The translations under genes were made by a program, and so were the position numbers. A stretch of 64,000 bases of DNA, from contig NZ_LT629971.1 in assembly GCF_900108565.1 (NCBI RefSeq), positions 496,001-560,000 on the forward strand, written 5' to 3'. This document shows, piece after piece, positions 1 to 64,000 of the stretch. This DNA is from Mycolicibacterium rutilum. GTDB lineage: Bacteria; Actinomycetota; Actinomycetes; Mycobacteriales; Mycobacteriaceae. How positions within the stretch are numbered: position 1 is the stretch's first letter; every line of letters starts with the position of its first letter. The notes below the pieces were generated by a model. That model was not told the origin of the DNA. It saw nothing but the letters and a program-made list of their open reading frames with translations, and did no database searches.

Positions 1-674
1 GGATTGAACACCGGCGCGATCAGCCGCCACGCCCACGGCGGCACACCCTTCGGGCAGGGGAAGCCCTTGGTGACGTAGCCGACGCCGTACTTGGCGGTCG
101 GGTGGGCGACGACGATCTCGTCGATCATCTTGTCCCAGTAGCGTTCGAAGTCGTCATAGGTGGCCGGCATCGGCCGGTCGCTGACGCCGTAGCGGCGGTA
201 CCAGGTCTTCGACTCGAGGTAGATCTGCTCCCTCTCCGCGCGGCTGAGCCGTTTGACGAAGGTATCCGCGAAATAGAGCACCTGGTCGACGAACGTCGCA
301 TGCGCCCAGAAGTAGGTGTCCGGATCGAGCGCGTGGTAGCGGCCGCCGCCGTACTCCGGGGCCATCTCGCCCTTGATGTCGGTGTGGAAGTCGCGCACCT
401 GCGTGCCCGGGTGGTCGTCGTCGGCGCCGTACACGGTGTTGAAGATCGGCGGCAGCGACCGCTTGACCCGCGCCGCGGTGTCGTCGAAGAACACCGAGTG
501 GTCCAACACGCCCTGGCCCAGTTGCGCGAGCATGTTCTGCAGCACCGCGGGCCGCGGGCCGATCAGATACATGCGGTTGTCGCCGAAGTACCGCCAGACC
601 AGCGACTGCGGCCCGAGCGGCAGCGAGTCGGGAACTCGGGGGTCGGTTTCGGGCTTGTCCACCAACTCGGTCAT
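1..674 (-). CDS. DUF2236 / MpaB-like oxygenase, C-terminus beyond window
   Basis: The frame is open from ATG at 674 to base 1, so only the first ~224 residues are visible. They contain GDNRMYLIGPRPAVLQNM near residue 30, then HTDIKGEMAPEYGGGRYHAL, FVKRLSRAEREQIY and SDRPMPATYDDFERYW, a pattern typical of actinobacterial DUF2236 (latex-clearing-protein/MpaB-like) proteins. Members are often haem-binding oxygenases, but the substrate of this one cannot be told. There is no signal peptide. The gene reads out of the window and its start faces an inverted repeat that may be a regulator site. I recall no counterpart at this place in M. tuberculosis. Confidence 0.8.
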   Translation of the reverse strand, partial: MTELVDKPETDPRVPDSLPLGPQSLVWRYFGDNRMYLIGPRPAVLQNMLAQLGQGVLDHSVFFDDTAARVKRSLPPIFNTVYGADDDHPGTQVRDFHTDIKGEMAPEYGGGRYHALDPDTYFWAHATFVDQVLYFADTFVKRLSRAEREQIYLESKTWYRRYGVSDRPMPATYDDFERYWDKMIDEIVVAHPTAKYGVGYVTKGFPCPKGVPPWAWRLIAPVFN

Positions 675-1103
675 GCGGAACAGTGTTACAAATTCTGCAC
701 TTTGTTCCAATCGGCTGTGAGCAGCCTCACGGCACGCCGAGTGAGAAGTGGCGGTCGTGAATCGGGTCGCGACGCGACCAGGAATGCTGATATGGGGAGC
801 GGTTTGTCAAGTGGGCAGGGTGAAGCGGCGGTCGCAACCGTCGTTGTGGCCGCCGCTTCCTCGGCCAGTGCGGTGATGTCGATGCGGGGACTGGCGCGCG
901 TGTCGTGGCGACGGCTTGTCAGTCTGAAATGCGCGGGTTGGTTACCGCAGGACGGTGTTTCGAGTGACGGTGGACCGCTGTCTATTTTCGAGCGTGATCC
1001 GTTGTGGCGCTTGGGGATTACTCATAGCATTCTCGCGGGTCACCGTCAGCTTGCCCGCCTGTACCCGGCATCGACACGGCACTGGACGTTCTGTGGGGTC
1101 GGC
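675..1103. other. Gene-free stretch between the DUF2236 gene and the IS110 transposase
   Basis: About 430 bp with no convincing gene. Open frames on the plus strand have poor codon character and no recognisable domain; the 94-residue frame from 955 runs into the transposase antisense. Its base composition is more mixed than the neighbouring genes (for example an AT-richer patch at 980-1040). It lies on the 3' side of the transposase gene and may hold the long non-coding end of the insertion sequence, where IS1111-type elements of the IS110 family carry their bridge RNA. The exact IS end could not be found. Confidence 0.4.
677..708. promoter_or_regulatory. Inverted repeat before the DUF2236 gene, possible TetR-type operator
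   Basis: GGAACAGTG at 677-685 is mirrored by CACTTTGTTCC at 698-708, giving half-sites GGAACA(N0-2)GTG around an AT-rich centre. The repeat lies 3 nt upstream of the DUF2236 start codon, where a repressor would block transcription. DUF2236 genes are often next to TetR regulators, but none is visible in the window. Confidence 0.4.
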
Positions 1104-2186
1104 CTACTCCTCGAGGACGGCCAACGACCAGCACCAGCCGGCCAGCTCGCGTGCGATCGCGGTATTGGCTACCGCGGGGCGTTTGGCGCGGGCATCAAAC
1201 CCACGCCAGCGGGTATGTAGACGCTGGTTTGCCTGCTGACCGCGTCGGCGTGCAGCCTTGCTGGCTACCTGCCAGCGGCGCCGCAGCTCTACCCCGGGGC
1301 GGTAGGGGCGGCGATGGTGCCAGGCCGCCTCGACTAACAAGCGGCGCGCGTGGGAGTTACCGGTGCGGGTGATCGCTCCCTGCACCCGGGAGGCGCCCGA
1401 GGAGTACTCGGTAGGCACCAATCCCAGATAGGCCCCGATGGTGCGGCCGTTTAACCGTGACCAGTCCCCGATCTCGACCGCCAAACCGAACGCCGTCAAC
1501 GTCGATACCCCGCGCAGACAGCCCAGCCGGCGCACTACCGCGCTGAATTCGCTGTCTGCAGCCATCTCGGCGATCATGGCATCGAGACCGTCACGGCGAT
1601 CCACGCACGCCAACATGGTCTGCACCGCGGTGTCGAACGCGGTCTGCGCTGGTAGCGCGTCGAAGCGTTGCCGCTGCAACCACGCCTCATGAGCGAGGGT
1701 CCACGCCGATCCGCCGGTGTAGAGCAGGTTGTGACGCAACAGCAGCGCGCTCACCCGGTGTCGGGCCCGCATCAGGTCAGCCCGGCAATCCTCGCGGGCG
1801 CGCACCAGATCCCGGGCCGCTTCACGCTCGACGCTGGGAATCTCGACCGCGGTGATCTCGCCCAGGTGCAGCAGGCGAGCCAGATGGGCGGCATCGCGGG
1901 CATCGGTCTTGACCCGATCACTGGACGGACGCACCAATTTCGACGGTGCAGCCACCAGACACTCAACCCCCGCCTCAAGCAGACACCGGGCTAACCCGAA
2001 GCCGGTCGGGCCGGCCTCATAAGTCACCGCGACCGGGCCGGGCAGCCCGCTCACCCAGTTCTGGATCTCCCGGTGATCTGGACTCAACCGGCGCTGGAAC
2101 ACCTCACCGGTCTGACCATCAAGTGCACATCCGAACACCGAACGTGCATGCACATCTAAACCAACACTCGTACGCTGAATCTTCAC
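1104..2186 (-). CDS. IS110-family DEDD transposase (recombinase)
   Basis: The 360-residue protein begins VKIQRTSVGLDVHARSVFGC. GTG at 2186 is chosen because GGGAGG lies 5 nt upstream and the family's conserved GLDVH follows at once; a longer frame to 2252 lacks a ribosome site. N-terminal RuvC-like DEDD residues are visible in GLDVHARS, VTYEAGPTGFGLAR and VKTDARDAAHLARLL. The C-terminal transposase_20 domain shows RRLGCLRGVSTLTAFGLAVE and EYSSGASRVQGAITRTGNSH, whose SSG serine is the family's second catalytic residue. The gene looks intact. It would catalyse bridge-RNA-guided excision and insertion, as known for the family. Confidence 0.92.
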   Translation of the reverse strand: MKIQRTSVGLDVHARSVFGCALDGQTGEVFQRRLSPDHREIQNWVSGLPGPVAVTYEAGPTGFGLARCLLEAGVECLVAAPSKLVRPSSDRVKTDARDAAHLARLLHLGEITAVEIPSVEREAARDLVRAREDCRADLMRARHRVSALLLRHNLLYTGGSAWTLAHEAWLQRQRFDALPAQTAFDTAVQTMLACVDRRDGLDAMIAEMAADSEFSAVVRRLGCLRGVSTLTAFGLAVEIGDWSRLNGRTIGAYLGLVPTEYSSGASRVQGAITRTGNSHARRLLVEAAWHHRRPYRPGVELRRRWQVASKAARRRGQQANQRLHTRWRGFDARAKRPAVANTAIARELAGWCWSLAVLEE

Positions 2187-2260
2187 TGGGGCCTCCCACA
2201 GTTGTGGCTCTACCGGCCAGGACCCAATTCCTGATCGGCAACCCACGCTCACATGTGGTG
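2187..2260 (-). other. Hairpin leader before the IS110 transposase, hiding its ribosome site
   Basis: On the minus strand GGGGCCTC (from ~2260) pairs perfectly with GAGGCCCC (~2194-2187), and the second arm contains the transposase ribosome binding site. The enclosed ~55 nt hold further short complementary pieces (CCACA/TGTGG). This could restrain transposase translation or be part of the element's structured non-coding RNA. Confidence 0.45.
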
Positions 2261-2283
2261 AGGCCCCAGCCTCCCCATACCGT

Positions 2284-2526
2284 CTATTTCGCGGCAGGAT
2301 GACGCCGGATGCGCGCCACCGCGAGCACGATCAGCACCCCGGCGACCGCCGCCAGCAGCAGCGACAGCCCGATCAGCGGGGCGCTGTACTGCACCGACGT
2401 GGTCTGTGGCTCGCCTTCGAGCACCGGCGGCACCACGATCGTCGAGGGCGCGGACAGCCAGCACAGCACGCTGCCGACGAGCGCGGCCGCGGCGACCACG
2501 AGTTCGACCGTCGCCCGCACCGTCAT
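2284..2526 (-). CDS. Small two-helix membrane protein (Rv0514-like)
   Basis: An 80-residue protein with two hydrophobic helices, about residues 7-25 and 50-72, separated by an extracytoplasmic-type loop (PSTIVVPPVLEGEPQ) and ending in a basic tail RIRRHPAAK. No catalytic motif is visible. ATG at 2526 overlaps the previous stop as ATGA, so it is translationally coupled to the upstream gene. It closes the run of small membrane genes after hemB, in the position of M. tuberculosis Rv0514. The function is unknown. Confidence 0.75.
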   Translation of the reverse strand: MTVRATVELVVAAAALVGSVLCWLSAPSTIVVPPVLEGEPQTTSVQYSAPLIGLSLLLAAVAGVLIVLAVARIRRHPAAK

Positions 2527-3011
2527 ACCGATTCCGGCGGGATGCGCTCTTCGACCACCTGCGTCAGCGTCTCGCGCAGCTTCTGGTGCTTGCGCGCCCA
2601 GGCCTGCGCGCTGCGGTCGTTGGTCATCTTCAGCCCGATCCCGGTGCGTCCACGCGGCACCCCGGTCAGCTCGCCGAGCGCGCGCGCGGACTGCCACTTC
2701 GGCGCTTCGCTGCCGCTGGCCTCCGGATAGATCCGCACGATCTCGGCGGTGCTGATGGTCTCGGCGCCCTGACGCAACCACTCCGGGGTCAACTCGACCG
2801 AGGTGTGGATCCGCGCCGCCTTGACCTGGATGGCCAGGAACCCCGTCACCAGGACGAAGAAGATGCCGGGCACCAGCCACTGGAAGCCGTAACCGGCCGA
2901 CGCCTGGATCAGCCCCATCGCCACGCCGGACGCCGGTCCCGCGGCGATCCACCACCAGCTGGCGCCCTGTTCGTAGAAGAGCACCTGCGGCGAGGCGCTG
3001 TGCTCGGTCAC
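2523..3011 (-). CDS. DUF3093-like membrane protein
   Basis: A 162-residue protein starting VTEHSASPQVLFYEQGASWW at GTG 3011, with AGGAGG 7 nt upstream; the longer frame has no such site. Two transmembrane helices (about 17-35 and 40-60) are followed by a soluble domain (about 70-162) with a basic end, RSAQAWARKHQKLRETL. This layout resembles DUF3093 actinobacterial proteins, but the match is by pattern only. The start overlaps the upstream stop as GTGA. Confidence 0.7.
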   Translation of the reverse strand: MTEHSASPQVLFYEQGASWWWIAAGPASGVAMGLIQASAGYGFQWLVPGIFFVLVTGFLAIQVKAARIHTSVELTPEWLRQGAETISTAEIVRIYPEASGSEAPKWQSARALGELTGVPRGRTGIGLKMTNDRSAQAWARKHQKLRETLTQVVEERIPPESV

Positions 3012-3379
3012 GACGGTTCCTCCTGTGGAGTCGCGCTCGGCCTGGTGATCAGCACCGCGCCGGCGATCAGCGGGAAGACGGCCAGCAGCGTGACCAGATG
3101 CACGACCCCGATGAACGAGAGCACGGCGATCAGCGCGACGACCGTCAACGCCAGCGCGACCCCGGCCCGGCGGAACCGGGGGTCGCCGCCACGGATCCGG
3201 CCCGCCAGAAACGCCAGGGCACCGCCCGCCACGACCGTGAGGACCCCGGCGCCGCGGAACACCGGCGGCAGGTTCACCGAGGCGGCGAACATCCCGCCGA
3301 CCATCAGCATCACCGCGGCGGCGACCCAGCACCAGAACGCGGCGGTGACGACGCCGGGTCGCGACACGGGAGCGGTCAT
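3008..3379 (-). CDS. Small four-helix membrane protein
   Basis: A 123-residue, very hydrophobic protein with about four helices (residues 12-32, 40-58, 72-92, 94-112) and a short acidic tail ATPQEEPS. There is no signal for transport or catalysis. It sits between two other small membrane genes of the hemB downstream cluster and is separated from the upstream gene by 19 bp. The function is unknown; it could be a duplicated relative of the next gene upstream. Confidence 0.7.
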   Translation of the reverse strand: MTAPVSRPGVVTAAFWCWVAAAVMLMVGGMFAASVNLPPVFRGAGVLTVVAGGALAFLAGRIRGGDPRFRRAGVALALTVVALIAVLSFIGVVHLVTLLAVFPLIAGAVLITRPSATPQEEPS

Positions 3380-3398
3380 GGTCGGTCAGCGTATCGGG

Positions 3399-3860
3399 TC
3401 ACCGCGTGAAGTAAGCGGTGGCGTCCTTGCGGTGCAACAGGTACGCGCCGCCCGCGATCGACACCACGCCGATGATCGCGGTGACGGCGAACACGACCGC
3501 CGCGACCGTCGGCCGTTCGACGCCGAACAGGTTCGTCGCCGCGTAGACCACCGACGCCACACCGCCGCCGGTGAGCAGCGTGCGGGCCCACCGGTAGCCG
3601 TGCCGCATCAGCACCATGAACGTCAGCACGACGGCGGCGATGATCAGCACGAAGACGACCGAGAAGGCCAGCACCGGCCCGGGCAGGTCCCGGGATTCGT
3701 CGGTGACCACCAGGTCGACGAGTTGGCCGGTGATCATCATCGGCAGCGCCAGCACCCACAGCCAGAAGCCGGTGTCGACGTCCTCGGGGCGGCCCGGCGG
3801 CTGCTGCGGCGGCTCGGCGCCGGGACCGGCGACGGGATGGCCCCCGTGCTGTGGGTTCAC
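3399..3860 (-). CDS. Proline-rich N-terminus, four-helix membrane protein (Rv0513-like)
   Basis: A 153-residue protein beginning VNPQHGGHPVAGPGAEPPQQ at GTG 3860, which overlaps the hemB stop as GTGA; the longer frame inside hemB is rejected for that reason. The first ~27 residues are proline/glycine rich and cytosolic. Helices follow at about 32-50, 58-80, 90-110 and 116-138. Tight coupling to hemB suggests co-expression, and the gene lies where Rv0513 lies in M. tuberculosis. The function is unknown. Confidence 0.72.
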   Translation of the reverse strand: MNPQHGGHPVAGPGAEPPQQPPGRPEDVDTGFWLWVLALPMMITGQLVDLVVTDESRDLPGPVLAFSVVFVLIIAAVVLTFMVLMRHGYRWARTLLTGGGVASVVYAATNLFGVERPTVAAVVFAVTAIIGVVSIAGGAYLLHRKDATAYFTR

Positions 3861-4837
3861 CGCAGCCAGCCGGCGGCGTCGGCCGCCCAGTAGGTCAGCA
3901 CGATGTCGGCGCCGGCGCGCCGGATGCTGAACAGCGTCTCCAGGGCGACGACCGACAGGTCGATCCATCCGTTGGCGGCGGCCGCGCTGATCATCGCGTA
4001 CTCACCGGACACCTGGTAGGCGGCCACCGGGACGGGCGAGATGTCGGCGGCCGCCCGCACGACGTCGAGGTAGGCCATCGCGGGCTTGACCATCACCATG
4101 TCGGCGCCCTCGTCGATGTCGAGTTCCACCTCGTGCAGCGCCTCACGCGCGTTGCCCGGATTCTGTTGGTAGGTGCGACGATCGCCGCGCAGGCTGGACG
4201 CGACCGCCTCGCGGAACGGGCCGTAGAAGCCGGACGCGAACTTGGCCGCATACGCCAGGATCACGGTGTCGGTGTGCCCGGCGGCGTCGAGCCCGTCGCG
4301 GATGGCCGCTACCTGCCCGTCCATCATGCCGCTCGGGGCGACCACGTGCGCACCCGAATCTGCCTGCGCGACAGCCAGTTCCACGTAGCGCTTGTTGGTG
4401 AGGTCATTGTCGACGCGGCCCGCGGCGTCGAGCACCCCGCAGTGCCCGTGGTCGGTGAACTCGTCGAGGCAGGTGTCGGCCATCAGCACCGTGTCGTCAC
4501 CGAGGTCGGCCGACAGGTCGCGCAGCGCTACGTTGAGGATGCCGTCCTCGGCCACCCCGACAGCACCGGTGGCGTCCTTGTCGTCGTCGCGCGGCACCCC
4601 GAACAGCATCAGCCCGCCCACCCCGGCGGCCACCGCGTCGGCGGCCGCGCGGCGCAGCGAGTCGCGGGTGTGCTGCAGGACGCCGGGCATCGAGGAGATC
4701 TCGCGCGGCTCGTCGATCCCGTCGGCGACGAACATCGGCAGCACCAGATGCCTTCGCTCCAGCGTCGTTTCGGCGACAAGCCGACGCAGGGCCGGTGTCG
4801 CGCGCAACCGGCGAGGACGGTGCCTAGGAAACGCCAT
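3857..4837 (-). CDS. hemB: Delta-aminolevulinic acid dehydratase (porphobilinogen synthase)
   Basis: A 326-residue protein that joins two 5-aminolevulinate molecules into porphobilinogen in haem synthesis. Start MAFPRHRPRRLRATPALRR at ATG 4837 with GAGGAG upstream; the annotatable longer frame lacks one. Schiff-base lysines are in AYAAKFASGFYGPFR and VMVKPAMAYLDV. The metal site reads DTCLDEFTDHGHCG, with Asp replacing the second cysteine of the zinc-type DVCLC motif, so a Mg-dependent or mixed enzyme is expected. It follows hemD by 16 bp in the hemA-hemC-hemD-hemB run. Confidence 0.96.
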   Translation of the reverse strand: MAFPRHRPRRLRATPALRRLVAETTLERRHLVLPMFVADGIDEPREISSMPGVLQHTRDSLRRAAADAVAAGVGGLMLFGVPRDDDKDATGAVGVAEDGILNVALRDLSADLGDDTVLMADTCLDEFTDHGHCGVLDAAGRVDNDLTNKRYVELAVAQADSGAHVVAPSGMMDGQVAAIRDGLDAAGHTDTVILAYAAKFASGFYGPFREAVASSLRGDRRTYQQNPGNAREALHEVELDIDEGADMVMVKPAMAYLDVVRAAADISPVPVAAYQVSGEYAMISAAAANGWIDLSVVALETLFSIRRAGADIVLTYWAADAAGWLR

Positions 4838-4853
4838 CTGCGGCTCCTCGCGG

Positions 4854-6524
4854 TTAGCGGCGGCGGCTCTTCTTACGCGGCGGCGGCAGCGCACCCTCGG
4901 CGCGCAGCCGGGCGGCGTGCTCGGCCAGCGCCTCGACGAGCGGACCGACCGCGGCGACCTCGGGCTGCACATCGACGCGCAACCCGAATTCCGCTGCGGT
5001 TTCGGCGGTCTTGGGTCCGATGCACGCGACGATGGTGCGGGCGTGCGGCTTGCCCGCGATGCCCACCAGGTTGCGCACCGTCGAACTCGACGTGAAGCAC
5101 ACCGCGTCGAAGCCGCCCGTCTTGATCATCTCGCGGGTCTGCGCAGGCGGCGGCGCCGCGCGCACCGTGCGGTACGCGGTGACGTCCTCGATCTCCCAGC
5201 CGCGCTCGCGCAGCCCCTCGGCCAGCGTCTCGGTGGCGATGTCGGCGCGCGGCAACAGCACGCGGTTCACCGGATCGAAAACGTCGTCGTAGGGCGGGAA
5301 TTCGTCGAGCAGCCCCAGCGAGGACTGCTCACCGGTCGGCACCAGCTCGGGGTTGATCCCGAAGGCCCGCACCCGGTCGGCGGTGGCCTGCCCGACGCAG
5401 GCGATCTTCACGCCGGAGAACGCGCGGGCATCGAGGCCGAACTCGTTGAACTTCTCCCACACCGCACGCACCGCGTTGGTGGAGGTGAACACGACCCACT
5501 GGAACCGGCCGTCGACCAGACCCTTGACCGCACGCTCCATCTGCGCGGGGCTGCGCGGCGGCTCGACCGCGATGGTCGGCACCTCGATGGGCAGCGCGCC
5601 GTGGCCGACCAGCTTCTCGCTCATCTCGCCGGCCTGGTCCTTGGTGCGCGGCACCAGCACGGTCCAGCCGTACAGCGCGCGGCTCTCCCACCAGTTCAGC
5701 TTGGCGCGGTTGGCCACGGTCTTGCCGATCGTGACGACCAGCGGACCGGCCAGGGGGCCCGCCGGCTCGGTTCCGGCCGGCTTGTCCAGCACCGCCTTGT
5801 CGAGCAGACCGGCCAGCGTCGTCTCGACCGAACGCTGTTGGCACGTCGTGCCGTTCGCGGTGACGACCACCGGGGTGGTGTCGGTCAGGCCGTATTCGAT
5901 CAGCGTGCGCGCGGCGTCGGGCAGGTGGCTCGCGGTCGCGTGCAGGATCAGCGGGCCCGGTGCGGCGGCCAGCGCCGCCCAGTCGACGTCCGGGGAGCGG
6001 ACGTCGGCGACGGTGTGCGCGGAACCCAGCGGCAGGCCCGCGTACGTCGGCACCGCGGTGGTGTCCGGCAGGCCGGGCACGATCTCGAAGTTCAGGTGCG
6101 ATTTCGCCAGCGCGGACACCTCGGTGATCACCGCGTCCAGCGACAGCGGGTCGCCGGCGACCAGCCGCACCACGTCGACGCCGGTGCGCGCCTCGGTGGT
6201 CAGCGTCTTGGCCACCTCGACCGGATCGCCGACCGCGGACCGGATGTCGGGTCCGCCGGGGATCGTCGGGGCGTCACCGTCGGCCGCGCCGTCAGCCGCC
6301 TCGGCGGGTTCCGGGCCCGACGGCGGGGGCAGCTCACAGCCCACCAGGGCGAGCACGGCCTCCGGCACATCGGGGTCGGTGAACACCAGCGCTGCGTTCG
6401 CGAGCACCGCGCGGGCCCGCGTCGTCAGCAATCCGGGGTCGCCAGGCCCCGAGCCGACGAACGTGATGCGGCCCGGCTTCGGCTTGCGGCCTCGCCCGCT
6501 ACTCTGGGCAGTCATCTCAGTCAC
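4854..6524 (-). CDS. hemD: Uroporphyrinogen-III synthase fused to SUMT-like methyltransferase domain
   Basis: A 556-residue two-domain protein. Residues ~18-250 resemble uroporphyrinogen-III/tetrapyrrole methyltransferase (ITFVGSGPGDPGLLTTRA), but the second SAM loop is degenerate (RLVAGDPLSL instead of the usual KGGDP). Residues ~285-545 are the HemD synthase (LVPRTKDQAGEMSEKLVGHG, VVFTSTNAVRAVWEKF, DAVCFTSSSTVRNLVGI), which inverts ring D and closes hydroxymethylbilane. GTG 6524 is the longest start; ATG 6515 (MTAQSSGRGRK) has better-spaced GGAG and may be the true one. This fusion is usual in mycobacteria. The lysine/arginine tail is PPPRKKSRRR. Confidence 0.93.
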   Translation of the reverse strand: MTEMTAQSSGRGRKPKPGRITFVGSGPGDPGLLTTRARAVLANAALVFTDPDVPEAVLALVGCELPPPSGPEPAEAADGAADGDAPTIPGGPDIRSAVGDPVEVAKTLTTEARTGVDVVRLVAGDPLSLDAVITEVSALAKSHLNFEIVPGLPDTTAVPTYAGLPLGSAHTVADVRSPDVDWAALAAAPGPLILHATASHLPDAARTLIEYGLTDTTPVVVTANGTTCQQRSVETTLAGLLDKAVLDKPAGTEPAGPLAGPLVVTIGKTVANRAKLNWWESRALYGWTVLVPRTKDQAGEMSEKLVGHGALPIEVPTIAVEPPRSPAQMERAVKGLVDGRFQWVVFTSTNAVRAVWEKFNEFGLDARAFSGVKIACVGQATADRVRAFGINPELVPTGEQSSLGLLDEFPPYDDVFDPVNRVLLPRADIATETLAEGLRERGWEIEDVTAYRTVRAAPPPAQTREMIKTGGFDAVCFTSSSTVRNLVGIAGKPHARTIVACIGPKTAETAAEFGLRVDVQPEVAAVGPLVEALAEHAARLRAEGALPPPRKKSRRR

Positions 6525-6538
6525 TCCGCTCTGCAGCT

Positions 6539-7501
6539 TCAGTTGGTATCCGCCATGAGCTCGCGCGCCCCGAGGTCGAACAACTCCTCGGCCACCGAGA
6601 GCCCCAGCTCCCGGGCCCGGTCGGGAGTTCCGACACCGGACGCGCGGATCACGTCGGATCCGTCCAGCGTCGCCACGCAGCCGCGCAGCGACACTTCTTC
6701 GAAGACGTTGCCGTCCTCATCGATGGACTCGACCACCTCGGCGATCGCGCCCACCGGTGCGGAGCAGCCCGCCTCCAGTCGGGCGAGCAGGGCACGCTCG
6801 GCGGTGACCGCGGTGCGCGAGTCGGCGTCGTCCAGCTCCGCCAGCAGCGCGGCAAGCTCGGTGTCGTCCCCGCGGCACTCGACCGCGAGCGCACCTTGAG
6901 CCGGCGCTGGCAACATCTGCACCGGCTCGAGAGTCTCGGTGACATCGGCCAGTCGTCCGATGCGGGCCAGTCCCGCCCGTGCGACCACGATGCCGTCGAG
7001 ATCACCGTTGCTAACCCTGCTCAACCTGGTATCTAGGTTGCCTCTTAGGGGGCGGATTTCCAAACCGAGACCCAGTGCTCTAAGCTGTGCGGCCCGCCGC
7101 GGGCTCGACGTGCCGATCAGCGAGCCCGCCGGCAACTCCCCGAGCACCAGGCCGTCGCGCGCCACCAGGGCGTCGCGCGGGTCCTCACGCGGGGGTGTCG
7201 CGGCGATCGTGAAGCGCGGATCGTCGGCGGTGGGCAAATCCTTGTGCGAGTGCACCGCGGCGTCGACGCGGCCGTCGAGGATGGCCTCGCGCAGGGCAGC
7301 GGTGAAAACGCCCACACCGATGTCGGCGATCGGGCCCTGATTGCGGTCGCCCTCGGTGGAGATGATGACGAGTTCGGCGTCGTGGCCCCTGGCAATGAGC
7401 GCGTCGCGGACAGTGCCGGCCTGCGTGGTCGCCAGGAGGCTGCCCCGAGTGCCTATCCGGATAGGCCCCGAGCGTTGTGACCGGGGGGATGGGCTAGTCA
7501 A
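6539..7501 (-). CDS. hemC: Porphobilinogen deaminase (hydroxymethylbilane synthase)
   Basis: A 320-residue enzyme that polymerises four porphobilinogens into hydroxymethylbilane. The N-terminus has [16 protein letters not shown] and HSHKDLP; the dipyrromethane cofactor cysteine is in [11 protein letters not shown] near residue 245. Start TTG at 7501 lies 3 nt after the hemA stop; no ATG or GTG lies between it and the conserved IRIGTRGS. The gene probably depends on reinitiation after hemA. Other conserved features include [11 protein letters not shown] and LRGNLDTRL. Confidence 0.95.
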
Positions 7502-7504
7502 GCG

Positions 7505-8875
7505 CTACTCGGCCGCCTTATCCAGATCGGGTGCGGCGGAACGGGTTTCGTCTCCGGCGATCAGCGGCAGCTCGGGACCGGCGACCGCGTCGACGGCCTG
7601 CTGGTCGAGTTCGAACAGTTCGCGCAGCGCCTCGGCGTAGCTGTCGCCGCCGGGCGCACTGGCCAGCTGCTTGACCCGCACCGTCGGCGCGTGCAGCAGC
7701 TTGTCGACCACCCGCCGCACGGTCTTGGCCACCTCGTCGCGGTGCGCCGCGTCCAGGCCCGGCAGCCGGTTGTCCAGCCGCAGCAACTCCGCCTCGACGA
7801 CGTCGGCGGCGCGCTGCCGCAACGCCGTGACGGTCGGCGTGACCTCGGCCATCCGCTGACCGGCCAGGTAGTTGGCGACCTCGGCGGCGACGATGGTGCG
7901 CGCCGCGTCGGCGTCGGCGGCGGCCGCCCGCGCCGACGGCTCGCGCTGGATGCGCTCCATGTCGACGACGTAGACGCCCGGCAGCCCGGCCACCGCGGAG
8001 TCGACGTCGCGGGGCATTCCGAGATCGCAGATCACCAGCTGTTTGGGCTCTTGACGGTGGGCCAGGCCGCGGTGCACGTCGGCCAGCGAGACCACCGGCC
8101 GCACCGCGCCGGTGCAGCTGACCACCACGTCGGCGTCGGTCAGCAGCGGCGGTAGGTGATCGAACGGGAACGCGTGCGCCTCGGCGCCCAGGTCCCGGAT
8201 GTTGTCGGCGAGCCGCTTGGCGCGGGGCAGTGTCCGGTTGACCACGTGGACACGTTCGACGCCGGCGCGGATCAGGTGTTTGGCGGCCAGGGAGCCCATC
8301 GAACCGGCGCCAACCACCACCGCGGTGCGCCCGGCCAGCGAGCCGAGTTTGCCCTCGGCGATGTCGAGGGCCACCGACACCACCGACGCGCCCGCGGCGT
8401 CGATACCGGTCTCGGTGTGCACCCGCTTGCCGACCGACAGCGCGCGCTGCGACAGTTCGTGCAGGGTGCGGCCGACGGTGTGGTTGGCCTCGGCGGCGGC
8501 GTAGGCGCGGCGGACCTGCCCGAGCACCTGCTGTTCGCCGATGACCGCGGAGTCCAGGCCGGACGTGACCGCGAACAGGTGCTCGACGGCGGCCTCGGCG
8601 TAGCGCACGTAGGCATATTTGGTCAGGTCGTGCAGGCTCATCCCGGAGTGCTCGGAGAGCACCTGGCCGATCACCGACAACCCGCCGTGGAACGCCTCGA
8701 CAACGGCGTACACCTCGACGCGGTTGCAGGTGGACAGCACCATGGCCTCGGTGACGAGCGACGACTGCAGCACCTGCTCGACGATCTTGGCCTGATCGGA
8801 CTCGTCGGTACTCAACTGTTCGAGCACGGACACCGGCGCGCTGCGGTGCGAAACCCCGAAAAGCAGCACGCTCAC
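7505..8875 (-). CDS. hemA: Glutamyl-tRNA reductase
   Basis: A 456-residue enzyme, the first committed step of C5-pathway haem synthesis, reducing glutamyl-tRNA to glutamate-1-semialdehyde with NADPH. The catalytic cysteine is in [12 protein letters not shown] (near residue 50), the NADPH fold in [14 protein letters not shown], and the dimerisation domain is C-terminal ([26 protein letters not shown]). GTG start at 8875 gives [20 protein letters not shown], matching the family. A TACCGT -10 motif on the minus strand (8902-8897) would put the transcript start ~15 nt upstream. It heads the haem cluster. Confidence 0.96.
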
Positions 8876-8964
8876 GGCTTCATCACCACGTCATCCACGG
8901 TAGTCGCTGAACAGTTAGCTCACCAAATTCCCGGTGAATGTCACGTAACTTCGGTTATGAGCGA

Positions 8965-9213
8965 TCAGGCGAGGTCCGCGCGCAGCCGGGGCTCGTCGAC
9001 CTCCCAGTAGCTGTGCTCGCGGCCGTCGAGCAGGACCACCGGCAGCCGGTCGCCGAACTCGGCCCGCAGCGCCGCATCCCCGGCGGCCGCGGCGGCGTCG
9101 ACGTCGGTCACGGCCAGCGTGAACCCCAGCTCGTCGGCGAGCCCCCGCAGCTGGGCGGCCGCCGAGGTGCAGATCGAACATCCGTCGCGCGTCAGCAGCT
9201 CCACCCGGTGCAC
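8965..9213 (-). CDS. Glutaredoxin-family thiol protein (DUF836)
   Basis: An 82-residue protein, VHRVELLTRDGCSICTSAAA, with a CSIC redox motif at residues 12-15 and a thioredoxin-like ending (RLPVVLLDGREHSYWEVDE). It probably acts as a small thiol-disulfide protein in the cytosol; partner unknown. GTG 9213 starts just before the conserved VELLTR. It stands 90 bp upstream of hemA in the same direction and diverges from the HAD gene at 9265. The same gene precedes hemA in M. tuberculosis (Rv0508). Confidence 0.85.
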   Translation of the reverse strand: MHRVELLTRDGCSICTSAAAQLRGLADELGFTLAVTDVDAAAAAGDAALRAEFGDRLPVVLLDGREHSYWEVDEPRLRADLA

Positions 9214-9252
9214 ACGGCCAGTATCACGGGGCAACCCGGCTCGGCCATAACT

Positions 9253-9258
9253 TAGGGT
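9253..9258 (+). promoter_or_regulatory. -10 motif TAGGGT for a leaderless transcript
   Basis: TAGGGT lies 6 nt before the GTG start at 9265 with no ribosome binding site in between, the spacing expected for a mycobacterial leaderless mRNA. Confidence 0.5.
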
Positions 9259-9264
9259 TGATCT

Positions 9265-10155
9265 GTGTCTCGCTCCGGTGACCTCGAAGCCGCGCACCAG
9301 CGCCTCGCCGGCGAGGCGAGCGCCGAGGCCGCCGTCACCGAACTGGCCGCCGAGGTTCCGGAGCCGGCCGCCCCGCCGCCGGACCTGACCGCCGCGGCGT
9401 TCTTCGACGTCGACAACACCCTGGTGCACGGGTCCTCGCTGCTGCACTTCGCCCGCGGGCTGGCCGCCCGCAAGTACTTCACCTACGGCGACGTCGCCAA
9501 ATTCGTCTACGCGCAGGCCAAGTTTCAGCTCACCGGGCGGGAGAACAGCGACGACGTGGCCGAGGGCCGGCGCAAGGCGCTGGCGTTCATCGAGGGCCGG
9601 TCGACGGCCGAGCTGATGGCGGTCGGCGAGGAGATCTACGACGAGATCATCGCCGCCAAGATCTGGCCGGGCACCCGCGCGCTGGCCCAGATGCACCTCG
9701 ACGCCGGCCAGCAGGTGTGGTTGGTCACAGCGACGCCCTACGAGTTGGCGGCGACGATCGCCAAGCGGCTGGGCCTGACCGGCGCGCTGGGCACGGTCGC
9801 CGAGTCGGTCGACGGGATCTTCACCGGCCGGCTGGTCGGCGACATCCTGCACGGCACCGGCAAGGCGCACGCGGTGCGGTCGCTGGCCATCCGCGAGGGC
9901 CTCAACCTGCGCCGCTGCACCGCCTACTCGGACAGCTTCAACGACGTGCCGATGCTCTCGCTGGTGGGCACCGCGGTCGCGATCAACCCCGACGCCGACC
10001 TTCGTGACCTGGCCCGCGAGCGCGGGTGGGAGATCCGCGACTTCCGCACCGCCCGCAAGGCCGCGCGCATCGGGGTGCCGTCGGCGCTGGCACTGGGCGC
10101 CGCGGGCGGGGCGTTGGCGGCCATCGTCTCGCACCGGCAGGAAAGCCGCCGCTGA
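9265..10155 (+). CDS. serB1: HAD-family phosphatase (SerB-like)
   Basis: A 296-residue HAD-IB hydrolase. Motif I is [12 protein letters not shown] (residues ~47-58), motif II is in WLVTATPYE, and motif IV is [12 protein letters not shown]. An alanine-rich N-terminal extension (~40 residues) and a C-terminal hydrophobic segment ([18 protein letters not shown]) point to membrane association. M. tuberculosis Rv0505c is annotated SerB1, but HAD-IB proteins of this shape can also act on phospholipid or lysophosphatidic substrates, so serine phosphatase is not certain. It precedes the HadA-like gene on the same strand. Confidence 0.85.
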
Positions 10156-10204
10156 TAGGCTCGCGCGGCGAACTCCGAGCACACCGCCCAGGAAGACACG
10201 AAGC

Positions 10205-10738
10205 ATGGCCATCGCCGAGAACATCATCGGAACTCACTACCGCTACCCCGACTACTTCGAGGTGGACCGGGAGAAGATCCGCGAGTTCGCGAGCGCGGTG
10301 CAAAACGATCATCCGGCGCATTTCAGCGAGGCGGCCGCCCAGGAGTGCGGGTTCGACACGCTGATCGCCCCGCTGACGTTCCTGGCGGTGGCCGGCCGGC
10401 GGGTCCAGCTCGAGATCTTCAACCAGTTCGACGTGCCGATCAACATGGAGCGCGTGCTGCACCGCGACCAGAAGATCACGTTCCACCGCCCGATCGTCGC
10501 CGGTGACCGGCTGTACTTCGACTCCTACCTCGACTCGGTGACCGAGTCACACGGCGCGATCGTCACCGAGGTGCGCGGCGAGGTGACCGACGCCGACGGC
10601 AAGCCGGTGCTGACGAGCGTCGTCACGGTCATGGGCGAGGCGCAGTCCGACAGCGAGGCCGACGAGATCAGCGACCGCATCGCCGCCAGGCGCGACGAGG
10701 CGATCGCGAAAATGATTGCCAAGCAAACCAGTTCGTAG
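10205..10738 (+). CDS. (3R)-hydroxyacyl dehydratase-like MaoC N-domain protein (Rv0504c/HadA-like)
   Basis: A 177-residue hot-dog protein. It starts [20 protein letters not shown] and carries [30 protein letters not shown] and [20 protein letters not shown]. This resembles HadA/HadC of mycobacterial FAS-II, which are the non-catalytic partners of HadB; the catalytic R-specific hydratase motif of HadB is not evident. It may bind a long acyl chain and need a MaoC partner. It follows the HAD gene by 49 bp and meets the acyltransferase gene tail to tail, 2 bp apart; in M. tuberculosis cmaA2 lies in between. Confidence 0.85.
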
Positions 10739-10740
10739 GA

Positions 10741-11808
10741 CTAGCCGAGGAACGTGTTCCGGCGGTTGGCCAGCAGCTGATAGAGCGTCTGCTGGATGGT
10801 TTCGCGGACCTGGTCGGTCAGCTCGAACGTGATCATCGGGTCGTCGGCGGCGGACTCGTCGTAGTCGGCGGTCTCGATCGGCTCGCCGAACTGGATGTGC
10901 CACTTCGACGGCAGCGGGATCATCCCGGCCGGGCCCGCCAGCGGGAACAGCGGCGTGATCGGGAAGTACGGCAGCCCGAGCAGCCGGGCCAGCAGCTTGA
11001 CGTCGGCGATCATCGGATAGATCTCCTCGGACCCGACGATCGAGCACGGCACGATCGGCGCCTTGCTGCGCAGCGCGGCCGACACGAACCCGCCGCGACC
11101 GAACCGCTGCAGCTTGTAGCGGTCCTTGAAGTGCTTGCCCAGACCCTTGTAGCCCTCCGGGAACACCGCGGTGAGCTCGCCGGCGGCCAGCAGCCGGTGC
11201 GCGTCGGCGGTGCAGGCCATGGTGTGGCCGGCCTTGCGCGCGGCCTGCCCGACCATCGGCATGTCGAAGACCATGTCCGCGGCCAGCAGGCGCAGGTCGC
11301 GGTGCGCCGGGTGGTGGTCGTGCACGGCCACCGAGGTCATCAGCCCGTCGAACGGCAGCACGCCGGCGTGGTTGGCGACGATGAGCGCCGCACCGGTCTC
11401 GGGCAGGTTCTCGATACCGCTCACCTCGACGCGGAACCACGAGTTGAAAAGCACTCGTAGCAAAGGCAAAAAGATTGCGCTGTTGAGGTGCTGGTCGAAA
11501 CCGAACTCGTCGACGGTGTAGTCGCCGGTCATCCGCTTGCGCACGAACTCGGCGACGGCGGCGATGCGTTTGGCGAGTTCGGTGGGCGTCTCCTCGGCCG
11601 ACGGTGCTCCGCCGAGGCCTGCGCGGTGCTCGTCGATCTCACGGACGACGGCCGCGATCTCCTCGGCGGACGCCCGGGCGCCTTGCTCCGACATCATGGA
11701 CGGATGTCGACGCGAACTCTGCGCACGGGCAGCGTTACGCCGCTGAGCCGCTGCTCGACTCGAATTCCCGTGCAGCGGAATCACTTTCGCTTTGGACTCG
11801 CCCGCCAC
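10741..11808 (-). CDS. Lysophospholipid acyltransferase-like protein (Rv0502-like)
   Basis: A 355-residue protein with a PlsC-type acyltransferase domain (~residues 105-340). The NHAGVLPFDG block is a variant of the HX4D catalytic motif, and FPEGYKGLGK is the substrate-binding block. PIVPCSIVGSEE and PYFPITPLFPL follow as in Rv0502. The first ~60 residues are basic and low in complexity. GTG 11808 gives VAGESKAKVIPLHG, as in other mycobacteria. It probably acylates a membrane lipid or lipid precursor on the cytosolic face; the acceptor is unknown. It is downstream of galE2 in the same direction. Confidence 0.88.
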   Translation of the reverse strand: MAGESKAKVIPLHGNSSRAAAQRRNAARAQSSRRHPSMMSEQGARASAEEIAAVVREIDEHRAGLGGAPSAEETPTELAKRIAAVAEFVRKRMTGDYTVDEFGFDQHLNSAIFLPLLRVLFNSWFRVEVSGIENLPETGAALIVANHAGVLPFDGLMTSVAVHDHHPAHRDLRLLAADMVFDMPMVGQAARKAGHTMACTADAHRLLAAGELTAVFPEGYKGLGKHFKDRYKLQRFGRGGFVSAALRSKAPIVPCSIVGSEEIYPMIADVKLLARLLGLPYFPITPLFPLAGPAGMIPLPSKWHIQFGEPIETADYDESAADDPMITFELTDQVRETIQQTLYQLLANRRNTFLG

Positions 11809-11846
11809 GTCGTTACCTTCTCCCCCACCCGATCAGCTGATTGCGT

Positions 11847-12935
11847 CTACCGTCCCCACCGTTGCGCCACCGAGACGGCCCGACTCTCCATTGAGCGTAC
11901 CCACCGCGGGTCGACGATCGAAGTCAATCCGCGACCCCGGACGTAATCGTCAAAGGCCTCCACAGTGGTCCACTTTGGGCTATAACCGAGGTCATTTCGC
12001 ATCCGCGCGGTGTCCATGACCCGGCCGTAACTCATGTAGTCCAACTGCTCGCGATCGAGTTCAGTGTAGCGAGTCGCGCGCCGCAGCGAATCCACTGCCC
12101 ACAGCGCCGAACGGGGCACCGGCAGCGGGATCCGGCCGGCCCGCCGGATGGCCTGACTCATCATGATGACGCCGGCCGCACCGATGTTGTACGTGCCCGC
12201 CTTGCCGGCCATCGTCGCGCGCTCCAGCGCGCCGAGCGCGTCCTGCTCGTGCAGCAGTTGCAACCGCGGATCGTGGCCGATGACGGTCGGCACCACCGGG
12301 CCGGCCAGGTACCGCGACAGCGCGGTGTCCATCGCCGGACCGATCATGTTCGCCAACCGCAGGATGGTGACCGCGATGTCGGGGCGCCGGCGGCCCAGGC
12401 CGCGGGCATAGCCCTCGATGTCGATGCTGTCGCGGGCGAAGCCCTCACCGGGCGGCCGCCGCGCGCTGCTGTCCTCGGTGAACAGCACCGGGTCGCGCGA
12501 ACTGGAGCCGTAGACCTCCGAGGTCGACTTGAGCACGACGCGGCGCACCGACGGGGCCTTCTGACAGGCGGCGAACAGCTGGATCGCACCCATCACGTTG
12601 AGCTCTTTGAGCGTGGCCCGGCCGCCGGAGCGCGGCGCATACGAGGCCGCTGCCGCGTGCACCACGGTGTCCACGTCGCCGTTGCGAATCACCTTGGCGA
12701 TGAACGGGTTACGGATGTCGGCGCGGACGAACTCCGCGCGGCCCATCCGTCGCAGCAGATCCTTGCTCGGAGTGATCGCATCCACCGCGATGACATGGCT
12801 GATCAGCGGGTTCTGCGCCAACCTGGCGGTCAGATATCCGCCGAGGAACCGGCACGCCCCGGTGACGAGCACGACCTTCGGGTACTGCACGGCGTCGCGC
12901 GGATCAGACCCGTTGGACTGACCTTCGGAATCCAT
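11847..12935 (-). CDS. galE2: NAD-dependent epimerase/dehydratase-family protein (GalE2)
   Basis: A 362-residue extended SDR. The NAD loop is atypical (VLVTGACRFLGGYL), and the region where YxxxK is expected reads STSEVYGSSS and later IEGYARG, without the lysine. The protein is nearly collinear with Rv0501, annotated UDP-glucose 4-epimerase GalE2, but loss of the catalytic pair makes classic epimerase activity doubtful. A TAGGCT -10 motif 8 nt before ATG 12935 suggests a leaderless mRNA. It sits upstream of the acyltransferase gene, hinting at a glycolipid-related role. Confidence 0.85.
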   Translation of the reverse strand: MDSEGQSNGSDPRDAVQYPKVVLVTGACRFLGGYLTARLAQNPLISHVIAVDAITPSKDLLRRMGRAEFVRADIRNPFIAKVIRNGDVDTVVHAAAASYAPRSGGRATLKELNVMGAIQLFAACQKAPSVRRVVLKSTSEVYGSSSRDPVLFTEDSSARRPPGEGFARDSIDIEGYARGLGRRRPDIAVTILRLANMIGPAMDTALSRYLAGPVVPTVIGHDPRLQLLHEQDALGALERATMAGKAGTYNIGAAGVIMMSQAIRRAGRIPLPVPRSALWAVDSLRRATRYTELDREQLDYMSYGRVMDTARMRNDLGYSPKWTTVEAFDDYVRGRGLTSIVDPRWVRSMESRAVSVAQRWGR

Positions 12936-12943
12936 AGCCGGTC

Positions 12944-12949
12944 AGCCTA
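12944..12949 (-). promoter_or_regulatory. -10 motif TAGGCT for leaderless galE2 mRNA
   Basis: On the minus strand TAGGCT is followed by 8 nt and then ATG 12935, with no ribosome binding site. Confidence 0.45.
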
Positions 12950-12966
12950 GCGACCGCGCGCCGGAC

Positions 12967-13068
12967 TTACTTGCCGAGTTTTCTGCGCTGGACCCGGGTG
13001 CGACGAAGCAGCTTGCGGTGCTTCTTCTTCGACATGCGCTTGCGCCGCTTCTTGATGACTGAACCCAT
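12967..13068 (-). CDS. Ribosomal protein bS22 / AURKAIP1-COX24 domain protein
   Basis: A 33-residue, extremely basic protein (19 Lys/Arg), starting [20 protein letters not shown] and ending VQRRKLGK. It is too short for routine gene finders. It matches the mycobacterial Rv0500B peptide found in the small ribosomal subunit (bS22) near the decoding centre. GGAG lies 5 nt upstream of ATG 13068. It sits between galE2 and the HTH gene, in the same direction, as in other mycobacteria. Confidence 0.93.
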
Positions 13069-13168
13069 GAACTCCGCTACCTACGAATTACCAAAGCACT
13101 CTTGACTGACCCGGCTACTTTACCGGGCTGCTCAGGCATCGCGAAAACGGCCCGACTCGCGCTCGGCC

Positions 13169-13426
13169 TCAGCCGGCGTCGAAGTACGAGCTCTCCAGCA
13201 TGTCGTGGACCGCCTTGGCGTGCACCCGGAAGGACCGGCCGACGCGCACGGCGGGCAGTTCGCCGTTGTGCACCAGCCGGTACACCGTCATCTTGGAAAC
13301 CCTCATCAGGCTCGCCACCTCGGCGACGGTGAGAAATTGAGCTCGTGGCTGTTGACCATCAGATCCGGCGTCCCGTGCCGACTTGCCTGCCGAATCCCGC
13401 GAGGATGGCCCGTTCATAGACGTCAT
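13169..13426 (-). CDS. Excisionase/MerR-type helix-turn-helix DNA-binding protein (Rv0500A-like)
   Basis: An 85-residue protein: a polar N-terminal tail of ~28 residues, then FLTVAEVASLMRVSKMTVYR and GELPAVRVGRSFRVHAKAV, the HTH_17 winged-helix pattern. Despite the excisionase name, this is a conserved chromosomal gene between proC and bS22 in mycobacteria, so it is probably a small transcription factor. Targets are unknown. ATG at 13426. Confidence 0.88.
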   Translation of the reverse strand: MTSMNGPSSRDSAGKSARDAGSDGQQPRAQFLTVAEVASLMRVSKMTVYRLVHNGELPAVRVGRSFRVHAKAVHDMLESSYFDAG

Positions 13427-13553
13427 CGCAACCCAATCATTCAGGCACGGGCAGTCCCAGCGGCTTCCCCACCGCTGGCACCGACCCGTGCTTACACGAG
13501 GAGAATAGCGTGGCTGATGGTGTTACTGCGACGGGTGTGGGCAATTAATCGAA

Positions 13554-14447
13554 TTACTCAGATGTAATTCCTAGCTGCTCAGAGCGCCTTTTTGCGGCGT
13601 CGACCGCCTCGGCGACCGCAGCCCGCAAACCGCCCCTCTCGAGTTCCCGCAGACCAGCCGCGGTGGTGCCGCCGGGCGAGGTAACTGCCGCGCGGAGCGC
13701 AGCGGCCGTGGTGTCCATCGTGACCTCCCCGGACGCACCGACCGCGTCCGCCACCGAAGCCGCCTTGTCGAGGCGGTCCAGCAACATCGCGGCCGAGCCC
13801 GCCATCGTTTGCGCGACGAGGTCGGTGGCCACCGACCGTGACAGCCCGGCCGCGACCGCCGCGTCGACGAGCGCCTCGGCCATCAGAAAGAAGTAGGCCG
13901 GACCGGACCCCGAGACCGCGGTGACGGCGTCGAGTTGCGCCTCGGGCACGGTGAGCACGCCGCCGACCGCGTCGAAGATCGACGACACCTCCTTCATCTG
14001 CTCCGCGGTCGCGAACCGGCCCGCGGCCAGCGCGCTGACCCCGCCGCCGACGACGATCGGCGTGTTCGGCATCACCCGGATCACCGGCGAGCCGGCGGGC
14101 AGCTTGTTCTCGTAGAACGATGTGGGCACCCCGGCCGCGACCGTGACGAAAACCTGTTCGGCGGTGTCACTTTCGGCCCGCGTGGCCGCGTCGACGATCT
14201 CACCGACCAGGCCCGACACGTCGCCGGGCTTGACCGCCACGATCACGTACGTCGCGTGCCCCACCGCCTCGGCGACCGACGTCACCAGCACCGAATACTT
14301 CTCGGCCAGGTACTTCGCCCGGTCCGGATGCTTCTCGGCGACCACCAGGTCCTTGACCTGCCGCCCGGCGCGCAACAGCCCCGAAAGGAGCGCCTCACCG
14401 ATACTTCCGCCGCCGACGATCGCGATTCTGGCCATGCCGGAAAGCAT
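13554..14447 (-). CDS. proC: Pyrroline-5-carboxylate reductase
   Basis: A 297-residue enzyme, the last step of proline synthesis, using NAD(P)H. The Rossmann motif is IAIVGGGSIGEALLSGLL; the catalytic and dimer region has AVSGSGPAYFFLMAEALVDA and AAVTSPGGTTAAGLRELERG. Two starts are possible, ATG 14447 (MLSGMARIAI) and ATG 14435 (MARIAI); the longer matches the usual mycobacterial annotation. It is transcribed toward the HTH gene 128 bp away. Confidence 0.95.
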   Translation of the reverse strand: MLSGMARIAIVGGGSIGEALLSGLLRAGRQVKDLVVAEKHPDRAKYLAEKYSVLVTSVAEAVGHATYVIVAVKPGDVSGLVGEIVDAATRAESDTAEQVFVTVAAGVPTSFYENKLPAGSPVIRVMPNTPIVVGGGVSALAAGRFATAEQMKEVSSIFDAVGGVLTVPEAQLDAVTAVSGSGPAYFFLMAEALVDAAVAAGLSRSVATDLVAQTMAGSAAMLLDRLDKAASVADAVGASGEVTMDTTAAALRAAVTSPGGTTAAGLRELERGGLRAAVAEAVDAAKRRSEQLGITSE

Positions 14448-14465
14448 TGCAGAACGCCGGGGCGG

Positions 14466-15278
14466 TTACGCGCTCGGCACCATCGCGAGTTGCCGGCTCT
14501 GCACCACGATGTGACCCGCGCTGTCGACGACGATGTGATCCTCGTCGAACCAGTCCTGGCCGATCTGCACCGTCGTGCACAGCACCCGCAGCCAGCCGTC
14601 GGCGGGCAGCGCGCGCAGGTAGGCGGTCAGCTGCACCGTCGGCGCCCAGCCGAACCGGTTCACCCCGAACGTCACCGGCGCCGACACGTCGCCGCACAGC
14701 AGCGCGAACAGCACATCGGGCGCAACGCCTTTCGGCCGCACCCAGTACTCGATGACCGGCGGTCCGCCGTCGGACCGCGGTTCCATCGTGGTCAGCGAGG
14801 GCCGGATGTCGCAGCCGTGCGCGAGGTGCACGATGTCGGCCATCGGGTGGCCCTCGCCGATCGGCTCCAACCCCGGCGGCGGATCGGGCTGCATCAGCGG
14901 GATGACCGGGTTGACCGACAGCAGCGGGGTCACGTGGTGCTCGGGCTCACCCAGCGTGATCGCCGCTCGCACCGCCGTGCGCTCCCCCTGACGCAACTCG
15001 ACGTCGATCAGGCTGACGCGGCGGCCCCGCTTGCGCACCGCGGTGACGACCTGCATCGGCCCCGGATCCGGCGCCCACAGGAAATTGCCCGACACCGCGA
15101 TCGGCTCGGCACCCGGTTGGCCGTGTTCGGTGCGGGCCGCGTTCGCGCACAGCGCCAGCATCGCGCCGCCGTGCACCTTCGGCCCGATCGTCCAATGTTC
15201 GTTCAGCTCACCGTGATACACGCCGTCCCCGGCGGCGGTGAGCGCCATCGCGTCAGTGAACAGGGTCGAGCCAGACAT
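14466..15278 (-). CDS. Acyl-CoA thioesterase-like double hot-dog protein (Rv0499-like)
   Basis: A 270-residue protein with two hot-dog halves: HWTIGPKVHGGAMLALCANA at ~28-47 and VTFGVNRFGWAPTVQLTAYL in the second half. This is the TesB-like thioesterase_3 family. The substrate is unknown; neighbours do not define it. ATG at 15278. It lies 18 bp upstream of proC and 19 bp downstream of the isomerase gene, so the three are probably one operon. Confidence 0.82.
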   Translation of the reverse strand: MSGSTLFTDAMALTAAGDGVYHGELNEHWTIGPKVHGGAMLALCANAARTEHGQPGAEPIAVSGNFLWAPDPGPMQVVTAVRKRGRRVSLIDVELRQGERTAVRAAITLGEPEHHVTPLLSVNPVIPLMQPDPPPGLEPIGEGHPMADIVHLAHGCDIRPSLTTMEPRSDGGPPVIEYWVRPKGVAPDVLFALLCGDVSAPVTFGVNRFGWAPTVQLTAYLRALPADGWLRVLCTTVQIGQDWFDEDHIVVDSAGHIVVQSRQLAMVPSA

Positions 15279-15297
15279 GTGTCGTCCTTCGAGAAAG

Positions 15298-16143
15298 TCA
15301 GCGCAGCAGGTGCTGCCGGGCGAATTGCAGCGACTCGACCAGCAACGCTTCGCGTTCTGCGGCCGTGCGCGCGCCCGAGGTGGTCACCTCAAGGATCACA
15401 TGCCCGGTGAAGTTGCTCGCCGCCAGCATCTCGCACACCTCGACCGTCGGCTGCGTACCGCGCCCGGGCACCAGATGCTCGTCGGCCGACGCGCCGCTGC
15501 CGTCGCACAGATGCAGGTGCACCAGGCCCTCCCCCATGCGCCGGGCCATGTCGATCGCGTCGGTGCCTGCCGTCGCGGTGTGCGACAGGTCCAGCGTGTA
15601 GTGCGCATGGCCACCGTCGAGCGGATCGTAGGACGGTGCGAACGCCGAGATGCCCGGGCCCGGCCTGCCGCCGCGCTTGCGCATCCGTTCGATCGACGTC
15701 TGGCCCGCGCCGAAGAACCGGTCGGCTCGGAACGGGAACATGTTCTCCACCGCGACCAGCACGTCGCTGCCGGTCTCGAGTTCGGCGACCTGTTCGGAGA
15801 ACCCCTCCGCGTAGCGGCGCTGCCACCGGAACGGCGGGTGCACGACGACGGTCTGGGCGCCCAGTTGTTCGGCGGCGCGCACGCTGCGCTCGAGTTTGGG
15901 GATCGGGTTGGCGCCCCACACCCGCTGCGAGATCAGCAGGCACGGCGCGTGCACCGACAGCACCGGCACGCCGTAACGCTCGGAGAGCTGGGCGATGGCG
16001 TCGACATCTTGGCTGACCGTCTCCGCCCACACCATGAGCTCGACGCCGTCGTAGCCGAGGCGTGCGGCGTACTCGAAAGCGGCCTCGGTTCTCAGCGGGT
16101 AGACGGAGGCCGTCGACAGACCGACCTTGATGGCGGGGCGCAC
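15298..16143 (-). CDS. Sugar phosphate isomerase/epimerase-like TIM barrel protein (Rv0498-like)
   Basis: A 281-residue AP-endonuclease-2/xylose-isomerase-like barrel. Metal ligands expected of the family are visible: VVVHPPFRWQ, VAVENMFPF, TLDLSHTATAG, LVHLHLCDGSG and ILEVTTSG. The reaction is unknown. Start GTG 16143 (VRPAIKVGLSTASVYPL). It follows the Rv0497-like gene by 15 bp. Confidence 0.85.
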   Translation of the reverse strand: MRPAIKVGLSTASVYPLRTEAAFEYAARLGYDGVELMVWAETVSQDVDAIAQLSERYGVPVLSVHAPCLLISQRVWGANPIPKLERSVRAAEQLGAQTVVVHPPFRWQRRYAEGFSEQVAELETGSDVLVAVENMFPFRADRFFGAGQTSIERMRKRGGRPGPGISAFAPSYDPLDGGHAHYTLDLSHTATAGTDAIDMARRMGEGLVHLHLCDGSGASADEHLVPGRGTQPTVEVCEMLAASNFTGHVILEVTTSGARTAAEREALLVESLQFARQHLLR

Positions 16144-16158
16144 GTCAGATTCGGCGCC

Positions 16159-17232
16159 TCAACCCGCCTGGATCAGCGCCAGTGGCCCGAAGGTGACCAT
16201 CGCGCCGACCGCGACGGCGATCAGGGTGCTGCCGATGTCCTCGGTTCTGCGCACCACCCGGACGCCCACGACCAGGCCGAGGATCACCAGCACACCGAGC
16301 ACCAGCGCGACGATGCTGTTCCACTTCCACAGCTGGTCGAAGGCGATGAACAGGCCGGCGCCGAACGCGACCGCGACCACGCACTGGCCGACCACCCACG
16401 CGCCGCGCAGGAACGCCGACATCGCGCCGGCGGGTTCGTCGTCCTCGCGGTCCTCGAGGTCGAGGTCGAAGTCCTCGAGGTCGCCGTCGTTGAGGCCGGA
16501 GCGGTCCTTGAGGCTGGAGCGATCCTTCTGGCCGGTGGGGCCGCCGAACAGCGAGCTGTCCGAGGGCCGCAGGTACGACGGCAGGTCGTCGCGGTCCTCG
16601 TCGGCCGTGTCGTCGGCGGTGTCTTCCTCGGACTCGATCAGGTCGACGGCCGCGTCGTCGTCGAGGTCGTCGAGCGGGTCGGGGCTCATCTGTTCCGCGC
16701 CGACGGCGGCGTCCTCGACGGAGTTCTTGGCCGCGCGGCGGGCCGCGAACGACGAGCGGCGCGGCGGCGCGAAGAAGTCGAGGTCCTCGTCCTCGTCGCG
16801 GGACTCGACGTGCGCCTGGTAGTCGGCGACGGCGTCCGCGTGCTCATCGTCTTCGGCGACGTCGGTTTCGTCGGTGTCGAAGTCGGTCTCGACGTCCTTG
16901 TCGGGCTCCTGGTCCTCGACCTCCTCGACGACGGCTTCGTCGGTCTGCTCAGCTGCGTCGGTCTGGTCGGCTGCCTCGGCGACCTCAGCGACCTCGGTAT
17001 CGCCGTGGTCGGCGGATCCGTTGGTCGCGGGCTCGGTCCGGGGGGCCGGCTCCTCGTCGCGGATGACCGGGATCTCGCCGGTCAGTTCGGCGACGGTGAT
17101 GGAGTCGGTGTCACCGCGGCGGCGGCGGCGCCGACCGCCGATCGGCGGGGCGCCGATGGTGCCGTTGCGCGCCAGCAACTCCGCCACCGAGATCGGTCGC
17201 GTGTTGCTGTGGTCGTCTTCTGGTCCTGTCAT
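16159..17232 (-). CDS. Acidic membrane protein with SVAELLARNG motif (Rv0497-like)
   Basis: A 357-residue protein. N-terminal RPISVAELLARNGTI (residues ~12-26) and a second weaker ITVAELTGEI (~45-54) bracket an arginine patch [10 protein letters not shown]. Residues ~60-265 are strongly acidic and disordered, with a small internal repeat (DRSSLKDRSGLN). The last ~85 residues hold three transmembrane helices. The VAELLARNG motif recurs in actinobacterial envelope proteins. The long disordered domain suggests a cytosolic protein-binding tail, possibly phosphorylated. Function unknown. It lies between ppx1 and the isomerase gene. Confidence 0.82.
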   Translation of the reverse strand: MTGPEDDHSNTRPISVAELLARNGTIGAPPIGGRRRRRRGDTDSITVAELTGEIPVIRDEEPAPRTEPATNGSADHGDTEVAEVAEAADQTDAAEQTDEAVVEEVEDQEPDKDVETDFDTDETDVAEDDEHADAVADYQAHVESRDEDEDLDFFAPPRRSSFAARRAAKNSVEDAAVGAEQMSPDPLDDLDDDAAVDLIESEEDTADDTADEDRDDLPSYLRPSDSSLFGGPTGQKDRSSLKDRSGLNDGDLEDFDLDLEDREDDEPAGAMSAFLRGAWVVGQCVVAVAFGAGLFIAFDQLWKWNSIVALVLGVLVILGLVVGVRVVRRTEDIGSTLIAVAVGAMVTFGPLALIQAG

Positions 17233-17257
17233 CGCCTTTGCTTTCGGGCCTCGTCAC

Positions 17258-18304
17258 TCATCGTCCAGCATTGCGCACAAACGTCTGCACCGAGGTGGGA
17301 TTGTCGGGACCGACCTTTGCTGGGTCGTCTCCACCAGCCCCGGTCGGACCGGCGACGCTCTCGACGAAGCCGCTGCCGTCGGCTTCGCTGTCGAGTCTCC
17401 GCAGAATCAGCCCTTCCCGCAACGCCCACGGGCAGATGTCCACGCTCTCGATCGCGAGGGCCTTCATGCTCGCCTCGGCGACCAACGCACCGGCCACGAT
17501 CTGTGGCGCCCGATCAGCACTCACTCCTTCCAGTTCCGCACGGTCGGCCGCGGTCATCCTAGAGATGAAAGCTATGAGTTGCCTTAACCCGGTCGCGGTC
17601 AGCGTCCGTTTCACCCGCGGGCCCGCGCCGGACGGGGCGGCGCCGGTCAGCCGGGCCAGCGAGCGGAACGTCTTCGAGGTGGCGACCGTCAGGTCCGGAG
17701 CACCTGCCTTGAGCATCTCGGTGCCGGCGTCGGCCAGCTCGGTGGCCAGCCAGTCGCGCAGCATCGCGACGCGACGCCTGCCGGGCGGGTCGTCGGGCAG
17801 CCACTCGCGGGTGAGCCGGCCCGCGCCCAGCGGCAGCGACAGCGCCACCTCGGGTTCCTCGTCGACGCCGCTGGACAACTCCAGCGATCCGCCGCCGATG
17901 TCGATGTTGATGATGCGCCCGGCGCTCCAGCCGTACCAGCGGCGCACCGCCAGAAAGGTCAGCCGCGACTCGTCGACCCCGCTGAGGACCTTGAGCGCGA
18001 CGCCGGTCTCGGCGAGCACCCGGGCGAGCAGCTCCTCGGAGTTCTTGGCGTCGCGCACGGCCGAGGTGGCGAACGCCATCAGTTCGGCGCAACCGGAACT
18101 GGTGGCGATCTTGGCGAACTCGTCGATGGTGCCGATCAGTTTGTCGGCACCCTTGCGGGTGATCTTGCCGTCGTTGTCGATCGCCTCGGCGAGCCGCAGC
18201 GAGGCCTTGGTCGAACTCATCGGCGTCGGGTGCCCACCGCGTCGCGCGTCCACCACCAGAAGGTGAACGGTATTGCTGCCCACGTCGAGCACGCCTAATC
18301 GCAC
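17258..18304 (-). CDS. ppx1: Exopolyphosphatase Ppx1 (Ppx/GppA family)
   Basis: A 348-residue ASKHA-fold phosphatase. P-loop-like motifs are [15 protein letters not shown] and [19 protein letters not shown] (here [15 protein letters not shown]); [15 protein letters not shown] follows. M. tuberculosis Rv0496 hydrolyses short-chain polyphosphate, and the sequence is very close. GTG 18304 is preceded by TAAGTT 6 nt upstream, so a leaderless mRNA is likely. It diverges from the cysteine-rich gene at 18338; regX3/senX3, the phosphate two-component pair, lie 1 kb away. Confidence 0.92.
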
Positions 18305-18310
18305 CCATCC

Positions 18311-18329
18311 AACTTAAACGGTCTACCGT
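18311..18329. promoter_or_regulatory. Face-to-face leaderless promoters with palindrome ACGGT-CT-ACCGT
   Basis: For ppx1, TAAGTT on the minus strand (18316-18311) is 6 nt before its GTG. For the divergent gene, TACCGT (18324-18329) is 8 nt before GTG 18338. The palindrome ACGGTCTACCGT at 18318-18329 covers the second -10. Only 33 bp separate the two start codons, so the promoters overlap and could share a regulator. Confidence 0.5.
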
Positions 18330-18337
18330 TGGGATTT

Positions 18338-19114
18338 GTGAGCGCGCCACACCCTGGAGAGGTTGATCTCGATTTCGCTCGTGAGTGGGTGGAGTTCTAC
18401 GACCCGGACAATCCCGAGCACCTGATCGCCGCGGACATGACGTGGCTGCTGTCGCGGTGGACGTGCGTGTTCGGGACCCCGGCGTGCCAGGGCACGGTGG
18501 AAGGCCGCCCGGACGACGGCTGCTGCTCGCACGGGGCGTTCATGTCCGACGACGACGACATCGCCCACCTCGACGACGCGGTGAAGATGCTGACCGACGA
18601 GGACTGGCAGTTCCGCGAGAAGGGGCTCGGCAAGAAGGGCTACCTCGAGATGGACGAGTACGACGACAAGCCCAACCTGCGCACCCGAAAGTACAAGGGC
18701 GCGTGCATCTTCCTGAACCGCCCCGGTTTCCCCGGCGGGATCGGCTGCGCGCTGCACAGCAAGGCGCTCAAGCTCGGTGTCGAACCGCTGACCATGAAGC
18801 CGGAGGTGTGCTGGCAGCTGCCGATCCGGCGCACTCAGGAGTGGGTGGAGCGGCCCGACGGCACCGAGATCCTCAAGACGTGGATCACCGAGTACGACCG
18901 GCGCGGGTGGGGCGAGGGCGGCGCGGACCTGCACTGGTACTGCACCGGCGACCCGAACGCACACGTCGGCACCCGGCCGGTGTGGGAGTCCTACGGCCCC
19001 GAACTGACCGAACTGCTCGGCGAGAAGGCCTACGCGGAGCTGGCCGCAATGTGCAAGCGGCGCAGCGGCTTAGGGCTGATCGCGGTGCACCCGGCGACCC
19101 GACTGGCCGAATGA
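18338..19114 (+). CDS. Cysteine-rich conserved protein, possible metal cluster (Rv0495c-like)
   Basis: A 258-residue protein starting [23 protein letters not shown] 18338 is preferred over TTG 18329 because of the -10 spacing. Conserved cysteines: C43, C50, C62-C63 ([19 protein letters not shown]), C123 ([10 protein letters not shown]), C137 (GIGCALH), C158 (EVCWQLP) and one in HWYCTGDP. The spread recalls Fe-S or zinc proteins of the YkgJ type, but I cannot assign a family with certainty. It overlaps the YciI gene by ATGA. Function unknown. Confidence 0.8.
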
Positions 19115-19404
19115 ACCTGTACTTCTTCCGGCTCAACCCGCCGCGCGCGGACTTCGCCCAGACCATGACCCCGGACGAGCAGCAGGCGATGGCCGAGCAC
19201 CAGGAGTACTGGCGGGCGCTGCTGGCCGAGGGCCGGGTGGTGGTCCACGGTCCCGTCGCCGACCCCGAGGGCATCTGGGGGTTCGGGGTGCTGCGGGCCA
19301 ACGACCGCGCCGAGGTGCTCGCGATCGGCGAGCGCGACCCGTCGGTCACCGCCGGCGTCAACACCTTTGACGTCTTCGAGATGCCGGACGCGACCACCGG
19401 CTAG
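19111..19404 (+). CDS. YciI-family protein
   Basis: A 97-residue ferredoxin-like alpha/beta protein: [23 protein letters not shown] carries, within it, the family's conserved histidine (EHQEYW) and later [10 protein letters not shown] the conserved Asp-Pro. YciI proteins are thought to have muconolactone-isomerase-like folds; the function here is unknown. ATG 19111 overlaps the stop of the cysteine-rich gene. Its stop overlaps the regX3 stop by 4 bp, tail to tail. Confidence 0.82.
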
Positions 19405-20087
19405 CCCTCGAGCTTGTATCCCAGGCCGCGCACCGTCACCAGGTGCACCGGATTGGCGGGGTCGGCCTCGATCTTGCTGCGCAGCCGTTTGACATGCACG
19501 TCAAGCGTTTTCGTGTCGCCGACGTAGTCCGCGCCCCAGACCCGGTCGATCAGCTGGCCGCGGGTCAGCACCCGTCCGCTGTTGCGCATCAGGTACTCGA
19601 GCAGGTCGAACTCCTTGAGCGGCAACGTGATCGGCTGACCGTTGACCGACACGACGTGCCGTTCGACGTCCATCCGCACGGGCCCGGCCTCCAGCACACC
19701 GTCGGCGATGCCGGGGTCGTCGGTGTCGGCGCCGCGACGCAGCACCGCACGGATGCGGGCGATCAGCTCGCGCGCCGAATACGGTTTGGTGACATAGTCG
19801 TCCGCGCCGAGTTCCAGCCCGACGACCTTGTCGATCTCGCTGTCGCGCGCGGTCACCATGATCACCGGAACGCTGGAGCGCAACCGCAACTGCTTGCACA
19901 CATCGGTTCCGCTCATCCCCGGGAGCATCAGGTCCAGCAGCACGATGTCGGCCCCGGCCCGCTCGAATTCAGCCAGCGCCGAAGGCCCGTCGGTCACGAC
20001 CGTGGCTTCGAAGCCCTCCTTGCGGAGGAGAAAGGCCAGGGGATCAGCCAAGGACTCCTCGTCCTCCACGATCAACACGCTGGTCAT
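19401..20087 (-). CDS. regX3: Response regulator RegX3
   Basis: A 228-residue OmpR/PhoB-type regulator. Receiver: VLIVEDEES, phospho-acceptor Asp52 in [12 protein letters not shown], switch Thr in MVTARD, Lys in VTKPYS. C-terminal winged helix: [12 protein letters not shown] and [10 protein letters not shown]. It is activated by SenX3 under phosphate limitation in mycobacteria. ATG 20087 overlaps the senX3 stop as ATGA; the MIRU repeats that separate the pair in M. tuberculosis are absent. Confidence 0.96.
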
Positions 20088-21286
20088 TGGTCTCGCTGTT
20101 CCTCTCGTTCAACGGGTCGTTCCATGTCGTCGTCGTCGATGTGCGGATAAGCCGGAATCGACAGTGTGAACGTCGATCCCGTTCCCGGCTGACTCCACAG
20201 CCGGATGGCTCCGTTGTGGTTGGCGGCGACGTGCTTGACGATGGCCAGCCCCAGGCCGGTGCCGCCGGTGGCCCGCGACCGGGCCTTGTCCACGCGGAAG
20301 AAGCGTTCGAAGACCCGCTCCTGATCCTCGCGCGCGATGCCGATGCCGCGGTCGGTGACCGCGATCTCGATGTTGTCGCCGCGGCGCCGCCTGCTGATGG
20401 ACACCGACGAGCCATGCGGCGAGTAGGCGATCGCATTCGACACCAGGTTCGCGATCGCGGTCACCAGCAGCGTCTGGTCCCCGAGTACGCGGAAACCGGT
20501 CGGCGCGTCGGTGTGGATCGCGATGTCGGCGTTGTCGGCGGACACCTTGTGCCGCGACAGCGCTTCGGAGACGACGGTGTCGACGTCGACGGCGGTCAGG
20601 TCGGGCAGCCGCTCGGCGCCCTGCAGGCGGGACAGTTCGATCAGCTCGCCGACCATGTCGGCCAGCCGCTTGGATTCGGCGAGCATCTTCTCGGCGAACC
20701 GGCGCACGGTCTCGGGGTCGTCGGCGGAGGCCAGCAGCGCCTCGGCCAGCACCCCCATCGCGCCGACCGGCGTCTTGAGCTCGTGGCTGACGTTGGCCAC
20801 GAAATCGCGGCGGGTCGCTTCCATGCGGGCGTGTTCGGACTGGTCGTGCACGTAGACCACGGCGAACCGGCGGTCCTGCTCGGTCAGCAGCTGCGCGTGG
20901 CCGCGCACCGAGAGCCCCGACCGGCCGGGGTGGGCCCGCTTGCCTGCTTCGAGGTCGACGTCGGTGGGCTCGCCGGTGTCCAGCGTGCGCTTGGCGGCCA
21001 GCCAGGCCCGCTCGTCGAGGAGCCGGTCGCGGACCAGTCCCAGCGAGCGGGCCTGGTCGTTGGCGTAGACGACGTCACGAAAGTGGTCGACCACCACGAT
21101 CCCCGTTGGCGAACGCGACGCGATGTGCGACAGCATCTGCGAGATCGTGATGCCGGTCTGCGCGGTCACCCGACGCTGCTTGCGCTGCGTCAGCCGCGGC
21201 GCCAGACCCGCCCCGAGTGCCACACCGGCCCCCAGAGCGACCAGCGCGACCACCGCTGCGAGCAGCAGTGCCGAAACGACACTCAC
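20084..21286 (-). CDS. senX3: Sensor histidine kinase SenX3
   Basis: A 400-residue membrane kinase. One hydrophobic segment at residues ~4-26, a PAS-like domain at ~45-150 ([20 protein letters not shown]), HisKA with the phospho-histidine in [16 protein letters not shown] (~167), and HATPase with [28 protein letters not shown] and [13 protein letters not shown]. It works with RegX3 in phosphate sensing through PhoU/Pst in mycobacteria. A PHO-box-like repeat lies upstream. Confidence 0.96.
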
Positions 21287-21378
21287 GCGAAAAGCGTACG
21301 CATTCGGTGAACGTCATCCCAGCAGCGTGCAGCCAAACCGGCACAAGTCACACGATCAAACGCAGGTATTCGACCGCT

Positions 21379-21396
21379 GTTCACCGAAAGTTTGCC
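21379..21396. promoter_or_regulatory. PHO-box-like direct repeat before senX3 (candidate RegX3 site)
   Basis: GTTCACC-GAAA-GTTTGCC is a direct repeat with the 11-bp period used by PhoB/RegX3-type regulators; the second copy has two mismatches. A further GTTCACC is on the minus strand near 21311-21305, closer to the senX3 start. RegX3 is known to autoregulate its operon in mycobacteria. Confidence 0.5.
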
Positions 21397-21427
21397 CCGC
21401 GGCGGTGCCCGTCAGCCGCTTTGCGCC

Positions 21428-22177
21428 CTACTTTGCGCCCTGCGAGGCGACCGCCGCCGCGCCCGCGGCCGCGGCCTCCGGGTCGAGGTAGGTGCCGCCG
21501 ATGACGGTCGGCTTGAGGTCGGAGTCCAGGTCGTAGCGCAGCGGGATGCCGGTCGGGATGTTGAGCCCGACGACGTCCTCGTCGGACATCCCGTCGAGGT
21601 GCTTGACCAGCGCGCGCAGCGAGTTGCCGTGCGCGGCGATCAGCACGGTCTTGCCGGCGCGCAGGTCCGGTTCGATCGTCGAGGTGTAGTACGGCACGAA
21701 CCGCTCGACGACGTCCTTGAGGCATTCGGTGAGCGGCGGGCCGCCGGGCACGTCGGCGTAGCGGGGGTCGCCGTCCTGGCTGTAGGTGCTGCCCGACTCG
21801 ATCGGCGGCGGCGGGGTGTCGTAGCTGCGGCGCCACGCCATGAACTGCTCCTCGCCGTACTTCTCCTTGGTCTCGGCCTTGTTCAGCCCCTGCAGCGCGC
21901 CGTAGTGCCGTTCGTTGAGGCGCCAGTCGCGGTGCACCGGGATCCAGTGCCGGTCCGCCTTGTCGAGCGCGAGGTTCGCGGTGGTGATCGCGCGGCGCAG
22001 CAGCGAGGTGTAGAGCACGTCGGGCTGGCGGTCCAGCTCCTTGATCAGCTCACCGGCGCGCATCGCTTCGGCGCGGCCCCTCTCGGTGAGGTCGACGTCG
22101 ACCCACCCGGTGAACAGATTCTTCTCGTTCCATTCGCTCTCGCCGTGGCGGAGCAGGATCAGCGTGCAGTCACCCAT
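21428..22177 (-). CDS. gpm1: 2,3-bisphosphoglycerate-dependent phosphoglycerate mutase
   Basis: A 249-residue dPGM. The phospho-histidine is His11 in [19 protein letters not shown]; the second catalytic histidine is in [19 protein letters not shown]. It interconverts 3- and 2-phosphoglycerate in glycolysis. ATG 22177 has AGGA 8 nt upstream. The C-terminus is alanine rich ([15 protein letters not shown]). It is transcribed toward senX3, 141 bp away, as in other mycobacteria. Confidence 0.96.
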
Positions 22178-22220
22178 GAGGGAATCCTCTCACGGCTGAT
22201 GGATCGACCACGCTCCGTCC

Positions 22221-22277
22221 CGAGACCGACGAAATGGCGGAATTCCTACGGCAAAACCCGCCAAAGCGTCGGTCTCG
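22221..22277. repeat. Intergenic hairpin repeat, type B copy 1
   Basis: CGAGACCGAC (22221-22230) pairs perfectly with GTCGGTCTCG (22268-22277), and inner TGGCGG (22235-22240) with CCGCCA (22258-22263). It lies between the YbjN-domain gene and gpm1. There is no T-tract. Read on the minus strand its loop has GGTTTTGCCGTAGGA, close to GGTTTTGGCCGTGGA in the type B copy at 26429, so the two are related. Confidence 0.75.
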
Positions 22278-22286
22278 GCGAAGCGG

Positions 22287-22799
22287 TCAGTCCTCGTCGT
22301 CGATCAGGTGGGCGAACGCCTGCAGGTTCTTCAGCGACTCCCCGCGCGACACCCGCCACTCCCACTCTTTCTGGATCGACGTCCGAAAACCCAACTCCAG
22401 CAACGTGTTGAAGTCGTTGTCGACGGCCTCGAGCACCTGGCCGAGCACGCGGTCGATCTCGTCGGGGGTGACCGAGCTCAGCGCCATCCGGCCGACGAGG
22501 TAGATGTCGCCGACGTTGTCGAGCGTGTAGGCGACACCGTAGAGCCTGCGGTTGCGCTTGAGCAGGAACCGGTACACGCCCTCATGGTTCTCGTCGGGCT
22601 TGCGGCACACGAACGCCTCGACGCGCACCGAGTGCTCGCCGACCGACAGGATCGTGTTGGTCTTGAGCCGCCGCTCGCCGGGCAGTTCGACGATGATGCC
22701 GGGCAGCCCGCCGTGAGCGCCCTCGTGTCGGGTGCAGGTCAGCCCGTTCTCCCGGCAGGCGTCCTCGATGACCTTGGTGACGTCGGAGGCCTGGGTCAT
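22287..22799 (-). CDS. YbjN-domain protein (Rv0487-like)
   Basis: A 170-residue protein with the YbjN/type III chaperone-like fold: [35 protein letters not shown] and [15 protein letters not shown]. YbjN proteins may aid folding or act as sensors; no enzyme motif is visible. ATG 22799 overlaps the mshA stop as ATGA, so the pair is translationally coupled, which ties it to mycothiol synthesis by context only. Confidence 0.85.
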
Positions 22800-24118
22800 G
22801 CGCGCACTCCCCTACGCCGGGAGAACCGCCGGCCGGTACGACGCGCGACAGGTTGATGGCGGGTCCGGTAGTCGGCGATCGCCCGCCCGTAGCTCGCCAG
22901 CAGCGCGTCGACCGTGTGCTCCCACGAGAACGTCGCGGCGTGGGCGGCGGCCGCGGTGCGCATGCCGTCGGCGCGCTGCAGCAGGTCGCCGATCGCGTGC
23001 GCCCAGTCGCCGTCGTCGTGGCCGTCGACCAGCAGCCCGGTCTCACCGTCGCGTACCGCGACCGGCAGCCCGCCGACCGCCGCGGCGGCCACCGGCGTCC
23101 CGCAGGCCTGGGCCTCGACGGCCACCAGCCCGAACGACTCCGAATAACTCGGCACCGCGACCAGGTCGGCGGCGCGGTACACATTCACCAACTGGTCGCG
23201 CGACTGCGGCGGCAGGAACGTCACCCGGTCCGAGATACCCAGGTCGGCGGCCAGCCGAACCAGCCCGTCGGGCGCCGCGAGCCCACTTCCCGACGGCCCG
23301 CCGGCGATCAGCACCCGCACGCCGGGCAGCTTGGCCGCCGCGCGCAGCGCCACGTCCGGCGCCTTGAGCGGCTGGATCCGCCCGACGAACGCGACGATCT
23401 GCTCGGTGGGATCGAGGCCCAGCGCGGCCCGCGCGGCGCCGCGGTCCCCCGGTGTGAACGTGTCCAGGTCGACACCGGGATGGACCACGTCGATGCGCGA
23501 GCGGTCGGCGTGGTGCAGCGAAACCAGTTGCTGCGCTTCGTGTTCGGTGTTGACGATGAGCCGGTCGGCTTCGTCGACGACCTGCTGCTCGCCGACGGAG
23601 CGCAGCGCCGGCTCCGGCGCGTCCCCTTCGGCGAGCGCGGCGTTCTTGACCGCGGCCAGCGTGTGCGCGGTATGCACCAGCGGCACCGCCCAGCGGTCCC
23701 GGGCCAGCCAGCCGACCTGACCGGACAGCCAGTAGTGCGAATGCACGATGTCGTAGTAGCCGGGCTCGTGCGTCGCCTCGGCCCGCAGCACCCCGGCGGT
23801 GAACGCGCACAGCTGGGTGGGCAGGTCGTATTTGTCGAGCCCCTCGAACGGCCCCGCCACGACGTTGCGCACCAGCACGCCGGGCGCGACCCGCACCAGC
23901 GGCTGGTCGGCCGAGGACGTCGCGCGGGTGAAGATCTCCACCTCGACGCCGCGCCGCGCCATCTTCAAAGCGCTCTGCAGCACGTAGACGTTCATTCCGC
24001 CGGCGTCGCCGGTGCCGGGCTGCGCCAGCGGCGACGTGTGCACCGACAGCACGGCCACGCGGCGGGGAACCGGCAGGCCGGCGGCATCCGAACGGGACAG
24101 ATCCGTTGCTAGGCGCAC
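22796..24118 (-). CDS. mshA: D-inositol-3-phosphate glycosyltransferase (mycothiol synthesis)
   Basis: A 440-residue GT-B enzyme (GT4) that joins UDP-GlcNAc to 1L-inositol-1-phosphate, the first step of mycothiol synthesis. Starts [20 protein letters not shown] at GTG 24118. Conserved: [20 protein letters not shown] and [16 protein letters not shown] at the N-terminus; [37 protein letters not shown] and the EX7E motif in the C-terminal domain. The palindrome AGACATGTCT sits immediately upstream. Much of a longer open frame is the antisense of the ROK gene and is rejected. Confidence 0.95.
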
Positions 24119-24153
24119 ACAGACATGTCTACACCCCGCGCGAACGCGACCGG

Positions 24154-25479
24154 TCAGGCCGTGGCTTCGGGGACGCGGGGCTGCGACCGCCGCATCGCGC
24201 CGATCGGGTCGGCGTAGAGCCCGCCCAGCGACACCACACCGGCACCGGCCTCCTGCACGCGGTTGCCGAACGCGGTCAGCCGGATCTCGCGCGCCGGCAT
24301 CACCGAACGCCGCGCGAACGCCTCTTCGACGGCGGCCATGCCCTCCGGGTACTCGGTGAACGCCTGGCCGCCGACGACCAGGTCGTCGGGGTTGAGCATG
24401 TCGCGCAGCAGGGCCACGGCCTCGCCGAGCACGCGGGCGCGTTCGGCGAGCAGTTCGGCCGCCGGTGCGCTGCCCTGGCGGGCGACCTTCAGCAGCGCCT
24501 GCATCGTCGAACCCGGGCCCTCGGCGGGGATGATCCGCGACTTGCGGGCCGCGGTCAGCACGGCCTCGTCGCTGACGGTGGACTCCAATTGTCCTGTGCC
24601 ACCGAGCAGTTCGGAGTAGGCGGGCAGCGCGGCGATGGTGCCGGGACCGCTGGTCGGCGAGTGCACGCGTCCGCCGATCGACAGCGCGTAGCCGACGGTC
24701 TCGCGGGCGTAGAAGTACAGGATCGTCGCGGCGGCTCCGGCCCGCTGTTGACGGCGACCGCCGAGCAGCAGTTCGGCGCCGGCCATCGCGTCGACGTGCG
24801 AGGCGATCGAGACGGGCAGGCCCAGCGCCTCGGCCAGCACCGGGCCGACGGGCGCGTCGGACCAGCCCAGGCGCGGGTGGTCGAGGTGGCCGGTGGCGCT
24901 GTCGACGACGCCGCCCGCCGCGATGCCCACCCACAGCGGGCGCCTGCGGTGCCAGCGGCTCAGGTATCGGCGGGCGCTGACGGCCAGCGATTCCAGTGCG
25001 GCCGCCTGGTTGCCGCGCGGCGTCGGCGTCTCGACCACATCGAGGGTGCGGCCGAACAGATCGGTGGCCACGATGCTGGTGGTGCGCGCACCGATGTGGA
25101 TGCCCAGCGTCAGGAACGGCTCGTGGTTCACCTCGACCGGGACGCGGGGCCTGCCGATGGCGCCGGAGACCGCGAGGTCGGCGCGTTCGCGCAGCATCCC
25201 GGCCTCCAGCAGCGCGGTGACCTGCCGGTTGACGGTCGCGATGCTCAACCCGCTGACCTGCGCGATCACGTCGCGGGCGATGGGTCCGCGCAGCCGGGCG
25301 GCGCTGAACACCGAGGCCGCGGCCGCGTCGGGAACCTTCAGCGACGGCGCGACGATACGGGCGCGGGTGTGCGGGTGGCGGCCGGCGGGAACGGGCGCGG
25401 CGGACAGCACCCGCTTGGAGCGCGGACCGCTCGCACGGACGGCGGGCTTGGCGGGAAGGGTGGTGGCGGAAGTGCGCAT
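24154..25479 (-). CDS. ROK-family transcriptional regulator (Rv0485-like)
   Basis: A 441-residue NagC/Mlc-type protein: a basic N-terminus of ~45 residues, a winged helix at ~60-110 ([20 protein letters not shown]), then the ROK sugar-kinase-like domain ([42 protein letters not shown]). The usual ROK zinc motif CxCGxxGC is absent. Rv0485 of M. tuberculosis regulates a PE/PPE pair. It is 36 bp upstream of mshA in the same direction. The gap to the SDR gene holds an inverted repeat. Confidence 0.88.
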
Positions 25480-25549
25480 CTGCTTGTCCTAGAGGTGAAG
25501 TCGGCCGGTGGGTTTTCGGGCCACACCTGGCGACTCAGCAGGACAGCGG

Positions 25550-25625
25550 GTTGTCCAGGATCAGTCAGGCGCGGCGATGTGCGCGACAACAACACGCACG
25601 CCGCGGACAGACCTGACTGGACAAC
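25550..25625. promoter_or_regulatory. Inverted repeat in ROK/SDR divergent gap
   Basis: GTTGTCCAG (25550-25558) is mirrored by CTGGACAAC (25617-25625), and GTCAGG (25564-25569) by CCTGAC (25612-25617). It could be a looped pair of operator half-sites for the ROK regulator or an RNA hairpin in its leader. The centre contains alternating CG-rich sequence. Confidence 0.45.
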
Positions 25626-25649
25626 ATGAAGCGAACTTAGCACGGCATC

Positions 25650-25655
25650 TACAGT
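25650..25655 (+). promoter_or_regulatory. -10 motif TACAGT for leaderless SDR mRNA
   Basis: TACAGT is 7 nt before ATG 25663, favouring that start over ATG 25666. Confidence 0.45.
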
Positions 25656-25662
25656 TGGGCAG

Positions 25663-26418
<756 letters not shown>

Positions 26419-26428
26419 CCCGCTCGAG

Positions 26429-26477
26429 TGGCCACTTGACGCGCGGTTTTGGCCGTGGAGCGTCGGATAAGTGGCCA
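26429..26477. repeat. Intergenic hairpin repeat, type B copy 2
   Basis: TGGCCACTT (26429-26437) pairs with AAGTGGCCA (26469-26477), and GACGC (26438-26442) with GCGTC (26460-26464), leaving a GGAT bulge. It lies between the convergent SDR and lprQ genes, where it may act as a two-way RNA end. No T-tract follows. Confidence 0.7.
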
Positions 26478-26501
26478 TTCGGCGCAGCAGTCAAGAAGCA
26501 G

Positions 26502-27791
26502 CTAGCCGCCGGGGCGGCCGTTGACGGGTTGCGGGGCGCCCGACGGCGTCGCCGGCGCGGTGCTCGGCAGGTCCGGCGCGTTCTCGTCGGTCAGCGCCGA
26601 CATCGCCTTCCACTCCTCCCACGGCACGGCCCAGTCCCAGATGTCGCCGTCGGCGTAGGACAGCTGGATGCGGGTGCCGGTGACCTCGACGGGGTCGCCG
26701 TACATCGCGGTGTTGAAGTACTGCTGGGCGTCGGACTCCGACAGGTTGATACAGCCGTTGGTGACGTTGCTGTTGCCCTGCGCGCCGGAGCTGGCCGGGT
26801 TGGCGTGGATGAACTCGCCGTTGTTGGAGATCCGCACCGCGAACCGCTCGCGGATGTTGGCGTAGCCGGCCGCGGGGTTCGTCATGTAGAAGTCCTCGTA
26901 CTTCTCGGTGACGACGTGGATGCCGCTGCGGGTGACGTTGCGATCCAGGTCGCCTTCGCCGTAGCTGCACGGGAAGTCCATGATCACCGCACCCGCCCCG
27001 TCGAGGACCTGGATGCGGTGCGACGACGCCTCGGCCTTGACGACCTGGCGCCGCCCGATCTCGAAGGTCAGCGTCGCGTCCTGCGCGCCGTAGGCGCCGT
27101 CGCCGAACGGCACCCCGTAGAGCTTCGCCTCGACGTGCACCTTGGTGCCCGCCGGGTAGTAGTCGCGGGTCCGGTAGTGCACGCGCGAGCCGCCTGCCTC
27201 GTCGGGCAGCCAGGCCCAGCTGCCCTCGACGGGCGGCTCGGTGGTGACCTTGAGCGCCTTCTCGACCGCGGCCTTGTCGCTGATCGAGGCGTCGAACTGG
27301 ATGATGACCGGCGCCGCGACGCCGACGACCTGCCCGTCGGCGAGCTGGAACCGGCCGCTGACCTGGCTGCTCGGGTCGATCGTGGTGAACGACCCCTCGA
27401 CGGGCACCGCCTTGCCGTCCTGGCCGACGGCGGACCCGGTCCAGCTGTACTCGACGCCGTAGCCGAGCGGTTCGGTGACCGTGAACTCGGTGCGCTCGCG
27501 GTTGAGCGCGCCGGCGACGACCTTGCCGTCGGGGTTGGTCAGCGCGATCTTCTGGAACCAGCCGTCGGAGACCGCGACGCGCACCGGCGCCGTCGGCGAG
27601 ATGTCAGTGGCCGCATCCGCGGGGGTGAACTTCAGCTCGGCGGCGGCGTCCTGCGCCTCCTCCGGTGCTGCCGCCGGCGAATCCGACTTCGTCATGCACG
27701 CGGCCAGCGCCCCGGGCGCGACGACTCCGACCGCCAGTGCGGTCAGGGCGCGCCGCCGGTTCATCGACGGCAAAGGGTCCGGGGTCCTCAC
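26502..27791 (-). CDS. lprQ: L,D-transpeptidase lipoprotein (LdtMt5/LprQ-like)
   Basis: A 429-residue secreted lipoprotein. Signal: [18 protein letters not shown] then lipobox ALAAC, lipidated Cys near residue 32. Two Ig-like domains span ~45-270. The YkuD domain has the catalytic histidine and cysteine in [17 protein letters not shown] and [13 protein letters not shown] (Cys ~360). It forms 3-3 crosslinks in peptidoglycan. The C-terminus is proline rich. GTG 27791 is the longest start; the internal ATG at MNRRR (nine codons on) is also possible. murB lies just upstream, so this is a wall-synthesis pair. Confidence 0.93.
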
Positions 27792-27806
27792 GTGAACCCA
27801 GCGTAC

Positions 27807-28862
27807 CTACAGCGAACACCCCACCAGGGCCGGCTCGGGTGTGAGTTCGATCCCGAATCTCGTTCGCACGCCATCGCGTACGGCCCTGGCCAGCGCGATC
27901 ACGTCGGCGGTGGTGGCGCCGCCGCGGTTGGTCAACGCCAACGCGTGCTTGGTGGACAGCCGCGCCGCGACACCGTCACCGGGATATCCCCTGCCGAACC
28001 CGGCGTTCTCGACCAGCCAGCCCGCGGCGAGTTTGACGCCGTCGGGCGCGGGATAGTTCGGCACCGGCCCGTCCACCTCGGCCCGCAGCCGCTCGAAGGT
28101 CTCGGGTGTGACGACGGGATTGGTGAAGAACGAGCCGACGCTCCAGGTGTCGTGGTCGTCGGCGTCGAGTACCATGCCCTTGCCCGCACGCAGGTCGAGC
28201 ACCGCCGCGCGAACCGCCAGCGGATCGACCCGGGTGCCCTGCTCGGCGCCCAGCCTGGTGGCCAGTTCCCGGTAGCGCAGCGGCGCACTGCGGCCGTCGG
28301 GGTCCAGCGCGAACTCCACCTCCAGCACGATCGCGTCCCGGGAGTGCTTGAGGACGCTGGTGCGGTAGCCGAACCGCAGCTCCTGCGGGTCCACCCAGCG
28401 GTCCTCGCCGGTGCGGCGGTCCAGCAGACGCACCCGCGCGATCGTGTCGGCGACCTCGGCGCCGTAAGCCCCGACGTTCTGCACCGGCGTCGCACCGGCC
28501 GATCCGGGGATGCCCGACAGGCACTCCAGCCCGCCGAGCCCGTGCGCCAGCGAGGCGACCACGACGTCGTCCCACACCGCGCCGGCCTCCGCGCGCACGA
28601 CGGTGTCATCGACGGTGATCTCGGTGTTGGCGATGTGCACGACGGTCAGGTCGGTCAGCTGGTCGGACAGCACGACGTTCGACCCGCCGGCCAGGATCAG
28701 CGACTCGTCGTCGGGGCCGAGGGCGCGGATCACGTCGATCAGCTTCTGCGTGGTGTCACAGGTGATCAGGCGGGCCGCGACGGGCCCGACGCGCAGCGTG
28801 GTCAGCGGCGCCAGCGGCACCGCCTCCTCGACGGAGGCACCCCCTAGCTGCGAAGTGACCAC
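27807..28862 (-). CDS. murB: UDP-N-acetylenolpyruvoylglucosamine reductase
   Basis: A 351-residue type I MurB, reducing the enolpyruvyl group to make UDP-MurNAc. FAD-binding [34 protein letters not shown], catalytic serine in [11 protein letters not shown] and a glutamate in the C-terminal region. GTG 28862 with TACCGT 8 nt upstream fits a leaderless mRNA. Its promoter overlaps that of the divergent DUF2505 gene. Confidence 0.95.
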
Positions 28863-28870
28863 GGCCGGTA

Positions 28871-28880
28871 ACGGTAGCGT
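28871..28880. promoter_or_regulatory. Overlapping divergent -10 motifs of murB and the DUF2505 gene
   Basis: TACCGT on the minus strand (28876-28871) is 8 nt before murB GTG 28862; TAGCGT on the plus strand (28875-28880) is 8 nt before ATG 28889. The two motifs share two bases, so RNA polymerase could serve only one gene at a time. Confidence 0.5.
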
Positions 28881-28888
28881 GACCAGCT

Positions 28889-29395
28889 ATGCCGCGTTCA
28901 TTCGACATGGCCGCCGACTATGGCGGAAGCGTCGAACAGGTGCACCGGGCTTTCGCCGACGAACGCTACTGGTTGGCGCGGCTGACCGATTCGGGCGCCG
29001 ACGACTACTCGCTGGACTCGATGACCGTCGAAGCCGACGGCACCATCGACGTCGTCACCCGCCAGACGCTGCGCGCCGACCGGCTGCCCGGCGTTGTGAC
29101 GCAGTTCCATCGCGGCGATCTGAGCTTCGTGCGCGAGGAGGCCTGGAGCGCGGTGCACGACGGCCAGGCGACGGCCATCGTCAAGGGCACGATCCCCGGC
29201 GCGCCGGCGAGCCTGACCGGAACCGCCCGGCTGACACCGGCGGGCGACGGGTCACGCCTGGAGCTCACCGTCGAGGTCGAGGTGCGGGTCCCGCTCGTCG
29301 GCGGCAAGATCGAGAACTTCATCGGCAGCCAGCTCGTCGACCTGCTGATCGCCGAGCAGCGCTTCACGACGGAGTGGATCACCGAGAACGGTTGA
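28889..29395 (+). CDS. DUF2505 protein, copy 1 (Rv0481c-like)
   Basis: A 168-residue START/SRPBCC-like protein: MPRSFDMAADYGGSVEQVHR, LPGVVTQFHRGDLSFVREE and a closing helix KIENFIGSQLVDLLIAEQ. DUF2505 proteins have a hydrophobic pocket and are thought to bind lipids or other apolar ligands; no enzymatic residue is evident. It is followed by a second copy of the family 20 bp downstream. Confidence 0.85.
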   Translation: MPRSFDMAADYGGSVEQVHRAFADERYWLARLTDSGADDYSLDSMTVEADGTIDVVTRQTLRADRLPGVVTQFHRGDLSFVREEAWSAVHDGQATAIVKGTIPGAPASLTGTARLTPAGDGSRLELTVEVEVRVPLVGGKIENFIGSQLVDLLIAEQRFTTEWITENG

Positions 29396-29403
29396 TCCGC
29401 AAG

Positions 29404-29409
29404 TAAACT
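29404..29409 (+). promoter_or_regulatory. -10 motif TAAACT for the second DUF2505 gene
   Basis: TAAACT lies 6 nt before GTG 29416 with no ribosome site, suggesting a separate leaderless start inside the tandem pair. Confidence 0.45.
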
Positions 29410-29415
29410 GGCGAC

Positions 29416-29928
29416 GTGTCACGACGCATGGACTACACCCTCGCGTTCGACGCGCCGCCGGAGACGATCTACGGCCACTTCACCAGCGCGCAGTACTGGG
29501 ACGCCCTGATGGGCGTGTACCGGCGGTTCACCCCCTCCGACGTCACCCGGTTCCATTCCGACGAGCACGGCACCGACATCGAGTTCGTCCAGGTGATCCC
29601 CCGGTCGGAGCTGCCGACGATCGCGCGCAAGGTGATCCCCGCCGACATGGTGATCACCCGGACCCAGCACTTCGACCCGTTCGACCGAACGCACCGCCGC
29701 GCCGAGGGCACGTATGCGGCGTCGATCCCGCGCGGGCCCGGCCGGTTCAGCGGCACCTACACGCTCACCGAGGCGGACACTGGCAGCCAGTTGCTGCTGG
29801 CCAGCGTGTGCAAGGTGTGGATCCCCCTGCTGGGCGGCCCGCTCGAGGACCTGATGCTGCACCACGTCAAGGGCCTGTTCGACGCCGAAGAGGAGTTCAC
29901 CGCGCACTGGCTGGCCCGGGACCACTGA
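29416..29928 (+). CDS. DUF2505 protein, copy 2
   Basis: A 170-residue paralogue of the preceding gene with the same layout (MDYTLAFDAPPETIYGHFTS, FVQVIPRSELPTIARKVIPA, GGPLEDLMLHHVKGLFDAEE) but low identity. A tandem duplication that has diverged is likely; M. tuberculosis has, as I recall, one copy here. Function unknown, perhaps apolar-ligand binding. Confidence 0.82.
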   Translation: MSRRMDYTLAFDAPPETIYGHFTSAQYWDALMGVYRRFTPSDVTRFHSDEHGTDIEFVQVIPRSELPTIARKVIPADMVITRTQHFDPFDRTHRRAEGTYAASIPRGPGRFSGTYTLTEADTGSQLLLASVCKVWIPLLGGPLEDLMLHHVKGLFDAEEEFTAHWLARDH

Positions 29929-29964
29929 GCGGCGTGGGGCCCCGGCGGTAGGCGCACCGGAACT

Positions 29965-29970
29965 TAGACT
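29965..29970 (+). promoter_or_regulatory. -10 motif TAGACT for leaderless methyltransferase mRNA
   Basis: TAGACT is 6 nt before ATG 29977, so the transcript would begin at the A of the start codon. Confidence 0.5.
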
Positions 29971-29976
29971 CGGGCC

Positions 29977-30759
29977 ATGAGCGGGCCCATCGGTCAGCTG
30001 ACCCGGGGCACCACCGGATACAACCGGTTGCGCCGCAGCGATCGCTGGCTCGTGCATGCACCACGGGTCCGCTCCGCACTCGTCTCGGCCGCCGACCCGC
30101 TCGTCGTCGACCTCGGTTACGGCGCCCTACCGGTCACCACGCTGGAACTGGCCGCCCGGCTTCGCGTGGTGCGCAACGACATCCGGGTCGTCGGCCTGGA
30201 GATCGACCCGCACCGCGTGCAGTCCGCGCGCGCCGCCGCCCCCGCCGGCGTCGAATTCGGTTTGGGCGGTTTCGAATTGGCCGGCATGCGTCCGGTCCTG
30301 GTGCGGGCGTTCAACGTGCTGCGCCAGTATCCCGTCGAAGAGGTGGCCGGCGCGTGGTCGACGATGCAGCGGCAGCTGGCTCCCGGCGGGCTGATCGTCG
30401 ACGGCACCTGCGACGAGGTCGGCAGGCGCTGCTGCTGGCTGCTGCTCGACGGCGACGGGCCCGTCAGCCTGACGCTGGCCTGCGACCCGTTCGCGATCGA
30501 GCGCCCCTCCGACCTCGCCGAGCGGTTACCGAAGGTGCTGATCCACCACAACGTCGACGGCCAACCGGTGCACGCACTGCTGGCCGCGGCCGACCGGGCG
30601 TGGGCCAGCGTCGCCGGTCACGGTGTGTTCGGCCCGCGGATCCGCTGGCGTGCGATGCTGGAGTTGTTGCGCGACAACGGTTTCCCTGTCGCTCCGGCGC
30701 GTCGCAGGATGCGCGACGGCGTTCTCACCGTGCCGTGGTCGGCTGTGGCTCCGGTGTGA
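29977..30759 (+). CDS. Class I SAM-dependent methyltransferase-like protein
   Basis: A 260-residue Rossmann protein. PLVVDLGYGALPVTTLELAA is motif I, VVGLEIDPHRVQSARAA motif II, and a topology typical of the fold follows (MQRQLAPGGLIVDGTCDE). The motif I GYGALP is a variant of GxGxG. The acceptor is unknown. The gene ends 35 bp inside the tail of the convergent symporter gene. It is not part of the M. tuberculosis block as I recall it. Confidence 0.78.
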   Translation: MSGPIGQLTRGTTGYNRLRRSDRWLVHAPRVRSALVSAADPLVVDLGYGALPVTTLELAARLRVVRNDIRVVGLEIDPHRVQSARAAAPAGVEFGLGGFELAGMRPVLVRAFNVLRQYPVEEVAGAWSTMQRQLAPGGLIVDGTCDEVGRRCCWLLLDGDGPVSLTLACDPFAIERPSDLAERLPKVLIHHNVDGQPVHALLAAADRAWASVAGHGVFGPRIRWRAMLELLRDNGFPVAPARRRMRDGVLTVPWSAVAPV

Positions 30760-32260
30760 GTGCGCGCTCTTCCACGGCGGTCTCGTCGAGCGCGTCGTCG
30801 AGATCCCGCGCCACCTGGATGTCGAGCCCGCGAAGCTGGGCGGGCCGCGTCAACAGCGACACCGTGACGTAGGTCGTGATGGCGGCGGCGAACGCGATGA
30901 ACGTCGGCCACCCGTCGAAGCTCGCAGGCACGAAATCGTTGGCGATGTAGAGGATCGTGTTGTCGACGCCGTAGATCGTCGGGGTCAGCACGAACAACAC
31001 CAGCCGCACCACCAGGCCCACCGAGATCGCCGCGAGCGCCGCCGCCGTGGTGCCGCGCCGCCACACCAGGCCGAGGATGAACGGCACCACCAGACACGCC
31101 AGCAGCAGGTCGAAGGCCAGGGTCAGCAGGATCCCGGTCTGCTTGACGTAGATCGCGAACGCGATCGAGAACACCGTCATCGGCACCATCGCGATGCGGG
31201 TGGCGCGCAGCAGCGGATCGCGCTGACCGGGCACGTGCACCCGGCGGATGCCGCCGAGGTTGCGCACGCAGACGTTGGAGATCGCCAGGATCGCGCCGTT
31301 GGCGGTGCTCATCGACGCGCCGACCAGACCGCACAGCACGATCACGGTCAGCACCGTCGGGGCGTACTCACCGAGCAGCACAAAAAGCACTGGGCCGTCC
31401 AGTTCTTCGGGCAGGAACGACTTGGCCGCCAGCACCACCAGGCCGAACGGCACACAGATCGCGACCGTGCCCGCGGCGGCCATGAAGCAGGCGCGCCGGG
31501 CGGTGGCAGGCGATTTCGCGGCGAACACGCGCTGCATGAAGTCGATGGCGACGATGTCGCCGATGCCCAACGCGATCAGCGTCGCCCAGTTGATCACCGC
31601 GCCCTGCGCCGGATCCGACAACTGGCCCATCGCGAACGGACCTGTCCCGTCGGCGATCTCGAACGTATGGGTGGAGGCCAGCCAGACGATCAGGCCGATC
31701 GCGCCGACCAGGATCAGCGACATCTGGATGATTGCGGTGTAGGCGTCGGCGATCAGCCCGCCGGTGCCGGTGTAGGCGACCGCGATCGCCGCGATCAGCA
31801 CGACGCCCAGCCAGTACGGCATGCCGAGGAAGTAGTTGAACAGGAACCCGCCCGCCACCAGGTTGCCGGCCACCAGCATGCAGAACGCGACGGCCAGCAG
31901 CGCCGAGGCGCCGACCTCCACCGACCGGCCGAACCGCAGCCGGTAGTAGTCGGGGAACGAGGTCAGCCCCATCCGGTTCATCGGCCTGGCGAAGAACAGT
32001 CCGGTCAGCGTCAGGCACAGCGCCAGCCCCAGCGGCAGGCTCGCGCCCGCCCAGAAGCCGAATTCGTATGCCAGGTCGGTGTTTCCTAGGGTGGCGTTGG
32101 TGTCGACCGCCGACCCCATCAGGGCGCCGCCGACCAACCAGTACGGCAGCATGCGGCCACCGACGAGGAAGTTGGCGCTGTCGCCCTCGATCCGTTTGGA
32201 CACGTAGAAGCCGACGAGCACGACAACCGCGATGCTGACGGCAACACCGAGAAGGATCAT
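30725..32260 (-). CDS. Sodium:solute symporter family transporter, guanidine-I riboswitch controlled
   Basis: A 511-residue SSS (SLC5-type) carrier with about 13 transmembrane helices, beginning MILLGVAVSIAVVVLVGFYV. Family marks: DSANFLVGGRMLPYW, SFPDYYRLRFGRSVEVGAS, VAYTGTGGLIADAYTAIIQM. ATG 32260 has GGGAG 6 nt upstream. The leader is a guanidine-I (ykkC) aptamer ending ~22 nt before the start, so it probably imports guanidine or a guanidine product. The divergent ureohydrolase has its own guanidine sensor. Related SSS carriers transport urea. Substrate is inferred from context only. Confidence 0.88.
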   Translation of the reverse strand: MILLGVAVSIAVVVLVGFYVSKRIEGDSANFLVGGRMLPYWLVGGALMGSAVDTNATLGNTDLAYEFGFWAGASLPLGLALCLTLTGLFFARPMNRMGLTSFPDYYRLRFGRSVEVGASALLAVAFCMLVAGNLVAGGFLFNYFLGMPYWLGVVLIAAIAVAYTGTGGLIADAYTAIIQMSLILVGAIGLIVWLASTHTFEIADGTGPFAMGQLSDPAQGAVINWATLIALGIGDIVAIDFMQRVFAAKSPATARRACFMAAAGTVAICVPFGLVVLAAKSFLPEELDGPVLFVLLGEYAPTVLTVIVLCGLVGASMSTANGAILAISNVCVRNLGGIRRVHVPGQRDPLLRATRIAMVPMTVFSIAFAIYVKQTGILLTLAFDLLLACLVVPFILGLVWRRGTTAAALAAISVGLVVRLVLFVLTPTIYGVDNTILYIANDFVPASFDGWPTFIAFAAAITTYVTVSLLTRPAQLRGLDIQVARDLDDALDETAVEERALTPEPQPTTAR

Positions 32261-32281
32261 GTGGAGCTCCCTATGCGCGAT

Positions 32282-32386
32282 GGAGTCTCCCGGGCTTTTC
32301 TCCCGCCGTGGAACGGACGCCGCAGTCCGCCTGCGCCTCTCGGACCAGACCCGCGTCGCAACGCGGCGGAACCCTAGGCGCGCCTC
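32282..32386 (-). ncRNA. Guanidine-I (ykkC-yxkD) riboswitch aptamer
   Basis: Read on the minus strand the gap contains the hallmark blocks in the right order: CTAGGGTTCCG (32377-32367), CTGGTCCGAGAG (32348-32337), CCACGG (32311-32306) and GGGAGAAAAGCCCGGGAGA (32304-32286). CCGCG/CGCGG pairing between the first two forms a stem. The only clear difference from the usual core is CCACGG instead of ACACGG. It directly precedes the symporter ribosome site, so translational control is likely; no T-tract terminator is seen. Confidence 0.93.
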
Positions 32387-32527
32387 ACAGCCTGAGCGTG
32401 AGTCGTCGACCAGACAAACCCCGCGGCGTTACGGCCGACCGCGCGCAGTGTTAACGAATTGTTTCGATTCGAGTAGCGCAGCGACCGATTCGGACAAACA
32501 ATGACCGCAGGAGCCGGTAACGGCTTC

Positions 32528-32569
32528 CCGGACGAGGTGCGTCGTACCCGGTCAGCGACAAGACGGCGC
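32528..32569 (+). ncRNA. Guanidine-III (ykkC-III) riboswitch aptamer
   Basis: CCGGACGAGGTGCGTCGTAC (from 32528) then CCGGTC, AG and CGACAAGACGGCGC follow the known ~41-nt pseudoknot. CCGG pairs with CCGG, and GCGTCGT pairs with ACGGCGC (with one G-U wobble). Compared with the Thermobifida fusca example as I remember it, there is one C-to-T change that keeps pairing and one extra base in the linker. AAGGAG (32572-32577) begins 3 nt after it, and GTG of the ureohydrolase is at 32583, so ligand binding would act on translation. Confidence 0.93.
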
Positions 32570-32582
32570 GTAAGGAGCACCC

Positions 32583-33734
32583 GTGACCGACGAGAAACCC
32601 GACTATCAACTGCCCAACGCCGAGGGCGCCTGGGCCCAGCAGGCCGAGGCGCGGCTGTCCGACCGTCGCGAACGCGAGGAGATCGAACGCAGCCTGACCT
32701 ACGGGCTCGAGGCCGCACCGACCATCAACGACCGCCGCATCTCGACGTTCGTGCGTGGCGAGCTCCCCCATTTCGCCGGGGAGCGCGGCACTTTCCTCAA
32801 GTGTCCGTTCGTCGAGGACGTCAACCAGGTCGACGACGCCGAGGTGGCGATCTTCGGCGTGCCGCTCGATGCCGGCGCGACCTACCGGCCGGGAACCCGG
32901 TTCGGGCCGCAGGGAATTCGGCGCTCCACCAACCTGTTCGGCACCTACAACTACGAGTCGGGCGTGGATCTGCGCGAGCAGCTCAACATGGTCGACATCG
33001 GTGACGTGTTCACCATCCCCGGCAACCTGGAGAAGTCGTTCGATCAGATCAGCCAGGCGATGGCGCACGTCGCGAGCAAGGGCGTCATGCCGATCGTGCT
33101 CGGCGGTGACCATTCGATCGGCTTCCCCACCATCCGCGGGCTGGCCCCGTACATGGACGGCAACGTCGGGATCATCCACTTCGACCGGCACGTCGACACC
33201 CAGGAGACCGACCTCGACGAGCGGATGCACACCACCCCGTGGTTCCACGCGACCAACATCAAGAACGCTCCCGCCACCAACCTCGTGCAGATCGGCATCG
33301 GCGGCTGGCAGGCGCCGCGCGCCGGGGTGAAGGTCGGTCGGGAGCGCAAGTCGACGGTGATCACGGTCGGCGACGTGGAGCGCGTCGGGGTGGAGAAGAT
33401 CGCCGAGATGGCGCTGGAGATCGCGTGGAAGGACGCCAAGGCGGTGTACCTGTCCTTCGACATCGACGTGATCGACGCCGGCTTCGTGCCCGGCACCGGC
33501 TGGCCCGAGCCGGGCGGTCTGCTGCCCCGCGAGGCGCTCAACCTGGTCAAGATGATCTCCGAGCCGGGCCTGGCGGGTATCGAGGTCGTCGAGTGCTCGC
33601 CGCCCTACGACTGGGCCGAGCAGACCGCGCTGATGAGTTCGCGGGTGATCCTCGACAGCCTCGCCGCCCAGGTGCGCTCGGGCAAGCTCGGCAAGAAGGC
33701 GGCGGCGCTGCCCCGGCCCGCGTGGGGGCCGTAA
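32583..33734 (+). CDS. Ureohydrolase (agmatinase family), probable guanidine hydrolase
   Basis: A 383-residue ureohydrolase with an unusually long (~80-residue) N-terminal part. Metal motifs: GGDHS (174-178), DRHVDT (201-206; D, H, D of DxHxD kept) and SFDIDVID (291-298); the next block reads GTGWPEPGG where agmatinases have GTGTPEPGG. GTG 32583 has AAGGAG 5 nt upstream, right after a guanidine-III aptamer. By context and the Trp change it is probably the Ni-dependent type that splits guanidine to urea and ammonia; plain agmatinase is the alternative. Paired with the divergent symporter. Confidence 0.9.
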   Translation: MTDEKPDYQLPNAEGAWAQQAEARLSDRREREEIERSLTYGLEAAPTINDRRISTFVRGELPHFAGERGTFLKCPFVEDVNQVDDAEVAIFGVPLDAGATYRPGTRFGPQGIRRSTNLFGTYNYESGVDLREQLNMVDIGDVFTIPGNLEKSFDQISQAMAHVASKGVMPIVLGGDHSIGFPTIRGLAPYMDGNVGIIHFDRHVDTQETDLDERMHTTPWFHATNIKNAPATNLVQIGIGGWQAPRAGVKVGRERKSTVITVGDVERVGVEKIAEMALEIAWKDAKAVYLSFDIDVIDAGFVPGTGWPEPGGLLPREALNLVKMISEPGLAGIEVVECSPPYDWAEQTALMSSRVILDSLAAQVRSGKLGKKAAALPRPAWGP

Positions 33735-33749
33735 ACCGTCACCGGGTCG

Positions 33750-33755
33750 TAGGCT
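33750..33755 (+). promoter_or_regulatory. -10 motif TAGGCT before the carbon-nitrogen hydrolase
   Basis: TAGGCT is 7 nt before ATG 33763 with no ribosome site, suggesting that this conserved gene has its own leaderless promoter besides read-through from the ureohydrolase gene. Confidence 0.5.
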
Positions 33756-33762
33756 GGGCGGC

Positions 33763-34578
33763 ATGCGGATTGCCATGGCGCAGATCCTGAGCGGAACCGA
33801 TCCGAGGGCCAACCTCGGGCTGGTCGAGAACTACACCCGCCGCGCCGCCGACGCCGGCGCCCGGATGGTGCTGTTCCCGGAGGCCACGATGTGCCGGTTC
33901 GGGGTGCCGCTCGCCCCGGTGGCCGAGCCGGTCGACGGGCCGTGGGCCGACGGGGTGCGCGCGATCGCCGAGCGCGCGGGCGTGGTCGTCGTCGCGGGGA
34001 TGTTCACGCCGTCGGACGACGGCCGCGTCCTCAACACCCTGATCGCGACCGGCGACGGCGTCGACGCGCACTACGACAAGATCCACCTCTACGACGCGTT
34101 CGGGTTCCAGGAGTCCAAGACCGTCGCGCCGGGCCGCGAACCGGTGCTGATCGACGTCGACGGGGTCCGCGTCGGGTTGACGTTGTGCTACGACGTGCGC
34201 TTTCCCGAGCTGTACGTCGAGCTGGCCGAGCGCGGGGCCGAGCTGATCACCGTGCACGCCTCGTGGGGCAGCGGGCCCGGCAAGCTCGACCAGTGGACGT
34301 TGCTGGCCCGGGCGCGCGCGATCGATACGACGGGCTACGTCGCGGCGGTCGACCAGGGCTGTCCGGCACCCGACATCGCGGCGCTGGGCCCGACCGGTGT
34401 GGGTGGCAGCCTCGTCGCGTCCCCGCTGGGTGAGGTGGTGTCCGCGGCGGGCGCCGACCCGCAGTTGGTGGTGGCCGATCTCGATCTGGAGGCCGGGCGC
34501 ACCGCCCGCGAGACCGTCGCGGTGATGAACAACCGCGCGGACTTCACTCGTCGCCGTAAGGCAGAATCGCGGGCGTGA
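33763..34578 (+). CDS. Carbon-nitrogen hydrolase (nitrilase superfamily, Rv0480c-like)
   Basis: A 271-residue amidase of the nitrilase superfamily. Catalytic triad: Glu in MVLFPEATMCRFG, Lys in HYDKIHLYDAFGF, Cys in GLTLCYDVRFPEL. Nit1/Nit2-like proteins hydrolyse amides such as deaminated glutathione; the substrate here is unproved. It lies 28 bp after the ureohydrolase but is conserved in M. tuberculosis without it, so a guanidine role is not needed. Its stop overlaps the next start as GTGA. Confidence 0.88.
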   Translation: MRIAMAQILSGTDPRANLGLVENYTRRAADAGARMVLFPEATMCRFGVPLAPVAEPVDGPWADGVRAIAERAGVVVVAGMFTPSDDGRVLNTLIATGDGVDAHYDKIHLYDAFGFQESKTVAPGREPVLIDVDGVRVGLTLCYDVRFPELYVELAERGAELITVHASWGSGPGKLDQWTLLARARAIDTTGYVAAVDQGCPAPDIAALGPTGVGGSLVASPLGEVVSAAGADPQLVVADLDLEAGRTARETVAVMNNRADFTRRRKAESRA

Positions 34579-35453
34579 CCGACCCCTGGGCCCGCCCGAA
34601 CCAGCCACCGCCTCCGCCGGAGGGCCAGCTCCCGCCGCCTCAGGGACCGCCTCCGCAGGGTCCCCCGCCGCAAGGTCCGCCGCCGCAGGGACCGCCCGCC
34701 TCGACCGGGTCGCGGCTCAAGAAGGTCTTCAGCGACCCGCTGTCGATCGTGCTGGTGTTCGTGATCGTGGTGGCGCTGGTGCTGGCCGGCCTGCTCGGCG
34801 GTGAGCTGTACGCCCGCAGCCGCGCCGACACGGTCGTCGGGCAGGCCGTGTCGTGTGTGGTGCAGGACGAGGCCAGCGCCTCGTTCGGCGTGATGCCGCC
34901 GTTCCTGATCCAGCACATGAGCGGCCACTACACCAACATCCGCGTCGAGACCGCGGGCAACCAGATCCGCGACGCCAAGGGCATGAAGGTCAACCTCGAG
35001 ATCAACGACGTCCGACTCGAGGACACCGCCAACTCGAGCGGATCGGTCGGCTCGCTCGTCGCGAACATCACCTGGTCCTCGGCGGGCATCCAGCAGACCA
35101 TCGCCGATTCGATCCCGCTCATCGGCGCGTTCGTCAACGGCGTGAGCACCAACCCGTCCGACGGCACGATCGAACTCAAGGGTGCGCTCGGCTCTATCAG
35201 GGCCAAGCCCGCCGTCGTCGACAACGGGATCTCGCTGCAGGTGGTCGAGTTGACCGGGCTGGGGTTCACGCTGCCGCGCGAAACCGTCCAGCCGGCGCTG
35301 GACGCGTTCCTCGGCCAGCTGACCAAGAATTACCCGATGGGAATCAAGGCGGATTCGGTGAAGGTCACCGATTCCGGTGTGGAGAGCCAGTTCTCGACGA
35401 CCAACGCCGACATCCCGAAGGGTCAGCAGGACCCGTGCTTCGCGGGGCTGTGA
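34575..35453 (+). CDS. DUF2993 (LmeA-like) membrane-anchored protein (Rv0479c-like)
   Basis: A 292-residue protein. Cytosolic proline-rich N-terminus with four PPPQGP-type repeats (~residues 18-42), one transmembrane helix (~57-78), then an extracytoplasmic DUF2993 domain (~95-290; CVVQDEASASFGVMPP, GMKVNLEINDVRL). LmeA of this family helps mannan elongation by binding lipid; the role here is unknown. GTG 34575 overlaps the previous stop. Confidence 0.85.
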   Translation: MTDPWARPNQPPPPPEGQLPPPQGPPPQGPPPQGPPPQGPPASTGSRLKKVFSDPLSIVLVFVIVVALVLAGLLGGELYARSRADTVVGQAVSCVVQDEASASFGVMPPFLIQHMSGHYTNIRVETAGNQIRDAKGMKVNLEINDVRLEDTANSSGSVGSLVANITWSSAGIQQTIADSIPLIGAFVNGVSTNPSDGTIELKGALGSIRAKPAVVDNGISLQVVELTGLGFTLPRETVQPALDAFLGQLTKNYPMGIKADSVKVTDSGVESQFSTTNADIPKGQQDPCFAGL

Positions 35454-35456
35454 CCG

Positions 35457-36920
35457 TCACACGCTGACGCCGCCCCAGCGAAAACTGTTGACGTACTTGC
35501 CCATGTCCATGGCGAGCTGCAGGTTGGCGCCCGACGGGTGGCCGGTGCCGAAGTCCTGGGTGAACTCGCGGTACGGCCCGGCCGCGGCGGCCACCAACGC
35601 GTAATCGTCGCGGACCGCGACCATCACGATCAGCCGCAGCCGGGTGAAGCTGCCGTTGGCGTCCTGCGGGTAGTCGTCGGCGACGACGCCGTAGCCGGGC
35701 TGATAGCCGACCATCGCGTTGGGGATCTCGTATTCGGTTGTCGCGTCGGGGTAATACGCGTCGATCAGCTCGTCGGCGATCTGCTTCGGGCTGCGGTTCT
35801 CGGCCGGCATCCCGAACAACTCCAGCGTGCCGGTGTCGCCGCCGGTGAACTCCACCTCGACACCGTCGGGATGCAGCGTGGCCTCGTAAGCGCTGCCGGG
35901 GCCGGGGTACTGCACCGAGAACGCCCCGTCCTCGGCGTAGAAGCGGGGGTTCGATTCGATCGGCTCGCCGATCGGCGGGCGGCCGCAGTCCGGCGGGCAC
36001 ACGATCCTGCCGAGGTCCGGCGTCGTCACCAGCGAGACCGCCGAACCCGCGGCGGCCACCACCGCGACCGCGACGGTGAACGTCGCCAACACCCGCACCG
36101 AACTGACCTCTGTCGACACGGGCTCGGGCACCACTGCGCGTTGCGCCACACCGAGCGCCCACAGCGCGACCACCGCGAGCAGCACGTGCACGACCAGGTG
36201 CAGGCCGTGCAGCATCGGCAGGAACTCGGTCACTCCCATGACCGCGAACAGCGCCAGTGCGACAAGGACACTCGCGACCGCGGGTCCTCGCTTCCGCGAG
36301 GCTACCGTGATACCGACCAGCCCGCCGAGCGCCGCCGCGGTCAGTGGCAGCGCGACACCCTGGATCGCCGCCTGCACCAGGAGCGCTGCAGCGGGGCGCT
36401 CGTCGGCGACGACCCCGGTCGTGAACTGGGGCGCCAGCCGCACCAAGGTCGCGGCGGCGGTGAACACCACCGCACCCCAGGCGCCGATCGCGTATCCCTG
36501 CACCGGCCGTAACGCACGAAAGACCAGCGCGGGCATCAGCATGAGAAGCGCGCTGCCGAGCGGTATCCCGATGCTGACGAGCAACCGCTCGTCGTCGGTT
36601 TCGGTGACACTGAGCCCGACGTCGTGCGACTGCGCGACCAGCGCGCCGCTGAGCAGTCCCCAGCCGGCGCCGAGACCGGCGGCCAGCACCGCACACCAGA
36701 CCAGGACCCGCGCCGGTGCCGCCGCGACCGCCCGCAGGTACAGCACGAACAACAGCGTCAACCCGAGTGACCCCGCGGAGATCATCGCCGCCTGCCACCG
36801 CAGCAGCCCCGAAACCGCCAACAGCGCTACCAGGACCCCGAGGGCGACGACGAACGGCACCCGGGCGCGCCGGGGTAGGTCAGGAAACAGGCTGCCCAGC
36901 AACGAGTTCCGCAGTCTCAA
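35457..36920 (-). CDS. Polytopic membrane protein with extracytoplasmic C-domain
   Basis: A 487-residue protein with about eight hydrophobic helices between residues 20 and 310, then a soluble C-terminal domain (~315-487) beginning CPPDCGRPPIGEPIESNPRF, with two cysteines and EDGAFSVQYPGPGSAYEATL. No transporter motif is visible. The start overlaps the S53 peptidase stop as ATGA (36917-36920), so the two are co-translated. I do not recognise the family beyond a mycobacterial hypothetical. Confidence 0.75.
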   Translation of the reverse strand: MRLRNSLLGSLFPDLPRRARVPFVVALGVLVALLAVSGLLRWQAAMISAGSLGLTLLFVLYLRAVAAAPARVLVWCAVLAAGLGAGWGLLSGALVAQSHDVGLSVTETDDERLLVSIGIPLGSALLMLMPALVFRALRPVQGYAIGAWGAVVFTAAATLVRLAPQFTTGVVADERPAAALLVQAAIQGVALPLTAAALGGLVGITVASRKRGPAVASVLVALALFAVMGVTEFLPMLHGLHLVVHVLLAVVALWALGVAQRAVVPEPVSTEVSSVRVLATFTVAVAVVAAAGSAVSLVTTPDLGRIVCPPDCGRPPIGEPIESNPRFYAEDGAFSVQYPGPGSAYEATLHPDGVEVEFTGGDTGTLELFGMPAENRSPKQIADELIDAYYPDATTEYEIPNAMVGYQPGYGVVADDYPQDANGSFTRLRLIVMVAVRDDYALVAAAAGPYREFTQDFGTGHPSGANLQLAMDMGKYVNSFRWGGVSV

Positions 36921-38536
36921 CGCACGCCCGCCCGTTGCAGGTCGAGCAGGTTCTGCGCCAGGTTGTAGGTGTTCGGGGTGCCCAGGCCGGTCGCGAGGTC
37001 GTAACCGGAGTCGGCGAGGTCGACGGCGTTGCCGCCGCGGCGCACGTCACGGAACCCCGGCAGCCTGGACCCGGCCGCGACACGGTACAGCAGCGGGTTG
37101 AGGTTGCCCAACTGCCGGCCGCCGTTGGCCACCAGGTACTGGTTCATCAGCACAGTCAGCGCCGCCCAGATCGGCGCCGATTGTGATGTCCCGCCGCCCA
37201 TCACGTCGCGCTGCCCGAAGACGAACCGCACACCGGTGAACGGATCGGCCACCGCGGACACGTCGGGCGCCAACCGCCTGCCTGCCGTGTCGCGCTCTAC
37301 CGTCAAGCGCTTCTGCCACGCCGGTCGCTCGAACAGTGTGGACACCCCGCCGCTGGTCCCCTGCGACAGCGGCGAATCCACCCAGGCGTGCTCGGCCAGC
37401 CACTGCCCGTTCTTGCCGGTCGACAAGGTGGTGCCGCCCACCGAGGTGATCGCGGGCAGCGAGGCCACCGCGTCGAGCCCAATGTCGTCAGGCCCGGGCG
37501 GCGCCGACCACTGGTCTCCGCCTTTGCATTCCAGCCCCGCGGTGTCTCCGCTGGCGTCGAAGGCCGACGTGCCGCGGCGCTGCGCGGCGGCCAGCGCGGC
37601 CTCCACCGGCGCCAGATCGGCGGCGGTGACGAACGCCTCGCAACCCCAGCCGATCGACAGACTCCACACCGCGCCGGGATAGTCGCGGTTCACCGACTCG
37701 AACAGCCGGCCGAGTTTCTCGTAGGCGCCGTCGCCGTCGACCGTGGGCCGGGCGTTGACGACCACCAGCCGCGCGTCGGGCGCAATGGCATGGGCCACTT
37801 GCAGATCCATCGCCGTCTCACCGTGCCGCTCCTCCGGCATGTCGCCGACCACGTCCGGCGTGAAGCGGGGCAGACCCGACGTGTCGGCGAACAGGTCGAG
37901 GTCGTCCTGATCGACGCCGTCGAACGCGAAGAACACGATCGTCGCACCCTTGCCGGTGAACCCGGCGTCGGCGAGCGGCGTCGCGTTGTACGCGTCGAGC
38001 AGTCCCTGCGGGGTCAGTCCGCCCTTCGGCACGTCGAGCGGAAGAAAGCCCGGCGATTTCGTGCGGTGCGGGGTGTAGCTCATGATCCGGCCCAGCCCGG
38101 TGACCGCGCCGCGCAGCTCTGGCGGCGTGACCGGTTGCTCCGGTGAGGCGTAGAAGACGCGGCCCTTGGGCGCGCGGTAGTCGTGCACCGGGACGCCGAA
38201 CGCGCGGGCGACGTCGGCGGCCGCGCCCTCCACGACCGCCCAGCCGTCACCGGGCCGGGCGCGCACCCACAGCCCGCGCGCGCCGGCCCATGCCGTCAGA
38301 GCATCGGCGGCGGACGCGTCGGCCAGGGTCACCGTCAGCTGCACGTCTCCCGCCGCGGACGGACCGAGGTCGGCCGAGTCCGCGAGCAGCGCGGCCACCG
38401 GTCCGGTGATCGCGGCCCGGTGCTGTGGGGCGCAGGCGGCGCTGACGACGGAACAGACGAGCAGCGCTACGGCGCCCAGCGCCGTGAGACGACGATCAGT
38501 GATGGCCGGGGGTGGCCGTCGCCGGAGGCGGAGCAA
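36917..38536 (-). CDS. S53 (sedolisin/kumamolisin-like) peptidase, secreted
   Basis: A ~539-residue protease. A pro-domain (~60-175) precedes the catalytic domain: Glu/Asp pair in HGETAMDLQVAHAIAPDA, oxyanion region LSIGWGCEA and serine in MGGGTSQSAPIWAAL. The N-terminus has twin Arg and a hydrophobic stretch (DRRLTALGAVALLVCSVVSA) ending at a cysteine, so it is exported, perhaps as a lipoprotein. The start is uncertain: TTG 38536 overlaps the lipoprotein gene; no ATG or GTG lies between it and the signal. S53 enzymes cleave at acid pH. Confidence 0.8.
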   Translation of the reverse strand: MLRLRRRPPPAITDRRLTALGAVALLVCSVVSAACAPQHRAAITGPVAALLADSADLGPSAAGDVQLTVTLADASAADALTAWAGARGLWVRARPGDGWAVVEGAAADVARAFGVPVHDYRAPKGRVFYASPEQPVTPPELRGAVTGLGRIMSYTPHRTKSPGFLPLDVPKGGLTPQGLLDAYNATPLADAGFTGKGATIVFFAFDGVDQDDLDLFADTSGLPRFTPDVVGDMPEERHGETAMDLQVAHAIAPDARLVVVNARPTVDGDGAYEKLGRLFESVNRDYPGAVWSLSIGWGCEAFVTAADLAPVEAALAAAQRRGTSAFDASGDTAGLECKGGDQWSAPPGPDDIGLDAVASLPAITSVGGTTLSTGKNGQWLAEHAWVDSPLSQGTSGGVSTLFERPAWQKRLTVERDTAGRRLAPDVSAVADPFTGVRFVFGQRDVMGGGTSQSAPIWAALTVLMNQYLVANGGRQLGNLNPLLYRVAAGSRLPGFRDVRRGGNAVDLADSGYDLATGLGTPNTYNLAQNLLDLQRAGVR

Positions 38537-38756
38537 GATGCGTCGGCGTGAACGGGTTCGGCTCGTTCGGGTTGATCCGCGGGGCTTTCTCGGTCGGGGT
38601 GGCGGCCGGGCCGGTCGTCGTGGTGGTCGTCGTGGTGGTCGACGTCTCGGGGGCCTGCTCCTCTTCGCTGGAGCAGGCGGCGGCGCCCAGCGCCAGAACC
38701 GCGGCCACACCGGCCACGACCGGAACACGTCGAAGCAAACCCGTCTTGGTCATCAT
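38496..38756 (-). CDS. Small secreted lipoprotein with Thr-rich stretch
   Basis: An 86-residue lipoprotein. Signal: MMTKTGLLRRVPVVAGVAAV, lipobox LGAAACSS (Cys ~28). The mature part is acidic, then a run of nine threonines, then a Pro-rich end (PNEPNPFTPTHLAPPP). No domain is visible. It overlaps the peptidase N-terminus if that starts at TTG 38536, implying co-transcription; it could be an anchor or partner of the peptidase. Confidence 0.7.
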   Translation of the reverse strand: MMTKTGLLRRVPVVAGVAAVLALGAAACSSEEEQAPETSTTTTTTTTTGPAATPTEKAPRINPNEPNPFTPTHLAPPPATATPGHH

Positions 38757-38874
38757 GATCGGATCCTATCTGTGGTTTCAACGGCGGCGGAAGCCCCGGC
38801 CGCGACCTCTCGAAAAGTCGCTCACTACCCTACAGCAAATTTTCACGCTGTAGTCAATTACCGGCGCTGTGCGG

Positions 38875-39549
38875 TCAGGGCAGAGCGTCGAGGACCGCAC
38901 GAGTCCCGGACAGGCCGAGCCGGCCGGCGCCCGCGGCCAGCATCGCGGTCGCGTCGGCGGCGGTCCGGATGCCGCCGCTGGCCTTGACCTGCGGCCCGAC
39001 GGTCGCCATCAGTTCGACGGCCCGCACCGACGCGCCGCCCGCGGGATGGAAGCCGGTCGAGGTCTTGACGAAGTCGGCCCCGGCGTCGGCGGCCGCCCGG
39101 CACACGTCCAGCAACGTCTGCTCGGTGCCGAGCAGCAACAGCGCCGCGGATTCGACGATGACCTTCAAGACGGTGTGCTCCCCGACCGCCGAGCGGACCG
39201 CGGCCACGTCGGCGCCGACCGCGGCGATGTCGCCCTGCAGCGCGGCCCCGACGTCGATCACCATGTCGATCTCGTCGGCGCCGTCGGCGACCGCGATCCG
39301 CGCCTCCTCGGCCTTGATCGCCGACAGGTGCTTGCCCGACGGGAATCCCGCTACGGCGCAGAGCTTTTGGGCTGGCGAACCCGCGTGCTTGGCGGCCGCG
39401 ACCATCGACGGCGACACGCAGATCGCGTACACCCCGAGCGCGGCGGCCTCCTGCGCGAGCGCCGCCACGTCGGCGGCGGTGGCTTCGGGTTTGAGCAGCG
39501 TGTGGTCGACCAGCGCGGCGACCTGGTCGCGGCGATACCCGTCGGGCAC
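38875..39549 (-). CDS. deoC: Deoxyribose-phosphate aldolase
   Basis: A 224-residue class I aldolase, cleaving 2-deoxyribose 5-phosphate to glyceraldehyde 3-phosphate and acetaldehyde. Schiff-base lysine in [14 protein letters not shown], second lysine in [21 protein letters not shown] is the N-terminal signature. GTG 39549 shares its G with the TAG stop of the upstream gene. Confidence 0.95.
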
Positions 39550-39959
39550 TAGAACGGCTCTTCGGTGCCGCCGGGATTACAGCCGGCCTCCAGCATCTCC
39601 TGATAGGAGACCTCGGGCCGCCACGGCTCGAGATTCCAGCTGGTCTTGCCGGGATAGCCGAGCTCGGCGTACTCCCAGTGGCACAGGAACTGCGGCTTCA
39701 TTCCCGGGATGTCGGCGTCCGGCGACTGGGCCAGCACTTCGGCCCACGCCTGCTCGGCCGGCCCGTAGACCGCGGGCCCGGAGGCCGACCGGCCCGCGGC
39801 GGTGGGATAGACGCGCAGGCTGGACAGGTCGCCCCACTTGGCCCACTCGACGTGGTCGACGTAGGGCGGGGCGGGGGTCGCGTTGGCGACCGGGGCGGCG
39901 CAGAGCGCGGACGTCAGCGCGCCCGCCGCCGCCAACGCGGCGGCCACGGATCGGCGCAC
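39549..39959 (-). CDS. Secreted DUF2599 protein (Rv0477-like)
   Basis: A 136-residue exported protein: signal peptide [20 protein letters not shown] with cleavage near ANA-TPAP; then a DUF2599 domain ([40 protein letters not shown]) with two cysteines that may form a disulfide. Function unknown. The stop shares a base with the deoC start, and the GTG start at 39959 overlaps the stop of the next gene upstream. Confidence 0.83.
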
Positions 39960-40240
39960 TAGCGCGACTTCCCTTGGATCTCAAGCAGTTTCGGACGCAC
40001 GTCGACCAGATAGACACCGGTGGCGACGGCGGCGATCGCGGTACCGGTGACGCCGAGCACCAACGCGAGCAGCCCGCCGACCCCGATGATCACCAGCCAT
40101 ACCGGCTTGGTCAGCTTGTCGGCGGCCGGGTAGGCGTCCGGCCGCTGCATCGCCGCGTGCACGAACGCGTACACCGTCGCCGCGAGCACGATGATCTGCA
40201 AAATGAAGAGGACGTAACCCACGAGGCCTTGGAGCTGCAC
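39959..40240 (-). CDS. DUF2516 small membrane protein (Rv0476-like)
   Basis: A 93-residue protein with two helices (~5-28 and 47-76), starting [15 protein letters not shown] and ending [14 protein letters not shown]. Conserved between hbhA and deoC in mycobacteria. Function unknown. Confidence 0.83.
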
Positions 40241-40304
40241 GCATCAAGACTAGGCGGGTTACGTCCCCTCGGTCGACTTTGGGCCTGCGACCCGCTGCCG
40301 GGAA

Positions 40305-40937
40305 CTACTTCTGGGTGACCTTCTTGGCGGCCGCCTTCTTGGCCGGCGCCTTCTTCGCGGGGGCCTTCTTGGCCGGCGCCTTGGCCGGGGCCTTCTTGGC
40401 GGCGGTCTTCACCGGCTCGGCGCCCTTGTCGGCCTTCTTGGGCAGCTCGACGCCGACCAGCTTGGCGGCGCGCTCACCGACCGCACGGGTCTGGGCGGCG
40501 ACGTTGCCCAGCGCCTCCTGGGTCAGCTCGACGGCCTGGTCGGTGTAGCCCTCGACCCGGCCGGCGGCCTCGGTGAAGCCCGGCTGGGTGCGCAGGCGCT
40601 CCAGCGCGACCTCGCCGCGCTCGATGAGCTTGTTGTAGGTGGTCTGCGCGGCGTCGGCGTAGGTCTCGGCGAACTTGCGCAGTTCCTCGGCGCTCAGCCG
40701 CTCGCGCAGCTCGCCGAACTGCGACGGCAGGTCCTCCTGCAGCCGGTCGATGCGGGCGCGGGTGTCCTCGACGCGGGTACGGGAGTCGGTACGTGCCTCG
40801 CCGGCGCGCTCACGCAGGGTGGCGACGATCTCGTTGACCCGCTCGAGGGCCAGGTCGGCGGCGCCCACGGCGGCGAGCAGCGGAGCCTTCAGGTCGTCAA
40901 CGGTGGGCTGGTTCTTGGCGGGGGTGTTCTTGGCCAT
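40305..40937 (-). CDS. hbhA: Heparin-binding haemagglutinin
   Basis: A 210-residue surface protein. Residues ~10-160 are a long amphipathic coiled coil ([20 protein letters not shown]); the last ~45 residues are lysine/alanine/proline repeats of the KKAPAK type that bind sulfated sugars. In pathogenic species it binds epithelial cells; in fast growers it also affects intracellular lipid bodies and aggregation. ATG 40937 with AGGAAA upstream. The repeat length varies between strains, so it is a likely size-polymorphism site. Confidence 0.95.
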
Positions 40938-40989
40938 GGTTTTCCTTTCTCAGGAGTTCGTTTGCATCGGGTGAAAGAAGTCGAGGTCT

Positions 40990-41406
40990 CTACTCAGTCG
41001 CCGGCTCCTCACCTGTCGGAGCCGCTTCGGCCTCGTTCTGCTGGCAGAACGAGGTGTAGATCTCGAGCAACACCTGCTTCTGCCGCTCGGTGATCGCGGT
41101 GTCGTTGACGATCGCGTCGCGGACCTCGCTCGGCTCGCTGGGCTCGAGAATCCCGGCCCGGACGTAGAGCACTTCTGCCGACACCCGCAGCGCCTTGGCG
41201 ATCTGGTTGAGGACATCGGCAGACGGTTTGCGCAGTCCCCGCTCGATCTGGCTGAGGTAGGGATTGCTTACGCCGGCCTTTTCGGCCAGCTGTCGCACGG
41301 ACACCTGAGCGGCCTCCCGCTGGGTGCGGATGAACGTCCCGATGTCCTGCGCCGCGGTCTGGGCGGCGTTGGATACGACGACGGCAAGCTTCTCGTCCTG
41401 CGACAT
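40990..41406 (-). CDS. XRE-type helix-turn-helix regulator (Rv0474-like)
   Basis: A 138-residue protein. The HTH is at ~residues 30-80 (FIRTQREAAQVSVRQLAEKA, NPYLSQIERGLRKPSADV). ATG 41406 gives MSQDEKLAVVVSNAAQTAAQ, matching relatives; a longer frame to 41439 is rejected. The C-terminal half is helical and acidic. It lies 52 bp upstream of hbhA in the same direction, so it may regulate hbhA and itself. Confidence 0.88.
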   Translation of the reverse strand: MSQDEKLAVVVSNAAQTAAQDIGTFIRTQREAAQVSVRQLAEKAGVSNPYLSQIERGLRKPSADVLNQIAKALRVSAEVLYVRAGILEPSEPSEVRDAIVNDTAITERQKQVLLEIYTSFCQQNEAEAAPTGEEPATE

Positions 41407-41496
41407 TCGTAGCCCCCTCGCGCAACGGGTATCCAACAAGCGACACCACTACCGTACGACGGGGTGCTAACTTTTGCAAGCACTAGTTAGCGCAGG

Positions 41497-42834
41497 TCAG
41501 AAGAGTAGCTGGGCTATCGAATAGATGACCAGCCCGGCCAGCGACCCCACCACGGTGCCATTGATCCGGATGAACTGCAGGTCGCGGCCGACGTGGAGTT
41601 CGATGCGGCGACTGGCCTCGTCGGCGTCCCAGCGCTCGATGGTCTCGGTGATGATCGCGGTGATCTCCACGCCGTACTCGGCGACCAGATGCTGCGCGGC
41701 GCGCACGATCCAGTTGTCCACCTTGTCGCGCAGGTCGACGTCGTCGCGCAGCGACTCCCCGATCCGCATCACCGAGTCGGCGATGCGGGTGCGCAGCGCC
41801 GAGGACGGGTCGTCGACGGACTCGAGGATGATCCGCTTGGCCGCCGTCCACGCGGTCTCGGCGGCGCGGGCCACCTCGTCGCGGCCCATGATCTGTTCCT
41901 TGACGTTCTCGGCGCGCTGGATCGTGGCCTCGTCGTGCTGCAGATCGTCGGCGAACTCGAACAAAAAGCGGGTCGCCGACCGGCGCAGTTCGTGGTCGGG
42001 GTTGCGGCGCACCTTGTCGGTGAAGTCCATCAGTTCGCGGTGGATGCGGTCGCCGACGAGATGGTCCACCCAGCGCGGCGACCAGGTCGGCGAATCGCGC
42101 TCGATCACCCGCTCGATGACCGGCCCGGCGTTGAGCGACCACTGGAACGCGCGGTCGGCGAGCAGTTGCAGCAGCGCCTCCTGGCGGCGTTCCTCCAGCA
42201 GCGTCGCGAGCACCCGGCCGACGGGCGGGCCCCACTGCGGTTCGGCGATGCGTTTGACGATCATCCGGTCGAACACCTGCTGGACGTCCTCGTCACGCAG
42301 CATCTCCACCAATACCCGCAGCACCGTAGCGGTTTCGGCCGCGACGCGTTCGGCGTGCGCCCGCTCGGACAGCCACTTGCCCATCCGGCCGGCCACCTCG
42401 GCGTCGCGCAGTTTTGTCGACACCACTTCCGGTGACAGGAAGTTCTCCCGCACGAAGGTGCCCAGCCCCTCGCCCAGCTGATCCTTCTTGCGCTTGATGA
42501 TCGCGGTGTGCGGGATCGGGATGCCCAGCGGATGCTTGAACAGCGCGGTGACGGCAAACCAGTCGGCCAGCGCGCCGACCATGCCGGCCTCGGCGGCGGC
42601 GCGCACGTAGCCGACCCAGCCGGGCGCTCCGGCCGACTGCGCCCAGGTGCACACCAGGAAGATCACGGTGGCGCCGACGAGGAAGCTCAGCGCGACGACC
42701 TTCATGCGCCGCAGGCTGCGCCGACGCTCGGCATCGGCGGCCGAGTCGGCGCCGGCTAGGGACTCGGCGAAGCTCGGACGCGGGCCGGGCAGAGCCGTCT
42801 GCGCGGGTCCGCCGGGGCTCGGTCTGTGTGCCAC
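41497..42834 (-). CDS. DUF445 membrane protein (Rv0473-like)
   Basis: A ~445-residue protein. A polar N-terminus is followed by two helices (~residues 48-65 and 75-98 with GMVGALADWFAVTALFKHPL), a long coiled-coil cytosolic domain and a C-terminal helix (NGTVVGSLAGLVIYSIAQLL). This is the DUF445 pattern (YheB-like). The start is uncertain: GTG 42834 (VAHRPSPGG) is used; TTG 42891 would add 19 residues. It diverges from the TetR gene at 42939. Function unknown. Confidence 0.85.
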   Translation of the reverse strand: MAHRPSPGGPAQTALPGPRPSFAESLAGADSAADAERRRSLRRMKVVALSFLVGATVIFLVCTWAQSAGAPGWVGYVRAAAEAGMVGALADWFAVTALFKHPLGIPIPHTAIIKRKKDQLGEGLGTFVRENFLSPEVVSTKLRDAEVAGRMGKWLSERAHAERVAAETATVLRVLVEMLRDEDVQQVFDRMIVKRIAEPQWGPPVGRVLATLLEERRQEALLQLLADRAFQWSLNAGPVIERVIERDSPTWSPRWVDHLVGDRIHRELMDFTDKVRRNPDHELRRSATRFLFEFADDLQHDEATIQRAENVKEQIMGRDEVARAAETAWTAAKRIILESVDDPSSALRTRIADSVMRIGESLRDDVDLRDKVDNWIVRAAQHLVAEYGVEITAIITETIERWDADEASRRIELHVGRDLQFIRINGTVVGSLAGLVIYSIAQLLF

Positions 42835-42938
42835 TCCTCCATCATCCGCTACGGCGCGAGCGGCCCCCGGTCCGACAACCCGCGCGGTCAAGATCAGCCG
42901 TACTATCGAGGGGAACTAGGGAACGGATCACGGGGATA

Positions 42939-43646
42939 GTGGCACAGCAGACCCAGGCAGTTGCAGTCAAGACCGATGGCCGCAAACGGCGATGGCACCA
43001 GCACAAAGTCGAACGCCGCAACGAGCTGGTAGACGGCACGCTGGAAGCCATCCGGCGGCGCGGCAGCAACGTCAGCATGGATGAGATCGCCGCCGAGATC
43101 GGCGTCTCGAAGACAGTGCTGTACCGCTACTTCGTCGACAAGAACGACCTGACGACCGCGGTGATGATGCGGTTCGCGCAGACCACGCTGATCCCCAACA
43201 TGGCCGCGGCGCTGTCGTCGAACCTCGACGGGTTCGAGCTGACCCGCGAGATCATCCGCGTCTACGTCGAGACGGTGGCCGCCGAGCCCGAGCCCTACCA
43301 GTTCGTGATGGCCAACAACTCGGCGAGCAAGAGCCGCGCGATCGCGACGTCGGAGCAGATCATCGCGCGCATGCTGGCGGTGATGCTGCGGCGACGGATG
43401 GTGGCTGCGGGCATGGACACCGGCGGCGTGGAGCCGTGGGCCTACCACACCGTCGGCGGGGTGCAGCTGGCCACGCACTCGTGGATGTCGAACCCGCGGA
43501 TGACCGCCGAGGAGCTGATCGACTACCTGACGATGCTGTCGTGGAACGCGCTGTGCGGCATCGTCGAGGTCGGCGGCTCGCTGGAGAAGTTCCGCAGGCA
43601 GCCGCATCCGTCGCCGATGTTGCCGCCACGGCCGGACACCGCGTGA
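42939..43646 (+). CDS. TetR-family regulator (Rv0472c-like)
   Basis: A 235-residue regulator with a basic N-terminus (KTDGRKRRWHQHKVERR) and the TetR HTH MDEIAAEIGVSKTVLYRYF at ~50-70. The ligand domain is helical. GTG 42939 follows GGGGA; the longer frame runs through antisense of the DUF445 gene. Its stop overlaps the PPK2 start as GTGA, so it probably controls the operon and perhaps DUF445. Targets are unknown. Confidence 0.88.
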   Translation: MAQQTQAVAVKTDGRKRRWHQHKVERRNELVDGTLEAIRRRGSNVSMDEIAAEIGVSKTVLYRYFVDKNDLTTAVMMRFAQTTLIPNMAAALSSNLDGFELTREIIRVYVETVAAEPEPYQFVMANNSASKSRAIATSEQIIARMLAVMLRRRMVAAGMDTGGVEPWAYHTVGGVQLATHSWMSNPRMTAEELIDYLTMLSWNALCGIVEVGGSLEKFRRQPHPSPMLPPRPDTA

Positions 43647-44482
43647 CGTCGACGATCGCCGAGGCGCTGCGGTTCCGACCCGGCGCGACGGTGGCCGGGC
43701 TCGACACTTCGGCGACACCGGGATTCGACGGGGCAAAGGCCGACGCGGCGCCGGTGCAGGCGGCGCGCAGTGAGCGGCTCGCGGAGCTGCAGGAGATGCT
43801 GTACGCCAGCTCGAAGGGCGCCGACGACCACCGCTCGGTGCTGCTCGTGCTGCAGGGCATGGACGCCGCGGGCAAGGGCGGCATCGTCAAACATGTTGTC
43901 GGCGCCGTTAATCCGATGGGCGTGCGGTACACCGCGTTCGGCAAGCCGACTCCCGAGGAGCTCGAACACGACTTCTTGTGGCGGATCCGGCGGGCGCTGC
44001 CGCCGCCGGGGCACATCGGCGTCTTCGACCGGTCGCACTACGAGGACGTGCTGATCGTGCGGGTGCGCAACCTGGTGCCGCCGGAGGTGTGGGGTGCGCG
44101 CTACGACGAGATCAACGCGTTCGAACGCGAACTCGTCGACAGCGGAACGACTTTGGTGAAGGTCGCGATGTTCATCTCGCTCGAGGAGCAGAAGGAGCAG
44201 CTGCTCGAGCGGCTCGACGACCCGACGAAATACTGGAAGTACAACCCCGGCGACGTCGACGAACGCCTGCTGTGGCCGCAGTACCAGGAGGCCTATCAGG
44301 CGGTGCTCGATCGCACGTCGACCGATTACGCGCCGTGGCACGTCGTACCCGCGGACCGCCGCTGGTACAGCCGGCTGGCGATCACCGAACTGCTGATCGA
44401 CGCGCTCGAGGGCCTCGATTTGTCGTACCCGGCAGCCGATTTCGACGTCGCCACGGAGCGCCGGCGCCTGCTGGACTCCTAA
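43643..44482 (+). CDS. Polyphosphate kinase 2 family protein
   Basis: A 279-residue PPK2. Walker A LVLQGMDAAGKGGIVKHVVG, Walker B FDRSHYEDVLIVRV, lid region EEQKEQLLERLDDPTKYWKY. The SHYEDVL form fits the class III group, which phosphorylates AMP or ADP using polyphosphate. It would balance nucleotides under stress; ppx1 and senX3/regX3 in this window also concern polyphosphate or phosphate. GTG 43643 overlaps the TetR stop. I recall cyclopropane synthase genes (pcaA, umaA) in this neighbourhood in M. tuberculosis, but not this gene. Confidence 0.9.
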   Translation: MTSTIAEALRFRPGATVAGLDTSATPGFDGAKADAAPVQAARSERLAELQEMLYASSKGADDHRSVLLVLQGMDAAGKGGIVKHVVGAVNPMGVRYTAFGKPTPEELEHDFLWRIRRALPPPGHIGVFDRSHYEDVLIVRVRNLVPPEVWGARYDEINAFERELVDSGTTLVKVAMFISLEEQKEQLLERLDDPTKYWKYNPGDVDERLLWPQYQEAYQAVLDRTSTDYAPWHVVPADRRWYSRLAITELLIDALEGLDLSYPAADFDVATERRRLLDS

Positions 44483-44491
44483 CTTCTTGGG

Positions 44492-44554
44492 CGCCGAGCG
44501 CACGCTTGTTAGCGCTCCCACTCGCAGCTTGTGTACATAAGCGTGCTCTCGGCG
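44492..44554. repeat. 63-nt hairpin repeat, type A copy 1
   Basis: Ends CGCCGAG and CTCGGCG; arms cgccgagCGCACGCTTgTT and ACATAAGCGTGcTCTCGGCG-like pair over ~20 nt with three mismatches. ACTCG starts 28 nt from the left end, as in the other type A copies. It lies after the PPK2 stop and before the AbiEi/DUF559 gene. No T-tract. Confidence 0.78.
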
Positions 44555-44620
44555 AAGGGTTATCCACAGGAAAAGCAATTGCCGCTGCTGCCTCACCATC
44601 AGGCACCCGACGATTGATGC

Positions 44621-45481
44621 ATGCGAACTCGCCTGATCGTCGCTTCTGAAGAACTTGCGACCGGCCACCTGACCCGCCGCGACCTGATGCGGAGCTACGC
44701 CCGGATCCATCGCAACGTCTACTGCCGAGCCGGCGAGGTACTCACTGCCGCCGATCGCGCGCACGCGGCGTGGCTCTGGTCAGGACGCACCGCAACGCTG
44801 TCCGGTCATTCCGCGGCCGCCATGCTGGGCGCCAGATATGTCCCGGCCGACGCCCCGGTCGAGCTCGCCCGGACCCGTCGGCCCGGAGCGCCCGGAATCC
44901 AGATTCACAGCGGAAAGATCGCAGACGACGAGTTGTGCGAGGTCGACAGCATCAGTTGTACGACCGTTGCCCGCACCGCATACGACCTGGGCAGAAGACT
45001 GCGCCTCGAATCCGGGGTGATCCGTATCGACGATCTGTTGCACTCGACGAAAGGCGATCTCGCCGAGGTCTATTCGATCGCGGCGCGATATCCGGGCGCT
45101 CGCGGGATCCGACAGCTCCGCGAGACCCTGAGCTACGTCGACGCGGGCGCCGAATCCCCGCAGGAGACCCGCCTCCGACTCCTGCTCGTCCAGTCAGGTC
45201 TCGATCGTCCCGGCACGCAGATTCCCGTCACCGACGATTGGGGACGGGTGGTACGGCGCATCGACATGGGGTGGCTCGAATGGAAGGTCGGCGTCGAGTA
45301 CGACGGCGAACAACACTGGACCGATCCGGACATCCATGCCGGCGACATCGAACGGCTCGAGTTCCTCGCCGCGAGAGGATGGTTGATCGTCCGCGTCAGC
45401 GCCCGCCAGTTGCGCTATCAACGACCCGAGATAGTACGACGCGTCCGCCAGGCGCTGGCCAGTCGCGGTTACCCTGCCTGA
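44621..45481 (+). CDS. AbiEi-like / DUF559 (Vsr-fold) protein, orphan
   Basis: A 286-residue protein. N-terminal AbiEi-type winged helix (SEELATGHLTRRDLMRSYAR, IHRNVYCRAG), a central domain (TVARTAYDLGRR), and a C-terminal DUF559/Vsr-like nuclease fold: RRIDMGWLEWKVGVEYDGEQ, ARGWLIVRVSARQL. The D...E-x-K-like arrangement of PD-(D/E)XK enzymes is suggested by IDMGW, then VGVEYDG. No toxin partner (AbiEii) is adjacent, so it is an orphan. Such proteins are multi-copy in mycobacteria. It is flanked on both sides by type A hairpins. Confidence 0.82.
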   Translation: MRTRLIVASEELATGHLTRRDLMRSYARIHRNVYCRAGEVLTAADRAHAAWLWSGRTATLSGHSAAAMLGARYVPADAPVELARTRRPGAPGIQIHSGKIADDELCEVDSISCTTVARTAYDLGRRLRLESGVIRIDDLLHSTKGDLAEVYSIAARYPGARGIRQLRETLSYVDAGAESPQETRLRLLLVQSGLDRPGTQIPVTDDWGRVVRRIDMGWLEWKVGVEYDGEQHWTDPDIHAGDIERLEFLAARGWLIVRVSARQLRYQRPEIVRRVRQALASRGYPA

Positions 45482-45483
45482 TC

Positions 45484-45548
45484 GACTCGCGAGCGCACGG
45501 TTGTTCGCGCCCGTACTCGGCGTTCACGTTCACAACCGTGCGCTCGGC
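45484..45548. repeat. 63-nt hairpin repeat, type A copy 2
   Basis: GAGCGCACGGTTGT (45491-45504) pairs perfectly with ACAACCGTGCGCTC (45532-45545). The left terminal heptamer is degraded (TCGCGAG), the right one intact (CTCGGCG). The core ACTCG sits 28 nt from the left end. It lies between the convergent AbiEi/DUF559 and fadB2 genes. Confidence 0.85.
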
Positions 45549-45560
45549 GCAAGAAAGGGG

Positions 45561-46415
45561 TCAGTACGTGTAGAAGCCCTGGCCGGACTTCTTGCCCAGC
45601 TGGCCGGCCTCGACCATGCGCAGCAGCAGCGGCGGCGGCGCGTAGTGCGCGTCCTTGAGCTCCTCGAACATCGAGTCGGCGATCAGCTTCATGGTGTCCA
45701 GCCCGATCAGGTCCGAAAGCCGCAGCGGCCCCATCGGATGCGACAGCCCGGCCACGATCGCGGTGTCGACGTCCTCGACCGTCGCGACACCGGCCTCGAC
45801 CATCCTGATCGCCGACAGCAGGTACGGCACCAGCAGCGCGTTGACCACGAAACCCGAACGGTCAGAACACCGCACCACCTGCTTGCCCAGCACCTCGCTC
45901 GCGAACTGCTCGGTCCGCGCGAGCGCACCCTCCGACGTCACCAACGTGTTGACCAGCTCGACGAGCGGCAGCACCGGCACCGGGTTGAAGAAGTGCAACC
46001 CCAGCACACGGCTCGGATTCTTCGTCGCCGCAGCGATTTTCATGATCGGGATGCTCGACGTGTTCGACGCCAGCACCGCATCGGGATCGGTGATGATCTC
46101 GTCGAGCTGGGCGAAGATCTTGCCCTTGACGGTCTCGTCCTCGACGACGGCCTCGATCACCAGCTGCCGGTCGGCGAGGTCGGCGAGCGACGTGGTGTAC
46201 GACAGCCGCGCCAGGGTCGCGTCGCGGTCGGCCTCGGACAGCTTGCCCTTGCTCGCCGCCCGCTCCAGCGATCCGGTGATCCGCTTGCGTCCGGCGTCGA
46301 GAAGTTCCTCGGAAGGCTCGTAGACGACGACGTTCGCGCCGGCCTTCGCGGAGACCTCGATGATCCCCGAGCCCATCTGCCCGGCGCCCACGACGCCCAC
46401 TCGTTGAATGCTCAC
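45561..46415 (-). CDS. fadB2: 3-hydroxybutyryl-CoA dehydrogenase
   Basis: A 284-residue dehydrogenase. NAD loop RVGVVGAGQMGSGIIEVSAK at the N-terminus; catalytic histidine in LHFFNPVPVLPLVELV (~138); C-terminal domain NALLVPYLLSAIRMVEAG and GLSHPMGPLRLSDLIGLD. It oxidises short 3-hydroxyacyl-CoA. GTG 46415 is preceded by AGGAAG. It lies downstream of icl, and both serve growth on fatty acids. Confidence 0.95.
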   Translation of the reverse strand: MSIQRVGVVGAGQMGSGIIEVSAKAGANVVVYEPSEELLDAGRKRITGSLERAASKGKLSEADRDATLARLSYTTSLADLADRQLVIEAVVEDETVKGKIFAQLDEIITDPDAVLASNTSSIPIMKIAAATKNPSRVLGLHFFNPVPVLPLVELVNTLVTSEGALARTEQFASEVLGKQVVRCSDRSGFVVNALLVPYLLSAIRMVEAGVATVEDVDTAIVAGLSHPMGPLRLSDLIGLDTMKLIADSMFEELKDAHYAPPPLLLRMVEAGQLGKKSGQGFYTY

Positions 46416-46432
46416 GGGTTCTTCCTAGCAGA

Positions 46433-46496
46433 CGCCGAGCGCACGGTTGTTGACGCGTCTACTCGACGTTTGCGTACAACAACCGTGCGCTCGGCG
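46433..46496. repeat. 64-nt hairpin repeat, type A copy 3 (perfect arms)
   Basis: CGCCGAGCGCACGGTTGTT (46433-46451) is perfectly complementary to the right arm (46478-46496), 19 bp, loop 26 nt. The core TGACGCGTCTACTCGACGTT lies in the loop, ACTCG 28 nt from the end. It lies between the icl stop and fadB2 start. It is the best-preserved copy. Confidence 0.9.
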
Positions 46497-46503
46497 GACT
46501 TGC

Positions 46504-47790
46504 TTAGTGGAACTGACCCTCTTCGGTCGAACCCTTCAGCGCGGTGGTCGAGCTGGTCGGGTCGACGGTGGTGGCGATCCGGTCGAAGTAGCCGGCGCCG
46601 ACCTCGCGCTGGTGCTTCGTGGCGGTGTAGCCACGCTCCTCGGCAGCGAACTCGCGCTCCTGCAGCTCGACGTAGGCGCTCATCTGGTTGCGGGCGTAGC
46701 CGTAGGCCAGATCGAACATCGAGTAGTTCAGGGCGTGGAAGCCGGCCAGCGTGATGAACTGGAACTTGAAGCCCATCGCGCCGAGCTCCTTCTGGAACTT
46801 CGCGATCGTCGCGTCGTCGAGGTGCTTCTTCCAGTTGAACGACGGCGAGCAGTTGTAGGCCAGCATCTGGTCCGGGAACTCGGCCTGCACGCCCTCGGCG
46901 AACTTCTTGGCCAGTTCCAGGTCCGGGGTGCCGGTCTCCATCCAGATCAGGTCGGCGTACGGCGCATAGGCCTTGGCGCGGGCGATGCACGGCTCGATGC
47001 CGTTCTTGACCCGGTAGAAGCCTTCCTTGGTCCGCTCACCGGAGATGAACGGCTGGTCGCGCTCGTCCACATCGGAGGTGATCAGGGTGGCCGCCTCGGC
47101 GTCGGTGCGCGCGATGACGACGGTCGGCACGTCGGCGACGTCGGCCGCCAGGCGCGCCGAGGTCAGGGTGCGGATGTGCTGCTGGGTCGGGATCAGCACC
47201 TTGCCACCGAGGTGGCCGCACTTCTTCTCCGAGGCCAGCTGGTCCTCCCAGTGCGAGCCCGCCACACCGGCAGCGATCATCGCCTTCTGCAGCTCGTAGA
47301 CGTTGAGCGCACCACCGAAGCCGGCCTCGCCGTCGGCGACGATCGGCACCAGCCAGTTCTCGACCGAGGTGTCGCCCTCGACCTTGGCGATCTCGTCGGC
47401 ACGCAGCAGCGCGTTGTTGATGCGGCGGACCACCTGCGGCACCGAGTTGGCCGGGTACAGGCTCTGGTCGGGGTAGGTGTGGCCGGACAGGTTGGCGTCG
47501 CCGGCGACCTGCCACCCGGACAGGTAGATGGCCTTCAGGCCGGCGCGGACCTGCTGGACCGCCATGTTGCCGGTCAGCGCACCGAGCGCGTTGACGAACT
47601 CCATGTCGTGCAGCTGGTTCCACAGGATCTCGGCGCCGCGGCGGGCCAGGGTCGACTCTTCGACGACGGTGCCCTGCAGTGCGACGACGTCCTCGGCGGA
47701 GTAGTCACGCGTGACGTTCTTCCAGCGGGGGTTGGTGTCCCAGTCGCGCTGGATTTCTTCTGCGCTCTTCGGCTGGCCGACGGTTGACAT
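46504..47790 (-). CDS. icl: Isocitrate lyase
   Basis: A 428-residue enzyme of the glyoxylate shunt, splitting isocitrate to glyoxylate and succinate; also a methylisocitrate lyase in mycobacteria. Active-site [10 protein letters not shown] (Cys ~190), Mg-binding in [15 protein letters not shown] 47790 ([18 protein letters not shown]) with GAGGAAC upstream; a longer frame is rejected. It is controlled by RamB in relatives; a TTTGCAAA motif lies ~165 nt upstream. Confidence 0.97.
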
Positions 47791-47951
47791 GGTGTTCCTC
47801 CGGATCTGTTCACTTCGCTGCGGCGTTGCCGGGATACCCGGCTTGTTAACACCTAAACGGCTTTGCCGTTCTGCTAATCCGAGCATGCCTCATGACATCA
47901 CCGCAGGTCCAGCCGTTTCCATTGCCAACTTAAGCCAAGCACTCCGCCGAT

Positions 47952-47969
47952 TTTGCAAATGTTGCGAAG
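47952..47969. promoter_or_regulatory. Candidate RamB sites upstream of icl
   Basis: TTTGCAAA (47952-47959) resembles the RamB box of Corynebacterium, and TTGCGAAG (47962-47969) shares TGCGAAG with the operator before ramB. They are ~160-180 nt upstream of icl. RamB is known to bind this promoter in M. tuberculosis. Confidence 0.55.
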
Positions 47970-48057
47970 AACACTTAGCACTTAACCGGTTCAGAAGTTA
48001 CTTGTCGGTAACGCATTTCCGCTGGTCAGTACGCCCGTACTGTTAACCGGGCGGCAA

Positions 48058-48870
48058 TCAGAGCGAGAAGATCGCGGCGACCGCTTTGGCCTCGTCGCCG
48101 ACGGCGTATGTGAGCGTTGTAACAGTGCGGTCGGCGAGCTCGGGACCGAACTGGTCGGTGGACCCGGCCGGGTGCACATGGCTGAGGATCTCCATCTTGT
48201 CCCCCAGCGCGACCGCGGCGTCGTGTTCGATCGTCGCCCGCAGCGGATAGCGCGCCAGCTCCGGGTGATGGTGCAGGTAGTCCTCGATCACCGACCAGTA
48301 CACGGAGTTGTTCATGTGGTCGAAGATGTCGATGTCGCTGACCCGGATCGGGTAATCGCGGATCTCGTCGGCGTCCTCGCGGCTGCCCGCCGACAGGTAC
48401 GCCTTCCAGCGCAGCCGGTCCACGTCGGTGGTGCGGCGCAGCCCCTCGAGGAAGTCGTCGGAGATGCGCGCCGGGCCCTGCGTTTCGCGGTTGATGTTGA
48501 TCCAGAACGCCTCGGACTCGATGAGCCCGCCCTTGCGCCCGTCGATGCGCACCCGCATCTCGCACCACCGGTTCGATGTGCCCGAACACCAGCGCCGCAG
48601 CCGCAGCATGTCCTGGAACTCGATGGGCCGGATCATGTCGATCATCGTGCGGCGCACGATCCACAGCGGGTGGGTCTCCTGGAAGCCCATCTCCCGCAGC
48701 TGATCGGAGCCGATGTCCTGGATGTGCCGGGTGGCGGCGTCGAACTTGAGCCGGCCCTCGCGGTCGACGTCGGCGACCCGCAGCGGCCACTCGATGTCGA
48801 ACACGTCGGGATGCGGGTCGGGGACGGGCGTCATCGCCTTCGCGAGTCCGGGGCCCCGCTTGGTACTCAC
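48058..48870 (-). CDS. Acyl-ACP thioesterase-like protein (Rv0466-like)
   Basis: A 270-residue double hot-dog protein. RHIQDIGSDQLREMGFQETH in the first half and SDIDIFDHMNNSVYWSVIED in the second are typical of FatA/FatB thioesterases. GTG 48870 gives VSTKRGPGLAKAMTPVP. It probably releases acyl groups from ACP or CoA. It diverges from ramB (75 bp between starts), suggesting shared control by RamB. Confidence 0.88.
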   Translation of the reverse strand: MSTKRGPGLAKAMTPVPDPHPDVFDIEWPLRVADVDREGRLKFDAATRHIQDIGSDQLREMGFQETHPLWIVRRTMIDMIRPIEFQDMLRLRRWCSGTSNRWCEMRVRIDGRKGGLIESEAFWININRETQGPARISDDFLEGLRRTTDVDRLRWKAYLSAGSREDADEIRDYPIRVSDIDIFDHMNNSVYWSVIEDYLHHHPELARYPLRATIEHDAAVALGDKMEILSHVHPAGSTDQFGPELADRTVTTLTYAVGDEAKAVAAIFSL

Positions 48871-48901
48871 GGGCCGATCCTGCCACAGGGCCGGTTCTGC
48901 C

Positions 48902-48930
48902 AACAATGCGAAGCACCCCTTCGCAGTGTT
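48902..48930. promoter_or_regulatory. Candidate RamB operator (autoregulation)
   Basis: AACAATGCGAAG (48902-48913) faces CTTCGCAGTGTT (48919-48930), an 11-of-12 inverted repeat with a 5-nt centre. It covers about -44 to -16 of the predicted ramB start, overlapping the -35 region, and also lies in the leader or promoter of the divergent thioesterase gene. Confidence 0.65.
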
Positions 48931-48932
48931 GT

Positions 48933-48938
48933 TACGCT
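48933..48938 (+). promoter_or_regulatory. -10 motif TACGCT for leaderless ramB mRNA
   Basis: TACGCT is 7 nt before GTG 48946, with the inverted repeat directly upstream. Confidence 0.55.
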
Positions 48939-48945
48939 GGTTGAC

Positions 48946-50373
48946 GTGGCGAAAACGTTTGTCGGTTCGCGCATTCGACAACTCCGCGGCGAACGCGGGT
49001 TCAGCCAGGCGGCGCTGGCCCAGATGCTGGACATCTCGCCGAGTTACCTCAACCAGATCGAGCACGACGTGCGACCGCTGACGGTCGCGGTGCTGCTGCG
49101 GATCACCGAGGTGTTCGGCGTCGACGCGACGTTCTTCGCCTCCCAGGACGACACCCGGCTGGTCGCCGAACTGCGGGAGCTGACGCTGGATCGGGACCTC
49201 GACATCGACGTCGACGTCGCCGAGATCGCCGACCTGGTCGCCTCGCATCCGGCGATGGCCCGCGCGATGGTCAACCTGCACCGCCGCTATCAGATCGCCA
49301 ACACCCGCCTGGCGGCCGCGACCGAGGACCGGTTCGCACTGGGCGGCGGCAGTTCGGGGTCCGGTGCGATCACGATGCCGCACGAGGAGGTTCGCGACTA
49401 CTTCTACGAGCGGCAGAACTACCTGCACGAGCTCGACACCGCCGCCGAGGACCTCACGATCCGGATGGGCATGCACCGCGCCGAGCTGGCCCGCCAGCTG
49501 TCGGACCGGCTGAGCATGGTGCACGGGGTGCGCATCGTGCGTCGCCGCGATCTGGGCGGCTCCGTGCTGCACCGCTACGACGCGTCGACCAAGACGTTGG
49601 AGATCAGCGACCACCTGTCGTCCGGCCAGACGGTGTTCAAGATGGCCGCCGAGCTGGCGTACCTGGAGTTCGGCGAGCTGATCGACCGGCTCGTCGAGGA
49701 GGGCAAGTTCACCGGCGAGGAGTCCACCCGGCTGGCGCGCCTCGGGCTGGCCAACTACTTCGCGGCCGCAACGGTGTTGCCGTACGGGCAGTTCCACGAC
49801 GTCGCCGAGGAGTTCCGCTACGACGTCGAGCGGCTGTCGGCGTTCTATTCGGTCAGCTACGAGACCATCGCGCACCGGCTGTCCACGCTGCAGCGGCCGT
49901 CGATGCGCGGTGTGCCGTTGTCGTTCGTCCGGGTCGACCGCGCCGGAAACATGTCGAAACGCCAGTCCGCCACCGGTTTTCACTTTTCCTCCAGCGGCGG
50001 CACCTGCCCGCTGTGGAACGTCTACGAGACGTTCGCCAACCCCGGCAAGATCGGAGTGCAGATCGCCCAGATGCCCGACGGGCGAAACTACATGTGGGTG
50101 GCCCGCACCGTCGAGCGCCGCGCGCAGCGCTACGGCCAGCCCGGCAAGACGTTCGCGATCGGCCTCGGCTGCGAACTGCGCCACGCGCACCGGCTGGTCT
50201 ACTCCGAGGGACTCGACCTGTCCGGCGAGGTGTCCACGCCGATCGGCGCAGGTTGTCGCGTCTGCGAACGCGACAACTGCCCGCAGCGGGCGTTCCCGGC
50301 GCTGGGCCGCGCGCTCGACATCGACGAGCACCGCAGCACCGTGTCCCCGTACCTTGTCAAACAGCAGCTATAG
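48946..50373 (+). CDS. ramB: Transcriptional regulator RamB (ScfR family)
   Basis: A 475-residue protein. XRE-type HTH at ~5-60 (RQLRGERGFSQAALAQMLDI), an IrrE-like/ImmA metalloprotease-like middle (AAELAYLEFGELIDRLVEEG) and a C-terminal short-chain-acyl-CoA regulator domain with cysteines in GCRVCERDNCPQRAFP. It represses or activates glyoxylate-shunt genes according to carbon source. GTG 48946 fixed by family alignment and the promoter. Confidence 0.95.
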   Translation: MAKTFVGSRIRQLRGERGFSQAALAQMLDISPSYLNQIEHDVRPLTVAVLLRITEVFGVDATFFASQDDTRLVAELRELTLDRDLDIDVDVAEIADLVASHPAMARAMVNLHRRYQIANTRLAAATEDRFALGGGSSGSGAITMPHEEVRDYFYERQNYLHELDTAAEDLTIRMGMHRAELARQLSDRLSMVHGVRIVRRRDLGGSVLHRYDASTKTLEISDHLSSGQTVFKMAAELAYLEFGELIDRLVEEGKFTGEESTRLARLGLANYFAAATVLPYGQFHDVAEEFRYDVERLSAFYSVSYETIAHRLSTLQRPSMRGVPLSFVRVDRAGNMSKRQSATGFHFSSSGGTCPLWNVYETFANPGKIGVQIAQMPDGRNYMWVARTVERRAQRYGQPGKTFAIGLGCELRHAHRLVYSEGLDLSGEVSTPIGAGCRVCERDNCPQRAFPALGRALDIDEHRSTVSPYLVKQQL

Positions 50374-50376
50374 ACT
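50371..50376 (+). promoter_or_regulatory. -10 motif TAGACT overlapping the ramB stop
   Basis: TAGACT includes the TAG stop of ramB and is 7 nt before GTG 50384, suggesting a leaderless start for the next gene. Confidence 0.45.
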
Positions 50377-50383
50377 CGCTCCG

Positions 50384-50935
50384 GTGAGCGAACTCGAGTC
50401 GGCACGCATCCCGCCCGGTGGCTTCAAGGAACTCGGCCCGGTCAACTGGGCCATCGCCAAGATCGGTGCGCGCGCCATCCGCGCACCCCGGTTCAGCTTG
50501 GTGAATGTCCTTGGCCAGCATCGACTTCTGTTCCTGGCGTGGCTGCCCTACAGCGGCGTGCTGCTCGGGCTGATGAGCAAGCTCCCGGTGCGCGACGCCG
50601 AGACCGTGATCCTGCGCGTCGGGCATCTGCGCGACTGCGAGTACGAACTGCAGCAGCACCGCCGGCTGGCGCGCACCCGCGGCATCGGCCCCGACGTGCA
50701 GAAAAAGATCTTCGAGGGCCCGGACGCCGAGGGGTTGACCGACCGTCAGCGCGCGCTGATCACCGCCACCGACGAGTTCGTCGTCACCCGCGGCGTGTCC
50801 GCCGAGACCTGGGCGCGGCTGGCCGAACACCTGACCAAACCGCAGCTGATCGAGTTCTGCATGCTCGCCTCCCAGTACGACGGCCTGGCGGCCACCATCA
50901 CCACACTCAAAGTGCCGCTTGACTTTCCGGACTAG
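50384..50935 (+). CDS. Carboxymuconolactone decarboxylase-like (AhpD-fold) protein (Rv0464c-like)
   Basis: A 183-residue protein: RDAETVILRVGHLRDCEYEL and QQHRRLARTRGI give the E...C...H pattern of the CMD/AhpD fold, but only one cysteine of the CxxC is present, so classical peroxidase-partner activity is unlikely. LTDRQRALITATDEFVVTRG is the second conserved block. Function unknown. It follows ramB and meets the Rv0463-like gene tail to tail with a 4-bp overlap (50932-50935). Confidence 0.85.
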   Translation: MSELESARIPPGGFKELGPVNWAIAKIGARAIRAPRFSLVNVLGQHRLLFLAWLPYSGVLLGLMSKLPVRDAETVILRVGHLRDCEYELQQHRRLARTRGIGPDVQKKIFEGPDAEGLTDRQRALITATDEFVVTRGVSAETWARLAEHLTKPQLIEFCMLASQYDGLAATITTLKVPLDFPD

Positions 50936-51222
50936 AGATAGGTGATGCCGAGGACCACCACCGACAGCAGCACCGGTGAGATCGGCAGCCCGAACAGAAA
51001 CGCCGCCCACACTTCGGCCTTGCGCTCATAAGCCCGCCAGCCGAGCCAGCCGGCGATCCCGCCGACGACGAAGGACACCGCGGCCACCACCAGAACCCAG
51101 GTGCTGACGGTCGACGTGGCCGTGGCGAGCGAGATCCCGCCCAGCCACAGGATGTGGCCGACCACCAGCCCGCCGATACCGGCGACCCAGATCGCTCGCG
51201 CTGGGGTGGACGTCTGACCCAC
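50932..51222 (-). CDS. Small membrane protein (Rv0463-like)
   Basis: A 96-residue protein with three helices (~10-30, 38-60, 73-95), starting VGQTSTPARAIWVAGIGGLV. GTG 51222 lies 2 nt after the lpdC stop, which argues for this short start. Function unknown, conserved next to lpdC in mycobacteria. Confidence 0.8.
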   Translation of the reverse strand: MGQTSTPARAIWVAGIGGLVVGHILWLGGISLATATSTVSTWVLVVAAVSFVVGGIAGWLGWRAYERKAEVWAAFLFGLPISPVLLSVVVLGITYL

Positions 51223-51224
51223 GG

Positions 51225-52619
51225 TCAGAAGTTGATCATGTGGCCCACCAGGCCGTGGAAGCACTCCTGCAGGGCCTCCGACAGCGTCGGGTGGGTGTGC
51301 ACGTTGCGCGCCAGCTCGTTGGCGGTGAGGTCCCACTTCTGCGCCAGCGTCAGCTCGGGCAGCAGTTCGGAGACGTCATGGCCGATCAGGTGCCCGCCGA
51401 TCAGTTCGCCGTACTTGCCGTCGGCGATCAGCTTGACGAAGCCGGCGGGCGCGCCCATGCCGTGCGCCTTGCCGTTCGCGGTGAACGGGAACTTGGCGAC
51501 CTTGACGTCGTAGCCCTCCTCGCGGGCCTGCTCCTCGGTGAGCCCGAAGCTGGCGACCTGCGGCTGGCAGAACGTCGCCCGCGGCATCATCCGGTAGTCG
51601 CCCAGCGGCAGGGTTTCCGCGCCGGCGATGGTCTCGGCGGCGACGACGCCCATCGCCTCGGCGACGTGCGCGAGTTGCAGCTTGCCGGTCACATCGCCGA
51701 TGGCGTAGATGTGCGGCACGTTGGTGCGCATGTAGTCGTCGATGCCGATGCCCTTGCGGTCGGTCAGCTGCACGCGGGCCTTGTCGAGCCCGTAGCCGTC
51801 GACGTTGGGCGCGAAACCGATGGCCTGCAGGACGGTTTCGGGGTTGAGGTCCTCGCTCTTGCCGTCCTTGCTGACGGTGACGGTGACCTTGTCGCCGTCG
51901 TCTTTGATCGATTCGACCTTGGTGCCGGTGAGGATCTTGACGCCCAGTTTCTTGAACTGCTTCTCGATCTCCTTGGAGACCTCGGCATCCTCGTTGGGCA
52001 GCGCCCGCGGCAGGAACTCGACGATGGTGACGTCGACGCCGTAGTTCTTCATCACGTAGCCGAACTCCATGCCGATCGCGCCCGCGCCTGCGATCACAAC
52101 CGACTTGGGCAGCTCCCGCCGCATGATCAGCTCTTCGTAGGTGACAACGTTCTCCGACAGCGAGGTGCCCGGCACCAAGCGTGTGCTGGCGCCGGTGGAG
52201 ATGATCGCGTTGTCGAAGGTGACCGACTCGGTGCCGCCCTCGTTGAGGTCGACCTCGATGGTGTGGTCGTCGGTGAACTTGCCGTAGCCGTGGATCTCGG
52301 TGATCTTGTTCTTCTTCATCAGGAAGTGCACACCGGCCACGCGGCCCTCGGCGACCTTGCGGCTGCGGTCGAACGCGGCGCCGTAGTCCATCGACACCTC
52401 GCCGTTGATGCCGAACTGCTTGGCCTCCTTGGTCAGGATGTGCGCGAGTTCGGCGTTGCGCAGCAGCGCCTTTGACGGGATACACCCCACGTTGAGGCAC
52501 ACGCCGCCCCAGTACTTGGGTTCGACGATGGCGGTGTTCAGTCCGAGCTGGGCGGCGCGGATGGCCGCGACGTACCCGCCGGGGCCTGCTCCGAGAACGA
52601 CGACGTCATAGTGGGTCAC
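51225..52619 (-). CDS. lpdC: Dihydrolipoamide dehydrogenase
   Basis: A 464-residue flavoprotein, E3 of pyruvate and 2-oxoglutarate dehydrogenases and of the mycobacterial peroxynitrite reductase. FAD loop [20 protein letters not shown], redox pair in [19 protein letters not shown] loop [23 protein letters not shown]-binding [16 protein letters not shown], catalytic His-Glu in [15 protein letters not shown] 52619. Confidence 0.96.
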
Positions 52620-52628
52620 GCTCCCACC

Positions 52629-53108
52629 CTAGTAAGGAATGAGCCCCACGAAACAGCGGCTGGCCCATTCGCAGAAGTAGAGGCCGTGCAGAACGGCCGC
52701 GCCACCCACCGCGGCCAGCGGCGCAGACGTCACCGCGACGGCCACCGCGGAGGCCAGCGGCCGCGGCGCCATGGCGACCAGCAGGCCGCCGACCGTCGAG
52801 CAGATCACGAACACCAGCACGACGAACACCGACGCCGTCTTGTCCAGCGAGTGGTACCACCAGTGGTACAGACCCCATCCGGCCGCCGCCGCCAGCGCCC
52901 AGACAACCGCGACGACGAGCACGAACGTCCAGCGTTTGAGGTACTGGTAGTTGCCGGGCACCACGACGGGATGCGCCGGGATCGGCATCGGCTCCGAGCG
53001 CTCCTCGACCGCCACCTGGCCCGACTGCGGGGCCTCGAACGGGCCGGTGTCGAACGTCGGCGTGTACGGCTCGGTGGGCTCGCCGGCGATGGTGTCGGTC
53101 TCAGGCAC
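52629..53108 (-). CDS. Membrane protein (Rv0461-like)
   Basis: A 159-residue protein. A polar, proline-rich cytosolic part (~1-55), then four helices (~62-82, 92-110, 115-135, 138-152) with a CEWASRC pair of cysteines near the end. Start GTG 53108 overlaps the preceding gene's stop by 8 bp. Function unknown; precedes lpdC. Confidence 0.8.
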   Translation of the reverse strand: MPETDTIAGEPTEPYTPTFDTGPFEAPQSGQVAVEERSEPMPIPAHPVVVPGNYQYLKRWTFVLVVAVVWALAAAAGWGLYHWWYHSLDKTASVFVVLVFVICSTVGGLLVAMAPRPLASAVAVAVTSAPLAAVGGAAVLHGLYFCEWASRCFVGLIPY

Positions 53109-53379
53109 CGTGCACCGCCTGGATCGCGACCAGCACGCCGAACCAGCCCGGCGCGACGGCGAGCAGGAACGCGCCGACCGTCGTCACCCAGCGCCGGCCC
53201 GACAACAGGATGGTCAACATCCCCAGCGCACCGGGCACGCCGACGACGAGCGCGATCACGACGTCGGGCCGCACCGGGGTGTCCACCAGCAGCGTCGAGG
53301 CGATCCCGAGGATCAGTCCCACGGCGGTACCGACGAGCAGCGCGCTCGTCAACAGCCATGCACGAGGCAGCGGTATCAC
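53101..53379 (-). CDS. Small hydrophobic protein (Rv0460-like)
   Basis: A 92-residue protein with three helices, starting VIPLPRAWLLTSALLVGTAV at GTG 53379 and ending VLVAIQAVHGA. Longer frames upstream enter low-quality sequence and are rejected. Function unknown. Confidence 0.75.
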   Translation of the reverse strand: MIPLPRAWLLTSALLVGTAVGLILGIASTLLVDTPVRPDVVIALVVGVPGALGMLTILLSGRRWVTTVGAFLLAVAPGWFGVLVAIQAVHGA

Positions 53380-53416
53380 GGTTTTCAGGTTAGGAGCGGC
53401 ACGCCCGCTTTCGGGG

Positions 53417-53917
53417 TCAGGGGCCCGGCACGTCCGGTATCGGACAGGCATCAATTGCATCACCGACGATATGCGAGCCCGCCGCAGGCGGCCGCGCGCC
53501 AGACGCGTAGTCGGCACCGGTCACCGGCGGGTCCGCGGCCAGCGCGCGGTTCTCGTCGTCGGTGAACGCCCGGCCGCGGGTGAGGAACCGCATGCCCTCG
53601 GGCGCCTCGACGCTGAAGCCGCCGCCGCGGCCCGGCACCACGTCGATCACCACCTGGGTGTGTTTCCACGCGTCGAACTGCGGCCCGGAGATCCACACCG
53701 GCACGCCCGGTTCGCCGACGTCGAGAACGGCGAGCAGCACGTCGCGGTCGCCGACGATGAAGTCGCCGTCGGGGTAGCACATCGGCGAGGACCCGTCGCA
53801 GCAGCCGCCGGACTGGTGGAACATCAGCGGGCCGTGTCGGGCCTGCAACTTCTGCAACAGGTCGGCGGCTGCCGCGGTGATCAGCGCCCGCGGCGGCGTC
53901 GCCTCGTGTGCCGGCAC
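53417..53917 (-). CDS. DUF779 protein, aldehyde dehydrogenase partner (Rv0459-like)
   Basis: A 166-residue protein with the DUF779 signature MFHQSGGCCDGSSPMCY (three close cysteines) and VPVWISGPQFDAWKHTQ. DUF779 genes are almost always next to an acetaldehyde-type dehydrogenase, as here, 2 nt after its stop, suggesting a role in its activity or maturation, perhaps metal or thiol chemistry. GTG 53917. The C-terminal ~35 residues extend beyond the usual domain. Confidence 0.87.
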   Translation of the reverse strand: MPAHEATPPRALITAAAADLLQKLQARHGPLMFHQSGGCCDGSSPMCYPDGDFIVGDRDVLLAVLDVGEPGVPVWISGPQFDAWKHTQVVIDVVPGRGGGFSVEAPEGMRFLTRGRAFTDDENRALAADPPVTGADYASGARPPAAGSHIVGDAIDACPIPDVPGP

Positions 53918-53919
53918 GG

Positions 53920-55443
<1,524 letters not shown>

Positions 55444-55506
55444 CGGTGACTCCTACTCGACGGGTGTAACGGGGCTCACACTACGCCGGAAGCCCACAAT
55501 GGGTCT

Positions 55507-57504
55507 GTGGAAGAAGACCCGTATCTGTGGCTCGAGGACATCACCGGCGACGACGCGCTGGACTGGGTGCGCCGGCACAACGAACCGACCCTCGAACGAT
55601 TCGGGGGCAGCAGGTTCGAGCAGATGCGGACCGAGGCGCTGGAGGTGCTCGACACCGACGCCCGCATCCCGTACGTGCGCAGGCGCGGCGAGTACCTGTA
55701 CAACTTCTGGCGCGACGCGGAGCACCCGCGCGGTGTCTGGCGGCGCACCACGCTGGACAGTTACCGCACCGAGCAACCTTCGTGGGATGTGCTGATCGAC
55801 GTCGACGCGATCGCCGCCGCCGAGGACGAGAACTGGGTGTGGGCCGGCGCCGAGGTGCTCGAACCGGACTACTCGCTGGCCCTGGTCGAACTGTCCCGCG
55901 GCGGGGCCGACGCCACCGTGGTGCGCGAATTCGACATGACGACACGGGAATTCGTCGACGACGGCTTCGCGCTGCCCGAGGCGAAATCGGCGGTGACGTG
56001 GCAGGACCGCGACACGGTGCTGGTGGGCACGGATTTCGGGCCCGGATCGCTGACCGACTCCGGCTATCCGCGAACCGTCAAGCGGTGGCGGCGCGGGCAG
56101 CCCGCCGAGGAGGCCCAGACGTTGTTCGAGGGCGAGACCACCGATGTCAGCGTGGGTTGCGGATACGACGCGACGCCGGGCTTCGAGCGGTTGCTGATCA
56201 CCCGGTCGTTCGACTTCTTCAACCGGCACCGCTACGAACTGCGCGGCGACGACCTGATCGCGATCGACGTGCCCACCGACGCGGGCATCTCGGTGCACCG
56301 CGAATGGCTGCTGATCCGGCCGCGCACCGACTGGACCGTCGGGTCGACGACGTATCCGGCCGGGTCGCTGCTGGCCGCGAACTACGAGGAATACCTCGCG
56401 GGCACAGCGCAATTGCAGGTGGTGTTCGAGCCGGATGCGCATTCGAGCCTGGAAAACTACGCGTGGACGCGGGACCGCCTGGTGCTGGTCACGCTGGTCG
56501 ACGTGATCAGCCGGGTGACGGTCGTGACGCCGGGCAGCTGGCAGCGGGCGGACATCCCCGGGTTGCCGTCGAACACCAACACCGTGCTGGTCGATGTGGA
56601 CGAGTACGGCGACGAGATGTTCCTCGACGTCAGCGGTTTCGACACCCCGTCGCGGCTGCTGTGGGGCCGCGCGGGCGGCGAGGTGACCGAGGTCAAGCGG
56701 GCGCCGTCGTTCTTCGACGCCGCCGACCTCGAGGTCAGCCAGCATTTTGTGGCGTCGGCCGACGGCACCATGATCCCGTATTTCGTTGTCGGGCACCGGC
56801 ACAAGAGCGCGCCGGGCCCGACCCTGCTGAGCGGGTACGGCGGCTTCGAGGTGGCCAACACCCCGAGTTACGCCGGGGTGCTGGGCCGGCTGTGGCTGAG
56901 CCGCGGCGGCACCTATGTGCTGGCCAACATCCGCGGCGGCGGCGAGTACGGCCCGACGTGGCACACCCAGGCGATGCGCGAGAACCGGTACCTGGTGTAC
57001 GAGGACTTCGCCGCGGTGGCACGGGATCTGGTGGAACGCGGTGTCACGACCGTCGAGCAGCTCGGCGCGCAGGGTGGCAGCAACGGCGGCTTGCTGATGG
57101 GTGTGATGCTGACGCAGTACCCGGAGCTGTTCGGTGCTCTGGTATGCAGCGTGCCGCTGCTCGACATGCGCCGGTTCCATCTGCTGCTCGCCGGCGCGTC
57201 GTGGATGGCCGAGTACGGCGACCCCGACAATCCCGAGGACTGGGCGTTCATCTCGAAATACTCGCCGTATCAGAACATTTTGACCGACCGACGCTACCCT
57301 CCGGTGCTGGTCACGACATCCACGCGCGATGACCGGGTGCATCCCGGCCATGCCCGCAAGATGACCGCAGCGCTGGAGAAGGCCGGGCATCCTGTGCACT
57401 ACTACGAGAACATCGAGGGCGGGCACGCCGGCGCTGCGGACAACGCGCAGACGGCGTTCCGGTCCGCGCTGATCTACGAGTTCCTGTGGTCGGTGCTCAG
57501 CTGA
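55507..57504 (+). CDS. Prolyl oligopeptidase family serine peptidase (Rv0457c-like)
   Basis: A 665-residue S9A peptidase. A seven-bladed propeller (~60-400) and an alpha/beta-hydrolase end: catalytic Ser in QGGSNGGLLMGVML (~523), Asp in TSTRDDRVHPGHARK, His in IEGGHAGAADN. No signal peptide, so cytosolic. GTG 55507 (VEEDPYLWLEDITGDDALDW). It ends 8 bp inside the tail of the convergent efeB gene. Confidence 0.92.
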   Translation: MEEDPYLWLEDITGDDALDWVRRHNEPTLERFGGSRFEQMRTEALEVLDTDARIPYVRRRGEYLYNFWRDAEHPRGVWRRTTLDSYRTEQPSWDVLIDVDAIAAAEDENWVWAGAEVLEPDYSLALVELSRGGADATVVREFDMTTREFVDDGFALPEAKSAVTWQDRDTVLVGTDFGPGSLTDSGYPRTVKRWRRGQPAEEAQTLFEGETTDVSVGCGYDATPGFERLLITRSFDFFNRHRYELRGDDLIAIDVPTDAGISVHREWLLIRPRTDWTVGSTTYPAGSLLAANYEEYLAGTAQLQVVFEPDAHSSLENYAWTRDRLVLVTLVDVISRVTVVTPGSWQRADIPGLPSNTNTVLVDVDEYGDEMFLDVSGFDTPSRLLWGRAGGEVTEVKRAPSFFDAADLEVSQHFVASADGTMIPYFVVGHRHKSAPGPTLLSGYGGFEVANTPSYAGVLGRLWLSRGGTYVLANIRGGGEYGPTWHTQAMRENRYLVYEDFAAVARDLVERGVTTVEQLGAQGGSNGGLLMGVMLTQYPELFGALVCSVPLLDMRRFHLLLAGASWMAEYGDPDNPEDWAFISKYSPYQNILTDRRYPPVLVTTSTRDDRVHPGHARKMTAALEKAGHPVHYYENIEGGHAGAADNAQTAFRSALIYEFLWSVLS

Positions 57505-58753
57505 GCAACTGGTCGCCGAGGTAGCGGTCGGCGCCGGTGACGCCGGGCAGCGTGAAGAAGAACCCGCCGCCCACCGGGAGGATGTACTCCTCGAGCGGTT
57601 CGCCTTTCAGGCGGCGCTGCACAGTCAGGAAGCCCTTCTCGAGGCTGCGCTGGTAGGCGATGAACGCCAGGCCTTGATCGAGGCGGCCGGCGCCGTCGAA
57701 CCCGCGGGAGTAGTTGAATCCCCGCCGCAGGATGAGGTTTTCGTCGGTCTGCGGGGTGCGTGGGTTCGCGAGCCGGATGTGCGCGTTGAGCGGGATCCGC
57801 TTGCCGTCGGGATCTTCGGGGTAGTCGGGATCGTCGAACTCGCCGCTGAGCCCGAGCGGTGCGCCGCTGACCTTGTTGCGCCCGATGAGGGCTTCCTGCT
57901 CGACGAGCTGGGTGCGGTCCCAGAACTCGACGAACATCCGGATGATGCGGATCGCCTGGTACGAACCGCCGACCGCCCACTCCGGTTCCCCGTCGTCGGG
58001 CCCCACCCACACGTGGCGGTCCATCAGCGCGTTGTCATCGACGTCGAGGTTGGCCGTTCCGTCTTTGAAGCCCAACAAGTTTCGCGGTGTGGCCGCCTCG
58101 GAGACCTGACCGGCGCCGATGCCGCGGGCGTAGCCGTCGACCATCCAGCGCAGCACCAGGTGTCGCCGGGTGCGGCGCATCAGCTGCCGCAGCGCGAACA
58201 CCACGGTGTCGCTGTGGCCGGCCTCGATGATGATCGACACGTCGCCGTGCGAGAGTTTGGGGTCGAGCCGGTCGTTGGCCAGAAACGGCATGGTGGCCAG
58301 TTCCCGGGGTTTGCGGTCGGCCAATCCGAAGCGGTCGTCGAACAGCGAGGCGCCGACACCGACGACGACCGACAGATTGTCGGCGGGGGGCTGTTCACCC
58401 AGGATGCCGGAGTCCACCGGCGGATACGCGGGGTCGCGGACCTCGGGCGGCTTACCGGCCATCAACCCGCGGATCTCGTCGGTGAGTTCCTGCATCGCGT
58501 GCTTGAGCGCCTCGCGGTCGGGCGAGAGCACGTTGAACGACGCGACCAGGCCCTGCTCGGGGATGGGCAGCGCGGTGACGCCGGTCTGGTGGGCACCCTC
58601 GAACGGCACGAACGCCGCGGGCGGCGGTCCGGCCGGTGCGGGCGCGGGCGACGAGCACCCGGCCAGCGCCGCGCCTGCGCCGACGGCGGCGCCGGTGCCC
58701 AGCGCGCCGGTGAGAAAGCCGCGGCGCGAAAGCCCGAAGCGCCGCCTGGTCAC
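57497..58753 (-). CDS. efeB: Dyp-type haem peroxidase EfeB, Tat-exported
   Basis: A 418-residue Dyp peroxidase. Tat signal SRRGFLTGALGTGAAVGAGA then LAGC, so it may be a lipoprotein. Haem-site GFKDGTAN (~228) with the catalytic Asp, and the proximal histidine in LNAHIRLANPRTP. In efeUOB systems EfeB oxidises ferrous iron for uptake or takes iron from haem. GTG 58753 overlaps the efeO stop. Confidence 0.93.
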   Translation of the reverse strand: MTRRRFGLSRRGFLTGALGTGAAVGAGAALAGCSSPAPAPAGPPPAAFVPFEGAHQTGVTALPIPEQGLVASFNVLSPDREALKHAMQELTDEIRGLMAGKPPEVRDPAYPPVDSGILGEQPPADNLSVVVGVGASLFDDRFGLADRKPRELATMPFLANDRLDPKLSHGDVSIIIEAGHSDTVVFALRQLMRRTRRHLVLRWMVDGYARGIGAGQVSEAATPRNLLGFKDGTANLDVDDNALMDRHVWVGPDDGEPEWAVGGSYQAIRIIRMFVEFWDRTQLVEQEALIGRNKVSGAPLGLSGEFDDPDYPEDPDGKRIPLNAHIRLANPRTPQTDENLILRRGFNYSRGFDGAGRLDQGLAFIAYQRSLEKGFLTVQRRLKGEPLEEYILPVGGGFFFTLPGVTGADRYLGDQLLS

Positions 58754-59682
58754 TGCAGCTTCAGCACTCCCGAGACCTGCGACAGGTTCTCCGACAGCCC
58801 GGCCAGCTCGGCCTTGAGCTTGTCGATGACGTCGGGGGTCACGGTGACCTCCGGGCAGCGCGGCGACGGGTACGGGTCGTTCTCGGTGCAGAACAGCACC
58901 CAGCCGTCACCGCGGCGCAGCGGCCGAATGGTCTCGAAGACCGAGTCCAGCCCGGCGGTGATCTTGCCGAGCAGGGCCGGATCGGCCTTGACCAGCGCGG
59001 GGTCGAGCTTGGAGACCGCGTCGCGGGCGCCCTGCAGGTTGGCGTCGAAGTCCCACAGGTCGGTCTTGGAGTAGCGGTCCTCTTCGCCGGTGATCTTGCC
59101 TTCGGAGACCTCTTCGATCAGTTCGGCGGCACCGTTGGACACGTCGACCGGCTTGACGTCGACCGCGGGGAACTGCGCCTTGAGGTCGGCGACGTCCTTG
59201 TCGAGCTGATCGGCGAACGGGGCGCCGCCCTCGGTGGTGTTCTTCTCGAACAGCAGGTACTCGAGGCGGTGCCAACCGGTGAAGGCCGGGTCGTCGACGC
59301 CGGCGAAGTCGTCGACGCGGGCGTCGATCTTGCCGTCGATCTCCTCGACCAGCCCGGCGATCGGCTCGATGCGCTCCCACGGCGCGCGCGACGGGGCGAA
59401 CGCGTCCTGGGCGGCCTTGAGATCGCCCGCGCGCACGGCGTCGGTGAAGACCTTGACGACGCGCTGCAGCTCGTCGATGTTGCTCTGCGCGTACGCCTTG
59501 TAATCCGCGGCGGCCTTGTCGAGCACCGCGGGTTCCACAGCCGGTGCGGCGCTGGTGGTCTCGGCGGCCGATCCGGTCGCGGACGTCGACGTCTCGCTGC
59601 TCGAGGAGTTGTCGCCGGAGCATCCGGACAGGATCAGAGTCGCGGCGGTGATGGGCGCAGCCCAGGCAAGATAGCGGTTCAT
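58750..59682 (-). CDS. efeO: EfeO-type iron-binding lipoprotein (imelysin/M75)
   Basis: A 310-residue periplasmic-type lipoprotein. Signal MNRYLAWAAPITAATLILSG, lipobox SGC; a serine/threonine-rich linker; then the M75 domain with the GxHxxE iron motif in FTGWHRLEYLLFEK. The cupredoxin domain of longer EfeO proteins is missing. ATG 59682 with GAGGTG upstream; longer frame rejected. Two candidate iron boxes lie upstream. efeU (permease) is not adjacent. Confidence 0.92.
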   Translation of the reverse strand: MNRYLAWAAPITAATLILSGCSGDNSSSSETSTSATGSAAETTSAAPAVEPAVLDKAAADYKAYAQSNIDELQRVVKVFTDAVRAGDLKAAQDAFAPSRAPWERIEPIAGLVEEIDGKIDARVDDFAGVDDPAFTGWHRLEYLLFEKNTTEGGAPFADQLDKDVADLKAQFPAVDVKPVDVSNGAAELIEEVSEGKITGEEDRYSKTDLWDFDANLQGARDAVSKLDPALVKADPALLGKITAGLDSVFETIRPLRRGDGWVLFCTENDPYPSPRCPEVTVTPDVIDKLKAELAGLSENLSQVSGVLKLQ

Positions 59683-59696
59683 TCGCACCTCGAAAG

Positions 59697-59715
59697 TTAG
59701 GAGAGGCTGAACATA
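59697..59715. promoter_or_regulatory. Candidate IdeR iron box 1 before efeO
   Basis: TTAGGAGAGGCTGAACATA matches the 19-bp IdeR consensus at about 13 positions and overlaps a minus-strand TATGTT (-10) at 59715-59710, so IdeR bound to iron would block efeO transcription. Confidence 0.5.
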
Positions 59716-59732
59716 ACACTCAGCGAATCTGC

Positions 59733-59751
59733 ACAGGGTAGCCACACCTAA
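59733..59751. promoter_or_regulatory. Candidate IdeR iron box 2 before efeO
   Basis: On the minus strand TTAGGTGTGGCTACCCTGT matches the IdeR consensus at 14 of 19 positions, in the -35 region of the efeO promoter. Confidence 0.6.
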
Positions 59752-59775
59752 ACCTGGACAACTGCGGCGGTAGGC

Positions 59776-61107
59776 CTACCTCACCGACTGAGTCGCCCGT
59801 TGCACCTCGAACTCCAGCGTCAGCTGGTTCAGCGTCATCGGCAGCGGCCGGTCCGGCGACGGTTTCGGGTCCGAGGTCAGTTCGAAGTCCAGCGTGCCGA
59901 CCAGATGCGCCAACAGCGTGCTCGTCACCAGCAGCACCAGGTTGCGGCCCGGACATTCGGCGGGGCCTGCCGAGAACGGCACCAGCTGCGGGTGGCGCTG
60001 CGCCGTCCCGTCCAGCCAGATCTGCGGCGCGAACGAATGCGCAAACGGCAGCAGCTCGTCATCGCGGTGGAACGCCGGCGTGACGATCATCAGCCCGGCA
60101 CCTTTCGCGACGGTCGATCCGTCCGACCAGGTGGTGTCCTCGGTCGTGTCGCGCAGGATCGTCGGCGTCGTCGGCCACAACCGCACCGACTCCAGCACAC
60201 AGGCCCGCAGATACGGCCGCGTCGCCACCCGGTCCGGCTCGCCGGCATCCTCCAACGCCCGCGCCCGTTCGCCCGGATGGGTGGCCAGCAGCGCCATCGC
60301 CCGCAGCGAGGCCATCCCCGCCGCGTCGAACGCGAAGATCCACTGCGGCATCTGCCCCACCGGGTCGACCGCGCCGCTCGACGGGGTCTGCGCGACCACG
60401 CTCGCCAGGCTGCCCGGTTCGGGATCCTCGACGTAGCGGTAAAGCCCCTCAAGGAATTTCGCGCGTGCGCGGTAGTGCGGCAGCGACAGAAACGACCAGT
60501 TGCCCGCCTTGCGTAACCGCATCAACGCGTCGGTGACGAGGTCGTCGTCGCGCGCACGGTCCCCGAGCACGACGCGACGCACGATGCGCCACCACGTCGT
60601 CATGAACCGGGCCGAATCGAGGTGTCCGCGCGCCGCCGCGTCGGCGGTCAACTCCCGCGCCTCCTCGGCCACGACCGTGACGAACGCATCCGCGAGCCGG
60701 TGCACCTCGGCGCCGCTGTCGAGCACCGCGTCGTTGAGTTCGCGGCGCTGCTGGCGGATCGGCCCGCGCGAGATCAGCACACCGTGCGGCTGAAACCATT
60801 CGAGCGCCTTGCGCTTCTCGGTGTTCGCCGGGTGAAACGGCGTCGGCGCCTCGGCCAGCACGCGGCCCACGTCCTCGGGGTCGAGGATCACCAGCATGCG
60901 GCGACCCGGCACCGCCAATTCGACAGGGCCACGACCGAATTCGCGCCGCAGCTTCTGCATGCGCGTCACCGCCCGGGAATCGGCCTGCATCGCCTCCAGC
61001 GCCCGGATGACGGGGCGACGCCGCGAGATCACGCCGGCGGCGATCGACGACGCGCCGAGATCCACCAACGTTGCCGCTGCACGTGCGCCACCAAGTCGTT
61101 TTGTCAC
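59776..61107 (-). CDS. Cytochrome P450
   Basis: A 443-residue P450. ExxR in CVLESVRLWP, haem cysteine in FSAGPAECPGRNL (~383). The I-helix reads FAFDAAGMASLR, lacking the usual acid-threonine pair, so oxygen activation may differ (peroxygenase-like or substrate-assisted). No ferredoxin gene is adjacent. GTG 61107. It diverges from echA2. Substrate unknown; family level assignment only. Confidence 0.9.
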   Translation of the reverse strand: MTKRLGGARAAATLVDLGASSIAAGVISRRRPVIRALEAMQADSRAVTRMQKLRREFGRGPVELAVPGRRMLVILDPEDVGRVLAEAPTPFHPANTEKRKALEWFQPHGVLISRGPIRQQRRELNDAVLDSGAEVHRLADAFVTVVAEEARELTADAAARGHLDSARFMTTWWRIVRRVVLGDRARDDDLVTDALMRLRKAGNWSFLSLPHYRARAKFLEGLYRYVEDPEPGSLASVVAQTPSSGAVDPVGQMPQWIFAFDAAGMASLRAMALLATHPGERARALEDAGEPDRVATRPYLRACVLESVRLWPTTPTILRDTTEDTTWSDGSTVAKGAGLMIVTPAFHRDDELLPFAHSFAPQIWLDGTAQRHPQLVPFSAGPAECPGRNLVLLVTSTLLAHLVGTLDFELTSDPKPSPDRPLPMTLNQLTLEFEVQRATQSVR

Positions 61108-61148
61108 CGAACCCGGTTACCCGAGGGGTCCTCTGCCAAACTCCAGGT

Positions 61149-62054
61149 ATGTCGACAACCCCGCAGTTCGAGACCCTGCTCTACGCCGCCGAGTCACCGA
61201 TCGCGACCATCACGTTGAACCGGCCCGAGCAGCTCAACACGATCGTGCCGCCGATGCCCGACGAGATCGAGCGCGCGATCGGACTGGCCGAGCGTGATCC
61301 GTCGATCAAGGTGATCGTGCTGCGCGGCGCCGGGCGCGCGTTCTCCGGCGGCTACGACTTCGGCGGCGGGTTCACCCACTGGGGCGAGGCGATGAACACC
61401 GACGGCCGCTGGGATCCGGGCAAGGATTTCGCGATGGTCAGCGCCCGCGAGACCGGGCCGACGCAGAAGTTCATGGCGATCTGGCGGGCCTCCAAACCGG
61501 TGATCGCGCAGGTGCACGGCTGGTGCGTCGGTGGCGCCAGCGACTACGCATTGTGCGCGGACCTGGTGATCGCCAGCGACGACGCGGTCATCGGGACTCC
61601 CTACGCCCGCATGTGGGGCGCCTATCTGACCGGGATGTGGCTGTACCGGCTGAGCCTGGCGAAGGTGAAGTGGCACTCGTTGACCGGTGAGCCGCTGACC
61701 GGAAAGGAAGCCGCCGCAGTCGAACTCATCAACGAGTCGGTGCCGTTCGAGAACCTCGAGGCGCGCGTCAAGGAGATCGCGCTCAAGCTAGCGCAGATCC
61801 CGCTCTCGCAGCTGCAGGCGCAGAAGCTGATCGTCAACCAGGCCTACGAGAACATGGGGCTGGCGTCGACGCAGACGCTGGGCGGCATCCTCGACGGCTT
61901 GATGCGCAACACCCCCGATGCGTTGTCGTTCATCGAAACCGCTGCGGCACAGGGTGTTCGCAGCGCCATCGAACAGCGCGACGGCCCGTGGGGCGACTAC
62001 AGCCAGGCGCCGCCGGACAAGCGGCCCGATCCGTCACACGTCATCGAGCCCTGA
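61149..62054 (+). CDS. echA2: Enoyl-CoA hydratase/isomerase-family protein (EchA2-like)
   Basis: A 301-residue crotonase. Start ATG 61149 (MSTTPQFETLLYAAESPIAT). Oxyanion-hole blocks GRAFSGGYDFGGG and QVHGWCVGGASDYALCADLV are visible. The usual two catalytic glutamates cannot be assigned with certainty, so it may be a hydratase or isomerase-like relative. It overlaps the convergent DUF2889 gene by 21 bp. Confidence 0.88.
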   Translation: MSTTPQFETLLYAAESPIATITLNRPEQLNTIVPPMPDEIERAIGLAERDPSIKVIVLRGAGRAFSGGYDFGGGFTHWGEAMNTDGRWDPGKDFAMVSARETGPTQKFMAIWRASKPVIAQVHGWCVGGASDYALCADLVIASDDAVIGTPYARMWGAYLTGMWLYRLSLAKVKWHSLTGEPLTGKEAAAVELINESVPFENLEARVKEIALKLAQIPLSQLQAQKLIVNQAYENMGLASTQTLGGILDGLMRNTPDALSFIETAAAQGVRSAIEQRDGPWGDYSQAPPDKRPDPSHVIEP

Positions 62055-63017
62055 GCGCAGGTCGAACAGCGCGCCGAGGTCCCCGATCGCGCGCAGCGTG
62101 TCGTTGAGGTGGGTGCACGTGCTGGTGCCGACGAACTCGCCGCGGACCCGGTCGCGGATCTCGGCCAGCGTCATCCCCACCGCTCGTTGCGCACTGGGCA
62201 CCGCACCCGGGCACTCCTGCCACGGCAGCACGTGCACGTCAGCCCGGATCGTGGTGACCGTGCGCGTCGCGACGTCGACCGCGCCGGTGAGCGCGTACTC
62301 GTGCACGATCGTCTCGACGCCGTCACCGTCGACGTGGGAGTCGCGGAAGTGGGCAGTGAAACCCGACGAGTCCGCGTCGGCGGGATGCAGATCCAGCCGT
62401 CGCAGCCGGCGCATGCCGTGCGGGCGTAACGGCTCGACGTCGTGCATGCCGTCGCGGTCCAGCGGCGGTGCGAGCGGTCCGTGCACCGACGGGATCGTGC
62501 CGAGCCGTCGCGTCGCGCTCACCAGCGAGGCGTCCGGCGCGAACCCGGCGCAGATCCCCGCCATCCGGTCGGCGGTGCCCGGCGGCAGCCGGTCCTCGAC
62601 GCCCGCCACGATCGCCCGGTGCTGCAGCGCATAACCGGAGACCAGCGCGGCCCCGACCCAGTCGTCGAGCAGCAGGTTCAGCAGGCTTGAGCGGCGGACG
62701 TCGTCGGCGAACAGCTCCCCGACCGCCGAGCGAAAGCCCGGCCCCACCCGCTTGCCCAGCAGCCGCTCGAGGCGGCTATCGCCAGAGATCTCGTCGATGG
62801 TCCGTTCGGCGAGGTGGGCCTGCACCCGCAGTTCGTCGCGGACATCGACCGCTCCGTCGCGCCGCCCCACGGCGTCACGGGCGCGCAGGTCGACGGCCGA
62901 ACCCGATCCGTCCGGATGGGTGTCGATGGTGCTGGTCCGTCGCAGCACACCGGCGGCCAGCGGCGGCCACACCTGCACCGGCCGCTGGGGTCCCACGATG
63001 TCCGAGACGAACGGCAT
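62034..63017 (-). CDS. DUF2889 protein
   Basis: A 327-residue protein with the DUF2889 pattern in its C-terminal part: VHEYALTGAVDVATRTVTTI, LPWQECPGAVPSAQRAVGMT and CTHLNDTLRAIGDL (conserved Cys and His). Members are often near phenol, steroid or fatty-acid degradation genes. Function unknown. ATG 63017 (MPFVSDIVGPQRPVQVW). Confidence 0.82.
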   Translation of the reverse strand: MPFVSDIVGPQRPVQVWPPLAAGVLRRTSTIDTHPDGSGSAVDLRARDAVGRRDGAVDVRDELRVQAHLAERTIDEISGDSRLERLLGKRVGPGFRSAVGELFADDVRRSSLLNLLLDDWVGAALVSGYALQHRAIVAGVEDRLPPGTADRMAGICAGFAPDASLVSATRRLGTIPSVHGPLAPPLDRDGMHDVEPLRPHGMRRLRRLDLHPADADSSGFTAHFRDSHVDGDGVETIVHEYALTGAVDVATRTVTTIRADVHVLPWQECPGAVPSAQRAVGMTLAEIRDRVRGEFVGTSTCTHLNDTLRAIGDLGALFDLRSGLDDV

Positions 63018-63045
63018 GCACTGACGGTAGCAATAGCGAGGTCAG

Positions 63046-63897
63046 CTAAACGTCGCGGCGACGCAACCCGGCCAGCACCGACACCAGCACACCGAACACC
63101 ACCAGCACCCCGCCGGCGGCCAGCGTCAGGTTCAGCCAGTGGTGCAGGCTGTCCTCGGCGGTCGCCACCATGACGTCGGCGACCTCACGCAGGTCACCGG
63201 AGAGCCGGTTCAGCGCATCGTCGACCCAGCGGCGCGCGACCTCCATCCCCGCCCAACCGGCCGCCCCGACGATCAGCGCCGAAACCCCGAGCGCAGCAAG
63301 GGTTTTCCCGCGTGAGCGGGCGGCGGCCAGCGTCAGCAGCGCGAACACGGCGGTCAGGATCGTCGAACCGATGCTGATCCACGGTCCCCAGGTGGCCGCC
63401 GCCTTGAGCTGGCCGGGTCGCCAGGTGTCGTTGATCGTCACCGGCACCGGCAGCGACTCCGGTGTCTCGACGCCGAAGTTGCCCAGGGTGCGGCGGAACG
63501 ACTCGTCGGCCAGCATCGGGCCCAGGTCCAGGATCCACTGGTCGGTGCCCTCGATCTGATGTGCCGCGTCGGTGAACATCCACCGGTGCCCGATGACGTT
63601 GGCCAGTGCGAACTGCCTGGGAAACGTCGGGTTCGCGGTGTACGCCGAAGCGACGCCGTTGATCAGTGTGGGGTCGACGTCGTAGCCGTTGTCGGACATG
63701 TACGACGACACCTCAGTGCCGAGAATCCCCGCCATCGCCTTCTGCAGTTGCGGGTCCTTGGCCGCGGTTTCCGCCAGCGCGGCATACCCGTTGGCGTCGA
63801 CCACGGTGCGCTGCGCCCACATCGAGGGCACGGCGACCGCCAGCAGGACGGTGGTGATGAGCCACAAGAACACGGTCGTCACCAACCGCACGCGCAT
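63046..63897 (-). CDS. Membrane protein with large extracytoplasmic loop
   Basis: A 283-residue protein: helix at ~7-27, then a loop of ~140 residues (APMLADESF-like; includes AGILGTEVSSYMSDNGYDVD), then helices at ~172-195, 200-220 and 250-275. Ends GLRRRDV. No domain recognised. ATG at 63897 directly follows a type A hairpin repeat. Function unknown. Confidence 0.75.
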   Translation of the reverse strand: MRVRLVTTVFLWLITTVLLAVAVPSMWAQRTVVDANGYAALAETAAKDPQLQKAMAGILGTEVSSYMSDNGYDVDPTLINGVASAYTANPTFPRQFALANVIGHRWMFTDAAHQIEGTDQWILDLGPMLADESFRRTLGNFGVETPESLPVPVTINDTWRPGQLKAAATWGPWISIGSTILTAVFALLTLAAARSRGKTLAALGVSALIVGAAGWAGMEVARRWVDDALNRLSGDLREVADVMVATAEDSLHHWLNLTLAAGGVLVVFGVLVSVLAGLRRRDV

Positions 63898-63904
63898 CCT
63901 CCTT

Positions 63905-63967
63905 CGCCGACAGTACGGTTTCGGACATGAAACGCGAGTAACGGCGTCAGAAACCGTACTCTCGGCG
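63905..63967. repeat. 63-nt hairpin repeat, type A copy 4 (opposite orientation)
   Basis: TCGCCGACAGTACGGTTTC (63904-63922) pairs with GAAACCGTACTCTCGGCGA (63950-63968) with one mismatch. Read on the minus strand it aligns with the copy at 46433: CGCCGAG end, TGACGC, ACTCG 28 nt from the end, GTTT. It lies upstream of the membrane gene at 63897. Confidence 0.82.
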
Positions 63968-63974
63968 ACCCACG

Positions 63975-64000
63975 TTACTTGGCCGTGCGCCTCGGGGTGA
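63975..64000 (-). CDS. Possible C-terminus of a gene beyond the window
   Basis: On the minus strand the last bases read TPRRTAK then TAA (63977-63975), with GC-rich third positions like a gene end. Only eight codons are visible, so this is a guess. Confidence 0.25.

Follow-up and report, generated by a model that had tools for sequence, protein, structure and literature searches.

We describe here a 322 bp intergenic region of Mycolicibacterium rutilum in which two unrelated classes of guanidine riboswitch lie back to back, a Guanidine-I aptamer ahead of a sodium/solute symporter (SSF) gene and a Guanidine-III aptamer ahead of a divergently transcribed guanidinase-like gene. From this arrangement we consider it quite probable that guanidine turns on both its own uptake and its own hydrolysis, with likely transcriptional gating by the nitrogen regulator GlnR, for which a candidate box lies between the two aptamers. 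The features are as follows, in the coordinates of the window, by which we mean the whole 64,000-nucleotide stretch of DNA that was analysed.

30725..32260, minus strand: SSF (sodium/solute symporter) reading frame, predicted guanidine importer; ATG start, 511 residues
32285..32388, minus strand: Guanidine-I riboswitch aptamer (RF00442, 84.6 bits), in which GUCUGGUCCGAGAG is the family consensus
32263..32290, minus strand: predicted Guanidine-I expression platform, a conserved minimum-free-energy hairpin with computed pairing of the Shine-Dalgarno sequence
Blocks of that platform, minus strand: aptamer 3' GGAG, 32290-32287; CUCC, 32285-32282; Shine-Dalgarno GGAG, 32270-32267; CUCC, 32266-32263
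32428..32465, minus strand: candidate GlnR-like box, half-sites GAAAC, TTAAC, (cgcgg) and GTAAC in 11 bp steps, with plus-strand starts at 32461, 32450, 32439 and 32428
32507..32572, plus strand: Guanidine-III riboswitch aptamer (RF01763, 68.8 bits)
32572..32577, plus strand: Shine-Dalgarno sequence AAGGAG of the guanidinase gene, read from the sequence and abutting the aptamer end
32583..33734, plus strand: guanidinase (GdmH-like) reading frame; GTG start, 383 residues, Pfam Arginase 256 bits

The gap at 32261-32582 separates the divergent symporter and ureohydrolase reading frames. The first-pass annotation of this DNA had placed a minus-strand guanidine-I aptamer before the symporter and a plus-strand guanidine-III aptamer before the ureohydrolase, and had proposed covariance-model searches with RF00442 and RF01763 as the check; both placements stand, and both families score above their cut-offs at the gap. 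In a cmscan of positions 30000-35000 against 4227 Rfam families each was recovered at full length, Guanidine-I at 84.6 bits (cut-off 63, E 9.2e-15, model positions 1-107 of 107) and Guanidine-III at 68.8 bits (cut-off 36, E 3.2e-13, model positions 1-67 of 67), and no other family matched in that interval up to an E value of 1. They are the sole gathering-level Rfam matches within the 64 kb, and the genome as a whole, a single contig of 5.99 Mb, was found to contain one Guanidine-I and two Guanidine-III copies. The GGUCCGAGAG block of the minus-strand element is the RF00442 consensus with every A position retained, and we take the adenosine marker of the class, which is thereby preserved, to sit within this block. 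This marker separates guanidine-I from the PRPP and ppGpp subtypes of ykkC (PMC6031431). The helices of both aptamers covary among the relatives. The Guanidine-I helices have 13 pairs that are changed on both sides, against a shuffled mean of 6.8, with none of 500 shuffles as high. For the Guanidine-III helices 33 cells are changed on both sides, against 12.4 in shuffles (0 of 500 as high); the number of pairs with two-sided change (52 of 500 shuffles as high) and the number of pair types (304 of 500 as high) do not stand out. Both strands of the Guanidine-III pseudoknot (CCGG/CCGG) are present and invariant in all 33 aligned rows, and the core matches the crystallised T. fusca RNA except for one substitution and one insertion. 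Both elements are predicted to be guanidine-binding riboswitch aptamers. The first-pass annotation did not contain the predicted translational leader hairpin, the GlnR-like box, or the second, exporter-linked Guanidine-III copy.

The reading frame at 32583-33734 shares 61.8% identity with chain 9fek over 359 residues and 61.4% identity with chain 7esr over 360 residues, which are, respectively, the guanidinase of Nitrospira inopinata (9FEK) and that of Synechocystis (7OI1 and 7ESR), and the metal ligands of the enzyme and the specificity residues Thr97 and Trp305 are named in the same source (PMC11410670). All six metal ligands are retained (H177, D201, H203, D205, D293, and D295), and the two specificity residues, which are given in Synechocystis numbering, correspond to T100 and W307; the Trp positions imply that chain numbering and native numbering differ by 2. 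With this identity to solved guanidinases, all of the ligands, and both specificity residues, activity on guanidine is strongly expected. The pairing of uptake with breakdown that had been proposed is borne out by inference, with the ureohydrolase refined to a guanidinase on the strength of similarity and key residues. Agmatinase and arginase readings of the enzyme were set aside, as the NCBIfam equivalog cut-offs were missed at 165 against 174.3 bits and 100.6 against 227.6 bits, respectively. Close relatives include the enzyme of Mycobacterium sp. IS-1590 (L036), which is 98% identical, and that of Mycolicibacterium novocastrense (L037), and none of the 11 plasmid records with a guanidinase is mycobacterial. 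The genome encodes two urease alpha genes (894 and 816 bits), and a search of it for the nickel chaperone HypB gave nothing over the cut-off and two weaker hits that adjoin the urease genes; for comammox genomes, too, it is reported that no dedicated nickel-loading protein was detected (PMC11410670). We also note a CN-hydrolase (nitrilase-superfamily) gene at 33763-34578 on the plus strand, 28 bases downstream of the guanidinase gene, with which it may be co-transcribed; of the 26 mycobacterial-clade SSF loci, 18 have a homologue within the sequence retrieved for them.

The symporter reading frame scores over the Pfam SSF cut-off and has the SSF fold, which places it in that family, and its context predicts that it imports guanidine. 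The context was compared in a named set of loci, the best 80 of 576, that encode relatives of guanidinase, with aptamers called by our own models R1 (Guanidine-I) and R2 (Guanidine-III) at E<=0.01. Within these best 80 of 576, Guanidine-I is present at 34 loci by R1 and Guanidine-III at 56 by R2, and an SSF homologue adjoins the guanidinase gene at 29; SSF occurs with both aptamers at 25 loci, with Guanidine-I at one (L104), and alone at three (Nonomuraea), and the remainder comprise Guanidine-III only (27), Guanidine-I only (five), both aptamers without SSF (three), and none of the three (16). Among the 26 mycobacterial-clade SSF loci of the best 80 of 576 (L043, L051, and L104 being assigned to the clade by the tree), Guanidine-I is present at 26 of 26 and Guanidine-III at 25 of 26; at three of the pair loci (L044, L051, and L054) Guanidine-III is weak, at 26.6-28.6 bits by R2 and below the Rfam cut-off. 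A separate genus sample, which overlaps the named set in species, gave a guanidinase match in 37 of 148 genomes (E<=1e-60), and a pattern scan of 30 of its 38 guanidinase places, the window's included, found Guanidine-III at all 30, SSF at 19, and Guanidine-I at the same 19. The loci are close relatives, so that these counts are not independent.

In the guanidinase tree, which was built without L111, L112, and L113 (each with a stop in the frame read), the mycobacterial pair loci fall within one supported group (30 rows, 99/91), with a few departures inside it. M. chubuense and M. chlorophenolicum (L050 and L052) have Guanidine-III only, situated with the guanidinase gene between the same neighbour genes, and SSF, Guanidine-I, and the GlnR-like box are all missing together; L053 has neither aptamer and an APC gene ahead of the guanidinase gene, and L104 has Guanidine-I only. 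The two halves of the pair can thus be lost separately, with the SSF gene going with Guanidine-I. At a locus of a distant actinobacterium from the Pseudonocardiales (L085), Guanidine-I (75.6 bits) precedes an APC permease gene and Guanidine-III (65.3 bits) precedes the guanidinase gene, with both aptamers over their Rfam cut-offs and the same divergent layout built around an unrelated importer. Two Actinomycetospora loci (L095 and L096) with candidate aptamers before an APC gene and the guanidinase gene (77-79 and about 29 bits, respectively, by our own models) are not counted as sure because both aptamers are below the Rfam cut-offs, and the Guanidine-I candidates in L103, L106, and L098 are likewise under the cut-off and not counted as sure. 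In three Nonomuraea loci (L082, L086, and L088) an SSF gene whose product is 59-61% identical is divergent to the guanidinase gene, with about 50 bases between the two, and neither guanidine riboswitch was found there; the gene pairing can thus exist without the riboswitches.

Alignment of the relatives reveals a common block between the aptamers, GTTAC-n17-GTTAAC-n5-GTTTC, which on the minus strand reads GAAAC-n6-TTAAC-n6-x-n6-GTAAC and places the half-sites in an 11 bp register. The block matches the GlnR box of M. smegmatis (PMC10704036) as well as the AC-n9-AC motif, which was published together with GlnR control of divergent genes (PMC3662644). Three half-sites stand in register at 32428-32465 under the pattern AC-n9-AC / t,gTAAC-n6-Gc,aAAC. 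At least two half-sites in register are present at 26 of 27 pair loci (three half-sites in 18), with L047 the exception, and in 1.45% of 5400 dinucleotide shuffles. The box was found at none of the 23 tested guanidinase loci that have Guanidine-III and no importer, and at two of 82 exporter loci, these being this genome's own exporter leader and one other of the genus. The 27 pair loci comprise the 25 SSF pairs plus L085 and the window itself, with L104, L095, and L096 left out; the 23 are drawn from 27 Guanidine-III-only loci, with L059, L089, L090, and L091 left out, and the 82 are the 81 class-level exporter loci together with this genome's own exporter leader. In L046, L048, L056, and L109 GAAAC replaces GTAAC as the outer half-site, both being GlnR forms, and in five pair loci (L044, L047, L051, L054, and L057) that half-site is a non-matching GTAAT. 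The block was seen in the alignment before the test was chosen and the loci are related, and the comparison with the two other groups of loci is the stronger point. The predicted box suggests that transcription of both genes is likely to be gated by GlnR.

These patterns bear on whether the locus serves feeding or instead detoxification, in which case the guanidinase would remove toxic guanidine and the symporter would carry some other solute, such as choline or proline. Databases label the SSF homologues as choline or proline transporters, Guanidine-III occurs without Guanidine-I or SSF at 27 of the 80 named guanidinase loci (best 80 of 576), and elsewhere in the class it lies mostly before Gdx exporters, at 81 of 89 loci among the matches listed. 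However, all 26 SSF genes at mycobacterial-clade guanidinase loci have a Guanidine-I leader, the two species that have no SSF gene between the same neighbours are also without Guanidine-I, and the GlnR-like box tracks the importer, at 26 of 27 loci against 0 of 23 among those tested. An APC permease takes the symporter's place in L085, and comammox bacteria also couple an APC permease with guanidinase (PMC11410670). We therefore regard a purely detoxifying role as unlikely, and favor guanidine import by the symporter.

The importer leader suggests how such control could be exerted. Following the Guanidine-I aptamer it has the order GGAG-A-CUCC-n11-GGAG-CUCC-AC-AUG, in which the aptamer GGAG is predicted to pair with the second CUCC and the first CUCC with the Shine-Dalgarno sequence. 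When the segment from the aptamer's final GGGAG through the start codon was folded for 38 leaders, the minimum-free-energy structure was a hairpin of one shape in 37 of them, L104 being the exception; the strict double GGAG-CUCC motif is present in 33 of the 38, and the hairpin pairs through slightly different letters in L011, L013, L039, and L040. Longer inserts in six leaders (L011, L039, L040, L054, L055, and L060) all lie within the hairpin loop. Several of these inserts bear a GGAGGCTCCGCCTCC-like palindrome, as if a small repeat were spreading. In the free fold of the window leader the Shine-Dalgarno GGAG has an unpaired probability of 0.02 or less, which rises to 0.07-0.33 when P3 is locked, only a partial release in the computed ensemble, and taking away the aptamer strand weakens the hairpin from -11.4 to -3.7 kcal/mol. 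The hairpin energy alone is unremarkable, with just 13 of the 38 leaders being matched in stability by no more than 2 of 200 shuffles. The leader GGAG belongs to the 3' strand of aptamer P3, and we take this strand to be the S-turn strand. P3 holds the S-turn of the guanidine-I binding pocket (PMC6031431). A conserved hairpin that pairs both the aptamer 3' GGAG and the Shine-Dalgarno sequence with CUCC blocks makes translational control probable, and the simplest reading of the Guanidine-I leader is as a translational ON switch, this copy probably controlling translation rather than termination.

A review describes the Guanidine-I class as usually transcriptional, acting by termination (PMC12186494), and the leader could conceivably do the same, with the hairpin an accident of sequence rich in Shine-Dalgarno motifs; the modest hairpin energies of single leaders are compatible with this. 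We consider it improbable, since in the 32 of 38 leaders whose last CUCC is exact 0-7 bases separate the end of the hairpin from the start codon, which leaves no space for the U run of a terminator, and both the retention of the double motif in 33 leaders and the confinement of all six long inserts to the loop also argue against a terminator.

At the other end of the gap, the Shine-Dalgarno sequence of the guanidinase gene (32572-32577) touches the end of the Guanidine-III aptamer, and in this class ligand binding frees the ribosome site and protects the mRNA (PMC12186494). No conserved off-state for Guanidine-III emerged from the computed folds and the comparison with relatives. Sequestration of the start codon, with GUGACCG pairing to CGGUCA, is seen in the computed fold of the window and was dropped because many relatives begin GUGUCC or AUGUCC. 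Responses to ligand are micromolar for guanidine riboswitch classes I to III, with 60 uM given for one Guanidine-III (PMC5696562). The different thresholds or timing suggested in the first-pass annotation find no support in these values or in the sequence, from which affinities cannot be read. In slow-growing mycobacteria (L062-L081 and L107) Guanidine-III lies 88-122 bases before the guanidinase start, compared with 10 in the window, and no SSF, Guanidine-I, or GlnR-like box was found at these loci.

The second Guanidine-III copy of the genome, at 5789783-5789851, lies directly before a 104-residue Gdx/SugE-like exporter reading frame. Two GlnR-like half-sites stand in register upstream in this exporter leader (L002; L004, about 9784-10179), which is rare among exporter loci. 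Guanidine-III is present in 174 of 394 genomes of the class, and 89 of the better-scoring matches listed were examined as loci (places in G442, G016, G057, and G334 being left out); among these matches listed, 81 have a Gdx homologue, five have guanidinase with SSF (all of one genus), and three have neither, and Guanidine-I is present in only the five guanidinase and SSF loci. Elsewhere in the class, Guanidine-III thus looks like an exporter switch. At one Streptomyces xiaopingdaonensis locus (L092, 5404-7101) Guanidine-III and a Gdx exporter gene are divergent to a guanidinase gene, an export and hydrolysis pair; its aptamer points toward Gdx and it is excluded from the count of copies upstream of guanidinase.

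These elements suggest a plausible model for the region. Under nitrogen limitation, GlnR would bind the box between the aptamers and activate both genes, as the motif and its conservation imply. Folding and conservation further suggest that, when guanidine is absent, the closed hairpin would take up the aptamer's 3' end together with the Shine-Dalgarno sequence of the Guanidine-I leader and leave the importer untranslated, and that guanidine would keep the 3' strand in the aptamer and the importer start site open. The Guanidine-III pseudoknot, directly before the guanidinase Shine-Dalgarno sequence, can be expected to act as an ON switch for both translation and mRNA stability, in keeping with what is published on the class. 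Hydrolysis of the imported guanidine would yield ammonium and urea, with one of the two ureases of the genome completing the breakdown, and the second Guanidine-III, before the Gdx-type exporter gene, is likely to serve as an overflow valve. It is very improbable that the true substrate is instead a substituted form such as methylguanidine or agmatine, which Guanidine-III would sense loosely and the symporter would import, given the 61-62% identity to two proven guanidine hydrolases and the presence of both guanidine-specificity residues.

Guanidine sensing combined with a nitrogen-starvation switch would restrict guanidine feeding to conditions in which guanidine is both present and needed. 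A more specific proposal, which we advance tentatively and hold at a little under evenly balanced, is that the 322 bp constitute a three-input region in which a DNA-binding nitrogen regulator and two structurally unrelated guanidine RNA sensors together act as an AND gate on guanidine feeding, one RNA class serving import and the other serving removal (by hydrolysis at this locus and by export elsewhere in the genome), with the importer the first of the sodium-symporter type for guanidine, and with the Guanidine-I switch translational. If correct, this would provide mycobacteria with a guanidine-feeding route, add a further transporter family to guanidine biology, and offer a natural test of why several RNA sensors persist for one ligand, since within a single cell class I would govern import while class III would govern both hydrolysis and export, under a shared nitrogen gate. 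A difference in threshold or speed between the classes is testable within one 322 bp fragment, for which there are natural variants without one half.

Several known systems share parts of this organization. We found no published report of Guanidine-I and Guanidine-III at one locus in a literature search covering mostly papers available without subscription. The control of divergent nitrogen genes by GlnR in M. smegmatis likewise involves an AC-n9-AC box, but in the available text of that study no riboswitch layer is described (PMC3662644). The copy at 5789783 is of the kind that precedes Gdx/SugE (SMR) exporter genes in Actinobacteria, where ykkC-III beside SMR genes has been published (PMC8492726), whereas the Guanidine-III described here uses the same aptamer class before a hydrolase gene. 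The GdmH operon of Synechocystis similarly joins the guanidinase family to a guanidine riboswitch, but this is Guanidine-I, and the operon has ABC-type transporter genes and hypA/hypB (PMC8390497). The Nitrospira inopinata locus resembles ours in having an importer, a guanidinase, and no local nickel chaperone in the account available, but differs in having an APC permease and a single Guanidine-I before the permease and guanidinase; in two comammox genomes ykkC-III is present besides class I, away from the guanidine genes (PMC11410670). A guanidine locus with two riboswitch classes has precedent in the enterobacteria (Raoultella, Erwinia, and Klebsiella), in which importer genes carry Guanidine-I and carboxylase genes carry Guanidine-II (PMC12186494). 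Those loci likewise bring two riboswitch classes for one ligand to a single assimilation locus, with class I on import. However, they combine classes I and II, with the second set immediately downstream, an ABC importer, and the carboxylase pathway, whereas the region described here combines classes I and III in a divergent arrangement with an SSF symporter and a guanidinase.
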